From Parvibaculum lavamentivorans DS-1 (lineage in GTDB: Bacteria > Pseudomonadota > Alphaproteobacteria > Parvibaculales > Parvibaculaceae): DNA of 64,000 nucleotides. Below the pieces are notes generated by a model. That model worked only from the letters and a program-made list of their open reading frames with translations, did not search any database and had not been told where the DNA came from. The stretch is taken from NCBI RefSeq assembly GCF_000017565.1, contig NC_009719.1:1550001-1614000 (forward strand), given 5' to 3'. Shown here in pieces: positions 1-64,000 of the stretch. Every line of letters starts with the position of its first letter. Positions within the stretch are counted from its first letter, which is position 1. Both the position numbers and the translations under genes were made by a program.

Positions 1-1318
1 GTCGGTCACGCCCGGCCAGCAGGTCATCAAGATCGTCCATGACGAACTGGTGGAAATGCTGGGCGGTGCCGAGGCCGATACGTCGATCTCGCTTCGCGCC
101 GCCGCCCCTGTCGTCATCATGATGGTGGGCCTGCAGGGTTCGGGCAAAACCACCTCGACGGCGAAGATCGCCAAGCGCATGACCACGCGCGACAAGCGCC
201 GCATCATGATGGCGTCGCTCGACACGCGCCGTCCCGCCGCGCAGGAACAGTTGAAGATTCTCGGCGAGCAGGCCGGCGTCGCGACGCTGCCGATCGTTGC
301 CGGTCAGCAGCCGGTGCAGATCGCGAAGCGCGCGGTCGAGGCTGCCCGTCTCGGCGGCTTCGATGTGCTGATGCTCGACACGGCGGGCCGTATCCATATC
401 GACGAAGACCTGATGGCGGAAGTCGCGCAGGTGCGCGATGCCGCCAATCCGCACGAGACGCTGCTCGTCGCAGACAGCCTGACCGGCCAGGATGCCGTCA
501 ATGTCGCCGAGCAGTTCAATGCCCGCATCGGCGTCACCGGCATCGTGCTGACGCGCGTCGATGGCGACGGACGCGGCGGCGCCGCGCTTTCGATGCGTGC
601 GGTCACGGGCGTGCCGATCAAGCTTCTCGGCACCGGCGAAAAAATGGACGCGCTGGAGGATTTCCGCGCCGACCGTGTCGCCGGACGCATCCTCGGCATG
701 GGCGACGTCGTCAGCCTTGTCGAGAAAGCCGCCGAAACCATCGACGCCGACAAGGCGAACAAGATGGCCGAGCGCATGCGCAAAGGCCAGTTCGACCTCG
801 ATGACATGGCCGAGCAGCTCGCGCAGATGGGCCGCATGGGCGGCATGAAGGGCGTTCTCGGCCTCCTGCCCGGCGTCGGCAAGGCGCAGATGCAGGCCGC
901 GCAGGCGCATATGGACGACAAGGTGGTGAAGCGCCAGGGCGCGATCATTTCCTCGATGACGAAGGAAGAGCGCCGCAACCCGAAAGTGCTGAATGCAAGC
1001 CGCAAGAAGCGCATCGCGCGCGGCTCCGGCACCGAGGTTCAGGAAATCAACCGCCTGCTGAAGATGCATCGCCAGATGGCGGACATGATGAAGGCGATGG
1101 GCCGCCAGAAGGGCGGCATGTTGAGCAAGCTTTTCGGCGGCGGCGCGCCGGAGATGCCGCCAGAGATGGCGGCGGATCCGAAGGCGCTGCAGAAAATGCT
1201 GCCGCCCGGCGGGCTTCCGCGCGGGCTCGGCGGCGGATTGCCCGGCCTGCCGGGTTCCGGTTTCGGGGGCGGTCTGCCGGGTTTGCCCGGCCTGCCGTCC
1301 GGCAAGAAAAAGAAATGA
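1..1318 (+). CDS. ffh: Signal recognition particle protein Ffh (5' end outside window)
   Basis: GTPase subunit of the signal recognition particle; with 4.5S RNA it directs nascent membrane and secreted proteins to FtsY. The frame is already open at base 2, so the start lies upstream; by comparison with E. coli Ffh roughly 65-70 N-terminal residues (the N domain) are missing. Visible in order are the P-loop GLQGSGKTT, DTRRPAAQEQL, the G3 motif DTAGR and the G4-region TRVDGDGRGG. The methionine-rich M domain (MGRMGGMKG onward) follows. G4 reads TRVD where most Ffh proteins have TKxD. The C-terminus ends in a glycine/proline tail with repeated GLPG units and a KKKK end. It leads the usual ffh-rpsP-rimM-trmD-rplS order. 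Confidence 0.97.
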   Translation, partial: SVTPGQQVIKIVHDELVEMLGGAEADTSISLRAAAPVVIMMVGLQGSGKTTSTAKIAKRMTTRDKRRIMMASLDTRRPAAQEQLKILGEQAGVATLPIVAGQQPVQIAKRAVEAARLGGFDVLMLDTAGRIHIDEDLMAEVAQVRDAANPHETLLVADSLTGQDAVNVAEQFNARIGVTGIVLTRVDGDGRGGAALSMRAVTGVPIKLLGTGEKMDALEDFRADRVAGRILGMGDVVSLVEKAAETIDADKANKMAERMRKGQFDLDDMAEQLAQMGRMGGMKGVLGLLPGVGKAQMQAAQAHMDDKVVKRQGAIISSMTKEERRNPKVLNASRKKRIARGSGTEVQEINRLLKMHRQMADMMKAMGRQKGGMLSKLFGGGAPEMPPEMAADPKALQKMLPPGGLPRGLGGGLPGLPGSGFGGGLPGLPGLPSGKKKK

Positions 1319-1398
1319 ACCCTGCCTGCGGGCATGGTTCGCATACGGATTAACTGGTTTGCCGGCATCTCGCCGGATCACTTGAAAGGTAAGACAAG

Positions 1399-1824
1399 AT
1401 GGCTCTGAAAATCCGGCTCGCTCGTGGCGGCGCCAAGAAGCGGCCCTTCTACCGCGTCGTGATCGCTGATACGCGTTCGCCCCGCGACGGCCGCTTCATC
1501 GAGAAGATCGGCACGTTCAATCCGCTCCTGCCGAAGGACAATGCGGAACGCATCAAGGTAGATATCGAACGCGCGAAGCATTGGCTCTCCGTCGGCGCGC
1601 TGCCGACCGACCGTGTTGCCCGCTTCCTCGACGATGCCGGCGTCTACACGCGCAAGGCGCGCAGCAACCCGGAAAAGTCGAAGCCGAAGGCGAAGGCGCA
1701 GGAGCGTCTCGAAGCCGCTCGCATGGCGGAAGAAGAAGCCGCCGCAGCCGCGAAGGCCGCTGCCGAGGCGCCCGCCGAGGAAGCGCCCGCTGCCGAGGCT
1801 CCTGCCGAAGAGGCGCAGGCGTAA
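1399..1824 (+). CDS. rpsP: 30S ribosomal protein S16
   Basis: Small-subunit ribosomal protein needed for 30S assembly. The product is 141 residues. The first ~80 carry the family pattern (start [20 protein letters not shown], then [17 protein letters not shown]). Residues from about 105 form an Ala/Glu/Pro-rich tail that is longer than in E. coli S16 (82 aa); such tails are common in alphaproteobacteria. The ATG is preceded by an AAGGTAAGAC stretch that can serve as ribosome binding site. It sits 80 bp after ffh and 21 bp before rimM, consistent with one operon. Confidence 0.98.
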
Positions 1825-1845
1825 TTTCGCTTGCGCATCGCGCCG

Positions 1846-2412
1846 ATGGCCCCCACGCCGGATAGAGACGGGCAGGATAAGAAAGTCTGTCTTGGCGTCG
1901 TCACCGGCGCGCATGGCGTGCGCGGACTTGTCCGCGTGAAGCCCTATACCGAGATGCCGGAAGGCGTCGCGGCTTATGGGCCGGTCGAGACGAAGGATGG
2001 CGCGACCTCCTTTGCGATTTCGCTGAAGGGGATGGCGAAGGATCTCGTCATCTGCAAGCTCGAAGGGGTGGACGACCGCGACGTGGCGGCCGCGCTCAGG
2101 GGTACGGAGCTTTACGTGCCCCGCGAGCGCCTGCCCCGGGCGAGCGGCGATGAGGAGGGCTGGTATTATGCCGACCTCATCGGGCTTCGCGCGGTGGGCC
2201 TGGATGGCCGGGATTATGGCCGGATCGCCGGGGTCGAGAATTTCGGGGCGGGCGACCTCCTCGAGATCGCGCCGGCCGAGGGCGGCCAGACGGTTCTGAT
2301 GGGCTTCACGGACGAGAACGTCCCCGAAGTCGATATTGCGGGCGGGCGGGTCGTGATCGATCCGCCGGCCGGCACGTTCGGGGACGATGCTGAAGCGGAG
2401 CGGGGCGAATGA
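1846..2412 (+). CDS. rimM: Ribosome maturation factor RimM
   Basis: Binds S19 and helps mature the 30S head. The N-terminal RimM domain shows [19 protein letters not shown] near residues 10-28; the C-terminal half is the PRC-barrel domain ([14 protein letters not shown], ending PPAGTFG). About 188 residues, normal for the family. The start is uncertain: ATG at 1846 is chosen, but an in-frame TTG at 1831 would add five residues and neither has a strong Shine-Dalgarno. Its TGA overlaps the trmD ATG (ATGA at 2409), so the two are likely translationally coupled. Confidence 0.95.
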
Positions 2413-3116
2413 CTGGCGCATGGTCGGCAAGCGTCCTGACGCTCTTCCCGGAGATGTTTCCGGGGCCGCTCGGCGTTTCGCTGGCGGGCAGGGCGCTCGA
2501 AGCCGGGCTCTGGCGGCTGGAGGCGGTGGACATTCGCGGGTTCGCGCGCGATAAGCACCGCTCCGTGGACGATACGCCCGCGGGCGGCGGGCCCGGCATG
2601 GTGATGCGGGCCGATGTCGTGGCGGCGGCGGTCGATGCGGTTCACCCTCAGGGCGATCCGAGGCCGCTGATCTATCTGAGCCCGAGGGGGCGGCCGCTCA
2701 CGCAGGCCCGCGTCCGGGAGCTGGCGGCGGGTCCGGGGGTGGCGCTTCTCTGCGGCCGCTTCGAGGGGCTCGACCAGCGGGTCATAGAGGCCCGCCAGAT
2801 GGAAGAGATCAGCCTCGGGGATTTCGTCCTTTCGGGCGGGGAACCGGCGGCTCTGGCGCTTCTCGATGCCGTTATCCGGCTGTTGCCGGGGGTAATGGGC
2901 AAGGAAGCGTCGGGCGAAGACGAGAGTTTCGAGAGCGGGCTTCTTGAATACCCGCATTATACGCGGCCCCAGAGCTTCGAGGACCGCGAGATTCCGCCGG
3001 TTTTGACCTCTGGCGACCATGCAAAGGTTAAGGCATGGCGCCGGGAGCGGGCGGAAGAGACGACAAGGCAAAGACGGCCGGACCTTTGGGAGAAATTTCT
3101 CAAGGGACGGACCTAA
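2409..3116 (+). CDS. trmD: tRNA (guanine-N1)-methyltransferase TrmD
   Basis: Methylates G37 at N1 in tRNAs reading CNN codons, using SAM, to prevent frameshifting. 235 residues, full length. Family motifs visible: [40 protein letters not shown] and [18 protein letters not shown], the last two forming the trefoil-knot SAM pocket, followed by [13 protein letters not shown]. The C-terminal helical domain ends [23 protein letters not shown]. The start codon overlaps the rimM stop by four bases. Followed by rplS after about 100 bp. Confidence 0.98.
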
Positions 3117-3217
3117 AGACAGTCGCCATTGCGCGATAATTGTGTTACGGAAGCGCGCTTCCCGGGCGGGATCGTCCCATATGAGCCCGGAGCGCCTTCA
3201 TATCGAGGTTGAGACCC

Positions 3218-3610
3218 ATGAATATCATCGAGCAGATCGACCAGGAGCAGATGGCAACGCTTACGGGCGGCAAGACCATCCCCGATTTCGCACCCGGCGA
3301 CACGCTGCAGGTCAATGTGAAGGTGGTTGAAGGCACGCGCGAGCGCCTGCAGGCCTATGAAGGCGTCTGCATTGCGCGCGCTGGCGGCGGCATCAACGAG
3401 AACTTCACGGTTCGCAAGATTTCCTACGGCGAAGGCGTCGAGCGCGTATTCCCGCTCTACAGCCCGCTTGTCGACTCGATCAAGGTCGTCCGCAAGGGCC
3501 GCGTTCGTCGCGCCAAGCTTTATTACCTGCGCGGTCTGCGCGGTAAGGCCGCCCGAATTACCGAGAAAAAGCAGGACAAGACCCGCAGCCAAGAGACCGG
3601 CGCAGCCTGA
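3218..3610 (+). CDS. rplS: 50S ribosomal protein L19
   Basis: Large-subunit protein at the 30S-50S interface. 130 residues. Family motifs: [47 protein letters not shown] and [19 protein letters not shown] at 3218 is preferred over an in-frame TTG three codons upstream because GAGGTTGAGA lies just before it and homologues start MNII. Last gene of the ffh-rplS run; a strong terminator follows. Confidence 0.98.
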
Positions 3611-3640
3611 TTTCGTCCGCATCCGCGGAGACTGGTTCGA

Positions 3641-3680
3641 AAAGCGGGCAGGGCGCCAAAGCGCCCGGGCCCGCTTTTTC
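3641..3680 (+). terminator. Rho-independent terminator after rplS
   Basis: AAAGCGGGC pairs with GCCCGCTTT, with an inner GGGCGC/GCGCCC stem and a CAAA loop, followed by a T run. It separates the ribosomal-protein operon from leuC. Confidence 0.9.
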
Positions 3681-3782
3681 CGTTATGGGGCTCCGGCGAT
3701 ATTTATCTGAACAGAATAGGCAAGTGACGGGACTGCTTTCGGCGATGGATCGCCGGTGAGGGCCCGAAGGAGGATAGAGAAA

Positions 3783-5204
3783 ATGGCACCCCGTACCATG
3801 TACGACAAAATCTGGGATGCCCATCTGGTCGAGATGGCTGAGGACGGCACGGGCCTCCTCTATATCGACAGGCATCTGGTGCATGAAGTGACGAGCCCGC
3901 AGGCCTTCGAGGGCCTGCGCATGGCGAAGCGCCAGGTCCACGCGCCGCAGAAGACGCTCGCCGTCGCCGACCACAACGTGCCGACGACCGACCGCTCCAA
4001 GGGCATCGCGGATGAGGAAAGCCGCATCCAGGTCGAGACGCTCGAACATAACGCGCAGGATTTCGGCGTCGAATATCTCCAGATGTCCGACATTCGCCAG
4101 GGCATCGTGCATATCGTCGGGCCGGAACAGGGCTTCACGCTGCCCGGCACCACCATCGTCTGCGGCGACAGCCACACCTCCACGCATGGCGCCTTCGGCG
4201 CGCTGGCGCATGGCATCGGCACGTCCGAGGTCGAGCATGTGCTCGCGACCCAGACGCTGATCCAGTCCAAAGCGAAGAACATGCGGATCAATGTGGTCGG
4301 CAAGGCGCCCGAAGGCTTCACCGCGAAAGACATCGTACTCGCCATCATCGGCGAAATCGGCACGGCGGGCGGCACCGGCTATGTCATCGAATATGCGGGC
4401 GAAGCGATCCGCGACCTTTCCATGGAAGGCCGCATGACCGTCTGCAACATGACGATCGAAGGCGGCGCCCGCGCCGGCCTCATCGCGCCGGACGACAAGA
4501 CCTATGCCTATCTCGAAGGCCGCCCGCGCGCGCCCAAGGGTAAGGCGTGGGAAATGGCGGTCGAGTACTGGAAGACGCTGCCTTCCGACCCCGATGCGAA
4601 GTTCGACAAGGAAATCACCATCGACATCGCCAACCTGCCGCCGCTCATCACCTGGGGCACGAGCCCGGAAAACGTCATCAAGATCACGGATCGCATTCCC
4701 GATCCGAAGGACGTGGCAGACCCGTCGCATGCGAAATCGATGCAGCGTGCGCTCGACTATATGGGCCTCACGCCCGGCACGCCGATCAATGAAGTGAAGA
4801 TCGACCGCGTCTTCATCGGCTCCTGCACGAACGGCCGTATCGAAGACCTGCGCGCCGCCGCCGTCATCGCCGAAAAGGCGATCAAGGCGGGCCGCAAGGT
4901 TGCCTCGACCGTCAATGCGATGGTCGTGCCCGGTTCCGGCCTCGTGAAGGAGCAGGCGGAGAAGGAAGGTCTCGACAAGATATTCCTCGAAGCGGGCTTT
5001 GAGTGGCGCGAGCCCGGCTGCTCCATGTGCCTTGCGATGAACGCCGACAAGCTCGCGCCCGGTGAACGCTGTGCGTCGACATCCAACCGCAACTTCGAAG
5101 GCCGCCAGGGCCGCGGCGGACGCACGCATCTCGTCTCGCCCGCCATGGCGGTCGCGGCGGCGATCGAAGGCCATTTCACCGATGTGCGCGAATTCGGGAA
5201 CTGA
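3783..5204 (+). CDS. leuC: 3-isopropylmalate dehydratase large subunit
   Basis: With LeuD isomerises 2-isopropylmalate to 3-isopropylmalate in leucine synthesis, using a [4Fe-4S] cluster. 473 residues. The three cluster cysteines are visible: Cys348 ([10 protein letters not shown]) and Cys413/Cys416 (PGCSMC). Other motifs: [11 protein letters not shown] near 62 and [23 protein letters not shown] near 127. ATG at 3783 is chosen because it follows AAGGAGGATAGAGA; the frame is open upstream to 3756 without support. First of the leuC-leuD-leuB genes, 10 bp from leuD. Confidence 0.98.
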
Positions 5205-5214
5205 GGAAACGTAG

Positions 5215-5820
5215 ATGGACAAGTTCAACAAGTTGACGGGCGTCGCGGCGCCGCTGCCGATCATCAATGTCGATACCGACATGATCATCCCGAAGCAGTT
5301 CCTGAAGACGATCAAGCGCACGGGGCTCGGCAAGAACCTCTTCGACGAGATGCGCTATGACGATAATGGCAACGAGATTCCGGATTTCGTGCTGAACAAG
5401 CCGGCTTACCGGAACGCGCAGATTCTCGTCACCGGCGAGAATTTCGGCTGCGGTTCGAGCCGCGAACATGCGCCCTGGGCGCTGCTCGATTTCGGCATCC
5501 GCTGCGTGATCGCACCGAGCTTCGCCGACATTTTCTACAACAACTGTTTCCAGAACGGCATTCTCCCCATCGTCCTGCCGCAGGAAGAAGTCGACAAGCT
5601 GATGGACGATGCGGAGCGCGGCTCGAACGCGATCATCACCGTCGATCTCGAAGCTCAGGAGATCCGGGGTCCGGATGGCGGCGTCATCAAGTTCGACGTC
5701 GATCCCTTCCGCAAACATTGCATGCTGAACGGCCTCGACGGCGTCGGCCTGACGCTCCAGAAGGAAGCGGAGATCGCCACCTTCGAAAAGAAACTCGAAG
5801 AAACGCAGCCCTGGCTCTGA
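5215..5820 (+). CDS. leuD: 3-isopropylmalate dehydratase small subunit
   Basis: Small, substrate-specificity subunit of isopropylmalate isomerase. 201 residues, normal. Motifs: [14 protein letters not shown] near 22-35, the swivelling-domain signature [21 protein letters not shown], then [21 protein letters not shown]. The ATG follows a GAGGAAACGTAG site directly after leuC, and leuB starts 22 bp later. Confidence 0.98.
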
Positions 5821-5842
5821 CCCTCGAAGCGAAGAAAAGTAA

Positions 5843-6949
5843 ATGACAAGAAACATCCTCATCGTCGCCGGCGACGGCATCGGCCCGGAAGTCATGGGCG
5901 AAGTCGAGCGCGTGATCGGCTGGTTCAACGACAATCGCAAGTTCGACGCGAAGATCGAAAACGAGCTTGTCGGCGGCTGCTGCTACGACGCGCATGGCGT
6001 CGCGGTGACGGACGAGACGGTCGAGAAGGCGAAGCGCGCGGATGCCGTCATGCTCGGCGCGGTGGGCGGGCCGAAATGGGATAACGTGCCTTACGAGGGC
6101 CGCCCGGAAGCCGGCCTGCTGCGGCTGCGCAAGGATCTCGAACTCTTCGCGAACCTTCGTCCCGCGCTCTGCTTCGCGGCGCTCGCGGACGCATCCTCGC
6201 TGAAGCGCGAGATCGTCGAGGGCCTCGACATCATGATCGTGCGCGAGCTCACCGGCGGCGTCTATTTCGGCGAGCCGAAGGAAATCACCGATCTCGGCAA
6301 TGGCGAGCGGCGCGGCGTCGACACGCAGGTCTATACGACGAGCGAAATCCGCCGTATTGCGGAAGTCGCCTTCGATCTCGCGAAGAAGCGCGACAATCGC
6401 GTCATGTCGGTCGAGAAGCGCAACGTGATGAAGTCCGGCGTCCTCTGGTACGAGGAAGTGAAGACGCTCCACGGTGAGAAGTTCTCCGACGTGAAGCTCG
6501 AGCACATGCTGGCCGACAATTGCGCCATGCAGCTCGTGCGCAATCCGAAGCAGTTCGACGTGATCGTCACCGACAATCTCTTCGGCGACGTCCTCTCCGA
6601 CATCGCCTCCATGCTCACGGGCTCGCTCGGCATGCTGCCTTCCGCCTCGCTCGGCGCGAAGGATGCGAGCGGCAAGGCCTGCGCCATGTATGAGCCGGTG
6701 CATGGCTCCGCGCCCGACATCGCGGGCACGGGCGCGGCCAATCCCATCGCCTCGATCCTCAGCTTCGCCATGGCGCTTCGTTACACGTTCGAGCTCGGCG
6801 CCGATGCCGACCTGCTCGAAAAAGCGGTCGACAAGGTGCTCGCCGACGGGCTCCGCACCGGCGACATCATGCAGCCGGGCATGAAGAAAGTCGGCACAAA
6901 GGAAATGGGCGACGCCATCCTCGCCGCCCTCGCGAAACTGAACGGATAG
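5843..6949 (+). CDS. leuB: 3-isopropylmalate dehydrogenase
   Basis: Oxidatively decarboxylates 3-isopropylmalate to 2-oxoisocaproate with NAD+ and Mg2+. 368 residues. Visible motifs are [11 protein letters not shown] at the N-terminus, [10 protein letters not shown], the substrate-binding arginines in [17 protein letters not shown], the [10 protein letters not shown] loop, [10 protein letters not shown] with the catalytic lysine, [27 protein letters not shown] with metal-binding aspartates, and [12 protein letters not shown]. Final gene of the leu cluster; asd follows after a palindromic repeat. Confidence 0.98.
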
Positions 6950-7023
6950 ACGAGAAAATCCCGGGGTTCTCCGCTCGCTGCACTCGCCGGGGAGACCTTC
7001 GAGATTAGATCACTTCCCCAAGC

Positions 7024-7114
7024 CGTCATGGCCCGGCTTGTCCGGGCCATCCACGTCTTTGGCGACGTTCATTGAAGGAAGACGTGGATGACCCGCATAA
7101 AGCGGGTCATGACG
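7024..7114. repeat. Dispersed palindromic repeat between leuB and asd
   Basis: About 91 bp with nested symmetry. The outer arms CGTCATG and CATGACG enclose two hairpins built on GCCCGG/CCGGGC (7031-7047) and ACCCGC/GCGGGT (7091-7107), with a CCACGTCTT/AAGACGTGG pair between them. The GCCCGGCTTGTCCGGGC core is typical of dispersed intergenic repeats in rhizobial and related genomes. It could act as a bidirectional RNA hairpin. Confidence 0.75.
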
Positions 7115-7144
7115 CATAAGGCAAAGAGCCGAGGAGAAACACTC

Positions 7145-8167
7145 ATGGGCTACAAGATTGCCGTTCTCGGCGCCACGGGCAATGTGGGGCAGGAGATGCT
7201 GAGCATTCTCGCCGAGCGCGCGTTTCCGGCGGATGAGGTCGTGGCGCTGGCGTCGCGCCGCAGCCAGGGCACGGAAGTCTCCTATGGCGACCGCACGCTC
7301 AAGGTGAAGACGCTCGACACCTATGATTTCAAAGGCACCGATATCTGCCTGATGGCGACGACGGGCGCCATGTCCGCCGAATGGGCGCCGAAGATCGCGG
7401 CAAAGGGCTGCGTCGTCATCGACAATTCGTCGCGCTGGCGCATGGATGCGGATGTGCCGCTGATCGTGCCGGAAGTGAACGCGGCCGCCATCGCCGGTTA
7501 CACGAAGAAGAACATCATCGCCAATCCGAATTGCTCGACGGCGCAGATGGTCGTGGCGCTGAAGCCGCTGCATGATGCCGCCGGCATCCGCCGCGTCGTC
7601 GTCTCGACCTATCAGTCGGTGTCCGGCGCGGGCAAGGAGGCGATGGACGAGCTCTTCACGCAGACGCGCGCGATCTTCGTCAATGACGCGCTGGTCAACG
7701 AGAACTTCACCAAGCAGATCGCCTTCAACGTCATCCCCCATATCGACGATTTCATGGAGGATGGGCAGACGAAGGAAGAATGGAAAATGACGGTCGAGAC
7801 GAAGAAGATTCTCGACCCGAAGATCAAGGTGACGGCCACCTGCGTCCGCGTGCCCGTCTTTGTCGGTCATTCGGAAGCGATCAATATCGAGTTCGAGCGG
7901 CCGATCTCGGATGAGGAGGCGCGCGAGATATTGCGCGAGGCGCCGGGCTGCCTCGTCGTCGACAAGCATGAGGATGGCGGCTATGTCACGCCCATCGAAT
8001 GCGTCGGCGATTATGCGACCTATATCAGCCGCATCCGCGTCGATCCGACCGTCGAAAACGGCCTCAATATCTGGGTCGTGTCGGACAATCTGCGCAAGGG
8101 CGCGGCGCTCAATGCGGTCCAGATTGCCGAAATTCTGGGCGCGCGCTACCTGAAAAAGGCGGCCTGA
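7145..8167 (+). CDS. asd: Aspartate-semialdehyde dehydrogenase
   Basis: Reduces aspartyl phosphate to aspartate semialdehyde with NADPH, the branch point for lysine, diaminopimelate, threonine and methionine. 340 residues. N-terminal nucleotide motif GATGNVGQEML; catalytic Cys130 in NPNCSTAQ; Arg235 and His242 in RVPVFVGHSEAINIEF bind substrate and act as base. ATG at 7145 follows CCGAGGAGAAAC; the frame extends further upstream through the repeat but has no support there. A terminator follows, so it is probably a single-gene unit. Confidence 0.97.
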   Translation: MGYKIAVLGATGNVGQEMLSILAERAFPADEVVALASRRSQGTEVSYGDRTLKVKTLDTYDFKGTDICLMATTGAMSAEWAPKIAAKGCVVIDNSSRWRMDADVPLIVPEVNAAAIAGYTKKNIIANPNCSTAQMVVALKPLHDAAGIRRVVVSTYQSVSGAGKEAMDELFTQTRAIFVNDALVNENFTKQIAFNVIPHIDDFMEDGQTKEEWKMTVETKKILDPKIKVTATCVRVPVFVGHSEAINIEFERPISDEEAREILREAPGCLVVDKHEDGGYVTPIECVGDYATYISRIRVDPTVENGLNIWVVSDNLRKGAALNAVQIAEILGARYLKKAA

Positions 8168-8209
8168 CCCTCGCCCCTTCGCGAATGAGAAGAACGGCAA
8201 ACCAATACC

Positions 8210-8247
8210 CGCCGGCGCATGAGAATGCGCCGGCGTTGCATTTTTTC
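8210..8247 (+). terminator. Rho-independent terminator after asd
   Basis: CGCCGGCGCAT (8210-8220) pairs with ATGCGCCGGCG (8225-8235), followed by a T-rich tail ending in six T. The rest of the gap to 8441 is AT-richer than its surroundings and presumably holds the promoter of the next gene; no clear sigma-54 site was found. Confidence 0.88.
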
Positions 8248-8441
8248 GCCCTCGGTCTTTCCGGGAGGATTGATCCGTTTACTGATTTTTGCTCCGCGCC
8301 GTTAACCTTCCGATAAGTCATGCATAAAATATGGGCAGGAAATCCCTTGCATTTGTGCGCCTTGCAGCTTTTCCGACTGCTAAAAAATTAACCTCTCACC
8401 TTGATAGTCCCTTGGTCGCGTCAAGCTATCGGGGCTGAAAA

Positions 8442-10595
8442 GTGGGCAGTGCTGCGCAATCCATCGACACCATCTGGGTTCTGATCTGTACGATCCTCGT
8501 GATCCTCATGCAGGCCGGTTTCACCTGTCTTGAATCCGGTCTCGTCAGGGCAAAGAACTCGATCAACGTCGCCGTCAAGAATGTGATGGATTTCTGCGTC
8601 GCGGGCCTCGGCTTCTGGCTTGTCGGCTTTGGTCTCATGTTCGGCTTCAGCATTGGCGGCTTTTTCGGCAGCACGAATTTCGCCTTCAACGGCCCGAGCG
8701 CCGGCGCCTCGCCCGAGCTTGCCTGGGTCATGGTCTTCTTCTTCTTCCAGCTCGCCTTCTGCTCGACCTCGACGACCATCGTCGCGGGCGCGGTGGCGGA
8801 GCGGATGAATTTCCACGGCTATCTCATCACCGCTGCCGTACTCAGCATGCTGATCTATCCGGTATTCGGCCATTGGGCCTGGGGCGGCGTCCTTTCCGGC
8901 GAGGCGGCGGGCTGGCTGGAGCTCAAGGGTTTCATCGATTTCGCGGGCTCCACCGTTGTCCACAGTATCGGCGGCTGGATCGCGCTTGCGGCCATTCTCG
9001 TCATCGGTCCGCGCATCGGCCGCTTCGGTCCGGGCGGGCGGCGCATCGAGCCGCATGACATGCCGATGGCCACGCTCGGCATGTTCCTCTTGTGGATCGG
9101 CTGGTTCGGCTTCAATGGCGGCTCCACGCTGGCGCTCAACACCTCCGTTCCCTATATCCTCGTCCACACCATGCTGGCGGCCGCTGCCGGCGGCGTCGCG
9201 GTCATGGGCCTGAGCTGGGCGCGCTCCGGCCTCCCCGATGTGCAGCACACGCTGAACGGCATTCTCGCAGGCCTCGTCGCCATCACCGCCAATTGCCATA
9301 TCGTCGACATGAACACCGCAGTTCTCATCGGTATCGGCGGCGGCATCGTCTGCTTCCTCGCGAGCGAGCTTCTGGAGCGGCTTCATATCGACGATGCGGT
9401 CGATGCCGTGCCGGTGCATCTCGCCGCCGGCATCTGGGGCACGCTCGCCGTCGCGCTTTTCGGCGATGTCTCCCTGTTCCCGAACGGCCATTCCCGTTTC
9501 GACCAGTTCCTGGTACAGGCGCAAGGCGTTCTCGCGGCCGGCGTTTTCGCCTTCGGCGTCGCCTTCGTTGTCCTCACCATCGTCAACCGTTTCCTGTCGC
9601 TGCGCGTCTCGGCGGATGCGGAGCGTATCGGCCTCAATGTCGTGGAGCATGGCGCCTCGTCCGCCCTGCTCGATGTGCTGGGCGCCATGGAGGCGCAGGC
9701 CTCGCGCGGCGATTTCTCGAAGCCCGTCCATGTCGAGCCCTTCACCGAAGCCGGCGAAATGGCGACACGCTACAATCTGGTGCTCGACAAATTCAACAGC
9801 GAGGTGCGAAAGCGCGAGCAGACGGCGAACGATCTGCGCGACGCGCGCGACGTGGCGGAGCTTGCCAACGCCTCCAAGTCGCAATTCCTCGCCAATATGA
9901 GCCACGAGCTCCGCACGCCGCTCAACGCCATTATCGGCTTCTCCGAAGTGATGAATGGCGAGTTGTTCGGGCCGATAGAGAATGAACGCTACAAGGATTA
10001 TGTCGGCGACATCCACAAATCGTCGAGCCATCTCCTCAGTCTCATCAACGACATTCTCGACCTCTCCAAGATCGAGGCCGACCGCTACGAGCTTTACGAG
10101 GAAGAACTCGATGTGATGGACGTCGTTGCGAGCTGCGAGCGGATGATGCGCCACCGCGCCGACGAGGCGGGCGTCGCGCTCAAGGTCACGGTCGAGGATG
10201 AATTGCCGCTTCTCATGGCCGACAAGCGCGCGCTCAGGCAGATCGTGCTCAATCTCGTTTCCAATGCCGTGAAATTCACCCCGAAGGGCGGGCTCATCCA
10301 GCTCGGCGCCTTCATGGAGCCGGACGGCCGCATGGCCTTCCGCGTCGCCGATACCGGCGTCGGCATGAGCAAGAAGGATATTCCGATCGCGCTCGAGCCC
10401 TTCCGCCAGATCGGCAAGGACAGCAATGTCTATTCGACCGAAGGCACCGGCCTCGGCCTGCCGCTGACGCGGGCGCTGGCGCGGCTCCATGGCGCTTCGC
10501 TCGTCATCGAGTCCGAGCCCGGCGAAGGCACGACCATCACCATCCGCATGCCTTATTCCCGCGTGTTGCAGACCGCCGTCCGCCGGATCGCGTGA
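8442..10595 (+). CDS. Ammonium transporter (Amt) fused to a sensor histidine kinase
   Basis: A 717-residue two-part protein. Residues ~8-405 are a full Amt/Mep/Rh channel: the twin-histidine residues His174 (TVVHSIGG) and His326 (VPVHLAAG), a Phe-gate residue at about 106 (QLAFCSTS), AVAERMNF and WFGFNGGS near 221-228, and the family C-terminal LRVSADAERIGLNVVEHG. After a ~70-residue linker comes a HisKA domain with phosphoacceptor His488 (FLANMSHELRTPLNAIIGF), then an HATPase domain with N box (LNLVSNAVKF, 603-612), G1 DTGVGM (637-642) and G2 GTGLGL (668-673). No receiver domain and no adjacent response regulator. Kinase-fused Amts are known (for example Ks-Amt5 of Kuenenia), so sensing of ammonium is a reasonable inference. 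Start GTG at 8442 fits the Amt N-terminus but lacks a strong ribosome binding site. Confidence 0.93.
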   Translation: MGSAAQSIDTIWVLICTILVILMQAGFTCLESGLVRAKNSINVAVKNVMDFCVAGLGFWLVGFGLMFGFSIGGFFGSTNFAFNGPSAGASPELAWVMVFFFFQLAFCSTSTTIVAGAVAERMNFHGYLITAAVLSMLIYPVFGHWAWGGVLSGEAAGWLELKGFIDFAGSTVVHSIGGWIALAAILVIGPRIGRFGPGGRRIEPHDMPMATLGMFLLWIGWFGFNGGSTLALNTSVPYILVHTMLAAAAGGVAVMGLSWARSGLPDVQHTLNGILAGLVAITANCHIVDMNTAVLIGIGGGIVCFLASELLERLHIDDAVDAVPVHLAAGIWGTLAVALFGDVSLFPNGHSRFDQFLVQAQGVLAAGVFAFGVAFVVLTIVNRFLSLRVSADAERIGLNVVEHGASSALLDVLGAMEAQASRGDFSKPVHVEPFTEAGEMATRYNLVLDKFNSEVRKREQTANDLRDARDVAELANASKSQFLANMSHELRTPLNAIIGFSEVMNGELFGPIENERYKDYVGDIHKSSSHLLSLINDILDLSKIEADRYELYEEELDVMDVVASCERMMRHRADEAGVALKVTVEDELPLLMADKRALRQIVLNLVSNAVKFTPKGGLIQLGAFMEPDGRMAFRVADTGVGMSKKDIPIALEPFRQIGKDSNVYSTEGTGLGLPLTRALARLHGASLVIESEPGEGTTITIRMPYSRVLQTAVRRIA

Positions 10596-10681
10596 TTTCG
10601 GCTCACATAGCAATTCCATCGGCTGCAAAACCGATTTAGTGTCCGCTTCGCATCTCGATCCCCGCGAACGGAGATTTTCCC

Positions 10682-11578
10682 ATGGCCGACCTTGCCGCCC
10701 GCCCGCGCCGCAGCGTTCTCTATATGCCCGGCTCGAATGGCCGCGCGCTCGAAAAAGCGAGGGAAATTCCGGCCGACGCGCTGATCCTCGACCTTGAAGA
10801 CGCGGTCGCGCCCGATGCCAAGGAAGAAGCGCGCAACCAGGTCTGCGCGGCGGTCAAGCTTGGCGGTTATGGCAAGCGTGAGATCATCATCCGCGTAAAC
10901 GCGCTCGATACGCCCTGGGGGCTCGACGACATCAAGGCCGCCGTCGCCGCGGGGCCGGATGCGATCCTTGTTCCGAAAATCAATTCCGCCGCCGATGTCG
11001 AACGCGCCGAAAATGCGCTCTCGGATGCGGGCGCGCTCGGCCGCGTCCAGCTCTGGTGCATGATCGAGACACCGCTCGCCATGCTCAACATCCAGTCGAT
11101 CGCGCAGAAGGCGCGCGAGCCGGGCTCCCGCATGTGCGTCTGGGTCATGGGCACGAACGACATCGCGAAGGAGCTTCGCGCCGCGCATACGCCGGACCGC
11201 GTGCCCATGCTGGCCTCGCTCGGTCTCGCGCTTCTCGCCGCGCGCGCCTATGGCCTCGTCATTCTCGACGGCGTCTATAACGACATCAAGAACGATGAAG
11301 GCTTCGCCGCCATCTGCGAGCATGGCCGCGACATGGGTTTCGACGGCAAGACGCTCATTCATCCCTCCCAGGTCGGGCCTTGCAACACCATCTTCTCGCC
11401 GGACCCGGAGACGGTCGACTTCGCGCGGAAAACCATCGAGGCGTTCGAGCAGCCGGAAAACAAGGGCAAGGGCGTGCTCAAGGTCGATGGCAAGATGGTC
11501 GAGATACTGCATGCCGAAATCGCGAAGCGCACCGTCGCCATCGCGGATGCGATCAGGGAGCTTGAAGCGGCATCCTGA
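10682..11578 (+). CDS. HpcH/HpaI-CitE family CoA-ester lyase (malyl-CoA lyase or thioesterase type)
   Basis: A 298-residue TIM-barrel enzyme of the CitE-like group. Motifs: SVLYMPGSNGRALEKA at 11-26, the acidic metal-binding DLEDAVAPDAK at 37-47, IRVNALDTPWG with Arg71, a LVPKI strand, the MIETPLAMLN substrate-loop motif, and GKTLIHPSQV toward the end. Members cleave or hydrolyse malyl-CoA, beta-methylmalyl-CoA or citramalyl-CoA. The mesaconyl-CoA hydratase gene just downstream suggests beta-methylmalyl-CoA lyase or (S)-malyl-CoA thioesterase of the ethylmalonyl-CoA or related C5 pathway. The N-terminus resembles the thioesterase (Mcl2-like) branch more than classic Mcl1. Which reaction it does cannot be settled from sequence alone. 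Confidence 0.85.
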   Translation: MADLAARPRRSVLYMPGSNGRALEKAREIPADALILDLEDAVAPDAKEEARNQVCAAVKLGGYGKREIIIRVNALDTPWGLDDIKAAVAAGPDAILVPKINSAADVERAENALSDAGALGRVQLWCMIETPLAMLNIQSIAQKAREPGSRMCVWVMGTNDIAKELRAAHTPDRVPMLASLGLALLAARAYGLVILDGVYNDIKNDEGFAAICEHGRDMGFDGKTLIHPSQVGPCNTIFSPDPETVDFARKTIEAFEQPENKGKGVLKVDGKMVEILHAEIAKRTVAIADAIRELEAAS

Positions 11579-11593
11579 CAGGGAGGCAGAGGC

Positions 11594-11761
11594 ATGAACG
11601 GCAGTACCATCGGGTCCGGTATCGCAATCGATCTCGGCCTCGGGACCATCATCGGCCTTCGGATGGATGATCTCGGCGTCGGTATCGGCATGGGGATCGG
11701 CATCGGCCTGGCGATGGCCATCGGTATCGATCAGTGGCGGAAAAAGAAGGACGGGAAATGA
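11594..11761 (+). CDS. Small glycine-zipper membrane peptide (55 aa) between CitE-like gene and mch
   Basis: ATG at 11594 follows a good AGGGAGGCAGAGGC ribosome binding site, and the frame runs 55 codons to a TGA at 11759-11761. That stop overlaps the mch ATG in an ATGA arrangement. The peptide begins MNGSTIGSGIAIDLGLG, continues as a hydrophobic stretch of repeated Gly-x-Gly units (VGIGMGIGIGLAMAIG) and ends in a basic tail DQWRKKKDGK. This is one or two glycine-zipper membrane helices with a positive-inside tail. Position, ribosome binding site and coupling argue that it is real. Function unknown; no family recognised. The low-complexity composition is the main reason for caution. Confidence 0.7.
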   Translation: MNGSTIGSGIAIDLGLGTIIGLRMDDLGVGIGMGIGIGLAMAIGIDQWRKKKDGK

Positions 11762-12807
11762 CCAAGACGAATGCCGGGAATTTCTTCGAGGATTTCAAGG
11801 TCGGGCAGGTGCTGCACCACGCCACGCCGCGCACGGTGAGCGAGGGCGATACCGCGCTTTATCAGGCGCTGTTCGGGTCGCGCTTCTCGCTTCAGTCCTC
11901 GGCGGAGGTTGCGCGCAAGGCCGGCTATGCCGCCGCGCCCGCCGATGATTTCCTCGCCTTCCACATCGTCTTCGGCAAGACGGTGCCCGACATCTCGCTC
12001 AATGCCGTTGCCAATCTCGGCTATGCCGATTGCAGGTTCCACAAGCCCGTCTTTCCCGGCGATACGCTGTCGACAGAATCGAAAGTGATCGGGCTGAAGG
12101 AAAATTCAAACGGCGAGACGGGCACCGTCTATGTCCGATCCACGGGGCGCAACCAGCGTGGCGAGACCGTGCTCGATTATGTGCGCTGGGTGATGGTGAG
12201 AAAGCGCGACAAGGCGCATCCCGCGCCCGAAGCCGATGTGCCGCATCTGCCGGAAGCGGTCGAGCCGCAGCATCTCATCGCGCCCGAAAAGACGAGCTTC
12301 AAGGGTTTCGACACCGTTGCCTCCGGCTCGCCTCATCTCTGGGACGATTATGAGCCCGGCGAAAAGATCGACCATGTCGACGGCGTCACCATCGAGGAAG
12401 CCGAACACATGATGGCGACGCGCCTCTATCAGAATACCGCCAAGGTGCATTTCAATCAGTATACGGAAGGCAAGGGGCGCTTCGGCCGCCGCCTCATCTA
12501 TGGCGGCCATGTCATTTCGCTCGCCCGGGCGCTCTCCTTCAACGGGCTCGGCAATGCGGTTTTAATTGCCGCCATCAATGGCGGCCGCCATGTCGCGCCC
12601 TGTTTCGGCGGCGACACGGTCTTTGCCTGGTCGGAAGTGCTCGCCAAGGCGCCGCTCAAGACCCGCGACGATCTCGGCGCCTTGCGCATCCGCACCATTG
12701 CCACGAAAGATCTTCCCTGTTCCGGCTTCCCCGGCCCGAAGGACAAGGGCTATGATGAAGGCGTTATCCTCGATCTCGATTATTGGGCGTTGATGCCGCG
12801 CCGTTAG
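11758..12807 (+). CDS. mch: Mesaconyl-CoA hydratase (MaoC-like double hotdog)
   Basis: Probable enzyme interconverting mesaconyl-CoA and beta-methylmalyl-CoA, a late step of the ethylmalonyl-CoA pathway. 349 residues in two hotdog halves. The N-terminal pattern (KTNAGNFFEDF then HHATPRTVSEGDTALYQALFG) resembles Rhodobacter Mch. The second half starts near GFDTVASGSPHLWDDYEPGEKIDH and contains IYGGHVISLARALSFNG. The ATG overlaps the stop of the small membrane peptide. The CitE-like gene upstream supplies the neighbouring reaction in the pathway. A generic MaoC hydratase is the alternative. Confidence 0.88.
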   Translation: MTKTNAGNFFEDFKVGQVLHHATPRTVSEGDTALYQALFGSRFSLQSSAEVARKAGYAAAPADDFLAFHIVFGKTVPDISLNAVANLGYADCRFHKPVFPGDTLSTESKVIGLKENSNGETGTVYVRSTGRNQRGETVLDYVRWVMVRKRDKAHPAPEADVPHLPEAVEPQHLIAPEKTSFKGFDTVASGSPHLWDDYEPGEKIDHVDGVTIEEAEHMMATRLYQNTAKVHFNQYTEGKGRFGRRLIYGGHVISLARALSFNGLGNAVLIAAINGGRHVAPCFGGDTVFAWSEVLAKAPLKTRDDLGALRIRTIATKDLPCSGFPGPKDKGYDEGVILDLDYWALMPRR

Positions 12808-12871
12808 GGTGCGTTTTCATACTTTGTTTAGCAGCCGTTTCTACACTCGGCCGAAATCGGGCAGGGCCATC

Positions 12872-13456
12872 ATGCTTGCATCGGATACAAGCGGTTTTCA
12901 GTCACCGGCGCCGGGCGCTTTGCTGCGTTCGCCGGACAGCGTCGCCTTCGAGGAAAGATGGGACCTCGCGCGCGGCGGCAAGGCCGTTCCCCCGCGCAGC
13001 GCCATCGAGCTCAAGCGGTTCGCGCAATTCGCCCGCTGGTTCGCCGTCATCGAGCCGAACCGCGAGACGCCCGCCCTGCCTTTCCGGCTCGTCGGTTCCG
13101 GCTTTTTCGATTTTTTCGGCCAGGACCTCACCGGCATCGATTATCTGACGCTGGTCGATCCCGCCATCAGCCGCCTCGCTTATGATTGCGTCATCGCCTG
13201 TCTCGACCTGCCCTGCGGGCTCTGGCAATGCACGCCGGCGAAAATCTCCGGCGGCGCAACGCAGATCTACGAATACACGATCCTGCCGATCTCCCGGCAT
13301 GGCGGCGCCGCCGACCAGATCGTCATCTATGTGAATTTCGAGCAGGCGAGCGTCGATCTGCCGAATGTCGACCGGCTCGAACATGCGGAAGTCTGGCACT
13401 GGCTCGATATCGGCCATGGTGTGCCCGGCATCGATGTGAGCTTCCCTCCGGCCTGA
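12872..13456 (+). CDS. PAS domain protein, PAS_5-like
   Basis: A 194-residue soluble protein. The pattern WDLARGGKAVPPRSAIELKR, then RWFAVIEP, FRLVGSGFFDFFGQDLTG and a C-terminal IVIYVNFEQ matches the PAS_5-type single-domain proteins common in alphaproteobacteria. No kinase, cyclase or HTH output domain is attached. ATG at 12872 is chosen; the frame is open 63 bp further upstream but begins within a poorly supported stretch. It converges on the thioesterase gene with a gap of only three bases. Ligand and role unknown. Confidence 0.8.
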   Translation: MLASDTSGFQSPAPGALLRSPDSVAFEERWDLARGGKAVPPRSAIELKRFAQFARWFAVIEPNRETPALPFRLVGSGFFDFFGQDLTGIDYLTLVDPAISRLAYDCVIACLDLPCGLWQCTPAKISGGATQIYEYTILPISRHGGAADQIVIYVNFEQASVDLPNVDRLEHAEVWHWLDIGHGVPGIDVSFPPA

Positions 13457-13459
13457 CGT

Positions 13460-13948
13460 TCAGCCCCTCTCTCCCGGATAGATGTAGGCAAGCGTCGCCA
13501 GCGCGATGGCGACGAGCTTTTCCTCGCCGGCATCCGTCTCGCAATAAACGCGTGCCTCGACGACGCATTGCCGCCGCCCCGCCTTCACCACCTCGCCGCG
13601 CGAAATGGCGCGGCGGCCGATGGCCGGGCGTACGAGGTTCAGCTTGTATTCCGAGGTGACGAGGCTCACCGCGCCTTCCGGCAGCATGGTCGAGGCCGCG
13701 CAGCCGCTCGCATTGTCGGCGAGATAGCCGATCACGCCGCCATGGATATAGCCATTGTTCTGGGTGAGCTCCGGCCGGTTCTCCAGCATCAGTTCCGCGC
13801 GGCCCCGTTCCACATGTCCGACCTTCGCCCCCACCAGCAGGGAAAAGGGCTGCGAGGTCAGCACGCGGGTGGCGCGCTCCAGCGGTGTTTCGCCTCCGGG
13901 CAGTCCGCCCGGCGGGCTCTCCGGGCGGCGGGAATCGGTTTCATGCAT
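13460..13948 (-). CDS. PaaI-family hotdog thioesterase
   Basis: A 162-residue single hotdog domain. The signature NNGYIHGGVIGYLADNASG (near residues 70-90) matches PaaI/YdiI-type acyl-CoA thioesterases, in which the HGG motif lies at the active site; TSEYKLNLVRPAIG and RGEVVKAGRRQCVVEARVY follow. ATG at 13948 has a CAGGAGC ribosome binding site; the open frame extends ~50 codons upstream without support. Substrate unknown. Its 5' region faces the sdhC promoter region, so the two are divergently transcribed from 13949-14226. Confidence 0.88.
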   Translation of the reverse strand: MHETDSRRPESPPGGLPGGETPLERATRVLTSQPFSLLVGAKVGHVERGRAELMLENRPELTQNNGYIHGGVIGYLADNASGCAASTMLPEGAVSLVTSEYKLNLVRPAIGRRAISRGEVVKAGRRQCVVEARVYCETDAGEEKLVAIALATLAYIYPGERG

Positions 13949-14226
13949 CGGGCTTGCTCCTGTTTTGCCCAGCATGTCAGGCGCAAGTTGCGAAAGCTTC
14001 TCAACATCGCGCAAAGCCTGTTGCGCGGCGTCGCCTTGCCCCAGCGTTTCCGCGCCTCTCCCGCGTCCCTCCGGCGCGCAAAGCGGTTTGCGCGGACGCA
14101 TGTGCTTCCGGTCTCCATGACAGCGTCAGGGTATTTGCCATTGCGGCCCCCGCGCGATAAACAACGGGAACACGCGGGCCGTTCGCGCCCGCCGATTTTC
14201 TTGCTGGCCCTGACGGGGACTTTCGG

Positions 14227-14634
14227 ATGGCTGAACAGCGACAGGCCGTATCGCGGCCTCTCTCACCGCACCTGCAGATCTATCGCGTCACGATCACCAT
14301 GGCGATGTCGATCATCCATCGCTTCACCGGCATGGGGCTTTATGCCGGCACGGCGCTTGTCGCCTGGTGGCTGGTCGCGGCCGCGACGGGGCCTGAAGCC
14401 TATGCCACCTTCCAGGCGGTTGCCGGTTCGTGGATCGGCCAGCTCGTTCTCTTCGGCTTCACCTGGGCGCTGCTGCATCATCTTTTCGGCGGTCTGCGCT
14501 ATCTCCTGTGGGACGCGATTGTCGCTACCTCGCCGCGCAGCGCCGATATCATCAGCTGGGCCGCCACCATCGCCGCCCTCCTGGCCACTGTCGCGGTCTG
14601 GTTTGCCGCCCTTTCCATGCGGGGGGTGCTCTGA
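14227..14634 (+). CDS. sdhC: Succinate dehydrogenase cytochrome b556 subunit
   Basis: Membrane anchor of complex II that binds heme b and ubiquinone. 135 residues with three membrane helices. Motifs: PLSPHLQIYR near residue 11, SIIHRFTG with Ser28 and Arg32 (quinone-site residues), and LLHHLFGGLRYLLWD with heme-ligand candidate His85. ATG preceded by a GACGGGGAC site. The stop overlaps the sdhD start by one base (TGATG). First gene of sdhCDAB. Confidence 0.97.
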   Translation: MAEQRQAVSRPLSPHLQIYRVTITMAMSIIHRFTGMGLYAGTALVAWWLVAAATGPEAYATFQAVAGSWIGQLVLFGFTWALLHHLFGGLRYLLWDAIVATSPRSADIISWAATIAALLATVAVWFAALSMRGVL

Positions 14635-15059
14635 TGGCCGACACTCACAAGACGGCGTCCGCCGCAACGAAGCCCGCAAACGACATGCGCACACCGCTTG
14701 CCCGCGTGCTTCATCTCGGGTCGGCGAAATCCGGCACGCAGGATCACATCCGCCAGCGTCTCACCGCTGTCGCCATTGCGCCGCTCTCGCTCTTTTTCCT
14801 CGTGCTCCTCGTCGCGCTTACCGGCGCCGATTACGAGACGGCGCGGAGCTGGCTCGCCAATCCGCTTGTCGGCATCCTCGCGCTCTGCCTCATCGTCGCC
14901 GCCATCATCCATATGCGCATCGGCATGCAGATCGTGATCGAGGATTATGTGATCGCCCCCGGGCTCAAGCATCTCAGCATCCTCGCCAACACCTTCTTCT
15001 CCTATGGCGTCGGCCTTGCCTGCCTCTATGCGGTGCTGAAGCTCGCCTTCGGTTCCTGA
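14634..15059 (+). CDS. sdhD: Succinate dehydrogenase hydrophobic membrane anchor
   Basis: Second membrane anchor of complex II. 141 residues with three hydrophobic segments. The family pattern includes [26 protein letters not shown], the candidate heme-side histidine in [17 protein letters not shown], and the quinone-site region IEDYV. The start is the ATG overlapping the sdhC stop; the frame is open further upstream inside sdhC but that part is not coding. 28 bp before sdhA. Confidence 0.95.
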
Positions 15060-15087
15060 CTTTCCTTCAAGCGTCGAGAGATCGCCC

Positions 15088-16881
15088 ATGACGGCCAGCT
15101 ACCAGTTCATCGATCACACCTTCGACGTCGTCGTTGTCGGCGCCGGCGGCGCGGGGCTTCGCGCCACGCTTGGCTGCGTCGAAAAGGGGTTGCGCACGGC
15201 GAACATCACCAAGGTGTTCCCGACCCGCAGCCACACAGTCGCGGCGCAGGGCGGCATCTCCGCCTCGCTCGGCAATATGGGGCCGGACGACTGGCGCTGG
15301 CACATGTACGACACGGTCAAGGGCTCCGACTGGCTCGGCGACCAGGATGCGATCGAATATCTCTGCCGCCAGGCGCCCGAAGCCGTTTACGAGCTTGAGC
15401 ATTTCGGCGTGCCCTTCTCCCGCACCGAGGAAGGCAAGATCTATCAGCGTCCCTTCGGCGGCATGACGACGAATTTCGGCGAAGGCATCGCGCAGCGCAC
15501 CTGCGCCGCCGCCGACCGCACGGGCCACGCCATCCTGCACACGCTTTATGGCCAGTCCGTCCGCCACAAGGCCGAGTTCTACATCGAATATTTCGCCATC
15601 GACCTCATCATGGATGCCGAGGGCGCCTGCCGTGGCGTCGTCGCGCTCGACATGGCGACGGGCGAAATCCACCGTTTCCGCGCCTCGCTTGTCGTGCTCG
15701 CGACGGGCGGCTATGGCCGCGCCTATTTCTCGGCCACCTCGGCGCATACCTGCACGGGCGACGGCAATGCGATGGTGCTGCGCGCCGGCCTGCCGCTTCA
15801 GGACATGGAGTTCGTGCAGTTCCATCCGACCGGCATTTACGGCGCCGGCTGCCTCATCACCGAGGGCGCGCGCGGCGAGGGCGGCTATCTCACCAATTCC
15901 GAAGGCGAACGCTTCATGGAGCGTTATGCGCCTTCCGCGAAGGACCTTGCGTCGCGCGACGTTGTTTCGCGTTCGATGACGGTCGAAATCCGCGAAGGCC
16001 GGGGCGTCGGCGCGGAGAAGGACCATATCCATCTCCATCTCGACCATCTCGATCCGGCGATCCTTCACGAGCGCCTGCCCGGCATTTCGGAATCCGCGCG
16101 CATTTTCGCGGGCGTCGATGTCACGAAGGAGCCGATCCCGGTCCTGCCGACCGTCCATTACAACATGGGCGGCATCCCGACCAACTTCCACGGCGAAGTG
16201 CTGACGCTGAAGAACGGCAACCCGGATACGGTCGTGCCCGGCCTCATGGCCATCGGCGAAGCGGCCTGCGTCTCGGTCCATGGCGCAAATCGCCTCGGCT
16301 CCAATTCGCTGATCGACCTCGTGGTCTTCGGCCGCGCGGCCGGCCTTCGCGCCGCCGAGCTGGTCGAGCCCGGCCAGCGCCAGCCGGAACTCGCCAAGGG
16401 CGCGGGCGACAACGCCGTCGCGCGCCTCGACAAGTACCGCAATGCCAAGGGCGACACGCCGACGTCCGAGCTTCGTCTGCGCATGCAGCGCGCCATGCAG
16501 GAAGACGTCGCCGTCTTCCGCACCGGCGAAACGCTCGTCTCCGGTCAGAAGCGCGTCGCCGATGTTCACGCGGCGATCCCGGATATCCGCGTCTCCGACC
16601 GCTCGCTGATCTGGAATTCCGATCTCATCGAGACGCTGGAATTCGACAATCTCATCGTCCAGGCCGTCGCCACCGTCGAAGGCGCGGTCAACCGCCAGGA
16701 AAGCCGTGGCGCCCATGCGCGCGAGGATTTCCCGGAGCGCGACGACGCGAACTGGATGAAGCACACGCTCTGCTGGGTGGACGATCAAAGCGGCAAGGCC
16801 TCGCTCGACTACCGCCCCGTCCATGCCTACACGCTTTCCAACGACATCGAATACATCAAGCCAAAGGCGCGCGTGTATTAA
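15088..16881 (+). CDS. sdhA: Succinate dehydrogenase flavoprotein subunit
   Basis: Oxidises succinate to fumarate with covalently bound FAD on the cytoplasmic face of the membrane. 597 residues, full length. Visible: dinucleotide motif GAGGAG at 18-23; FAD-attachment His49 in [33 protein letters not shown] of the active-site region; [19 protein letters not shown]; the C-terminal [20 protein letters not shown]. It lies 22 bp before sdhB. Confidence 0.98.
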
Positions 16882-16903
16882 ACCGCGCATGAGGGTCTAG
16901 ATC

Positions 16904-17683
16904 ATGGTCCAGTTGACACTGCCGAAGAATTCCAAGGTCACGGAAGGCGAAACCTTCAAGGCCGCGCCGGGCACGAAGAACGTCAAGCGTTTCCGCGTCT
17001 ATCGCTGGTCGCCGGACGACACCGCGAACCCGCGCATCGACACCTATGAAGTCGATCTCGACAAATGCGGGCCGATGGTCTTGGACGCCCTCATCAAGAT
17101 CAAGAACGAGATCGACCAGACGTTGACCTTCCGCCGCTCCTGCCGCGAAGGCATCTGCGGTTCCTGCGCCATGAATATCGACGGCGCCAACACGCTCGCC
17201 TGCACCAAGGGTATCGACGAGTGCAAGGGCGACGTGAAGATCTATCCGCTGCCGCACATGCCGGTCATCAAGGACCTCGTGCCGGACCTGACGAATTTCT
17301 ACGCGCAGCACGCCTTTATCGAGCCCTGGCTGCAGACGAAATCGGCCGAGCCCGAAAAGGAATGGCGCCAGAGCCACGAAGACCGCGAAAAGCTCGACGG
17401 TCTTTATGAGTGCATTCTCTGCGCCTGCTGCTCGACCTCCTGCCCCTCTTATTGGTGGAACGGCGACCGCTATCTCGGCCCCGCCGCGCTCCTGCAGGCC
17501 TATCGCTGGCTGATCGACAGCCGCGACGAAGCCACCGGCGAACGCCTCGACGAGCTGGAAGACCCCTTCCGCCTCTATCGCTGCCACACCATCATGAACT
17601 GCGCGAAAACCTGCCCCAAGGGCCTCAACCCCGCCAAGGCCATCGCGGAGATCAAGAAGATGATGGTGGAGCGTCAGGCTTAA
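16904..17683 (+). CDS. sdhB: Succinate dehydrogenase iron-sulfur subunit
   Basis: Carries three Fe-S clusters from FAD to quinone. 259 residues. The [2Fe-2S] ligands are Cys80, 85, 88 and 100 ([10 protein letters not shown] onward). The [4Fe-4S] site uses Cys170, 173, 176 (CILCACC) with Cys237. The [3Fe-4S] site uses Cys180, 227 and 233, with the terminal motif [20 protein letters not shown]. All ligands are present. Last gene of sdhCDAB; dispersed repeats follow instead of a clean terminator. Confidence 0.98.
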
Positions 17684-17697
17684 GTTTACCACCGTTC

Positions 17698-17790
17698 GAT
17701 GCCGACGCTCTCCCTCGCCCCGTCAGGGGAGAGGGAAGGGGCCCGGCTGCGCGGCGTCAGCCGCGCAGGTGGGAAGGGTGAGGGGGCACC
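17698..17790. repeat. Dispersed GC-rich repeat after sdhB
   Basis: CTCTCCCTCGCCCC is followed by GGGGAGAGGG, forming a hairpin, and then a second hairpin GCTGCGCGGC/GCCGCGCAG and GGGTGAGGG. This layout is common in rhizobial-type intergenic repeats. Together with the next repeat it fills most of the 274-bp gap to the lipoprotein gene and may end sdh transcription. Confidence 0.6.
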
Positions 17791-17823
17791 CTCTCGTTTG
17801 CCGGTGCACCCGCCAAAACAAAA

Positions 17824-17911
17824 TTGTCACCCCGGCGAAAGCCCGGGCCCATGGGCATCAAGGCGCGTGGCCGATTCAGATGGATCCCGGCTTCCGCCGG
17901 GATGACATTTG
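17824..17911. repeat. Dispersed palindromic repeat, second type
   Basis: Outer ends GTCACCCCGG and CCGGGATGAC enclose two hairpins, CCCGGCGAAAGCCCGGG and ATCCCGGCTTCCGCCGGGAT. The layout resembles the repeat upstream of asd but the sequence differs. Typical of abundant dispersed intergenic palindromes in GC-rich alphaproteobacteria. Confidence 0.7.
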
Positions 17912-17957
17912 AGGAGAAGGTGGTGAGGAGAAGGCGGCGCGGAAAGGACGGCGATCC

Positions 17958-18494
17958 TCACTCCGCCACATACTCCGCATCAGGCTTCCCGTTCTCATAG
18001 GCAAACATCAGCGCCGTCTTCAAGCTTGCGAAGTCCTCGACCACGCAGTCGCTGGAATCGAGTGTCACGCCCATCTCCGACAGCGCCACGCCTTTTTCCT
18101 CCGCCATGCTCACAAAGTCCGGGCAGATCATGCTCCAGCGCCGCCAGTTCGCGCCGTCGCGTTCGACCAGCGCATAGAGATTGCCTTCCGGCGAATCCGC
18201 CTCGCGCGCCTGCACGGCATAGAGGTCCGGCGCGATTTCCTTCATGAGGCCGGCGAAGATCTTTCCGTCCTCGCCCGTGGTCATGAGATAGAGATCGCCG
18301 TCCCGCGTGATACGCGTCTCCTCCTCCGTCGCGCCGGTGCGCGCGCCCGTCTCGTCCAGCTCGTGAAGCACGAGGCGCGTCCCGTCCGCAATCGGGTAAT
18401 CGGCATCGGCGGGCTTGATGAGATCCTCCGCCGAAATGAAGCAGCCGCCGAGCAGCAGGGCGGCGGAGATGGAAAGGACCTGACCGATTTTCAT
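17958..18494 (-). CDS. Putative lipoprotein of unknown function
   Basis: A 178-residue product beginning MKIGQVLSISAALLLGGC, a signal peptide with lipobox LGGC and lipidated Cys18. The mature part is acidic and mostly beta-predicted (GTRLVLHELDETG, then DGDLYLMTTGEDGKIFAGL), with two further cysteines (ICPDF, SSDCVV) that could form a disulfide in the periplasm. No family recognised. It is isolated between repeats, on the strand opposite to sdh. Confidence 0.75.
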   Translation of the reverse strand: MKIGQVLSISAALLLGGCFISAEDLIKPADADYPIADGTRLVLHELDETGARTGATEEETRITRDGDLYLMTTGEDGKIFAGLMKEIAPDLYAVQAREADSPEGNLYALVERDGANWRRWSMICPDFVSMAEEKGVALSEMGVTLDSSDCVVEDFASLKTALMFAYENGKPDAEYVAE

Positions 18495-18556
18495 GATGTC
18501 TCTCCGATAAGCGCGAGGTGCGGCTCACTATAGAGAGCGAAGCAGCTTTCGTATCG

Positions 18557-18760
18557 GCGCAAAAAGAAACCCGGCTGCCGATGGCGGAGCCGGGTTTTGT
18601 GTGGGCGGAGGATGTGCCCCGCGCGGAGCGCAAAAGAAAACCCGGCCGCCGATGGTGGGACCGGGTTTTGTGTGGGCGGAGGATGTGCCCCGCGCGGAGC
18701 GCAAAAGAAAACCCGGCCGCCGATGGTGGGGCCGGGTTTTGTGTGGGCGGAGGATGTGCC
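18557..18760. repeat. Three tandem copies of a 71-bp terminator-like unit
   Basis: Units start at 18557, 18628 and 18699, an exact 71-bp spacing. Copies 2 and 3 are nearly identical, copy 1 is slightly diverged and copy 3 is cut at about 62 bp. Each unit contains AAACCCGG(C/T) pairing across a short loop with CCGGGTTTT, flanked by A and T runs. It could therefore act as an intrinsic terminator in both directions. It lies upstream of the 17958-18494 gene and downstream of the minus-strand ABM gene, so it would insulate one from the other. Confidence 0.85.
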
Positions 18761-18878
18761 GGGGCGGTTTGCGCAGCCGGGGCCTTGCCCTGTATCGGAA
18801 TGCCGTCCATCGCCGGCATGAGCAACACCCTGCGCCTCGATCTCTGAATGTTCGGTGAACGGAGGAACCGGATCGTCT

Positions 18879-19053
18879 CTGCCACCCTCCCCCAAGGGGA
18901 GGGTCAAACGGTCGAAGACCGTTTGGGGCGGGGTCGCCGAAGAGGCCATACATGCAATCGATAGCCGGTTCGCCGACGCGGCGCCGCGACCCCGCCCCGA
19001 AAAACCCTCGCGATGCTCGAGTTTTTCGACCCTCCCCCAAGGGGAGGGTGGGA
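18879..19053. repeat. Long dispersed inverted repeat, copy A (~175 bp)
   Basis: Starts CTGCCACCCTCCCC and ends GGGGAGGGTGGGA. The left half holds AAACGGTC/GACCGTTT and GGGGCGGGGTCGC; the right half has GCGACCCCGCCCC and CGACCCTCCCC, so the whole can fold into one long hairpin. A second copy with the same plan lies at 49736-49912, and a 30-bp solo end at 38733-38762. No coding content. Confidence 0.8.
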
Positions 19054-19086
19054 TAGAGGCGTTGTGCTGCGCATCCCCACTCCGCT

Positions 19087-19383
19087 TTACCCTTCCTTCA
19101 CCACAACTTCATGTATCGAGATTTCCGGCGCCGCCTCCGCCAGCCGCCGCGCCGCTTCCATGAATTCATGGCAATAGCTCTGCGCGAAATGGAAGTCGAC
19201 GGCGGCGCGGTCCTTCCATTCCTCGTAAAAGAAAAAGCGTCCCGGCTCCATCTGGTCTTCGTAATAGCTGTAGGAGAGGTTGCCGGGCTCGGCGCGCGAG
19301 AGCCGCACCTGCCGTTCGGCGACGGGGCGGAAGGCCTCGCGGTTCGCCGCCGGAATCTTCGCCGCGCCGGTAATGACGATCAT
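19087..19383 (-). CDS. ABM-domain (YgiN-like) monooxygenase-type protein
   Basis: A 98-residue protein with the dimeric ferredoxin-like alpha/beta fold of antibiotic biosynthesis monooxygenases: MIVITGAAKIP at the start, EPGNLSYSYYEDQMEPGRFFFYEEWKDRAAVDFHF in the middle (a classic ABM pattern) and a C-terminal ISIHEVVV strand. Members include quinol monooxygenases and many uncharacterised proteins. Its ATG overlaps the stop of the SnoaL-like gene by four bases, so the pair is co-translated. Substrate unknown. Confidence 0.82.
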   Translation of the reverse strand: MIVITGAAKIPAANREAFRPVAERQVRLSRAEPGNLSYSYYEDQMEPGRFFFYEEWKDRAAVDFHFAQSYCHEFMEAARRLAEAAPEISIHEVVVKEG

Positions 19384-19757
19384 GGTTTCTCTCCCGCTTC
19401 GGTCACGGAAGCGGGATCGTAGTAAAAGCGTTCGCGGTGGATCAGGTCGCCCTGCCAGTCCTGGCAGGCCATCTCGTTCATCACTCTTGTCTTTCCGTCC
19501 GGCCCGGTGATCTCGAAGACCCAGTTCACGACCGACCGGTCCCCGTCCACGAGAAACCAGTCCGCCTCCCTTGTGACGATCCTGCTCGTTTCAAGCACCT
19601 TGCGCTCGCTCTTCGCCAGCGCGTCGCGGCCGCCGCGCGGCGGGTGTGCGTTTTCCTGCATCGTCGCGTCCCCGGTATAGAAGCGTTCGATCGCTTCCAC
19701 GAATTTTCCCGCCTTCACACAGGCGATGAAATCGAGAACCCGTTCGCGGTCCGGCAT
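19380..19757 (-). CDS. SnoaL-like / NTF2-fold protein
   Basis: A 125-residue protein starting MPDRERVLDFIACVKAGKFVEAIERFY and including GDATMQENAHPPRGGRDAL, the layout of SnoaL-like polyketide cyclase and ketosteroid-isomerase-like families. The C-terminal part is DWQGDLIHRERFYYDP. ATG at 19757 has a GCAGGAGAGG ribosome binding site; the frame is open 11 codons further upstream. It overlaps the ABM gene by ATGA. Both domains are small alpha+beta barrels, so a joint role on a small hydrophobic molecule is possible, but this is inference. Confidence 0.8.
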   Translation of the reverse strand: MPDRERVLDFIACVKAGKFVEAIERFYTGDATMQENAHPPRGGRDALAKSERKVLETSRIVTREADWFLVDGDRSVVNWVFEITGPDGKTRVMNEMACQDWQGDLIHRERFYYDPASVTEAGEKP

Positions 19758-20221
19758 GGCGCCTCTCCTGCTTTTGCATGGAAGCGGCATGTTAGAGCAC
19801 GGGATCGAGGCGCGCTATCGGGATGACGATAGGGGTCTGACTGACGGTGGGCTGACGGCGGAAGGCGGTTCCGCCGGTCAAATTAGTCTTTATACGGATG
19901 AAAGAAGCCGGCCCGCACCGCCCGAGGGGGGAGGGGGCAGTGCTGGCCGTGGCGTCGGCAGCTGAGGGATGCTGACGCCGGGGAGTCCAGTGGAGTGGAG
20001 GGGGAGATCTTCCTCCCCATCCGAAGCTTCAAACGGCGGGGGATTTCTTTTCCGTCGCTTTTTCTCGAAAAAACTTGTCCCCGCCGGTTTCTTCCCGCTC
20101 CGGTCTCTTGCGCGCGCGCCCCTTATCCCCGCCTTTTGAGCCGGGCGGCGGGGATCCCCCGGGGGGTAAATGCCGTCGCGCTCCCCGCCGGTGCCGAAGC
20201 GCGATCCCCCAAAAGCCTTCA

Positions 20222-20253
20222 TGACGGTTCGGTGACAGTTCGATGACAGTCGG
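20222..20253 (-). promoter_or_regulatory. Triple Pho-box-like direct repeat upstream of arsR
   Basis: Read on the minus strand, three 7-mers CTGTCAT, CTGTCAC and CCGTCAT are separated by 4-nt CGAA spacers, an 11-bp period. This matches the layout of PhoB boxes (two CTGTCAT-like repeats with a 4-bp spacer). The same 32 bp occurs at 53223-53254. It lies about 65 bp upstream of the arsR start but points away from it. The rest of the 560-bp gap (19758-20317) is GC-rich and holds nothing else that could be assigned apart from the arsR promoter. Confidence 0.5.
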
Positions 20254-20281
20254 CCGGAAACCGGCTTCCGGTCATGCCCGC

Positions 20282-20317
20282 TTGACAGCCGAATATCATT
20301 TTGATAGTTATCGAAAT
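20282..20317 (+). promoter_or_regulatory. Probable arsR promoter and ArsR operator
   Basis: TTGACA at 20282-20287 is a perfect -35 hexamer. An AT-rich block follows that contains overlapping inverted repeats: ATCATTTTGAT and TTGATAGTTATCGAA (arms GATA/TATC). The ArsR start codon follows at once. An AT-rich dyad at this place in a GC-rich genome is typical for ArsR autorepression. A clear -10 could not be fixed. Confidence 0.6.
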
Positions 20318-20680
20318 ATGGAAATGGAAGCCGCAATCGCCGCCTTGTCAGCCCTCGCGCAGGAGACGCGCCTGTCGATTTTTCGCGCCCTTGTGCGCGC
20401 CCAGTCGCCGGTCGCAGGCGAGGGCGGGCTCGCCGCGGGCGAGATTGCCGAGGCGCTGGGCGTCGCGCCGGCCACTTTGTCCTTTCATCTCAAGGAGTTG
20501 TCCCATGCGGGCTTGGTCGCTTCGCGGCGCGAGGGACGCTCCATTCTCTACACGGTCAATCTCGACGCGATGCTGGGCCTCACCGGTTTCCTGCTCGACG
20601 ATTGCTGCCAGGGCGCTTGCGGCACCTTGTCCCCCTGCGCCGTCACGCCCGTAAATTCAACCCGGAAGGAGTGCGTCTGA
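20318..20680 (+). CDS. arsR: ArsR-family arsenic-responsive repressor
   Basis: A 120-residue winged-helix repressor, expected to leave DNA when As(III) binds. The HTH lies at about 41-67 (GEIAEALGVAPATLSFHLKE). The C-terminal end carries Cys96, Cys97, Cys101 and Cys107 (DDCCQGACGTLSPC), like ArsR proteins of the Acidithiobacillus type whose arsenite site is a C-terminal cysteine cluster and not the alpha-3 CVC motif. Start ATG at 20318 (MEMEAAIAAL); a second ATG lies two codons downstream. The stop overlaps the arsI ATG by one base. First gene of arsR-arsI-arsC-acr3. Confidence 0.94.
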   Translation: MEMEAAIAALSALAQETRLSIFRALVRAQSPVAGEGGLAAGEIAEALGVAPATLSFHLKELSHAGLVASRREGRSILYTVNLDAMLGLTGFLLDDCCQGACGTLSPCAVTPVNSTRKECV

Positions 20681-21102
20681 TGAAACGTCTGCATGTGAGC
20701 TTCGGTGTCGAGGATCTGGAAAAGTCCATTGCCTTCTACTCAACGCTGTTCGGCGAGGAGCCCTCGGTCACGCGTCCTGGCTATGCGAAATGGATGCTCG
20801 ACGATCCGCGCGTCAACTTCGTCGTGGAGTCGCTATCGGGCGAAAAAGGCTTTTCCCATGCGGGTATTCAGGTCGACGAACAGGAAGAACTGGCGCCGAT
20901 CTTCGATCGCCTGAAGCAGGCGGAAGCGCCTTACCTGCCTGAAGGCGTCACCACCTGCTGCTATCACAAGTCGGAAAAAAGCTGGACCGCCGATCCCGAC
21001 GGCGTGCGCTGGGAAGCCTTCTTCACCATGCACCAGATGGAAGAATTCGGCACCGGCCCCGAGGTGAAGGTCGAAGAAAAGCCTCTCAGCGCCTGCTGCT
21101 GA
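20680..21102 (+). CDS. arsI: ArsI/CadI-type vicinal-oxygen-chelate protein, probable C-As lyase
   Basis: A 140-residue single VOC-fold protein. The family pattern MKRLHVSFGVEDLEKSIAFY, FGEEPSV and YAKWMLDDPRVNF matches ArsI/CadI. The vicinal pair Cys93-Cys94 (TTCCYHKSEKSW) is the arsenic-binding motif of ArsI, which cleaves the carbon-arsenic bond of trivalent organoarsenicals. Candidate metal ligands are His5, His60 and Glu112. It ends with another vicinal pair (Cys139-Cys140). Start overlaps the arsR stop. CadI-like binding without lyase activity is the alternative. Confidence 0.88.
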   Translation: MKRLHVSFGVEDLEKSIAFYSTLFGEEPSVTRPGYAKWMLDDPRVNFVVESLSGEKGFSHAGIQVDEQEELAPIFDRLKQAEAPYLPEGVTTCCYHKSEKSWTADPDGVRWEAFFTMHQMEEFGTGPEVKVEEKPLSACC

Positions 21103-21129
21103 CGTAACTTCGTATACGGAGAAAACGAC

Positions 21130-21645
21130 ATGAACGCGCCGGCCGAAACCTACAACGTCCTTTTCCTGTGCACCGGAAACTCAGCGCGCAGCATCATGGC
21201 GGAAGCCTATCTGAATTCGCTTCCCGGCCGGCCGTTCAAAGCCTGGAGCGCCGGCAGTCATCCCGGCGGCACGGTCAATCCCTATGCCATCGACGTTCTG
21301 ACGACGGCCAAGCTTTCGACCGAAGGACTGCGTTCCAAATCCTGGGATGAGTTCGCCGTGCCCGGTGCGCCGAAGATGGATTTCGTGTTCACCGTCTGCG
21401 ACAACGCCGCGGGTGAAGTCTGCCCCATCTGGCCGGGACAGCCGATGACGGCGCACTGGCCCTTTCCGGACCCTGCCGCCTTCGAGGGAAGCGAGACCGA
21501 GAAGCGCGCCGTCTTCCTCGATGTCTTCCGGCAGATCCGCGCGCGGATCGACATCTTCACCAACCTGCCGCTCCGTTCGCTCGACAAGCTGTCGCTCCAG
21601 AAGCAGCTTGTGGATCTCGGCAGAATTCATGCAGGTGCCGCGTAA
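21130..21645 (+). CDS. arsC: Arsenate reductase, low-molecular-weight phosphatase type
   Basis: Reduces As(V) to As(III) with thioredoxin or glutaredoxin as reductant. 171 residues. The phosphatase loop CTGNSARS spans 14-21 with nucleophile Cys14. Further cysteines Cys90 and Cys98 ([11 protein letters not shown]) can take part in the disulfide relay. Asp114 in FPDP is the general acid. The C-terminal extension ([18 protein letters not shown]) is common in alphaproteobacterial members. The stop overlaps the acr3 ATG by one base. Confidence 0.95.
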
Positions 21646-22718
21646 TGGCGTCGGCGGAAGACGCGCCGCGGCAGCTCGGCTTTCTCGATCGTTATCTCAC
21701 CGTCTGGATATTCGCGGCGATGGCGGCGGGTGTCGCTGTCGGAAGCCTGTTCGAAGGAGTGCCTGCGGCACTTGAAAGCCTTTCCATTGGCTCGACCAAT
21801 ATCCCGATCGCGCTCGGCCTCATTCTCATGATGTATCCGCCGCTCGCGCGGGTGCGCTACGAGGAATTGCCGCGCATTTTCGAGGACCGCAAGGTGCTCG
21901 TGCTGTCGCTGGTGCAGAACTGGCTGATCGGGCCGTTCCTCATGTTCGGCCTCGCGGTGCTCTTCCTGCGTGACGAGCCGGCCTATATGACCGGCCTCAT
22001 TCTCATCGGCCTCGCGCGCTGCATCGCCATGGTCATCGTCTGGAACCAGCTTGCGCGCGGCAGCAATGAATATGCCGCCGCGCTTGTTGCCTTCAACAGT
22101 TTCTTCCAGCTTCTCTTCTTCAGCGTCTATGCCTGGTTCTTCCTCGCCGTTCTGCCGCCGCTTTTCGGTCTCGAAGGCCAGGTGATCGCGGTCGGCTTCT
22201 GGACGATTGCCGGCGCCGTCCTCGTCTTCCTCGGCATTCCCTTCGCGGCGGGCTATCTGACGCGGCGCTATCTTCGTCCGCAGATCGGCGCCGATGCCTA
22301 TGACAACCGCTTCCTGCCGCGCATCGGACCGATAACGCTGATCGCGCTCCTTTTCACCATCGCGGTCATGTTTGCGCTTAAAGGGGAGGCCGTGCTCGCA
22401 TTGCCGCTCGATGCCTTGCGCATTGCGGTGCCGCTGGCGCTCTATTTCGTTCTCATGTTCCTGATCAGCTTTGCGATGAGCCGGTTCCTCGGCGCGGATT
22501 ATCCGCGCACGGTGTCGCTCTCCTTCACGGCGGCGAGCAATAATTTCGAGCTTGCCATCGCGGTCGCCATCGCCGCTTTCGGCATCGCCTCGCCGGTCGC
22601 CTTCGCCACCGTCATCGGGCCGCTGGTCGAGGTGCCGGTGCTGATCCTGCTGGTCGGCGTCGCGCTTCGTCTGCGGGAGCGCTGGTTCGCCGATCCGGTT
22701 GCCCGTCCGGCCGATTGA
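21645..22718 (+). CDS. acr3: Arsenite efflux transporter, ACR3 family
   Basis: Exports As(OH)3 across the inner membrane. 357 residues with about ten membrane helices. The Acr3 signature [18 protein letters not shown] contains conserved Cys126 in TM4, and [18 protein letters not shown] in TM9 carries the conserved glutamate. The N-terminal [13 protein letters not shown] pattern is typical. It is translationally coupled to arsC by TAATG. Last gene of the operon, followed by a hairpin shared with the convergent small gene. Confidence 0.95.
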
Positions 22719-22730
22719 CGGGTCCCCGCG

Positions 22731-22759
22731 AAAAAGCCCGCGCCTTCCGGCGCGGGCTT
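22731..22759. terminator. Bidirectional terminator between acr3 and the small acidic gene
   Basis: AAAAAGCCCGCGCC, a TTCC loop and GGCGCGGGCTT. On the minus strand the stem is followed by five T, giving a good terminator for the 22792-23100 gene. On the plus strand the tail is weaker but can still stop the ars transcript. Confidence 0.8.
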
Positions 22760-22791
22760 CATCTCGTCGAAGCGTGAAAGACTGCGCGGCC

Positions 22792-23100
22792 TTATTCGGC
22801 GGGCGCGGGCTCTTCCATCGGCGCGGGCTCCACTTCCATGGGGGCCGGCTCTTCTTCGGTCGTCATGTCGTCATAGGCTTCTTCCACCGCTTCGGCGGTG
22901 TCTTCGGCCGCTTCCTCGGTCGCGTCCATCGCGTCGCTTGCGGCTTCGCCGGTGGCGTCCATGGCGTCGCTTGCGGCTTCGCCCGTCGCGTCCATGGCGT
23001 CGCCGATGGTCGTGTCATCGGGGTTCATCACCCGATAGCCGATCACCAGCACAACGGCCAGCAGGATGATGGCGATGGCGGTCTTCATGAAATTGGACAT
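22792..23100 (-). CDS. Small membrane-anchored acidic repeat protein
   Basis: A 102-residue product with a membrane helix at about 6-23, then a strongly acidic, alanine-rich tail. The tail is built of 11-residue units: DAMDATGEAAS twice (34-55), DAMDATEEAAE (56-66) and DTAEAVEEAYD (67-77). Three EPAPME-like units end the protein. 11-residue periods of this kind form amphipathic helices in LEA-like and apolipoprotein-like proteins. ATG at 23100 follows GAGGG. The coding DNA shows a matching 33-bp repeat, so unit number may vary between strains. Function unknown. Confidence 0.72.
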   Translation of the reverse strand: MSNFMKTAIAIILLAVVLVIGYRVMNPDDTTIGDAMDATGEAASDAMDATGEAASDAMDATEEAAEDTAEAVEEAYDDMTTEEEPAPMEVEPAPMEEPAPAE

Positions 23101-23409
23101 GGCATTTTCCCTCTTGGGTATTTCCCTTGGCGGTAGTTCGCCCGCTTGTTGCACCCCGGCCGCCGAAAATGCGGCCCGAACAGGCTTCCCGCTTGCTTCC
23201 CACGGTCAGGCAGGCGCCCGTGCAGATGTTAGTGATGATTTGGGGCAAAACGCCACCGCGAAAGGGTCATTATTGGAAATCTTTTGGATTTGTTGACGTC
23301 ATGTCACGTTTGGAACGGAGCCGGAACGGCTGCCAAGCCCTTGCCGTCCGATTGCGCGCTGCGCTAAGTAGGCGCCGGGTAATACATCACAGGGAGACGC
23401 GGGCCCGCG

Positions 23410-24933
<1,524 letters not shown>

Positions 24934-24956
24934 GTGGCTCCAGACCGAATTGCAAA

Positions 24957-24984
24957 AATGGCGCTTCCAATCGGAGGCGCCATT
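24957..24984 (+). terminator. Hairpin terminator after mmsA
   Basis: AATGGCGCTTCC pairs with GGAGGCGCCATT over a 4-nt loop, with one G-U pair. The downstream tail is only moderately T-rich (CCTATAT). Confidence 0.6.
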
Positions 24985-25024
24985 CCTATATGCGGCGGGT
25001 CACACATCCTGGGGGAGTCGCATC

Positions 25025-25861
25025 ATGAGCGGCGATACACCGATCGACCTTGACGCCTATTTCAACCGCATCGGCTATTCGGGGTCGCATGCGCCGACGC
25101 TCGAAACATTGAAAGCGCTTCACTACGCACATGCGCTATCGATCCCCTTCGAAAATCTCGATGTGCTGGCCAAGCGGCCGATCCTGCTCGATCCAGTCTC
25201 GCTGCAAAAGAAGCTGGTGACGGACCGGCGCGGCGGCTACTGCTTCGAGGTCAACGCCCTCTTCGCGGCCGTCTTGCGTCAGCTCGGTTTCGACCTGACG
25301 ACGCTGATCGGGCGCGTCCGATGGATGTCGCCGGAGGAGGTGGACACGGCGCGTTCGCATATGCTGATGCGGGTCGAACTCCCGGAAGGGCCATTTCTCG
25401 CCGATGTCGGCTTCGGCGGCCTCACCATGACGGGGCCGATCCGTTTCGAAACCGGCATCGAGCAGGAGACGCCGCATGAGCCGCGCCGCTTGATCGATCA
25501 CGAGGACGGGCTCGAGCTTCAGGCGAAGATCGGCGGCGAGTGGGTGCCGGTCTACCGCTTCACGATGGAGCCGCATCGCCGCACCGATTACGAAGTTGCG
25601 AGCTGGTACACCTCGACGCATCCCTCCTCGATCTTCGTGCAGTTCCTGATCGCCGGGCGGCCGCAGGAGGACAAGTGGTTGTCCCTCCTCAACCGCGATT
25701 TCAAGATTCGCGGTCTCGACGGCAAGGCAGTGACACGGCGGCTCGACAGCGCGGACGAGATTGCCGAGGTGCTCGACAGCTATTTCGGCATAAGCCTGTC
25801 CGAGGACGACAAGGCGGTCATGCTCGCGCCCTATATGGACGCCTGGCGGGCGATGCCCTGA
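25025..25861 (+). CDS. nat: Arylamine N-acetyltransferase
   Basis: Transfers acetyl from acetyl-CoA to arylamines and hydrazines. 278 residues. The Cys-His-Asp triad is complete: Cys73 in RRGGYCFEVN, His112 in RSHMLMRV and Asp127 in LADVGFGG. The N-terminal HYAHALSIPFENLDV and the C-terminal half (FTMEPHRRTDYEVASWYTS) are typical. ATG at 25025 follows GGGGGAGTC. Physiological substrate unknown; no linked xenobiotic genes. Confidence 0.95.
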   Translation: MSGDTPIDLDAYFNRIGYSGSHAPTLETLKALHYAHALSIPFENLDVLAKRPILLDPVSLQKKLVTDRRGGYCFEVNALFAAVLRQLGFDLTTLIGRVRWMSPEEVDTARSHMLMRVELPEGPFLADVGFGGLTMTGPIRFETGIEQETPHEPRRLIDHEDGLELQAKIGGEWVPVYRFTMEPHRRTDYEVASWYTSTHPSSIFVQFLIAGRPQEDKWLSLLNRDFKIRGLDGKAVTRRLDSADEIAEVLDSYFGISLSEDDKAVMLAPYMDAWRAMP

Positions 25862-25942
25862 GGCAAGTTTGGAGGTGAACCCGCCGCCGTTTCGCGCTAT
25901 GCCGGTTTTGGTCATGGTCCGCAACAGCGATTTCACCCCCGA

Positions 25943-27064
25943 ATGAACCCCGGTCCCCTTCCTGCCTATCGCGAGAAGATTGCGCGCGGCGAAATCGCCG
26001 AGGACGCAGCGCAGGCGCATGTCGCCGCGCGGCTGCAGCATCTGGCGGATGAGCTTTCCGAATGGGTTCCCGGCAAGAAGGTCGGACCGTTTGCCTGGGC
26101 GGGCTTCGGCAAGCCGGTGACACCGCCGGAAGGGCTTTACATCTGGGGCGGCGTCGGGCGCGGCAAGTCGATGCTGATGGATCTCTTCTACGAGGCGGTG
26201 CCGATCGCGCCGAAGCGCCGGGTGCATTTTCATGCCTTCATGCAGCAGGTGCATGAGCGTATTTTCGACTGGCGGCAGAAGGAAAAGGCGGGCGAAGTGA
26301 AGGGCTCCGATCCCATCCCCCCCGTCGCCGACACGATAGCGAAGGAAGCCTCGCTTCTCTGCTTCGACGAATTCCAGGTTCATGACATCGCGGATGCCTC
26401 TATCCTCGGGCGCCTCTTCTCGCATTTGTTCGAACGCGGCGTCGTCGTCGTCGCCACCTCGAACCGGGCGCCGGAAGGGCTCTACGAAGGCGGGCTCAAC
26501 CGGCACCGCTTCCTGCCCTTCATCGACCTCGTGAAGACGAAGATGGATGTGCTGCATCTCGACAGCGCGGTCGATTACCGCCTCGACCGGATCAAGGGCC
26601 TGCCGGTCTATTACACGCCGCTCGACGCCGCCGCCGACGCCGCGCTCGACGATGCCTTCGAAAAACTCACAGACGCGGCGCATGGCGAGCCGATGAGGCT
26701 GGCGCTCAAGGGCCGCGCCGTCGAAGTGCCCGAAGCGATGCATGGTGTTGCCCGCTTCTCCTTCGCGGACCTATGTGCGAAGCCGCTCGGCGCAGCCGAC
26801 TATCTGAAGATCGCACAATGCTTTCACACGGTTCTCATTCGCGATGTGCCGGTGATGGGGCCCGAACGCCGCAACGAGGCGAAGCGGTTCGTCACGCTGA
26901 TCGACGCGCTATACGAGGCGAAGACGAAGCTCATTCTGTCCGCCGAGGCGCCGCCGGAGGCGCTCTATGAAAAAGGCGACGGCGCGTTCGAGTTCGAGCG
27001 CACGGCGTCGCGGCTGATGGAAATGCAGAGCGTCGATTATCTCGGCCTCAGAAGCGCCGACTAG
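25943..27064 (+). CDS. zapE: AFG1-like ATPase, cell division protein ZapE
   Basis: AAA-type ATPase that acts at the FtsZ ring and under low-oxygen or high-temperature stress in E. coli. 373 residues. Walker A GGVGRGKS at 69-76; Walker B LLCFDEFQV with Asp142 and Glu143; sensor region VVVATSNRAPEGLY; C-terminal SVDYLGLRS. The ATG follows a weak site after an 81-bp gap from nat. Its TAG overlaps, tail to tail, the stop of the minus-strand lipoprotein gene within CTAG. Confidence 0.93.
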   Translation: MNPGPLPAYREKIARGEIAEDAAQAHVAARLQHLADELSEWVPGKKVGPFAWAGFGKPVTPPEGLYIWGGVGRGKSMLMDLFYEAVPIAPKRRVHFHAFMQQVHERIFDWRQKEKAGEVKGSDPIPPVADTIAKEASLLCFDEFQVHDIADASILGRLFSHLFERGVVVVATSNRAPEGLYEGGLNRHRFLPFIDLVKTKMDVLHLDSAVDYRLDRIKGLPVYYTPLDAAADAALDDAFEKLTDAAHGEPMRLALKGRAVEVPEAMHGVARFSFADLCAKPLGAADYLKIAQCFHTVLIRDVPVMGPERRNEAKRFVTLIDALYEAKTKLILSAEAPPEALYEKGDGAFEFERTASRLMEMQSVDYLGLRSAD

Positions 27065-27696
27065 AGGCCCATATAGGGCGAATGCGTCGGCCGAAGCCCG
27101 AGGCTCGTTACGGGTTTCTGCGGCGATGCGTCTGCCACCTTGGTGGATGCGTCGGGCTCCATATCGAGCTCATAGCTCCAGGACTGGCCGAAAGTCGCGG
27201 ACATCATGCCGAAAGAGACGGTTTCGCGCGGCTTGCCCTTTTCTGCTTCGCGCGCGATCTCGAGAGAGAAGTCCCGTGCCGCGCGGCGGTCGACCGGTAC
27301 GAAGCCGAGCAGTTCCGGATCGAGATCGGCGGCAGCGACCTTCTTTTCCTCCGCCTCGCCGCCGGGGCCCTGGAAGAGGGCGATCAGCCCACCGAAATCA
27401 TTGCTGGTGGCGACGGAGCCGCGGTCCTCGCAGAAGCCGCGGCCGTCGCGAAGCACCGCTTCGAGAAAGCGGCAGTCCTTGCCGGTCAGCGCGGAAAGAG
27501 CGTGCTCGCCGAGGTCGCGTCCGGTCATGATGGTGGAGGAGATACCGGCAATGGTCAGGATTTCGCCGATGGTCACCGCGCCGACTACCGGGGCCGCACA
27601 ACCCGTCAGGCCGAGAAGCCCAAGGCCCAGCGCCGCGGTGAGTAGCTGCCGTTTTCCGGATTTTCCTTGTGTCGAGATAGTCTTATCCCGCTTCAT
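27061..27696 (-). CDS. Putative lipoprotein of unknown function
   Basis: A 211-residue product with basic N-terminus, hydrophobic stretch LLTAALGLGLLGL and lipobox LTGC, lipidated Cys33. After it comes a short hydrophobic segment (APVVGAVTIGEILTIAGISSTIMTG) and then a soluble part with cysteines in KDCRFLEAVLRDGRGFCED. No family recognised, though such proteins occur next to TCA genes in related bacteria. ATG at 27696 has GGGGGCG upstream; a further ATG at 27711 is possible. Convergent with zapE. Confidence 0.72.
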   Translation of the reverse strand: MKRDKTISTQGKSGKRQLLTAALGLGLLGLTGCAAPVVGAVTIGEILTIAGISSTIMTGRDLGEHALSALTGKDCRFLEAVLRDGRGFCEDRGSVATSNDFGGLIALFQGPGGEAEEKKVAAADLDPELLGFVPVDRRAARDFSLEIAREAEKGKPRETVSFGMMSATFGQSWSYELDMEPDASTKVADASPQKPVTSLGLRPTHSPYMGL

Positions 27697-27834
27697 CACG
27701 CACGCCCCCATTTACCACGCCTCTGCGGATGCACATTTGGTGCCCCCGCCGGACGCCGCGCGATTCCCCCCGGAACCCCGCCTTTACCGCGCTCGTCCCG
27801 CGTCAGGTGCTTAACCATCTTGCGGGCTGAGTTC

Positions 27835-27849
27835 TTTACGTCGCGTAAA
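27835..27849. promoter_or_regulatory. Perfect inverted repeat upstream of mdh
   Basis: TTTACG and CGTAAA separated by TCG, in an AT-richer patch of the divergent region between the lipoprotein gene and mdh. The size and symmetry suit a dimeric repressor or activator. No regulator is assigned. An ATCGGAGG-type ribosome binding site for mdh lies near 27992. Confidence 0.35.
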
Positions 27850-27941
27850 AATCATGCTGCGGCACAGGCATCTGTGTCAACGTGAGACGATTTTGTTGGT
27901 TAATATTCGCGCCTGCCGGTTCCCGCCCGCGTTGCGAATGA

Positions 27942-29009
<1,068 letters not shown>

Positions 29010-29030
29010 TCCGTCTGCGAGCGGATATCC

Positions 29031-29061
29031 GAAAGGGCGGTCCTCTGGGCCGCCCTTTTTT
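29031..29061 (+). terminator. Rho-independent terminator after mdh
   Basis: AAAGGGCGGTCC and GGGCCGCCCTTTTTT form a GC stem with a short loop and a six-T tail. Confidence 0.92.
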
Positions 29062-29190
29062 GTCGGACCCCGCCCCCGCGGCCTTCTATTATGACATGAA
29101 GAATGCCAATATATTTCTTGAAATGGCGCCCGCACCATGTTTAATGTTATTCATTAAAACCGCATGGCGGGTTTGGGGGGAGGGATAGCG

Positions 29191-30336
29191 ATGAAGCGTC
29201 TTGTTGCGATCGGCATAGCCGGTCTGGTGGTTCTGGCAATTGCGGCTTTCGGCGTTCTCTGGTTTTCGCCTTCCGTTCAGGACGGGGCAATGAAGCGCAC
29301 GGCGCTCGGCCGGCTCGGCAGCGGCGACAATTCGGCGCTTCTCACCGACAATTCGCTGCATGTGTTCTTGTGCGGCACCGGTTCGCCGATGCCCGATCCC
29401 ACCCGCGCCAATGCCTGCACGGCGGTCATCGCCGGCGGGCACATCGTCGTCATCGACACAGGGCCGGGCTCCTGGTCGCGCATCGTGGCGGGCAAGCTGC
29501 CTGCGGGCAAAATCGGCACCATCCTCTTCACGCATCTTCATTCCGATCATATCGGCGCGCTTGGCGAGTTTGCCGTGCAGAGCTGGATCGGCGGCCGCGT
29601 CGTGCCGCTTGAGGTTTACGGGCCGGGCAAGCTCGAAGGAAGCGTACCGCCGCTCAATTCACTGGGCCATGCCTATGGCTCCTCGGGCACGGTGGATGTG
29701 GTGCGCGGTTTTGCCGAAGCGTTCGACTCGGATTCGGGCTACCGCATCCTCCATCACGGCACGGATTATCTCTCGCCTGAGGGTGCCCGGATCATCGGAC
29801 ACGAGATCGCCCGCCCGGCGCCGAATACGCTGGTGCCGGTATTCGACAAGGACGGGCTGCAGATTTCCGCCTTCCTCGTCGATCACCACCCCGTGGAGCC
29901 GGCCTTTGGCTACCGGGTGGAGTATCAGGGCCGCGTCGCCATCATCAGCGGCGACACCAAGCGGACGGAAAGCGTCGAACTGTTTTCTAAGGGCGCCGAC
30001 CTTCTCGTGCATGAAGCCCTCAACCACAGCATGTCGAGCATCATTTCCGAGGCCCTGACCGAAACCGACAATCTGCGCCTGGCGAAAATGGTTCACGACA
30101 CGCTCGACTATCACGCCTCGCCGGTCGATGCCGCCGAGATCGCGCGCGACGCCGGGGTGCCCATGCTGGTGCTGACGCATATCGTGCCGCCGCTGCCCAA
30201 TGCGCTCGCGCGCCACATATTCATGCGCGGCGTGGCGGAAGCGCGGGGCGATGGCGAGACCGTTCTGGGCTATGACGGACTGCTGGTCACGCTGCCGGGG
30301 AATTCGGACAAAATCGAAATCTCCGACCTCATGTGA
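29191..30336 (+). CDS. Membrane-anchored or exported metallo-beta-lactamase-fold hydrolase (RNase Z-like group)
   Basis: A 381-residue protein with an N-terminal hydrophobic segment at about 3-24 that acts as signal or anchor. The metal site motif HLHSDH lies at 115-120, preceded by DTGPGSWSR; SGDTKRTESV and LTHIVPP supply further ligands. The overall pattern resembles RNase Z/arylsulfatase-type MBL proteins, but export argues against tRNA processing. ATG at 29191 follows GGGGGGAGGGATAG, one of the best ribosome binding sites in the window. Single gene between mdh and sucC. Substrate unknown. Confidence 0.85.
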   Translation: MKRLVAIGIAGLVVLAIAAFGVLWFSPSVQDGAMKRTALGRLGSGDNSALLTDNSLHVFLCGTGSPMPDPTRANACTAVIAGGHIVVIDTGPGSWSRIVAGKLPAGKIGTILFTHLHSDHIGALGEFAVQSWIGGRVVPLEVYGPGKLEGSVPPLNSLGHAYGSSGTVDVVRGFAEAFDSDSGYRILHHGTDYLSPEGARIIGHEIARPAPNTLVPVFDKDGLQISAFLVDHHPVEPAFGYRVEYQGRVAIISGDTKRTESVELFSKGADLLVHEALNHSMSSIISEALTETDNLRLAKMVHDTLDYHASPVDAAEIARDAGVPMLVLTHIVPPLPNALARHIFMRGVAEARGDGETVLGYDGLLVTLPGNSDKIEISDLM

Positions 30337-30382
30337 CGCTGCGTCACCCCGCGCCGTGCGACCTATCCAGTTGGGACAATTG

Positions 30383-30423
30383 AACTTACTGTAAGTTGGG
30401 AAGCGTCTCACGGGGCGCTTCCC
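30383..30423 (+). promoter_or_regulatory. Two adjacent hairpins in the region upstream of sucC
   Basis: AACTTA (30383-30388) pairs with TAAGTT (30392-30397), immediately followed by GGGAAGCG (30398-30405) pairing with CGCTTCCC (30416-30423). They lie 130-170 bp before the sucC start, with no T run. They could be an operator, an RNA leader structure or the end of the previous unit. No known riboswitch pattern was recognised. Confidence 0.35.
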
Positions 30424-30552
30424 CGCCCAACTGCCGGTTGCGCCCATACGCTCGGGTGGTATAACTCCCGGCCATCCGACATATGTATCGGGCGATCTTT
30501 TACCTTCTGGCGTCGCAGGTTTCCCGCGCCGCCACCAGCCGGACGGTTTTTC

Positions 30553-31722
30553 ATGAACATTCACGAATACCAGGCCAAGGCCGTGCTCGCGAAGTATGGC
30601 GTGCCGGTGCCCAGCGGCCATGCGGCCTTCACGCCTGAGGAAGCGGTCGCGAAAGCGAAAGAACTCGGCGGGCCGGTCTGGGTCGTCAAGGCGCAGATCC
30701 ATGCAGGCGGCCGCGGCAAGGCCGGCGGCGTCAAGGTCGTGAAGTCGCTCGACGATGTGAAGAAGGAAGCGACACGGCTGATCGGCTCGACGCTCGTCAC
30801 GCATCAGACGGGCCCCGACGGCAAGGAAGTGAACCGCCTCTATATCGAGGACGGCTCCTCCATCTCCCGCGAGCTTTACCTCTCCATTCTCGTCGATCGC
30901 GCCACCTCGCGCGTCTCGTTCATCGTCTCGACCGAAGGCGGCATGGATATCGAGGAAGTGGCGAAGAAGACGCCGGAAAAAATTCTCAGCTTCTCGGTTG
31001 ATCCCGCCTCCGGCATCAGCGGCTTTCACGGCCGCAAGGTCGCCTATGCGCTCGGCCTTGAAGGCGACCAGGTGAAGCAGGGCGTCGCCCTCATCGAAAA
31101 GCTCTACAAGGCCTTCGTCACCGAAGACATGAGCATGCTCGAGATCAATCCGCTCGTCGTCACTGGCGAGGGCAATCTGCTCTGCCTCGACGCCAAGGTA
31201 AACTTCGATTCGAACGCGCTCTACCGTCACAAGGACATTGTCGAGCTGCGCGACCTCACGGAAGAAGATCCTGCCGAGGTCGAAGCGTCGAAATACGACC
31301 TCAACTACATCAAGCTCGACGGCAAGATCGGCTGCATGGTCAACGGCGCCGGTCTCGCCATGGCGACCATGGACATCATCAAGCTTTATGGCTCCGAGCC
31401 CGCGAACTTCCTCGATGTCGGCGGCGGCGCGACGAAGGAGAAGGTCACGGCGGCCTTCAAGATCATTCTGTCGGATCCGAGCGTCGAAGGCATTCTCGTC
31501 AACATCTTCGGCGGCATCATGCGTTGCGACATCATTGCCGAGGGCGTCATCGCCGCGGCGAAGGAAGTCTCGCTCAGCGTGCCGCTCGTCGTGCGCCTCG
31601 AAGGCACGAATGTCGATCTCGGCAAGAAGATCATGGCCGAGAGCGGCCTGCCCATCATTTCAGCGGACAACCTCGCCGATGCGGCCGAGAAAATCGTCAA
31701 AGCCGTGAAGGAGGCCGCATAA
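30553..31722 (+). CDS. sucC: Succinyl-CoA synthetase beta subunit
   Basis: With SucD makes succinate and NTP from succinyl-CoA. 389 residues. ATP-grasp start [36 protein letters not shown] in the nucleotide site, EINPLVV, and the CoA-ligase half with [19 protein letters not shown] and [10 protein letters not shown]. Its TAA overlaps the sucD ATG by one base. It leads sucCD, separated from sucA by a terminator. Confidence 0.98.
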
Positions 31723-32597
31723 TGTCCGTTCTCGTCGACAAGAACACGAAAGTCATCTGTCAGGGCTTCACGGGTAATCAGGGTACGTTCCATTCGGAGC
31801 AGGCGATTGCCTACGGGACCAAAATGGTCGGCGGCGTCAGCCCCGGCAAAGGCGGCTCGAAGCATCTCGACCTTCCCGTTTTCAACACGGTCGCGGAAGC
31901 GGTCGAGAAGACGGGCGCGACGGCGTCTGCCATCTATGTGCCGCCGCCTTTCGCGGCCGACGCGATCCTCGAGGCGATCGATGCCGGCATCGAGCTTGCC
32001 GTCTGCATCACCGAGGGCATTCCGGTGCTCGACATGGTGAAGGTGAAGCGCGCGCTGCAGGGCTCGAACACGCGCCTCGTCGGTCCGAACTGCCCGGGCG
32101 TCATCACGCCGGACGAATGCAAGATCGGCATCATGCCGGGCCACATCCACAAGCCCGGTTCGGTCGGCATCGTTTCGCGCTCCGGCACGCTCACCTATGA
32201 AGCGGTGGCGCAGACGACCGCGGCCGGCCTTGGCCAGTCGACCTGCATCGGCATCGGCGGCGATCCGGTCAACGGCACCAACTTCATCGATTGCCTGGAG
32301 ATGTTCCTGGGCGACCCGGATACCACCTCGATCATCATGATTGGCGAAATCGGCGGCTCGGCGGAAGAAGATGCGGCCGAGTTCCTGAAGGCCTCCAAGG
32401 TCAAAAAGCCCATCGTCGGCTTCATCGCGGGCGTGACGGCCCCTCCCGGCCGCCGTATGGGCCATGCCGGCGCGATCATTTCAGGCGGCAAGGGCGGCGC
32501 CGAGGACAAGATGGAAGCGATGCGGTCGGCGGGAATCACCGTCGCCAAGTCGCCCTCCGCGCTCGGCACCACGCTGGTCGAGGTCCTCAAGGGGTAG
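31722..32597 (+). CDS. sucD: Succinyl-CoA synthetase alpha subunit
   Basis: Carries the CoA site and the phosphohistidine of the enzyme. 291 residues. [17 protein letters not shown], the [10 protein letters not shown] loop, [25 protein letters not shown] and the active-site histidine in [17 protein letters not shown]. The start overlaps the sucC stop (TAATG). Followed by a terminator. Confidence 0.98.
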
Positions 32598-32623
32598 GGA
32601 TCGGCCGTGATTTGAACGAAACC

Positions 32624-32661
32624 AGCGGGGTTTCCGGTTTTCCGGCAGCCCCGCTTCTTTT
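32624..32661 (+). terminator. Terminator between sucD and sucA
   Basis: AGCGGGG (32624-32630) pairs with CCCCGCT (32649-32655), with an inner CCGG/CCGG pair, followed by TCTTTTTT. It implies that sucA has its own promoter in 32662-32843. Confidence 0.8.
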
Positions 32662-32843
32662 TTGAACCCTTTGTTGACGGGTGGCGTGTTAATTTGTCAT
32701 CCGTTTACTATATGCTTCTCGCGCGAACGGTGTTTTGGCCCTGTTAACAAGGCTAGTTGCGCGCTTCTCTGGTTTTCTTCCAGAATGTGCCGTCAAGGCA
32801 AAATGCGTTGACAGGCCCATTGCCTCTGTGGCAATTTTCCTCC

Positions 32844-35800
32844 ATGAAACTTTCCGACTGGCTCGAAACAAACAATCTGACGGCGAGTGCCTTCGCCGAG
32901 CAGCTTGGTGTTTCCGTGTCCACGGTCACTCGCTGCATGAACGGTCAGCGCCGGCCTGAATGGCCCACGCTGGACTCGATCTTCAAGGCGACGGGCGGCG
33001 CGGTGACGCCCAATGATTTTCTGTCCGATGCCGCGGCTCTTCAGGGAACGGCGCCTGCCTCCCCAAAGCCAAATGGATCCGATCCGATGAGCAGTAATGG
33101 TTCGAACGACCGCTTCGAGCGGACGTCGTTTCTCTATGGCGGCAACGCGCTCTTTGTCGAGCAGCTCTATGCCCGCTACCAGAAAGACCCCCAATCGGTC
33201 GATGCGGAGTGGCGCACCTTTTTCGAAAGCCTCGGCGATGCGCCCGAAGACGTGCTGAAGGAAGCCAGGGGCGCCTCCTGGCAGCGCGCCGACTGGCCGA
33301 TCGCCGCCAATGGCGAACTGGTGAGCGCGCTTGACGGCAACTGGGGTGCGACGACGGCCGTTGAGGCCGGCAAGGTCAAGGACAAGATCGCGGAGCGCCG
33401 TCCGGCGGCCAGCGAAGAGGAAATTCGCGCGGCAACGCTCGATTCCGTCCGTGCGCTGATGATGATCCGCGCCTATCGTATTCGCGGCCATCTCGATGCC
33501 GATATCGATCCGCTGAAGCTTCGTCCGAAGTCGCAGCATCCCGAATTGCAGCCTGAAAGCTATGGCTTCGGGCCGGACGATCTCGACCGGCCGATCTTCA
33601 TCGACCATGTGCTCGGCCTCGAAACGGCGACCGTGCGCGAGATGCTCGACATCCTGCGCCGCACCTATTGCGGAACGCTCGCCGTCGAATTCATGCATAT
33701 CGGCGATCCCGAAGAAAAGGCGTGGATACAGGAACGCATCGAAGGGCCGGACAAGGAAATCGCCTTCACGGACATGGGCCGTTCGGCGATCCTCGACAAG
33801 CTTATCCAGGCGGAAGGCTTCGAAAAGTTCTGCGGCGTCAAATATGTCGGCACCAAGCGTTTCGGTCTCGATGGCGCGGAAGCGATGATCCCGGCGCTCG
33901 AACAGATCATCAAGCGCGGCGGCGCGCTCGGCGCCAAGGAAATCGTTTTCGGCATGGCCCATCGCGGCCGGCTCAATGTGCTGACCAACGTGATGTCGAA
34001 GCCCTATCACGCGGTTTTTCACGAGTTCAAGGGCGGTTCCTCGACGCCGGAAGACGTCGATGGTTCAGGCGACGTGAAGTATCACCTCGGCGCCTCGTCG
34101 GACCGTGAGTTCGACGGCAACAAGGTGCATCTCTCGCTCACCGCCAATCCGTCGCATCTCGAAATCGTCGATCCCGTCGTGCTCGGCAAGGCGCGCGCGA
34201 AGCAGGACCAGCATCACGACCGCCAGCGCGGTTCGGTGATCCCGCTCCTCATTCACGGCGATGCCGCCTTCGCGGGCCAGGGCATCGTCGCCGAGTGTCT
34301 CGGCCTGTCCGACCTCAAGGGGCATCGGACAGGCGGCTCGATCCATTTCATCATCAACAACCAGATCGGCTTCACGACGAGCCCGATCAACAGCCGCTCG
34401 TCGCCCTATCCCTCGGATGTGGCGAAGATGGTGCAGGCGCCGATCTTCCATGTGAATGGCGACGACCCGGAAGCGGTTGTCCATGCCGCCAAGATCGCGA
34501 CCGAGTTCCGCCAGCGCTTCAACAAGCCTGTCGTGATCGACATGTTCTGTTATCGCCGCTTCGGTCATAACGAAGGCGACGATCCGAGCATGACGCAGCC
34601 GCTCATGTACGAAAAGATCAAGGATCATCCGACGACGCTGCAGATTTATTCGCAGCGGCTGATCGAGGAAAACCTGATGACGGCGGCGGAAGTCGATGAG
34701 CGGCTTGCTGCTTTCCGCGCCGAGCTCGAAAGTCATTACGAGGCCGCGGGCACTTTCCGTCCCAACAAGGCGGACTGGCTCGATGGCCGCTGGTCCGGCT
34801 TCAGCAAGGCGGAAGGCGAAGCGCGCCGGGGCGAAACGGCCGTCGAGGTCGACAGGCTGCGTGAGATCGGCCGCAAGATCACCGAGGTGCCGGAAGGCTT
34901 CCACATCCACAAGACCATCCAGCGCTTTCTGGACAATCGGCGGAAATCGATTGAAACCGGCGAAGGCATCGACTGGTCGACGGCGGAGGCGCTCGCCTTC
35001 GGTTCGCTGGTCTCCGAGGGCATCAAGGTCCGTCTCTCGGGTCAGGATTCCGAGCGCGGCACCTTCGTGCAGCGCCATTCGGTGCTGAACGATCAGCAGA
35101 CCGAAGACCGTTACGTGCCGCTCAACAATATCTCCGAGGGCCAGGCCGAATACGAAGTCATCAACTCGATGCTGTCGGAAGCCGCCGTTCTCGGTTTCGA
35201 GTATGGTTACAGCCTCGCCGAGCCGAATGCGCTTGTGCTCTGGGAAGCGCAGTTCGGCGACTTCGCAAACGGCGCGCAGGTCGTGATCGACCAGTTCATT
35301 TCGTCGGGCGAGCGGAAATGGCTTCGCATGTCGGGCCTCGTCATGCTGCTGCCGCATGGTTATGAGGGGCAGGGGCCGGAACATTCCTCCGCCCGCCTCG
35401 AGCGCTTCCTGCAGATGTGCGCGGAAGACAACATGCAGGTCGCGAACTGCACCACGCCGATGAACTATTTCCACATTCTGCGCCGGCAGATGCACCGCAA
35501 GTTCCGCAAGCCGCTCATCCTGATGACGCCGAAGTCCCTTCTGCGTCACAAGCGGGCGGTGTCGAGGATCGAGGAGTTCGGTGCCGGTTCGTCCTTCCAC
35601 CGTGTGTTGTGGGACGATGCGGAGCTGCTGCCCGACCAGAAGATCAAGCTTTTGCCCGACAAGGACATCAAGCGCGTCGTGCTCTGCTCGGGCAAGGTCT
35701 ATTACGATCTCTATGAAGAGCGCGAGCGCCGCGGCATCAACGACATCTACATCCTGCGCGTGGAGCAGCTTTACCCCGTTCCCGCGAAGTCGCTGATGAC

Positions 35801-36038
35801 GGAGCTGGCGCGTTTTCCCGAAGCGGAATTCGTCTGGTGCCAGGAAGAGCCGAAGAACATGGGCGCCTGGAACTTCATCGAACCCAATATCGAATGGGTG
35901 CTCAATCATGTCGGCACGCGCTATCGCCGCGCAACCTATGCCGGCCGTCCGGCATCGGCGGCCACGGCGTCGGGCCTCATGAGCAGGCACAATCAGGAAC
36001 TCAACCAGCTTCTTTCGGAAGCGCTGAAGATCGATTGA
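32844..36038 (+). CDS. sucA: 2-oxoglutarate dehydrogenase E1 with N-terminal helix-turn-helix domain
   Basis: Decarboxylates 2-oxoglutarate with ThDP and passes the succinyl group to SucB. From ATG 32844 the frame gives 1064 residues. Residues 1-60 are a Cro/CI-type HTH ([20 protein letters not shown], then [15 protein letters not shown] and [10 protein letters not shown]), 61-81 a flexible linker, and at Met82 (base 33087) the ordinary E1 start begins ([20 protein letters not shown]). There is no stop between them. E1 motifs follow: [20 protein letters not shown] and [10 protein letters not shown] for ThDP/Mg, and a C-terminal transketolase-like half with [11 protein letters not shown]. Neither start has a strong ribosome binding site; ordinary SucA of 983 residues may also be made from 33087. 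In lactate-to-TCA terms the enzyme itself looks intact. Confidence 0.93.
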
Positions 36039-36078
36039 TCTCGCGGCGCGGAGAAGCGTTCGGAAAGGCAGAAGACCA

Positions 36079-37320
<1,242 letters not shown>

Positions 37321-37328
37321 GGTAAACA

Positions 37329-38720
37329 ATGGCTGACTCATTCGACCTCGTGGTGATCGGCGCCGGGCCCGGCGGCTATGAATGCGCAATCAAATCGGCG
37401 CAGCTCGGCCTCTCGGTTGCCGTGGTCGAAAAGCGCGACCGTCTGGGCGGCACCTGCCTCAATGTCGGCTGCATTCCCTCGAAGGCGCTGCTCCACGCAT
37501 CGGAACTGTTCCACGAGGCGAGCGCCAGCTTCCCCGGCATGGGCATCGAGGTCGGGACGCCGAAGCTCAATCTCGGCCAGATGCTCTCCTTCAAGGACGA
37601 AGCCGTCGACGGCAACACCAAGGGCGTCGAGTTCCTGTTCAAGAAGAACAAGATCGAATGGGTGAAGGGCGAAGGCCGCATCGAAGCCAAGGGCAAGGTG
37701 AAGGTCGGCGACCGCGTGCTCGAAGCGAAGAACATCGTGATCGCGACCGGCTCCGATGTCGCAAGGCTGCCGGGCATCGAGATCGACGAAAAGACGATTG
37801 TCTCCTCCACAGGCGCCCTCACGCTCGAGAAGGTGCCGGGCAAACTCCTCGTCATCGGCGGCGGCGTCATCGGCCTTGAGCTCGGTTCCGTCTGGTCCCG
37901 CCTCGGCGCGGAAGTCACCGTGGTCGAATTCCTCGACAACATCCTTCCCGGCATGGATGGCGAGGTCGTGAAGAATTTCACGCGCATCCTCAAGAAGCAG
38001 GGTTTCGCCTTCAAGCTCGGCGCCAAGGTGTCGAAGGTCGAGAAGCAGAAATCCGGCCTCAAGGTTTCGGTCGAGCCCGCCAAGGGCGGCGACGCCGAAA
38101 CGCTCGATGCCGATGTCGTGCTCGTCTCCATCGGCCGCACCGCCTATACGCAAGGCCTCGGCCTCGACAAACTCGGCGTGAAGACGGACAAGCGCGGCCG
38201 CGTCGAAATCGACGCGGGCTTCAAGACCAATGTCGACGGCATCTATGCGATCGGCGATTGCGTCGCGGGCCCCATGCTCGCCCACAAGGCGATGGAAGAG
38301 GGCGTGGCGCTGGCCGAGCAGCTCGCGGGCCATTACGGCGCCGTGAATTACGACGTCATCCCCGGCGTCGTCTATACCTCGCCGGAAGTCGCAAGCGTCG
38401 GCAAGACGGAAGAGCAGTTGAAGGAAGCGGGCATCGACTATAATGCCGGCAAGTTCCCGTTCACGGCGAATGGCCGCGCCAAGGCGAACAAGACCACCGA
38501 AGGCTTCGTCAAGATTCTCGCCGACAAGAAGACAGACCGCATCCTCGGCATTCACATCATCGGCGTCGGCGCGGGCGAAATGATCGCGCAGGCCGTCACC
38601 GCGATGGAATTCTCGTCAAGCTCCGAAGACATCGCCCGCATGTGCATCGCGCACCCGACCATGTCGGAAGCGATCAAGGAAGCCGCGCTGGCGGTCACGG
38701 GCCTGCCGATCCATATGTAA
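37329..38720 (+). CDS. lpd: Dihydrolipoyl dehydrogenase (E3)
   Basis: FAD enzyme that reoxidises the dihydrolipoyl groups of E2. 463 residues. FAD motif [10 protein letters not shown] near 11-20; redox disulfide in [20 protein letters not shown] motif [13 protein letters not shown]; second FAD motif [17 protein letters not shown]-terminal active-site [14 protein letters not shown]. Starts 8 bp after sucB and is co-transcribed with sucAB. A short palindromic repeat follows. Confidence 0.98.
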
Positions 38721-38732
38721 GTCCGTCCCTTT

Positions 38733-38762
38733 CCTGCCACCCTCCCGCAGGGGGAGGGTGGA
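38733..38762. repeat. Solo end of the dispersed CCACCCTCCC repeat (copy C)
   Basis: CTGCCACCCTCCC followed by GGGGAGGGTGGA, a 30-bp palindrome equal to the terminal arm of the long repeats at 18879-19053 and 49736-49912. It lies between the converging lpd and xerC genes and can serve as terminator for both. Confidence 0.7.
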
Positions 38763-38777
38763 AGAAGGGTGGCCTCT

Positions 38778-39758
38778 CTACCGCCTTCTCTTCGCCTTGT
38801 CGTAAACCTCCAGCAGCCGCGCGGCGTCGACTTCCGTATACATCTGCGTGGTCGACAGGCTCGCATGGCCGAGCAGTTCCTGGATCGAGCGCAGGTCGCC
38901 GCCGCCCGCCAGAAGATGCGTCGCAAAGCTGTGGCGGAGCGCATGGGGCGTGGCCGATTCCGGCAGGCCGAGACGCCGCCTGAGGCGCGTCATCGTTTCG
39001 CGCACCTGCCGCTGGCCGAGCCGCGCGCCCCGTGAGCCGACAAAGAGCGGATCGTCTTTCGCAAGTCCGTGCGGACAAAGCCTCAGATAATCGTCGACAG
39101 CCATTCGCGCCGCCGGCAGCACAGGCACGACCCGTTCCTTGCCGCCCTTGCCGGTGATGCGCAGCACGTCCTTCAGCGGTGCCTCGCTCCGGTTGAGGCC
39201 CAGCGCCTCCGACACGCGAAGCCCGCATCCATAAAGCAATGTCAGCACCGCAATGTCGCGCGCCCCGATCCAGGGTTCCTCATGGGCGATTTCGGCTTCG
39301 TCCAGCAGCTCGCGCGCGCCGGCAGCGGTCAGCGGTTTTGGAATGGCGTGCGGCAGCTTCGGCGAGCGCAGCGCCGTTGCCGATGCGTTCGAGAGCACAT
39401 GCGTGCGGTCGAGAAAGCGGAAGAAGGAGCGAACGCTCGACAGCATCCGCGCCAGGGAGCGACTTTGCAGCCCGTCCTTGCGGCGCTGGCTCACAAAGGC
39501 GCGGAAGTCGCGCAGCTCCAGCCGGCCGAGATCCTTCAGCGTCGCCGGTCCGCCGAGGTGATCCACCAGAAATTCAAAGAAGCGCGTCAGGTCGCGATGA
39601 TAATTGATGAGCGTCGCCTCGCTCATGCGCCGCTCGCCCATCAGGTGGGAATACCAGTTGCGGATTTCGGTCCGTGCATCCCCGCTCGCGGGGATCGTCC
39701 GCGCGGCGTCGTCCGGCGCGGGCGCGCCGCCTATCGCGCGGGCGGCAGGTCGAGCCAT
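38778..39758 (-). CDS. xerC: Tyrosine recombinase XerC
   Basis: Site-specific recombinase that resolves chromosome dimers at dif with XerD. 326 residues. N-terminal core-binding SAM-like domain ~25-125; catalytic residues Arg181 (GLRVSE), Lys204 (GKGGKER), His272 and Arg275 (HALRHSFATH), His298 (LGHAS) and nucleophile Tyr307 (TQMYT) are all present. The chosen ATG overlaps the end of the DUF484 gene by 28 bases. The XerC rather than XerD call rests mainly on the neighbouring DUF484 gene. Confidence 0.92.
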   Translation of the reverse strand: MARPAARAIGGAPAPDDAARTIPASGDARTEIRNWYSHLMGERRMSEATLINYHRDLTRFFEFLVDHLGGPATLKDLGRLELRDFRAFVSQRRKDGLQSRSLARMLSSVRSFFRFLDRTHVLSNASATALRSPKLPHAIPKPLTAAGARELLDEAEIAHEEPWIGARDIAVLTLLYGCGLRVSEALGLNRSEAPLKDVLRITGKGGKERVVPVLPAARMAVDDYLRLCPHGLAKDDPLFVGSRGARLGQRQVRETMTRLRRRLGLPESATPHALRHSFATHLLAGGGDLRSIQELLGHASLSTTQMYTEVDAARLLEVYDKAKRRR

Positions 39759-40471
39759 TGGCGCACGCAGCGCTCGACGACATCGGCGAGGAATTCAAGC
39801 AGGTCCACCGCCTGGTCGGGATGGAACTGGTCGGGCTCGAAGCCGCCAAGCGCCAGCAATCCGGGCGGCGAGACGGGCGAGAAGTCGAGCCGCACCAGGG
39901 CTTCGGAATGCACATCGTCCGCCATGTTGCCGTAAAGCCCGCGGCTGCCGCGCACATGCGGCGCCAGCTTGCAGCGTTCGCCGGTTCCGAGAATGCGGTC
40001 GACGCCGCCCGGTTCGAGCACCCGCACGCCGCGAATGCCGATGCCGGAAACGCTGTTCGCGGTTTCGATGCAAAGCGTCGCCGCGCGAATGCCGAGCACG
40101 CGGGCAAGCCCGTCGGGAGACGTCGTATATTCGATCAGATGCTCGAAGGAGCGCGCATCGAGCAATTTCAGCGTCGCCGCATGAACCTGTTCGCGCGCCA
40201 GGCTGTTCAGCGAGGAGGCCTCGATGAGGTCCGACTGGATGTCGCGCAGCATCCGCACATGGTTCTGCAGCCGCCCGATCATGAATTGCTGCATGTCGAC
40301 GACATTGCGGCCGGTCGATTGCGACGGCGGAACCAGCGCCGCGATCAGGTCCGGGTCGTCGGTCAGCAAGTCCGGATTGCGGCGCAGATAGGCTTTCACC
40401 TCGTCGGCGGCAAGTGCTGCGCCGATGTCGTCCATCCGTTTTGCTTCGGTGCTGTCGTTTTGCTGGCTCAT
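39731..40471 (-). CDS. DUF484 family protein (GAF-like)
   Basis: A 246-residue protein with the DUF484 order. An N-terminal helical part has VKAYLRRNPDLLTDDPDLIAAL and VVDMQQFMIGRLQNHVRMLR. A GAF-like domain follows that senses an unknown ligand (SFEHLIEYTTSPDG, GSRGLYGNMADDVHSEALVRL). DUF484 genes are typically next to xerC, as here, and overlap it. ATG at 40471 is preferred over an in-frame TTG at 40489. Role unknown; association with recombination or division is only contextual. Confidence 0.9.
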   Translation of the reverse strand: MSQQNDSTEAKRMDDIGAALAADEVKAYLRRNPDLLTDDPDLIAALVPPSQSTGRNVVDMQQFMIGRLQNHVRMLRDIQSDLIEASSLNSLAREQVHAATLKLLDARSFEHLIEYTTSPDGLARVLGIRAATLCIETANSVSGIGIRGVRVLEPGGVDRILGTGERCKLAPHVRGSRGLYGNMADDVHSEALVRLDFSPVSPPGLLALGGFEPDQFHPDQAVDLLEFLADVVERCVRQWLDLPPAR

Positions 40472-40538
40472 CGCCTCAGCATCCCCCAAGAGCGTTTCTA
40501 AAGTCTTTGCTCTGCCGATTTTCTCTACAGAAATTCCC

Positions 40539-41195
40539 TTACAGAATCTTCTGGCCGGTCTTTTTCCAATCCGCCATGAACATTTCCAGCCCCTTGTCGG
40601 TCAGCGGATGCGCCGCAAGGCCTTTCAGCACGGCGGGCGGCACGGTCGCGACATCGGCGCCTGCGAGCGCCGCATCCTTGACGTGGTTCGCGGAGCGAAT
40701 CGAGGCGGCAAGAATCTCGGTCTCGAGAGCCGGGTAATTGTCGTAGATTTCCCTTATCTCGTGAATGAGTTCCATGCCGTCCAGGTTGATGTCGTCGAGC
40801 CTGCCGATAAAGGGCGAGATGAAGGTCGCGCCCGCCTTCGCCGCCAGCAGCGCTTGGTTGGCGGAAAAGCAGAGCGTTACGTTTACCATTGTGCCTTCGC
40901 CCGTCAGCACCTTGCAGGTCTTCAGCCCGTCCCAGGTGAGCGGCACCTTGACGGCGATGTTCTTCGCGATCTTCGCCAGCTTGCGCCCTTCCTCGATCAT
41001 GGTCGGCGCATCGAGCGCGGTCACTTCCGCGCTTACCGGCCCTTCGACCACGCCGCAGATTTCCTCCACGACTTCGAGAAAGTTGCGGCCGGATTTCGCG
41101 ATAAGGGAAGGGTTGGTGGTTACGCCGTCCAGAAGGCCGGTATCGGCCAGTTCGCGGATTTCTGCGATGTCGGCGGTGTCGACGAAGAATTTCAT
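40539..41195 (-). CDS. Fructose-6-phosphate aldolase / small transaldolase
   Basis: A 218-residue TIM-barrel of the short transaldolase group. Start [20 protein letters not shown], then [13 protein letters not shown]; Schiff-base Lys83 in [26 protein letters not shown] near residue 130. Members act as transaldolase or as fructose-6-phosphate aldolase; the two cannot be told apart with certainty by eye. First gene of a minus-strand run with DUF484 and xerC, divergent from priA across a 199-bp gap. Confidence 0.93.
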
Positions 41196-41394
41196 AAGCT
41201 GGAATCTTTTCGGTAAGTCGGTGGGGCCCCGGTCGTCTCGCTTGTGAGTGTAGTCGAGAGCCGCGCCGAACGCTCCCCCTTTTGCAAGGGGATGCGGTTT
41301 GGCGCAAGCTCCGTCGTGCCGCTTGCTTTATGAGGCGTTACAGTGTCGCTTCGGTTTCGATCTTCTTCACCGGCATCCGCCCGAGCAAATTCGA

Positions 41395-43590
41395 ATGGCT
41401 TCCGAAATATCCACAGGCACGGCGCCGGGCTGGACAAGCGTCAGCGTTCTCATTCCCCTCGCCCTGCCAAAGCCTTACGACTACAAGGTCCCCGCCGGCA
41501 TGACCGTGCGGCCGGGGGATTATGTCATTGTGCCGCTCGGGCCGCAGGAGCTTCTGGGCGTCGTCTGGGGCGAGGGCACGGGCGAGGTCGGCCATAACAG
41601 GCTGAAATCCATCATCGAGGTGCTGGATGCGCCGCCGATGCCGGAGGTCTCGCGCCGCTTTGTCGACTGGGTGGCGGGTTACACGCTTTCACCGGCAGGC
41701 TCGGTCCTGCGTTTAACCATTCGCGCGCCCGGCGCGCTGGAGCCGCAGCGGATGCGGACGGCCTACCGCCTCTGCGACAGGCGCCCCCCTCGCATGACAC
41801 CCGCCCGCCTCCGCGTCGTCGAAACGGCGTCCGATGGCTTCGCGCGCAGCGTGCGCGAGCTCGCGGAAGAAGCGGGCGTATCGGATGGCGTGGTGCGCGG
41901 GCTTGTCGATGCGGGCACGCTGCAGCCGGTCGACCTGCCGACCGAATTGCCGTTCGATGCGCCGCAGCCGAATGCGAGCGGCATCGACCTCTCGCCGCAA
42001 CAGGCAGAAGCCGCCGCGCTTCTCACGGCCCATGTCGAGGCGGAGCGTTTCGCCGCCGTGCTGCTCGATGGCATAACGGGCTCCGGCAAGACGGAAGTCT
42101 ATTTCGAGGCGGTGGCCGCCGCGCTCCGCCGCGGCAAGCAGGTCTTGATCCTGCTGCCGGAAATTGCGCTCACCAGCCAGTTCCTCGAACGCTTCGAGCG
42201 CCGTTTCGGCTGCCGTCCGGCGGAGTGGCATTCGGATGTGCCGTCCCGCGAGCGCCGCCGTGTCTGGCGCGCGGTCGCGGAGGGCAGCGTCTCCGTCGTG
42301 GTCGGCGCGCGCTCGGCACTCTTTCTTCCCTTTCCCGATCTCGGCCTCATCGTTGTCGACGAAGAACATGACGCCGCCTTCAAGCAGGAAGACGGCGTCG
42401 CTTACCATGCGCGCGACATGGCGGTGGTGCGTGCCTCGCTCGGCCAGTTTCCCGTCATCTTGAGTTCGGCGACGCCCTCGCTCGAAACGGCGGTCAATGT
42501 CGAGCAGGGGCGCTATGCCTCGGTGCGTCTCGATGCGCGTTTCGGCGCGGCCGAGCTGCCGGATGTCAGTGCCATCGACATGCGTCTTCATCCGCCGGAG
42601 CGCGGGGCCTGGCTCTCGCCGCTCCTCGTCACGGAAATTGCGCGCGCGCTCGAGGCGGGCGAACAGGCGATGCTCTTTCTCAACAGGCGCGGCTATGCCC
42701 CGCTCACGCTTTGCCGTACCTGCGGTCATCGCATCGAATGTCCGCAATGTTCGGCCTGGCTCGTCGAGCATCGCTTCCGCCGTGAGCTTGCCTGTCATCA
42801 TTGCGGTTATAGCGCGCCGGTGCCGAAGGCGTGCCCTTCTTGCGGCGCGGAAGATACGCTGGTTGCCTGCGGGCCGGGCGTCGAGCGCATCGCGGAAGAA
42901 GTCGCGACGCTTTTCCCCGAAGCGCGTGTCGCTGTGGTCTCCTCGGATAATCTGCGCGGCCCCGCGGCGCATGAAGCCGTCTTCGCCGCCATCGAAAATC
43001 GCGAGGTCGATATCGTCATCGGCACGCAGATCGTCGCCAAGGGCCATCACTTTCCCTGGCTCACCGTTGTCGGCGTGGTCGATGCCGATCTCGGATTGGA
43101 GAATGGCGACCTGCGCGCGGGCGAGCGCACCTTCCAGTTGCTGCAGCAGGTGGCGGGCAGGGCAGGGCGCGCCGAGCGTCCGGGCCGCGTCTTCCTGCAA
43201 TCATGGATGCCGGAACACAATGTCATGCGCGCGCTTGTCTCCGGGCGGCGCGATGAGTTCCTCGTCCGCGAGGCGGCGGCGCGCGAGCGTGTCTCGCTGC
43301 CGCCTTATGGCCGCCTTGTCGGCGTCGTCATCTCCTCGCCCGATGCCGAGCTTGCGCGAAAGGTCGCGCGCGAGATGTCGCGGCGTGCTCCGCAGGCGGA
43401 CAATGTTTCGGTGCTCGGCCCCGCGCCCGCGCCTATGGCGCTGCTCAGGGGCCGCACGCGGCTCCGCTTCCTCGTCAAGGCGGGGCGCAACGTCAATGTG
43501 CAGTCCTATATGCAGGCCTGGCTCGCCGACATGAAAATCCCGAACGCGGTGCGCGTCTCGGTCGATATCGATCCCTACAGCTTCATGTAG
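41395..43590 (+). CDS. priA: Primosomal protein N', replication restart helicase
   Basis: 3'-5' superfamily 2 helicase that reloads the replisome at stalled forks. 731 residues. N-terminal DNA-binding domain ~15-110 (VLIPLALPKPYDYKVP); Walker A GITGSGKT at 226-233; DEEH box at 322-325; eight zinc cysteines at 440, 443, 449, 452, 467, 470, 480 and 483; helicase motifs VAGRAGR and IGTQIVAKGH. ATG at 41395 matches homologues; the frame is open upstream without support. Alphaproteobacteria often carry priA before the atpHAGDC genes, as here. Confidence 0.96.
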   Translation: MASEISTGTAPGWTSVSVLIPLALPKPYDYKVPAGMTVRPGDYVIVPLGPQELLGVVWGEGTGEVGHNRLKSIIEVLDAPPMPEVSRRFVDWVAGYTLSPAGSVLRLTIRAPGALEPQRMRTAYRLCDRRPPRMTPARLRVVETASDGFARSVRELAEEAGVSDGVVRGLVDAGTLQPVDLPTELPFDAPQPNASGIDLSPQQAEAAALLTAHVEAERFAAVLLDGITGSGKTEVYFEAVAAALRRGKQVLILLPEIALTSQFLERFERRFGCRPAEWHSDVPSRERRRVWRAVAEGSVSVVVGARSALFLPFPDLGLIVVDEEHDAAFKQEDGVAYHARDMAVVRASLGQFPVILSSATPSLETAVNVEQGRYASVRLDARFGAAELPDVSAIDMRLHPPERGAWLSPLLVTEIARALEAGEQAMLFLNRRGYAPLTLCRTCGHRIECPQCSAWLVEHRFRRELACHHCGYSAPVPKACPSCGAEDTLVACGPGVERIAEEVATLFPEARVAVVSSDNLRGPAAHEAVFAAIENREVDIVIGTQIVAKGHHFPWLTVVGVVDADLGLENGDLRAGERTFQLLQQVAGRAGRAERPGRVFLQSWMPEHNVMRALVSGRRDEFLVREAAARERVSLPPYGRLVGVVISSPDAELARKVAREMSRRAPQADNVSVLGPAPAPMALLRGRTRLRFLVKAGRNVNVQSYMQAWLADMKIPNAVRVSVDIDPYSFM

Positions 43591-43725
43591 GGCGGGTTTC
43601 TTAACCTTATCGCAACCATGTTCTTCAAACATGTGCACAGGGTGAAGGGCGCCGCCGGATGGTGCCGCCGGGTAGCGTGTCGCCCGGGAATTCCGCGTTC
43701 GCCTGAGGCAAAAAGGGGCTCCATC

Positions 43726-44535
43726 ATGGCCAATAGCGAAACCGGCAATCTCGCCCGGGCAAAGACGCCCGAAGTCCCGGTCCGGATCGAGCAGGGGCTC
43801 TACCGTCACAATGTCATCGACACACTCCAGGGCAGCGGCAATGTCGGCATCGAGCTCGGCGTCGCCGGCGGCATCTTTTCGCGCCGCATGGTCGAGAGCG
43901 GCAAGTTCAGGATGTTTTATGGCGTCGATCTCTACTCGGATCATCACGACACCGCCGAATATGTCCGTGCTCTGAAACATGTCGGCATCGAAGAGAACTA
44001 CAAGCTTCTTCGCATGTCCTTCGACGATGCGCTGGCGCTATTCGACGATCATTATTTCGATTTCATCTATTTCGACGGCTATGCCCATACCGGCGAGGAG
44101 GGCGGCAAGTCCTTCGTCGACTGGTTCGCCAAGGTGAAGGTCGGCGGCGTGGTCGCCGGCGACGACTATCACGATGACTGGCCGCTGGTGAAATGGGCGG
44201 TGAACAGTTTCGCCAGGGCGCTCGATGTCGAACTCAAGGTGACGGGGCTGACGGAGAAGACAAATCTCTCGCGCTATCCTTCCTGGTTCTTCACCAAGGA
44301 GCGCGACTTCGCCTTTGAAGGGCTCCTCGACGACGAGCTCTTCTCGCTCGGGCAGAAGGCGAAGAAGGCCCGCGAGGCCGCAGCCGCCGCCGCGCCCGCG
44401 GCCCGTTCCCAGGTGACGCTCACGATCGACCAGATTCTCGAATTCTGCGAGAAACTCTGCGCCCAGATGCCCGACAAGGCGCAAGAGGTGCTGAAGATCG
44501 CCCAGCGTCACACGGCGGCCCGCAAGGCGGGCTGA
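43726..44535 (+). CDS. Class I SAM-dependent methyltransferase (Methyltransf_24 type)
   Basis: A 269-residue soluble protein. SAM motif I GIELGVAGGIFSRRM near 44-58, an acidic VDLYSD strand end, then FDFIYFDGYAHTGEEGGKSFVDWF and GGVVAGDDYHDDWPLV, as in methyltransferases acting on sugars or small molecules. A C-terminal helical tail (AREAAAAAAPAAR, then DQILEFCEKLCAQM) is extra. ATG at 43726 follows AAAAGGGGCTCC. Substrate unknown; its place between priA and atpH does not reveal a role. Confidence 0.78.
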   Translation: MANSETGNLARAKTPEVPVRIEQGLYRHNVIDTLQGSGNVGIELGVAGGIFSRRMVESGKFRMFYGVDLYSDHHDTAEYVRALKHVGIEENYKLLRMSFDDALALFDDHYFDFIYFDGYAHTGEEGGKSFVDWFAKVKVGGVVAGDDYHDDWPLVKWAVNSFARALDVELKVTGLTEKTNLSRYPSWFFTKERDFAFEGLLDDELFSLGQKAKKAREAAAAAAPAARSQVTLTIDQILEFCEKLCAQMPDKAQEVLKIAQRHTAARKAG

Positions 44536-44785
44536 CGGGCTCCGCCTTCCCTCCCGCAAGAGCGCAAGCTTTCCCCTGCGGAAGGTGCCGCTGCCGGCTT
44601 TCCCGATAGTCTAAAATGCCGCAGGTACGGTCACTTACCCGCCGCGTTGTTGCACCTGCGCGGAGCTTGTGTTACCTAACGCCCGGCCTCGGCAAAACCG
44701 GGTCGCCCGCGGTCTTTTTAGGCCAAATTTTACTAACGAATTCAACGGCTTGGCGCATACCTGAAAATCCGGTGCGCCGGCTTCC

Positions 44786-45370
44786 ATGAGCAAAGACAGG
44801 CGAGCGCCGCACGTGTCATCAGATCATCCCGTTTCTGGCGTGGCCGGCCGTTATGCAACGGCCCTCTTCGAACTGGCGGACGCCGAGGGTGCGCTTGACG
44901 CCGTTGCCGGCGATCTGGAGCGGATTTCCGCCATGCTGAACGAGAGCAGCGACCTTGTGCGCCTCGTTCGCAGCCCGATTTTCAGCGCCGAAGATCAGAC
45001 AAAGGCGTTCGGCGCCGTGCTCGAAAAGGCCGGTATCTCCGGCCTCGTGAAGAATTTCATCGGCCTCGTCATCAGGAACCGCCGTCTCTTCGGCCTTTCC
45101 GACATGATCGGCGCCTACACGACCCTTCTTGCCCGCAAGCGCGGTGAAATGACGGCCGATGTCGTCTCCGCTCACCCGCTTCAGGCAGCGCAGGTCGAGA
45201 GCCTCAAGGCGGCGCTCAAATCCGCCACCGGCCGCGACGTTCGTATCAATACCAAGGTCGATGCATCCCTTCTCGGCGGGCTCATCGTCACGGTCGGCAG
45301 CCGGATGGTCGATTCATCCCTGCGGACCAAGCTCAATTCTCTCAAGATTGCCATGAAAGAGGCCTCCTGA
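44786..45370 (+). CDS. atpH: ATP synthase F1 delta subunit
   Basis: Part of the peripheral stalk joining F1 to F0. 194 residues. [18 protein letters not shown] is the N-terminal signature after a ~17-residue extension; [17 protein letters not shown] follows, and the C-terminal domain ends [21 protein letters not shown]. The TGA overlaps the atpA ATG. First gene of atpHAGDC; F0 genes are not in the window, the usual split in this group. The 250 bp upstream hold a CCCGG/CCGGG hairpin near 44684-44703 but nothing else that could be assigned. Confidence 0.96.
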
Positions 45371-46899
45371 TGGACATTCAGGCTGCGGAAATTTCCGCCA
45401 TCCTCAAGCAGCAGATCAAGGATTTCGGCGCAGAGGCGCAGGTTTCCGAGATCGGCCAGGTGCTCTCCGTCGGTGACGGTATCGCCCGCGTCTACGGTCT
45501 CGACAATGTCGAAGCCGGCGAAATGGTCGAGTTCCCGGGCGGTGTCCGCGGCATGGCCTTGAACCTCGAAGAGGACAATGTCGGCGTCGTGATTTTCGGT
45601 TCCGACCGGAACATCAAGGAAGGCGACACCGTAAAGCGCACCGGCGCCATCGTGGACATTCCCGTCGGCAAGGGCCTGCTCGGCCGCGTCGTCGATCCGC
45701 TGGGCAATCCGCTGGACGGCAAGGGCCCGATCGAGGGCGTGGAGCGCCGCCGCGTGGACGTCAAGGCGCCGGGCATCATCCCCCGGAAATCCGTGCATGA
45801 GCCCATGCAGACCGGCCTCAAGGCGATCGACGCCCTGATCCCGATCGGCCGCGGCCAGCGCGAGCTCATCATCGGCGACCGTCAGACCGGCAAGACCGCC
45901 ATCGCCATCGACGCGATCCTCAATCAGAAGCCGCTCAACCAGGGCGACGACGAAAACCAGAAGCTCTACTGCATCTATGTCGCCATCGGCCAGAAGCGGT
46001 CGACGGTCGCGCAGATCGCGAAGACGCTGGAAGAAAACGGCGCGCTTGAATACACGATCATCGTCGCGGCCACCGCGTCGGACCCGGCGCCTCTGCAGTT
46101 CCTCGCTCCCTTCGCGGGCTGCACGCTCGGCGAATATTTCCGCGACAACGCCATGCATGGCCTCGTGGTTTACGACGACCTTTCCAAGCAGGCCGTCGCC
46201 TACCGCCAGATGTCGCTGCTGCTGCGCCGTCCGCCGGGCCGCGAAGCCTATCCGGGCGACGTCTTCTATCTCCATTCCCGCCTGCTCGAACGCGCCGCGA
46301 AGCTCAACGATGAAAACGGCAATGGGTCGCTGACCGCGCTGCCGATCATCGAAACGCAGGCGAACGACGTGTCGGCCTACATCCCGACCAACGTGATCTC
46401 GATCACGGACGGCCAGATCTTCCTCGAGACCGACCTCTTCTATCAGGGCGTCCGTCCGGCCGTGAACGTCGGCCTGTCGGTGTCGCGCGTGGGTTCGTCG
46501 GCGCAGATCAAGGCGATGAAGCAGGTTGCCGGCAAGATCAAGGGCGAGCTCGCGCAGTACCGCGAAATGGCGGCCTTCGCGCAGTTCGGTTCCGATCTCG
46601 ACGCCGCGACGCAGCGCCTTCTCAATCGCGGTGCGCGCCTCACGGAACTTCTGAAGCAGGGCCAGTTCTCGCCGCTCAAGGTCGAAGAACAGGTCGTCGT
46701 GATCTATGCGGGCGTCAACGGCTATCTCGACAAGCTGCCGGTGGCCGATGTCGGCCGTTACGAGCAGGATCTGCTTCGCAACATCCGGTCGAGCCATCCC
46801 GGCATTCTCGATGCGATCCGCAGCGAGAAGCAGATTTCCGCCGACACGGAAGCCAAACTGAAATCCGCTGTCGAGAATTTCTCCAAGGCTTTCGCCTGA
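45370..46899 (+). CDS. atpA: ATP synthase F1 alpha subunit
   Basis: Non-catalytic nucleotide-binding subunit of F1. 509 residues. Walker A GDRQTGKT at 169-176; the conserved arginine-finger region [22 protein letters not shown]; the signature [14 protein letters not shown]. Starts in the atpH stop (TGATG) and precedes atpG by 32 bp. Confidence 0.99.
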
Positions 46900-46931
46900 T
46901 CGAAAAGAGAACGGCGAAAAGGTAAAGGCGA

Positions 46932-49285
<2,354 letters not shown>

Positions 49286-49321
49286 TCCGCTTGGTATTTC
49301 GACCGGGTAAGGTAAGGACAC

Positions 49322-49720
49322 ATGGCTGAGAAGCTGAATTTCGACCTCGTGTCGCCGGAACGGCTGCTCTTTTCAGGGCAGGTCGACATGGTGGTGATAC
49401 CCGGTTCCGAGGGCGACATGGGCATCATGGCGGGCCACGCGCCCGTCATGTCGACGCTCCGCCCCGGCATCATCGAGGTCGAGAATGAGGGCGCGCCGCG
49501 TCAGCGCATTTTCGTGCGCGGCGGTTTTGCCGAGGTGACGCCTGCCGGCCTCACGGTGCTTGCCGAGTTCACGGTACCGCTTGCCGATCTCGACGCGACG
49601 GCGCTCGACCGCGAAATCGCCCTTGCCGACAAGGACGTGGCGGACGCGAAGAACGACGACAAGCGCCAGTCCGCGCTGGAAAAGCTCGACCACCTGAAAG
49701 AGCTTCGCCACACGGTCTGA
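49322..49720 (+). CDS. atpC: ATP synthase F1 epsilon subunit
   Basis: Regulatory central-stalk subunit. 132 residues. N-terminal beta-sandwich (NFDLVSPERLLFSGQVDMVVIPGSEGDMGIMAGHAP) and a C-terminal helical hairpin (LDATALDREIALADKDVADAKN). The C-terminal helical part is of the short alphaproteobacterial kind. Last gene of the operon; the long dispersed repeat begins 16 bp after its stop. Confidence 0.97.
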   Translation: MAEKLNFDLVSPERLLFSGQVDMVVIPGSEGDMGIMAGHAPVMSTLRPGIIEVENEGAPRQRIFVRGGFAEVTPAGLTVLAEFTVPLADLDATALDREIALADKDVADAKNDDKRQSALEKLDHLKELRHTV

Positions 49721-49735
49721 GCATTCCATCCCTTC

Positions 49736-49912
49736 CTGCCACCCTCCCCCTGTGGGAGGGTCAAACGGCTGAAAGCCGTTTGGGGAGGGGTCGCGGCGCT
49801 GGTCGAAACCGCCACCGGTAGCGCGTTCAGCCGGGCGGGGCAGAGACCCCTCCCCGAAGTTTGCTTCGCTGCGCTCTCAAATTTCGACCCTCCCACAGGG
49901 GGAGGGTGGCAG
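49736..49912. repeat. Long dispersed inverted repeat, copy B (~177 bp)
   Basis: Same plan as the repeat at 18879-19053. It has the ends CTGCCACCCTCCCC and GGGGGAGGGTGGCAG, an inner AAACGGCT/AGCCGTTT hairpin and a GGGGAGGGGTCGC/ACCCCTCCCC pair. The middle differs from copy A. It starts directly after atpC and can end atp transcription. It fills most of the 321-bp gap before the next gene. Confidence 0.8.
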
Positions 49913-50041
49913 AAGCGGACTTTCCCGCTGCGGCAATCGGCCCTTTGCCGGGTCTTAAACCCGCCGCTCTTCCCGATTATATTGTTATTGTCACAAATGC
50001 CGGGCGCGCCCGGCACCGGATTTCGCGAACGGGATTTGCTC

Positions 50042-50866
50042 ATGAGCCGTCACTGGACGCTTGACGACATCAGATGGCAGGATTTCGACCCCTCGAAGGT
50101 CGATCCGGACATTCTGCGTGCCGTGAAGGCGGCCGCGATGGTCGAGTTCAATGCCCCCGACTACGTCACCTATCTCTGCAACGTCTTTTCGGATCGTCCG
50201 GACGTCAAGGAAGCGATCCATAAATGGGGCGGGGAAGAAGTGCAGCACGGGCAGGCGCTTGCGCGCTGGGCGGAGCTGGCCGATCCGGGCTTCAGCTTCG
50301 AGGAGGCATTCAGGCGTTTCCGCGAAGGCTATTCCATTCCGACCGACGCCATTGAAAGCGTGCGTGGCAGCCGCGGCGGTGAGCTGATCGCGCGTTGCGT
50401 GGTCGAAAGCGGCACCTCCTCCTATTACACCGCCATCAAGGATGCGACCGACGAGCCGGTGCTGAAGCAGATCGCGGCGAACATCGCGGCGGATGAGTTC
50501 CGCCACTACAAGCTCTTCTACGATCAGTTCAACGATCTCGGCGAAACGCCGCCCTCGATCCTCGACCGTATCCGCGTCGCGCTTGGCCGCGTCTCGGAAG
50601 CCGATGACGACGAACTTGCCTGCGCCTATTACGCGGCCAATACGCCGGCAGATGGCAGCGTGCCCTATGAGCGCGAACTCTTCGCCATGGCTTACGAGAA
50701 GCGCGCCCTCGGTCTCTATCGCCGTCAGCATGTCGAACGGCTGATCTCGATGGTTGGCAAGGCGGCGGGCCTCAAGCCGCATGGCGCGTTGATGCGCGCG
50801 GTCTCCTCGCTTGCCTGGCGCTATTGGCGCTTCCGCAACTGGAAGCTCGCCCGCGCTGCCGTTTGA
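50042..50866 (+). CDS. Ferritin-like di-iron protein of unknown function
   Basis: A 274-residue, helix-rich protein with a complete di-iron carboxylate set: Glu35 in MVEFNAPD; Glu66 and His69 in EEVQH; Glu122 in VVESGTSSYY; Glu152 and His155 in ADEFRH. This E-ExxH-E-ExxH order is that of ferritin-like, rubrerythrin-like and desaturase-like proteins. A conserved basic C-terminal segment (WRYWRFRNWKLAR) may contact membrane or nucleic acid. ATG at 50042 is chosen over upstream in-frame starts lacking support. Could be an oxygenase, a peroxide scavenger or an iron store. Confidence 0.78.
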   Translation: MSRHWTLDDIRWQDFDPSKVDPDILRAVKAAAMVEFNAPDYVTYLCNVFSDRPDVKEAIHKWGGEEVQHGQALARWAELADPGFSFEEAFRRFREGYSIPTDAIESVRGSRGGELIARCVVESGTSSYYTAIKDATDEPVLKQIAANIAADEFRHYKLFYDQFNDLGETPPSILDRIRVALGRVSEADDDELACAYYAANTPADGSVPYERELFAMAYEKRALGLYRRQHVERLISMVGKAAGLKPHGALMRAVSSLAWRYWRFRNWKLARAAV

Positions 50867-50884
50867 GCGGCGGCAGGCTGATCG

Positions 50885-51775
50885 TCAGGAGGCGGAGCTT
50901 GCCGCCGCCACCTCTCCGACATCCTCAATATCGCCGACATAAAGCAATGTCGCCTCGCCGGCCTCGCTTGCGCCTGCAAGCGCCGGTGCAGCGGCGCTTG
51001 ATGTCGAGCCGAGCACCGCGCCGCGCTTGATGGTGTCGCCACGCGCAACGGCGATGCCGCCAAGTCCCGCCACCGTTATCCGTCCCTTGTCGCCCGTCTG
51101 CAGGATGACGACGCCGAGATAGCCCTTGAAGCTCCCGGCATAAAGAACCGTCGCATCGCTTGGGCTTCCGACTTCGCAGCCGGAGGGTACGGACACGACG
51201 CGGCTCGCCTCGCCGCCGGCGGCTGTGTCGCGCGAGCCGCCGACATATTTCGGCAATGATTTCACCCAGACGCCGTCTATGCGTGTGCTGGCCGCGCCGC
51301 TCGCGTCGATCATGCAGCGCGGCTCCGTCTGAAGATCCGCGACAGGTTTGCTCGCGGGTGCGGCGGCAAGCAGCAGTTCAGCAGGCGCCGCCTCGCCTGT
51401 CATCACTTCCTCTTCCTGCTCGTCGCCGCTGTCATTCTTCTTTCCGCGCGGTCCCTTCTTTTCCTCCCGCGTTTCCGCCGCCCCGGTGGCGGCGAGCGCC
51501 TCTGCGCTCAGCGTCTGCGGTTCGATGAAGCTTGCAAGGTCGGCGCAGTAATCCGCAAAGGCGTTGCCGCTGATGGAAGGGCTTTCGCCGCGCAGGCATT
51601 CGTGAAGATCGGCAACGGCAAGAAAGGGCGGGCGCGGAAGCGGCAATGGCGCTTCCTCTCCGGCCGCAAGCGCATAGCTGCCGCGCAGAAGCTTCGCGGT
51701 CATGTTGCGTGCGTCATCGTCAATCGCGATGAAGGCGGCGAGCATGGTGGCGAGTATCGGAGCTATGCGGCGCAT
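50885..51775 (-). CDS. Exported protein with degenerate LytM (M23-like) domain
   Basis: A 296-residue product with an N-terminal hydrophobic segment (RIAPILATMLAAFIAI), a low-complexity charged/Ala middle (ETREEKKGPRGKKNDSGDEQ) and a C-terminal beta-rich part: VPSGCEVGSPSDATVLYAGS, FKGYLGVVILQTGDKGRITV, then GGIAVARGDTIKRGAVLGST. This follows the core strand order of LytM/M23 domains, but the HxxxD and HxH zinc ligands are absent. If the resemblance is real it would be non-catalytic, like EnvC and NlpD. Convergent with the ferritin-like gene, 18 bp apart. The family call is tentative. Confidence 0.65.
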   Translation of the reverse strand: MRRIAPILATMLAAFIAIDDDARNMTAKLLRGSYALAAGEEAPLPLPRPPFLAVADLHECLRGESPSISGNAFADYCADLASFIEPQTLSAEALAATGAAETREEKKGPRGKKNDSGDEQEEEVMTGEAAPAELLLAAAPASKPVADLQTEPRCMIDASGAASTRIDGVWVKSLPKYVGGSRDTAAGGEASRVVSVPSGCEVGSPSDATVLYAGSFKGYLGVVILQTGDKGRITVAGLGGIAVARGDTIKRGAVLGSTSSAAAPALAGASEAGEATLLYVGDIEDVGEVAAASSAS

Positions 51776-52156
51776 GGGTCTTACATCCTCCGGATGCAAT
51801 CTCGCGGCCTCTGACTGCGTCTCGCGCGTCATCCACCGGCGTACCCCGCCATCCGCATTCTGCGACGCAACCAGTGAGAGTTCCAGCAGAATCTGGCTTC
51901 GCCACGATTCATTACAATGCCCATACAAATATTTGCTTCAGGCGTGGAACCTTTGGAGCTATAAAGGATTTCGTTGTTCGGGGCACGGCACTGTCAGGTA
52001 TGTATGCCTTTCTCAGCGACACGCGATGCGGAAGCCTATTGGCGTACGCGGTACGGACTTCCGCCAGGCGCGCAGAGACAGCCATCCGGGGCTCGCCGCC
52101 GCAATCATCCTTTTCGTCTTCCGGCATTCCGTTTCCTTTCGCCGCGTCGTCCGCGT

Positions 52157-53059
52157 ATGCGGTTGTGGATCGCCGGGCTTTTTCTTGTCGTTACCGGCAT
52201 CGCCGTCCTTCTCCTCTCCTTCGGCAGCGTTGACGAACCGGCGAGCGCGAATGCCGTGACCGCCTCGAATGCCGTCGCGGATGGTGCCGCCTCCGATGCA
52301 CCTGCCGCCGCCGAAGCGGATTTCAGCGTGCTTCTTTCGGAGTTTTCTTCCGCACGCGAAGCGAGCCTGATCGCGCTTGAAGGCTATCTCCTCACCGATG
52401 GCGAAGGCTTCCGGCAGGAATGGCTCGATGCCACTGTGCGGCTGCAATCCGCAACGGATGCCATCGAGCGCCGCTCCACCACATGGAAGGATGGGCGCCG
52501 GCTCGTCCAGCTTGTCGAGATGAAGCGGGTGGTCGGGCAGATGATCGGCGAACAAAGCGCCGTCGCCGCGATCATTGGCACGCCAAATCGCTATCCGGGC
52601 CTGCAACTCTTCAACGAAGATGTGCGCCCCGCGCTTGGCGAAGCGCAGGCGATATCGGCGGAGGTGCTGAATGCCATGCTCGCGGATTCCTCGCCGGAAG
52701 ATGCGGTCGCCATAGATCCGGTCGCCCGCTTGCGCGGCGATCTTGAAGATCTGCGCACCGCGCTTCTCCAGCATATTCCGCTTAGCGGCGAGGAGCCGCC
52801 ATTTGCCTTCGACACCGGCAGCTTCGATATGTTGCGCGAGACGATCCGCAACGTCCGCGACACGGCTCCCGCCGCCGCGCAGCCGAAGATCGACCGGCTG
52901 GTTTTCCTGGTCGCGAGCGCCGAGGAAAAACTGCAGCGCATCTTCGCCCTCCGCGAAAGCCGGCGATGGGACTACGCGGAATACGCCTTCAAGACGCGGG
53001 CGATGCCGCTTGTCGAAAAGCTTCGCGAGATCATCGCGGAGTGGGAGAGGGCGGCGTGA
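52157..53059 (+). CDS. Membrane-anchored periplasmic protein of unknown function
   Basis: A 300-residue product. Residues ~3-22 form a membrane helix (LWIAGLFLVVTGIAVLLLS), followed by an Ala/Asp-rich linker and a long, mainly helical region (FSSAREASLIALEGYLLTDG, then WKDGRRLVQLVEMKRVVGQM) ending RAMPLVEKLREIIAEWERAA. It resembles the extracytoplasmic four-helix sensor domains of receptors but has no output domain. ATG at 52157 is chosen because upstream codons lose the strong GC bias at third positions. The 381 bp before it (51776-52156) form a divergent promoter region with nothing else recognised. Confidence 0.68.
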   Translation: MRLWIAGLFLVVTGIAVLLLSFGSVDEPASANAVTASNAVADGAASDAPAAAEADFSVLLSEFSSAREASLIALEGYLLTDGEGFRQEWLDATVRLQSATDAIERRSTTWKDGRRLVQLVEMKRVVGQMIGEQSAVAAIIGTPNRYPGLQLFNEDVRPALGEAQAISAEVLNAMLADSSPEDAVAIDPVARLRGDLEDLRTALLQHIPLSGEEPPFAFDTGSFDMLRETIRNVRDTAPAAAQPKIDRLVFLVASAEEKLQRIFALRESRRWDYAEYAFKTRAMPLVEKLREIIAEWERAA

Positions 53060-53222
53060 GTTTGGCGCGGGCGGGGACAAGTTTTCGCGCGGCGCGTGAA
53101 AATATATTTATCCCCGGCCGCTTGTCCTCCCCCTCCGGCCCGAGGGCTGGCGTGTGGAAGCGGGGATAAGCGGCTCACTCTCCGCCTGCGGAGAGCCTCG
53201 AAAGCAGTCGCCACGGTCTTTG

Positions 53223-53254
53223 TGACGGTTCGGTGACAGTTCGATGACAGTCGG
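53223..53254 (-). promoter_or_regulatory. Second identical copy of the triple Pho-box-like repeat
   Basis: Same 32 bp as 20222-20253, with three CTGTCA(T/C)-like 7-mers and CGAA spacers on the minus strand. It lies in a convergent gap (53060-53271), directly after the rppH stop, so no gene start is in range. Motifs GGGGATAA and GGGGACAAGTTTT occur nearby, as they do, partly inverted, near the first copy. It may be a mobile or dispersed element, or control an unannotated RNA. Confidence 0.45.
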
Positions 53255-53271
53255 GCCTGTTACGGAGAATT

Positions 53272-53799
53272 TCAGCCCTCTTGCGGCACCGCGAAAGGCG
53301 CGAATTCCCGCACCAGCCGCTCGTAAACACTGCGCTTGAAAGGCACGATCAGCTCCAGCAATTCCTCGATCGGAACCCATGTCCATTCGCTGAATTCCTG
53401 ATGATCGTCGGCTGCAATGTCGATGTCGGAATCCTCGCCGGTGAAGCGCATGGCGAACCATTTCTGCTTCTGTCCGCGATACTTTCCCTTCAGCGCAATG
53501 CCGACAAGATGCGGCGGCAATTCGTAGGTAAGCCAGTCCTTCGTCTCGCCGACGATCTGCGCTTTGTCCGTACCCGTCTCTTCCATCAGCTCGCGCCGTG
53601 CCGCTTCCTCCGGGCTCTCGCCTTCGTCGATGCCGCCCTGCGGCATCTGCCATGTCAGCGTGCTTCCTGTGTCGACTTCCTGTATCCGGTTGCCAACCCA
53701 GACAAGTCCTTCGCGGTTGATCAGCATGATGCCGACGCAGGGCCGGTAAGGCAGCGTCTCCGGTGCGACCGGTTCCTTCTTGTCGCTGTGGCGCGGCAT
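53272..53799 (-). CDS. rppH: RNA pyrophosphohydrolase
   Basis: Nudix hydrolase that converts 5'-triphosphate ends of RNA to monophosphate and so starts decay. 175 residues. Nudix box 55-77 ([20 protein letters not shown], then TG) complete; [21 protein letters not shown] before it and [12 protein letters not shown] after it are RppH-like. ATG at 53799 is chosen ([10 protein letters not shown]); the frame runs 29 codons further up into the deacetylase gene. Last gene of the long minus-strand block. Confidence 0.94.
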
Positions 53800-53819
53800 T
53801 CTTTCGCTCTTTCCGTTTG

Positions 53820-55100
53820 CTATTCGCGTGCGATGGCGGTTACCGGCACAAGAACATAGCCGTCGTTCCGCAATGTCTTCGCCCATTCCGCAAGCGCATC
53901 GACCGTGACAGGAAAGCCCGACGCCACGCCGACGGCACTTCCCGTTTCGCTCGACGTCTTCTCCAGCATGTCGAGCGACGTCGCAATGACTTCGGGGTTC
54001 TGCACCGGATCGATGATGCGCGTCGCCTGTACGGCGGGCATGCGGCTTTCGCCGGCAAGCTGCGGCGCAAGGCTTCTCGCGGATGCGCCATTATCGACAT
54101 AGAGAAGTCCGCGCGCTCCGAGCGCCGCGACGACGGGCTTGAGCGCCGTCGCAGATGTCGTGAAGCGCGCGCCTTGATAATTCATCACGCCCGCATAGCC
54201 CGAGAAGCGGCTCATCAGCCATTCTAGCCGTTCAATGTTTTCCTTCGGCTGAAGGCTCGTCAGAAGCGTGTGGGGGCCGGGGTCGTTTTGCGGATAGCCG
54301 AAGGGCTCCATCGGCAGCTCGAGCAGGACTTCATGTCCCGCCGCGCGCGCCCTGTCGATCCAGCCTTGAAGGCCCGTGCCATAAGGCGCGAAAGACAGCG
54401 TCACTTCCGGCGGCAGCACATCGATCGCATGCGACGTCGCGCTTTCGCTGATGCCCATGCCGCTCACGACAAGCGCGATGCGCCGGTCTGTCGGCGTGCC
54501 GTCCGGCACAGGCCGCGCATAGACCTGCCACGCCTTGCGGCCATCGGCGGCAATTTTCGGAAGCGGTCCTTGCGCGGTTTTCTCGACGAGGGCGGGATCG
54601 GGAACGGGTGCGAGTTTTATTTCGGCGGGCTCGGCCAGCGGCGTTTCGCGTCCGCCCGATACGCTTTCCGCGCCGACGATCTTCACTTCGTCCGCCACGT
54701 CGGCGTCGATGCCCCGGTCGATGCCGTTGTTCAGGTCGCGCGCCGCATCGAGCAACGCTCTCTCATCCGGGCTGAGTTCGTCGGGGTCGAGGTCGAGGGG
54801 TGGCGTCTCGCCTTGCGGTTCATCCTGCGGCGGGGCGGGCGTCTCCATGCCGGCCGGTTCCTCCGCCTGCGGAGGAGCAGCGGGCTCCTCCACAGGTTCT
54901 TCCGGCGCCAGGGCCACATGGACCACGGGCTCGCCCGCCAGCCGGTTATCGGAGAAGTAAAGCCAGCCGAGCGTGCCGGTCCAGGCGAGCGCCACAAGCG
55001 CCGCGGCAATCAGCAGCAGGCGTGGACGGTAGCGTCCGTCGCCGTCCTCTGGCCCGCTCTCGTTCGGGCCGGAGCCTGTCGCCGCTATCTTCGCCACCAT
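53820..55100 (-). CDS. Divergent polysaccharide deacetylase family protein (YibQ-like)
   Basis: A 426-residue protein with cytoplasmic N-terminus, a single membrane helix near 25-50 ([20 protein letters not shown]), a Pro/Glu-rich linker and a periplasmic domain from ~205: [56 protein letters not shown] and [14 protein letters not shown]. These are the hallmarks of the divergent deacetylase group (DUF610), usually next to envC and ctpA as here. ATG at 55100 follows ctpA by 34 bp. Enzymatic activity for this family is unproven. Confidence 0.9.
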
Positions 55101-55134
55101 GTTTGCAAACTGTCTCCGGCGCTTGCGGAGAGCC

Positions 55135-56469
55135 TCAGTTGGCCATCGCGCTCGATGTCCTGCCGCCAAGATACGCGGCATCCTTGCGCGCACCGTTCAG
55201 GAGATCGATCGCGTAAAGAAGCTGCTTGTCGTCTTTCTTGTCCTTCGGCACGAAGCTGTCGGAGCCGGCCATCTCATCGCCTTCTTCGGCGGCCAGATGC
55301 CCGGGCAGCGTGGATTCGCCGATGCTGGTCTGCTTCTTCTTCTCTTTTGCTTCGGGGTCCGTCTGGGTCACGATGATATCGGGATCGATGCCCTTCGCCT
55401 GAATGGAGCGGCCGGCCGGCGTGTAGTAACGCGCGGTGGTGAGGCGCAGCGCGCCGTCGGAGCCGAGCGGGATGATCGTCTGCACGGAACCCTTGCCGAA
55501 GGAGCGGGTGCCGAGCACAGTCGCGCGGCGATGGTCCTGCAATGCACCGGCAACGATTTCCGATGCACTCGCCGAACCGCCATTCACGAGAACGATGATC
55601 GGACGGCCATTGGTGATGTCGCCGCTGCGCGCGTTGTAGCGCTGCGTGTCTTCGGCGTGGCGGCCGCGCGTCGATACGATTTCGCCGCCGTCGATGAAGT
55701 CGTCGCTCACCGAAATGGCCTGGTCGAGCAGACCGCCCGGATTGTTGCGCATGTCGAGGATGAAGCCCTTCAGCCGCGACGGTCCGATCTGCTTGGAAAG
55801 ATCGGAGATCGCCTGTTCGAGCAGGTCGGATGTCTGCTCGTTGAATGAGGTGATGCGGATATAGCCGATGTCGCCCTCGCGATTGTACTTCACCGACTTG
55901 ATGGTGATGATGTCGCGCTTGAGCTTGACGTCGAAGGCTTCTTCCTCGCCCTTCCGGACGACAGTCAGCGTAACCTCGGTATCGACCGGCCCGCGCATCT
56001 TGTCGACCGCGTCGCTCAGTGTCATGCCGAGGATCTGCGTGCCGTCGATATGCGTGATGTAGTCGTTGGGGCGGAGGTTCGCGCGGCTGGCCGGCGTGTC
56101 GTCGATTGGCGTCACCACCTTAACGACGCCGTTTTCCATCGTGACCTCGATGCCGAGGCCACCGAATTCGCCGCGCGTCTGGACCTGCATGTCGCGGAAG
56201 GTCTTGGGCGTCATGTAGCTCGAATGCGGATCGAGTGAGGTCAGCATGCCGTTGATGGCATTTTCGACGAGCTTGGCGTCATCCGTCGGCTCGACATAAT
56301 CCGCACGCACGCGCTCGAACACGTCTCCGAAGAGATTGAGCTGGCGATAGGTATTGGAGTCGCTGGCGGCGTATGCCGGCGTGTCCAGGAAACCCTGCTT
56401 CATGCCGATAACGGCAGCGAAGGACAGGAAGGTACCGACCGCAAAGCCAGCGAAGACGGACTTGTTCAT
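55135..56469 (-). CDS. ctpA: C-terminal processing peptidase, S41 family
   Basis: Periplasmic serine protease that trims C-termini and controls cell-wall hydrolases. 444 residues: signal peptide or anchor 1-35; PDZ domain ~100-180 (GGLGIEV to VTLTVVRKG); catalytic domain with Ser301 (GGSASASEI), Lys326 and Gln330 (SFGKGSVQ), the usual Ser-Lys-Gln spacing. The ATG abuts the envC stop (TAAATG with no gap), so translation is coupled. The C-terminus is acidic and Lys-rich. Confidence 0.96.
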   Translation of the reverse strand: MNKSVFAGFAVGTFLSFAAVIGMKQGFLDTPAYAASDSNTYRQLNLFGDVFERVRADYVEPTDDAKLVENAINGMLTSLDPHSSYMTPKTFRDMQVQTRGEFGGLGIEVTMENGVVKVVTPIDDTPASRANLRPNDYITHIDGTQILGMTLSDAVDKMRGPVDTEVTLTVVRKGEEEAFDVKLKRDIITIKSVKYNREGDIGYIRITSFNEQTSDLLEQAISDLSKQIGPSRLKGFILDMRNNPGGLLDQAISVSDDFIDGGEIVSTRGRHAEDTQRYNARSGDITNGRPIIVLVNGGSASASEIVAGALQDHRRATVLGTRSFGKGSVQTIIPLGSDGALRLTTARYYTPAGRSIQAKGIDPDIIVTQTDPEAKEKKKQTSIGESTLPGHLAAEEGDEMAGSDSFVPKDKKDDKQLLYAIDLLNGARKDAAYLGGRTSSAMAN

Positions 56470-57810
56470 TTAACCACGTGCCTTCTTGTCACTCATCAAC
56501 AGCCATGGGCGAGGATCGATCGGATCACCGTCCTTCCGGAACTCTATGTAGAGTGCCGGCCCGTGACCTCCAATCCCGTCCCGCTGCGGCGAAGTATCCT
56601 GTGCAGCCAGATCGTTCCGGGCAGCCGACCGGCCCATCGTGCCGATCGGTTCTCCAGCGAGGATGCTTTGACCTACGACGCAGTCAATGCCCGACATGCC
56701 CGCCAGCAACACATGGTAGCCTTCACCGACCGATATTATCAAGAGTTGCCCGTAGTGCCGGAACGGACCCGCATAGGAGATTCTCCCGTCAAATGGGGCA
56801 ACAATTTGTGCATTTTGTCTCGTCACGAGGGTTAATCCCTGGGCGCGGGCCCCGGCCGCGTCCCGGCTGCCGAAGGTCTGCACGATCGTTCCGGCCGCCG
56901 GCGGTCTTATCAGGCCCTTTGCGTCCGAAAAAAGACGCGAAGACGGCATGACCGGAGGGCTGGAGGGTGGCCGTAAAACACTGGCAACCTGCGTCTGTGG
57001 CTCCGGTTCGGCGGCAGGGGCCCTGGAAGGTTCAGGCTCAGGGCGTGCCGGTTCAGGACGAATGGCGGGCAGCCGCGCGGCGGCGCTGGCTTCCAGCCTT
57101 GCGATGAGGTCCGAAATGTCCGTCGCCTGTTTCGAGAGCCTCTCTGCCGTCTCCTGTTCACCTTCGGCCTCTTTCGCGAGCTTGCTGCTTATGACGAGTT
57201 TGCGGTCGTGCAGCGCTTCCAGTTCGCGGCGTTCTTCCTCGAGCGAGGCTTGGGCGGTGCCGAGCGTTTCCCGCTCGCTCAGGATGTCTTCACGCAGCGC
57301 GGCCAGTTGCTCCAGCCGGTCGCGGAGGTCGGTGGCCTCCGTCTGAAGCTCGGGCACCACGGCGCCGAGCAGCAGCGCGCTTCGGATCGAGGCCAGGGCG
57401 TCGTCGGGGCGCACGGCGAGCGCGGGAGGCGGGTGCCTGTCGAGCCGCGTCAGCGCCGCCAGCAGCTCCGCCATCTCGTCGCGCCTGCGTTCGAGCTGCG
57501 CGGCGATCACGGCCTCGGCACCCTTCAGCCCCTGCAGCCTTTCCTCCGAGGCCGACACCTCGGCTTCGTAGGCTTGGACGCGGGCGGCGGCTTCGATCAG
57601 CTTGCCGCGGACTTCGTCGGCTTCCTGGCGGGCGGCGGCGGCTTGCGCCTGCAATTCCTTCTGCCGCTCGCGGCTTGTATCGATCTGCCGTTGCAGCTTG
57701 TCGAGCTCGCCGGGTTCCATTGTCTCGGCTTGCGGCGCATGGAGAGGGATCGCGAAAAGGCCCGCCGCCAGAAGGAGCGGTCCGAGCCTTCTATGAGCGC
57801 GCTTATGCAC
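56470..57810 (-). CDS. envC: Murein hydrolase activator, EnvC family
   Basis: Periplasmic coiled-coil protein that activates amidases at the division site. 446 residues: signal peptide with PQAETMEP; long coiled coils ~30-245 (KLQRQIDTSRERQKELQ onward); Pro-rich linker ~250-290; C-terminal LytM domain (GTIVQTFGSRD, IVAPFDGRISYAGPFRHYGQ, HVLLAGMSGI, LYIEFRKDG). The zinc-binding histidines are replaced as in E. coli EnvC, so it should be non-catalytic. Starts with GTG at 57810, overlapping the end of the gpmI-like gene by eight bases. Confidence 0.93.
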   Translation of the reverse strand: MHKRAHRRLGPLLLAAGLFAIPLHAPQAETMEPGELDKLQRQIDTSRERQKELQAQAAAARQEADEVRGKLIEAAARVQAYEAEVSASEERLQGLKGAEAVIAAQLERRRDEMAELLAALTRLDRHPPPALAVRPDDALASIRSALLLGAVVPELQTEATDLRDRLEQLAALREDILSERETLGTAQASLEEERRELEALHDRKLVISSKLAKEAEGEQETAERLSKQATDISDLIARLEASAAARLPAIRPEPARPEPEPSRAPAAEPEPQTQVASVLRPPSSPPVMPSSRLFSDAKGLIRPPAAGTIVQTFGSRDAAGARAQGLTLVTRQNAQIVAPFDGRISYAGPFRHYGQLLIISVGEGYHVLLAGMSGIDCVVGQSILAGEPIGTMGRSAARNDLAAQDTSPQRDGIGGHGPALYIEFRKDGDPIDPRPWLLMSDKKARG

Positions 57811-59371
57811 TGATCCGGTCTGGGACGGAGGTGGCGATGAGCGAGCGGCCCGTCATCTCGCGCGGTGCGCTCTGGCCTAAAAGGTGAAGCAGCGTCGGCG
57901 CGACATCCGCAAGCGTTCCGTCCTGCAATTCGAGCCCTTTCGGACCGCCGATGATGATGAGCGGGGCGTCGGATGTCGTCGTGCCACGCCATGCTCCGCC
58001 GGTCTCGGGATCGAGCATCATCTCCGCCTTGCCATACATGCCGCAAAGCACGAGCGTGCCGCCGCGCTTGTCGACTTGAGCTGCGATCTTTCCGAGGCAT
58101 TTGTCGATGGCTTCGATCGCCTCCACCGTCGCGCGGATGTTGCCGGTGCGGCCCAGTATGGCTGCATTGGAGAAATTGGCGGTGATTACATCGTGTTCGC
58201 CCTTTTTCAGGGCGGCCAGCAATTCTTCGGTGATCGCGGCGGAAGCGAGTTCCGGCTTCTTTTCCGCCTGGGCGAGCGGCGGCGTATCGGTGACGAGCAC
58301 GGTTTCGCCCGGGAAAAGTGCTTTTGCGCCGCCGCGCGCGAAGTTCCAGAGGCTGGCTTCCGCTGCCGTCTCGGTCAGCGTGAGCTGGCTGAGGCCCGCC
58401 TGCGCGATCGTTTCCGCAAGGCTTCCCTTGAAGCTCATGGCCTCGAAAAGCGGCTCCACCTCGGCGCCGAGAGGCGATGCCAGCCGCACCAGCGAGTAGA
58501 CGCCGCTCAGAGAAGGCGCTTTCGCAGCGAGGCCTGTGGCGGCGGGGTCGATCAACGCGCCGAGAAGGCCATGCGCCTGGTCTGCCTGAAGATTGACGAG
58601 AAGAATGGCATCGTCCTGCCGGATGCCACGATAAGAGGAGGCAATGGACGGCGGTATGCGGTCGTCATTCACGCCCTTGCGGTAGCACTGATCGAGATAG
58701 GCGGTGGGATATTCCGTATACGGTGCTTCAGCATTGGCGAGGGCCCGCCATGCGGCCGCGATGGCGGCGGGGTCGGAAAGGTCGTCGAAGCCGAAGCTTC
58801 TTCCCATTACGCTGCCGAGCTCCGCGTTCTCAGCGCCTGCTATGTCGTCGAGGAATTCCGAAAGATGTTCGATCCCGCTCTGGGCGCGGGTGTCCTGGCC
58901 GTCCATCACGGCATGAACCCAGACCTTGACGCCCTCATGGCTGAGAAGTGCGGCGAGCACGGCAAGATAGCGCTGATGGCCGGAAATGCCCGAAGGCGTC
59001 ATCGTGCCGATCAGGTGAACGGCCCCGCCCAGCGGACGCACGCGGGAGATGAGATCACGTAGAACCGGATGCGCGGCAATATCCGCGGAGCCGTCATGTT
59101 GAAAGGCGGGAGTAATGCGCGCGGCCGGCGGTTCTATGGGCCGTCCAGCACCGAGTGCCGCGTAGCCGGCCTGCGCATAGCCTGGTTTCCCCGAAGGCAG
59201 GCCCACAGCCTCGCCGGACGCCCTCAGCAGACTTTGCGGGGAAGCCGCCGCGAGGCGGTCATATATGCGTGTGCGCGCTGTCGCGAGCGCATTGCCTTCG
59301 CGCTCCGTCCGGACACCCCAGCCGTCCAGCAAGACAAGGACAAGAGGTCGAACGCCGGTCATTGCAGCCAT
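57803..59371 (-). CDS. Degenerate cofactor-independent phosphoglycerate mutase-like protein
   Basis: A 522-residue protein that aligns end to end with iPGM (GpmI): VLVLLDGWG at 11-19, ASGEAVGLP, LGAGRPI, GHQRYLAVLAALL, AIDKCLG, GTLADVAPTLLHLLG. Almost all active-site positions are changed. The phosphoserine motif GNSEVGH reads GYAQAGY (Ser to Ala66, His to Tyr70). NFRADR reads NLQADQ. NGDMVGHTG reads NAAILGRTG (metal Asp and His lost at 404 and 408). TADHGN reads CGMYGK (445-446), and the final metal His is Thr464. Only Asp16 of the metal set is seen. It is intact and full length, so a pseudoenzyme is more likely than decay. It overlaps envC. ATG at 59371 or 59362 both possible. Confidence 0.85.
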   Translation of the reverse strand: MAAMTGVRPLVLVLLDGWGVRTEREGNALATARTRIYDRLAAASPQSLLRASGEAVGLPSGKPGYAQAGYAALGAGRPIEPPAARITPAFQHDGSADIAAHPVLRDLISRVRPLGGAVHLIGTMTPSGISGHQRYLAVLAALLSHEGVKVWVHAVMDGQDTRAQSGIEHLSEFLDDIAGAENAELGSVMGRSFGFDDLSDPAAIAAAWRALANAEAPYTEYPTAYLDQCYRKGVNDDRIPPSIASSYRGIRQDDAILLVNLQADQAHGLLGALIDPAATGLAAKAPSLSGVYSLVRLASPLGAEVEPLFEAMSFKGSLAETIAQAGLSQLTLTETAAEASLWNFARGGAKALFPGETVLVTDTPPLAQAEKKPELASAAITEELLAALKKGEHDVITANFSNAAILGRTGNIRATVEAIEAIDKCLGKIAAQVDKRGGTLVLCGMYGKAEMMLDPETGGAWRGTTTSDAPLIIIGGPKGLELQDGTLADVAPTLLHLLGQSAPREMTGRSLIATSVPDRISA

Positions 59372-59500
59372 GATAATCTTGATAATCCGCGAGCCAGTAA
59401 AAGCGGCTCGAATCGCCGCGCTCATCTGCGAGCGATATTGAAAACTAGTGCAAGCGCCGCAACGTGTCCACTTGCGCGCGCATGCCGTCGCGGTTCCCTT

Positions 59501-59983
59501 TCAGGCGCGATGATAGGGGTGGCCGGAGAGTATCGTTACGGCACGGTAGAGCTGCTCCGCGAGCATGACGCGGACCAGCATATGCGGCCATGTCATTGCG
59601 CCGAAAGCCATCACATGGGACGCCCGTTCCCGCAGCGCAGGCGCAAGGCCGTTTGCACCGCCGATCAGGAAAGCGAGGTCGGCGGCGCCGCTGTCGCGCA
59701 ATGTTCCGATCCGTTTGGCGAAGGCTTCGCTCGTCTCGATGCGGCCCCGCTCGTCGAGCGCGATAATGAGTGCGCCCTTCGGGATGGCCGCGAGCAGAAG
59801 TTCCGCTTCCCGTTCCATCAGCTCCGAGCCTTGAAGGCGGCGCTTCTCTTCCACCTCGCAGACCGGCAGCGCGGAAATGCCGATTCCGCGTCCTGTGGCG
59901 TCGAGGCGCGAGATGTAATCGTCGAGAAGATGCTTTTCAGGTGCGGCCTTCAGCCGGCCCACGGCGCAGATTTGGACGCGCAT
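59501..59983 (-). CDS. rlmH: 23S rRNA pseudouridine-1915 N3-methyltransferase
   Basis: SPOUT-class methyltransferase acting on assembled 70S ribosomes. 160 residues. [12 protein letters not shown] start; [34 protein letters not shown]; and the knot signature [20 protein letters not shown] with GHPYHRA at the C-terminus. Follows rsfS by 77 bp in the usual order. Confidence 0.96.
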
Positions 59984-60060
59984 ATTCCCCCGTCCGGCAT
60001 GGCGCCGGCCAATTGCGGACGCGGAGAGAAGTGCCGGCGTCGTCTGAGGGGGCTATTGCC

Positions 60061-60567
60061 TCAGACGGCCAGCTGGTCGGCCGGAATATCGGCGGACCAC
60101 ATTTTCTCCAGTCTGTAGAACTCGCGTACTTCGGGCCGGAAGACATGGATTATCACGTCTCCGCCGTCGATGAGCACCCAGTCCCCTTGTTTCATTCCTT
60201 CGACCTGGGACGTGCCGAAACCCGCCTCTTTCAGGCGGCGCACGAGATGGTCGGCTACCGCGCCGACATGGCGCTGCGACCGCCCGCTCGCGACCACCAT
60301 GTGATCGGCGATAGGTGTCTTTCCGGTCAGATCGATGGAAACCACGTCTTCGGCCTTGTCTTCGTCCAGGCTCTCGAGCACGAGAGCGAGCATCTCCGAA
60401 GATTTGCCGGCATCGGCCTTTTTCGCCTTTTCGGCGGTGGCCTTCTCACTGGCCCTTGCGGGCTTTGTCCTTTCGGACTTGAGGACCTTGAGGTCCGGTG
60501 ACTGTCTGTTCAGGAACAGGCTCCTTGTTTTCGCATACCGCACATTTACCACTGCCAGCCCACACAC
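60061..60567 (-). CDS. rsfS: Ribosome silencing factor RsfS
   Basis: Binds L14 and blocks subunit joining during starvation. Domain residues 59-160 (MLALVLESLDEDKAEDVV, IDLTGKTPIADHMVVASGRS, RHVGAVADHLVRRL, GDWVLIDGGDVIIHVF) are typical, ending REFYRLEKMWSAD. The N-terminal ~58 residues are Lys/Ala-rich. No ATG occurs before Met59, so a GTG start is assumed at 60567; other GTG codons follow 15 and 24 bases later. An AAGGAG at about 60526 has no proper start codon behind it, so the N-terminus is uncertain. Confidence 0.88.
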   Translation of the reverse strand: MCGLAVVNVRYAKTRSLFLNRQSPDLKVLKSERTKPARASEKATAEKAKKADAGKSSEMLALVLESLDEDKAEDVVSIDLTGKTPIADHMVVASGRSQRHVGAVADHLVRRLKEAGFGTSQVEGMKQGDWVLIDGGDVIIHVFRPEVREFYRLEKMWSADIPADQLAV

Positions 60568-60645
60568 GCGCCGACACCGATAGAATAAGGCTCAATATGC
60601 CTCAATTCAATGACGGTATTGGAAAAGCGCGGTGACGATGCAGTT

Positions 60646-61251
60646 TTACCGCAACGACCAGCCGCCACGCTCTCTGATCGATGTCGCCGACTGGCTGCTT
60701 TCGGGCCCGTCGAGAAATGCGAGCGCAGGCGCCGTGAGCAAAGGCAGAAGGGCGGCGTCCGTCGCATCGAGGGTGACGTCGCGCAATGCTGTGGCGGCGG
60801 GCGACAACCGTGCCTTCAGCGTGAAGCCAGGGCGCGGATAGACGGCAATGGGCACGGTCTGGACGATGTCCCGCCAGCGGGCCCAATGCGGCAGCTGGAT
60901 CAGATTGTCGGCTCCCATCAGCCAGACGAACCGGATTTGCGGAAAACGCGATGTGAGGGCGGCGAGCGTGTCGACGGTGTAGCGTGTGCCGAGCCGTGCT
61001 TCGATATCGCTGACGCAGATGCGGGGGTCGCGCGCCATCTTCTCCGCCGAGGCGAGGCGGCGGTCGAAGGAAGCCATGCCGGCATCGGATTTCAGCGGAT
61101 TTTGAGGCGATACGAGCCACCAGACCCGGTCGAGTCCAAGCGCGCGCAAACACATCCGCGTTACATGCAGATGCCCTTCATGGGCGGGATTGAAGGAGCC
61201 GCCCAGTAGCCCGACCTTGAGCCCCGGCGTCAGCAGCTCGCGGCGTGCCAC
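60646..61251 (-). CDS. nadD: Nicotinate-nucleotide adenylyltransferase
   Basis: Makes deamido-NAD from NaMN and ATP. 201 residues. Nucleotidyltransferase motif GLLGGSFNPAHEGHLHV near 14-30; SPQNPLKSD; VWLMGADNLIQLPHW; C-terminal SSQSATSIRER holds the ISSTxIR-like signature. GTG start at 61251, ten bases after proA ends. Part of obgE-proB-proA-nadD-rsfS. Confidence 0.95.
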   Translation of the reverse strand: MARRELLTPGLKVGLLGGSFNPAHEGHLHVTRMCLRALGLDRVWWLVSPQNPLKSDAGMASFDRRLASAEKMARDPRICVSDIEARLGTRYTVDTLAALTSRFPQIRFVWLMGADNLIQLPHWARWRDIVQTVPIAVYPRPGFTLKARLSPAATALRDVTLDATDAALLPLLTAPALAFLDGPESSQSATSIRERGGWSLR

Positions 61252-61261
61252 GCGGCGGCCG

Positions 61262-62536
61262 TCAGGGCCGGACCTGGCCGCTACCGCGCACCAGATATTT
61301 GAAGCTTGTCAGCTGTTCGACGCCGACCGGGCCGCGCGCATGGAACTTGCCGGTTGCGATGCCGATTTCCGCTCCCATGCCGAACTCGCCTCCATCGGCG
61401 AACTGGGTCGAAGCATTGTGCAGCACGATGGCGCTGTCCACTTCCGCGAGAAATCTGTCGGCTGTCACCTGGTTGGCGGTGACGATCGCTTCCGTGTGGC
61501 TGGAGCCATATTTCGCGATATGGGAAATCGCATCCTTGACGCCCTTGACCACCCGGACGGCGATAATGCTGTCGAGATATTCGGTGTACCAGTCGTCTTC
61601 CGTTGCAGGCTTCACGCGGGGATCGGCTTTTTGTGCCGCCTCGTCGCCGCGCACCTCGCAGCCTTCCGCGATCAGTGCTGCCACCAGCGGCGCGAGATGC
61701 GTCGCCGCGCAGGCTTCATCCACCAGCAGCGTTTCAGCTGCGCCGCAAACACCGGTGCGGCGAAGCTTCGCGTTCAGCACAATGTTGCGCGCCATGTCGA
61801 GATCGGCTTCGCCATCGACATAGACATGGCAGACGCCTTCGAGATGAGCGAACACAGGCACGCGCGCTTCTTCCTGCACCCGGGCCACGAGGCTCTTGCC
61901 GCCGCGCGGTACGATCACGTCGAGATTTCCACCGAGCCCCTTCAGCATTTCACCCACCGCGCCGCGGTCGCTCGTCGGTACGAGCTGGATTGCCGCTTCC
62001 GGCAGGCCGGCCGCAATGACGCCTTCGAGGATCGAGGCGTGGATGGCCTGGCTCGAACGCATGGCGTCCGAGCCGCCGCGCAGGATCGCAGCGTTGCCGG
62101 ATTTGAGGCACAGCGCGCCGGCATCGGCGGTGACGTTGGGCCGGCTTTCATAAATGATGCCGATGACGCCCAGCGGTACACGTACACGCGAAATGTGGAG
62201 GCCGTTCGGCCGGTCCCATTCAGCCATTGTTGCGCCGACAGGATCGGGCAGGGCAGCAATCTCCTCAAGCGCGCGCGCGATCGCCTCGATGCGCTTCGTG
62301 TCGAGCGTCATGCGGTCGATCAGCGAGGGCGCGGTGCCGCTTTTCACCGCGTCGGCCACATCTTCGGCATTCGCCGCCAGAATATCGTCGATATTGGCGC
62401 GCACGGCCATGGCGGCGGCGAGCAGCGCGGCGTCCTTCTGCTTGGTCGGGGCTTGTGCGAGCAAGCGCGAGGCGCTGCGCGCTGCGACGCCGATCTCCTC
62501 CATCAGAAGAGAAACATCCTGCCTGTCAGCGTTCAT
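61262..62536 (-). CDS. proA: Glutamate-5-semialdehyde dehydrogenase
   Basis: Reduces glutamyl-5-phosphate with NADPH in proline synthesis. 424 residues from ATG 62536. [20 protein letters not shown] and ILRGGSDA near 128-156; catalytic Cys264 in [14 protein letters not shown]; the C-terminal [20 protein letters not shown]. The frame is open 25 codons upstream, but homologue lengths favour 62536. It lies 85 bp after proB. Confidence 0.97.
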
Positions 62537-62621
62537 TTTCAGGATATTCACTTGCACTACCTGTTGTTCAGAGAGCCGCCCGAGTATTTCAGGCAGGCGG
62601 AAGAGTTTCAACTTGGCTTAT

Positions 62622-63779
62622 TTAATGGGGATCGCGCTCGCGAATTTCAGCCCTTTTAAGTACCAGATCGTCGCGATGGATCATTTCCGCGCGGCCCGAA
62701 TAGCCGAGCAGTTCCTCTATTTCGTGGCTCGAATGGCCCATGATGGCCCGCGCGTCCCCGCTCGAATAGGCGCTGAGACCGCTCGCGATTTCGACGCCCG
62801 CGCCGTCGCGCACGCTGACGGCGTCGCCGCGGCCGAACTCGCCCTCGACGCCTGTTACGCCGGCGGGAAGCAAGCTTCGGCCCTGAGTGAGAGCCCGCAC
62901 CGCGCCGTCGTCGATCAAAATGGTGCCGAGCGTCTTCAGCGACCCGGATATCCAGCGCTTTCGGGCGGCCACCGGCGTCGAATGCGCGGCGAACCAGGTG
63001 CAGCGCGCGCCTTCCTCCAATGCTTTGAGGGGATGCAGGCCGCGTCCGTTCGCGATCGCCATGCGTGCGCCGGATTCGGTCGCGATGCGAGCGGCGGCAA
63101 TCTTGGTCTTCATGCCGCCCCGTGAAAATTCGCTCGCCGCATCGCCCGCCATCGCTTCGATCTCCGGCGTGATCTCGGCCACTTCGGCGAGGTGGCGCGC
63201 GCCGGGAAGATGGGGCGGGGCGGTGTAGAGCCCGTCGACATCCGACAGAAGGATCAGGCAATCGGCCGAAACCATGCTGGCGACGCGTGCCGCGAGGCGG
63301 TCATTATCGCCATAGCGGATTTCGCTCGTTGCGACCGTGTCGTTCTCATTGATGACCGGAACGGCGCGGAATTTCAGCAGTGTGGAAATCGTCGAACGCG
63401 CGTTGAGGTAGCGGCGGCGTTCTTCCGTATCTTCAAGCGTCACAAGGATCTGCGCGCAAGAGAAGCCATAGGCGGAAAGTATTTCCTGAAAGGCATGGGC
63501 AAGGCCGATCTGGCCCACGGCGGCGGCGGCCTGGCTTTCCTCCAGCTTCAGCTTGCCGGGCGGGAGCTTCAATGCGCGCCGGCCGAGCGCGATCGCGCCG
63601 GAGGAAACGATCAGCATTTCCTGTCCGCGCGATTGCATCCGCGCCACGTCTTCCACCAGTGCCTGCAGCCAGGTGCGGTTCAGCTTGCCCGTTTCGGGAT
63701 CGGTCAGCAGCGCTGAGCCGATTTTAACGACAACGCGTTGCGCGGTAGCGAGAGATGCACCCGTCGATTGAGCGCTCAT
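62622..63779 (-). CDS. proB: Glutamate 5-kinase
   Basis: First step of proline synthesis, feedback-inhibited by proline. 385 residues: kinase domain 1-260 ([68 protein letters not shown]) and a C-terminal PUA domain from ~285 ([28 protein letters not shown]). Its ATG overlaps the obgE stop by ATGA, so the genes are coupled. Confidence 0.97.
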
Positions 63780-64000
63780 GGTTTCCAGCCTTCTTCTTCC
63801 TCACCCGTGGCAGCTTCCGCCTTTTCCATGGCGCGCGTCTTCCAGATTTCGTCGGCGGCAAGGCGGAGCACTTCCTTCACGCCCTCGCCCGATACGCCGG
63901 AAAGCAGGCGGACCTCGCTGCCGCTCTCTTCTGCAAGAAGCGCGAGCTTTTCTTCCCGCTCTTCCTCGCTCAAGGCATCCATCTTGTTGAGGCAGAGAAT
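63776..64000 (-). CDS. obgE: GTPase ObgE/CgtA, C-terminal part (start outside window)
   Basis: Only the last ~74 residues are present. The first visible residues include the G4 motif LNKMDAL, followed by [19 protein letters not shown], which contains the G5-like S-G-V-S-G-E-G segment of Obg. The acidic tail [13 protein letters not shown] ends the protein. Obg is an essential ribosome-associated GTPase. Position before proB-proA is the usual one in this group, which supports the call. Confidence 0.88.

Follow-up and report, generated by a model that had tools for sequence, protein, structure and literature searches.

Fusion of an Xre-type helix-turn-helix domain to 2-oxoglutarate dehydrogenase E1 in Parvibaculum, with candidate operators before its gene

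The trifunctional PutA protein of Escherichia coli and Salmonella is an enzyme of proline catabolism that carries an N-terminal ribbon-helix-helix domain and acts as an autogenous repressor of put (PMC5293562). In its way of working, this protein is the closest known counterpart of the one considered here, HTH-E1 of Parvibaculum lavamentivorans DS-1, in which a helix-turn-helix (HTH) precedes the E1 subunit (SucA) of 2-oxoglutarate dehydrogenase. Both have a small DNA-binding domain at the N-terminus of a catabolic enzyme, and only some relatives carry the domain. Like PutA, HTH-E1 has conserved operator-like sites before its own gene, with the DNA-binding domain encoded in the same open reading frame. 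The two differ in that the domain is an Xre-type HTH in HTH-E1 and a ribbon-helix-helix in PutA, and in that E1 is an enzyme of the TCA cycle. Moreover, no membrane switch is known for HTH-E1, and its operator binding is proposed from sequence. Membership of HTH-E1 in the PutA family was considered and rejected because its Pfam matches include neither a proline dehydrogenase nor a ribbon-helix-helix domain.

An enzyme or enzyme-like domain is also joined to a DNA-binding domain in BirA, NadR and the MocR-type regulators. These involve other enzymes and other HTH classes, whereas the enzyme part of HTH-E1 is a complete, highly constrained housekeeping subunit. An extra N-terminal domain is likewise present in the actinobacterial E1/E2 fusion, where E1o carries an E2 acyltransferase domain (E1/E2 chains such as 8p5t were listed among the structure matches of the SucA body), but the additional domain of HTH-E1 is a DNA-binding one. 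Free-standing Xre-type proteins (L101, L103, L107) have a similar HTH, some with a palindrome of five-base spacing (N5), but no enzyme is attached to them. The earlier note on this DNA, drawn up from the letters alone, was not aware of any E1 bearing a DNA-binding domain, and in this it agrees with the literature surveyed (titles and the starts of abstracts, with few subscription papers, such that an earlier description is possible), which describes no fusion of an HTH to E1, RibBA or MeaB and none of an Xre domain to glutamine synthetase.

The fused sucA frame

The window, that is, the whole stretch analysed, comprises 64,000 nucleotides of the DS-1 genome, itself a single contig of 3,914,745 bases. 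On the forward strand the sucA frame runs from 32757 to 36038 with no internal stop, as had been claimed. Read from the ATG at 32844, the frame gives a long form of 1064 residues made up of an Xre-type HTH, a linker and a complete E1; the HTH and linker account for 81 residues ahead of the ordinary SucA start at 33087. The HTH domain (residues 1-61; 32844..33026, forward strand) is delimited by Pfam, a structure model, Xre-like PDB neighbours, conservation and codon-level constraint, and is followed by a variable linker (residues 62-81; 33027..33086, forward strand) in which the alignment has an in-frame two-residue length change among relatives.

When compared with Pfam, the 81-residue piece matches HTH_31 (E 2.1e-08; 34.8 bits, cut-off 27), HTH_3 (24.9 bits, cut-off 23) and HTH_26 (23.6 bits, cut-off 22), and in the 1093-residue frame HTH_31 is the one HTH profile above its cut-off (30.3 bits). 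The model has five helices (3-9, 14-21, 25-33, 40-50 and 56-60; mean pLDDT 73), of which helix 14-21 is encoded at 32883-32906 and the recognition helix, 25-33, at 32916-32942, both on the forward strand and close to the Cro/CI HTH that had been placed at about residues 15-38. Its best PDB neighbours by Foldseek include HigA, SinR, ClgR and other Xre-type proteins, none with an E-value at or below 0.001. Assignment to the Xre (Cro/CI-type) class is based on the profile match above a curated cut-off and on the five-helix fold of the model. The predicted structure of full-length HTH-E1 has a mean pLDDT of 37, too low to be of use.

By its sequence, the SucA body (33087..36038, forward strand) is a complete 2-oxoglutarate dehydrogenase E1: Pfam E1_dh, Transket_pyr, OxoGdeHyase_C and 2-oxogl_dehyd_N all match, NCBIfam PRK09404 scores 1447 bits (cut-off 764), and co-linearity with E. 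coli SucA (2jgd) extends over two stretches that cover nearly the whole of E1. The 2-oxogl_dehyd_N segment (PF16078; 33123..33242, forward strand), which we take to be the part of E1 that attaches to E2 in docking, comes directly after the HTH and linker. The GC content at third positions is 0.74 in the HTH, fairly high as the earlier note had said; for SucA it is 0.80, and for the 29 codons that precede 32844 it is 0.59. The gene is followed, also on the forward strand, by sucB (E2; 36079..37320) after 40 bases and by lpd (E3; 37329..38720) after a further 8, both taken from the open reading frame list and named by reading, and the three genes presumably form one operon.

Distribution, constraint and a possible second start

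A search of relatives for the same fusion, which had been suggested as a check, found it, likewise in frame, in 15 of the 27 genomes of the genus (16 places), well above what chance would give; nine others have sucA without the HTH, and the three in which no SucA match was found are all incomplete (74-88%). Two of the fused places belong to one genome with 6% contamination (G012), and another genome (G001) has an additional, second SucA-like match without the HTH. The fusion is absent from SucA matches in other genera. Among 13 genomes of the family outside the genus, a single one has an HTH, of 40% identity and in a short frame, and among the matches listed for 387 genomes of the class the HTH lies in a frame of more than 900 residues only in G000 and G011. 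Fourteen named records of the fusion are metagenome-assembled loci with the labels Parvibaculum, Parvibaculaceae, Rhodobiaceae or Alphaproteobacteria; the fifteenth locus of that search, from Aquabacter spiritensis, has the HTH on RibBA. A sequencing or assembly artefact, which the origin of the window in one genome might have suggested, has a negligible probability and is already refuted by independent assemblies, as the HTH and linker recur in 15 separate genomes with 78-99% identity to the DS-1 window and the 14 named metagenome loci overlap these.

Residues 20-40 of the HTH, which include the recognition helix, are identical in 15/15 loci. When SucD, SucA and a neighbouring lipoprotein were joined and aligned as one string (25 rows, with three of the eight unfused rows from other families and with some rows lacking one or more of the proteins), the fused genomes formed one clade with support of 95/97, recovered in 96% of bootstrap trees; in a tree of SucA by itself (30 rows) the fused rows were not one clade, and they were united in 6% of bootstrap trees. 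Calculated as mean pN over mean pS for 105 pairs of 15 loci, pN/pS is 0.813 for the 29 codons before 32844, falls to 0.109 over residues 1-61 (the HTH), rises to 0.634 across the linker, and is 0.291 for SucA residues 1-100 and 0.059 for SucA residues 101-400. The earlier note had suggested measuring selection on the HTH; by this measure it is under strong purifying selection, and we infer from the comparison that the domain is being maintained, under a constraint almost equal to that on the enzyme. The drop from 0.813 to 0.109 at 32844 points to a translation start at or near this codon.

The ATG at 33087 is kept in 15/15 fused loci, and four codons before it (nine bases between the two) is a GGA codon (33075..33077, forward strand) that is invariant in 15/15 loci; GGA is the mostly used codon in 0 of the 32 invariant glycine columns of SucA 1-400. 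This GGA could possibly act, weakly, in ribosome binding for a shorter E1 lacking the HTH, which a second start at 33087 may yield. Calculated anti-Shine-Dalgarno pairing at 33087 (mean -3.6 kcal/mol) is about that of 49 control ATGs in sucA (-2.9), so the argument for a second start comes entirely from base conservation. The same two features are what could be put forward for a neutral accident, in which the stop of an HTH gene neighbouring sucA disappeared and the 983-residue form is the one in use. This was one of two readings offered in the earlier note, and it is highly improbable in view of the purifying selection on the HTH, the in-frame change of linker length, the confinement of the fusion to one clade, the lack of any stop inside the HTH match at 16/16 fused places and the finding that none of the 15 unfused loci examined has an HTH match ahead of sucA. 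The other reading, a bifunctional E1/regulator, is much better supported, by the clade, the constraint, the missing upstream HTH and the candidate operators described below. A stop between the HTH and SucA, named at the time as a finding that would speak against it, does not occur in the window frame. From these comparisons of sequence, the HTH-E1 fusion is real and conserved, and it is very probably functional.

Candidate operators and the sucA leader

Two palindromes, not mentioned in the earlier note, precede the ATG at 32844 and share the pattern KTGCC-N5-GGCAA (K is G or T) with its five-base spacer. Candidate operator 1, GTGCC-N5-GGCAA, is at 32787..32801, and candidate operator 2, TTGCC-N5-GGCAA, is at 32820..32834 and ends 9 bases before the ATG. 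Across 15 loci, the scored half-site bases are invariant in both (8/8 in operator 1, TGCC and GGCA; 10/10 in operator 2), as are 0/5 and 1/5 of the respective spacer bases, so that 18/18 half-site bases are invariant versus 33/187 over 32600-32786. We read the palindromes as operators. They lie between a plausible terminator and the ATG, an arrangement in line with the earlier suggestion that the promoter of this gene is under the control of the HTH.

The paired sites and the HTH are nevertheless two observations whose link is one of sequence, and the palindromes might bind a separate regulator, with the HTH on E1 being a bystander or a structural add-on. We consider this improbable, since the pair is directly upstream of 16/16 fused copies and is not found beside sucA in unfused genomes of the genus (elsewhere in the 27 genomes the paired pattern occurs at three places, none of them beside sucA), and since related HTH-enzyme genes are preceded by different palindromes of their own, in many cases with the same spacing.

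Between the candidate operators is an invariant TTGAC (32808..32812, forward strand; 5/5 bases in 15 loci), a possible -35 element that would put +1 at about the A of the ATG at 32844 and give a leaderless mRNA; a promoter built on it would be overlapped by palindrome 2. Some 130 bases ahead of the codon that opens the HTH, CTATAT (32708..32713, forward strand; 6/6 bases invariant in 15 loci), which in our view resembles a rhizobial -10, is possibly the -10 of an upstream and perhaps second promoter. A promoter scan returned no sigma-70-like promoter. The ATG at 32844 is not preceded by a Shine-Dalgarno sequence (over 15 loci the pairing averages -1.8 kcal/mol), and the long form would thus need a leaderless or other non-Shine-Dalgarno start.

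The intrinsic terminator that had been proposed upstream of sucA is plausible. It follows sucD (32624..32664, forward strand) and has a stem at 32624-32655, partly invariant in 15 loci, and a U-rich tail; the z-score of the stem fold is -2.97, and 2/200 shuffles were equally stable. A simple pattern scan missed it, perhaps owing to an internal mismatch. At gathering thresholds, Rfam had no match to the window or to any of 11 relative loci. The gap between sucD and sucA is 463-498 bases in fused loci (n=15) versus 134-249 in unfused loci (n=15), which suggests that the HTH, the palindromes and the leader were gained together or that the region was rebuilt. The unfused relatives (L020-L031, L033 and L034; 14 loci folded, with L032 left out) have a G+C-rich hairpin of the GGTGCGGG..CCCGCACC type just before the sucA start, and none was seen in the leader of the fused loci.

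Further targets were sought with KTGCC-N5-GGCAA, which occurs at 29 places in G000, giving 40 matches when counted by strand (8 for a control pattern), and 26 matches in the close relative G011 (25 for the control). In G000, frames were viewed around 21 places, two of them the sucA sites; the other eight were viewed as sequence, with frames for two loci. Sites with frames viewed are mostly inside a long frame. Three (L036, L051 and L129) look intergenic, and L051 is the only one of these with a counterpart among 20 G011 loci. Lying ahead of a putative lipoprotein gene, the L051 site occurs at 5 of 24 loci from the genus, including those of G000 and G011, and was rejected as a second target because it drifts in other loci to a TGTG..CACA-like element. 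This drifting palindromic element (L152-L175) is about 230-250 bases before the lipoprotein gene, reads GTGCC..GGCAA in the 5 loci and resembles TGTG..CACA in some others; in G000 it is between the lipoprotein gene and a porin-like gene. The search, by exact matches to the pattern and comparing G000 with G011 and the genus loci, found no conserved target beyond sucA.

Similar domains on other proteins and proposed self-repression

A profile search with the HTH in 387 genomes of the class found at least 35 places in at least 33 genomes. A similar HTH is present on small free-standing Xre-type proteins (L101, L103, L107 and others), and the genes at L101 and L107 have a perfect N5 palindrome before the ATG. 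RibBA, a protein of riboflavin synthesis, has a similar HTH at its N-terminus, recognised by Pfam at L093 and by similarity at L100, L113 and L178-L181 (L099, L105 and L109 are the same places as L178, L180 and L181). The palindromes of these seven places have 6/6 pairs in three and 5/6 in four; in five of the seven a TTTAG-N5-CTTAA-like palindrome is 23-50 bases before the ATG, and that of L093 is TTTCAG-N5-CTGAAA. A similar N-terminal HTH was also recognised on glutamine-synthetase-like proteins, at L104 and L121 by Pfam and, from reading by eye, at L110 and L119. At L117, an aspartate/ornithine carbamoyltransferase has an N-terminal HTH_3 score of 21, under the cut-off of 23, and at L120 a RuBisCO-like protein has an N-terminal HTH_3 match stronger than that of L117.

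HTH-MeaB was recognised by Pfam at L111 and by similarity at 25 places in 24 of the 32 genomes of the G044 family. The loci concerned (L111, L115, L112, L123, L193-L216 and L220, some of them the same places) encode a MeaB-like GTPase, and their hosts are a family of small-genome Alphaproteobacteria. At 25/25 places, which are related to each other and not independent, TTAACC-N5-GGTTAA or a near copy stands 1-8 bases before the ATG (21 with 6/6 pairs, four with 5/6).

The palindromes were compared in 80 bases upstream of 23 genes with a similar HTH, sucA included, after seven near relatives had been dropped from 30. A perfect six-pair N5 palindrome is present in 9/23 regions and absent from 14/23; shuffles gave a mean of 0.98 and a maximum of 4, and 0/200 reached 9, in a test that was not blind, as the N5 spacing was first noticed on some of the same regions. 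Among other spacers, three (5 regions) and seven (4 regions) are raised, zero is slightly raised (3 regions) and the rest are near chance; raised counts at three and seven are expected when one longer palindrome counts at several spacers.

Alternatively, the palindromes could act in the RNA, as hairpins close to the start codon through which translation is regulated, with the HTH a minor or an RNA-binding player. A stem of 5-6 pairs with a five-base loop beside the AUG could fold, the HTH-MeaB palindrome is (by eye) a few bases past the stop codon of the upstream gene, and L214 and L220, two copies of one genome, have a G/T pair. However, none of the other asymmetries is a G-U pair (G/A in sucA site 1, T/T in L209 and L216 of MeaB and in L178 and L181 of RibBA), and a five-base spacer favoured across Xre-fold families fits a DNA operator better; regulation by hairpins is therefore unlikely.

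We consider it likely, from the arrangement of the locus, that the 1064-residue protein is both E1 and the autogenous repressor of sucA-sucB-lpd via its own operators; the HTH-bearing enzyme would probably switch down its own production. E1 is a dimer, and a dimer would present two N-terminal Xre HTH domains by which a palindrome could be bound. The two operators, about three helical turns apart and adjoining the start codon, would be bound by HTH-E1, which would block the promoter of sucA-sucB-lpd and let free E1 set its own level. The HTH adjoins PF16078, and docking on E2 could hide it, with the result that repression would be left to surplus E1; undocked E1 is proposed as the signal because the HTH sits beside the presumed E2-docking segment. 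The state of a substrate or cofactor may be an alternative or additional signal. We infer each of these parts, namely, the binding of the HTH to these sites, repression, and a signal from free undocked E1 and/or substrate state.

There is perhaps an even chance that a small Xre HTH is a portable repressor cap in the Alphaproteobacteria, fused on repeated occasions to the N-termini of metabolic enzymes unrelated to each other (E1, RibBA, glutamine-synthetase-like proteins, MeaB, aspartate/ornithine carbamoyltransferase and perhaps a RuBisCO-like protein) and typically accompanied by a matching N5 operator of its own near the start codon, such that the enzyme is its own repressor and, in SucA, the signal is free E1 undocked from E2. 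If so, a core enzyme of the TCA cycle would report its abundance or assembly state directly to its own promoter, with no separate regulator in between. That similar domains recur on other enzymes, often beside palindromes that share the spacing, would then amount to a modular device for self-repression in the Alphaproteobacteria, and the many HTH-operator pairs would serve for working out Xre specificity.
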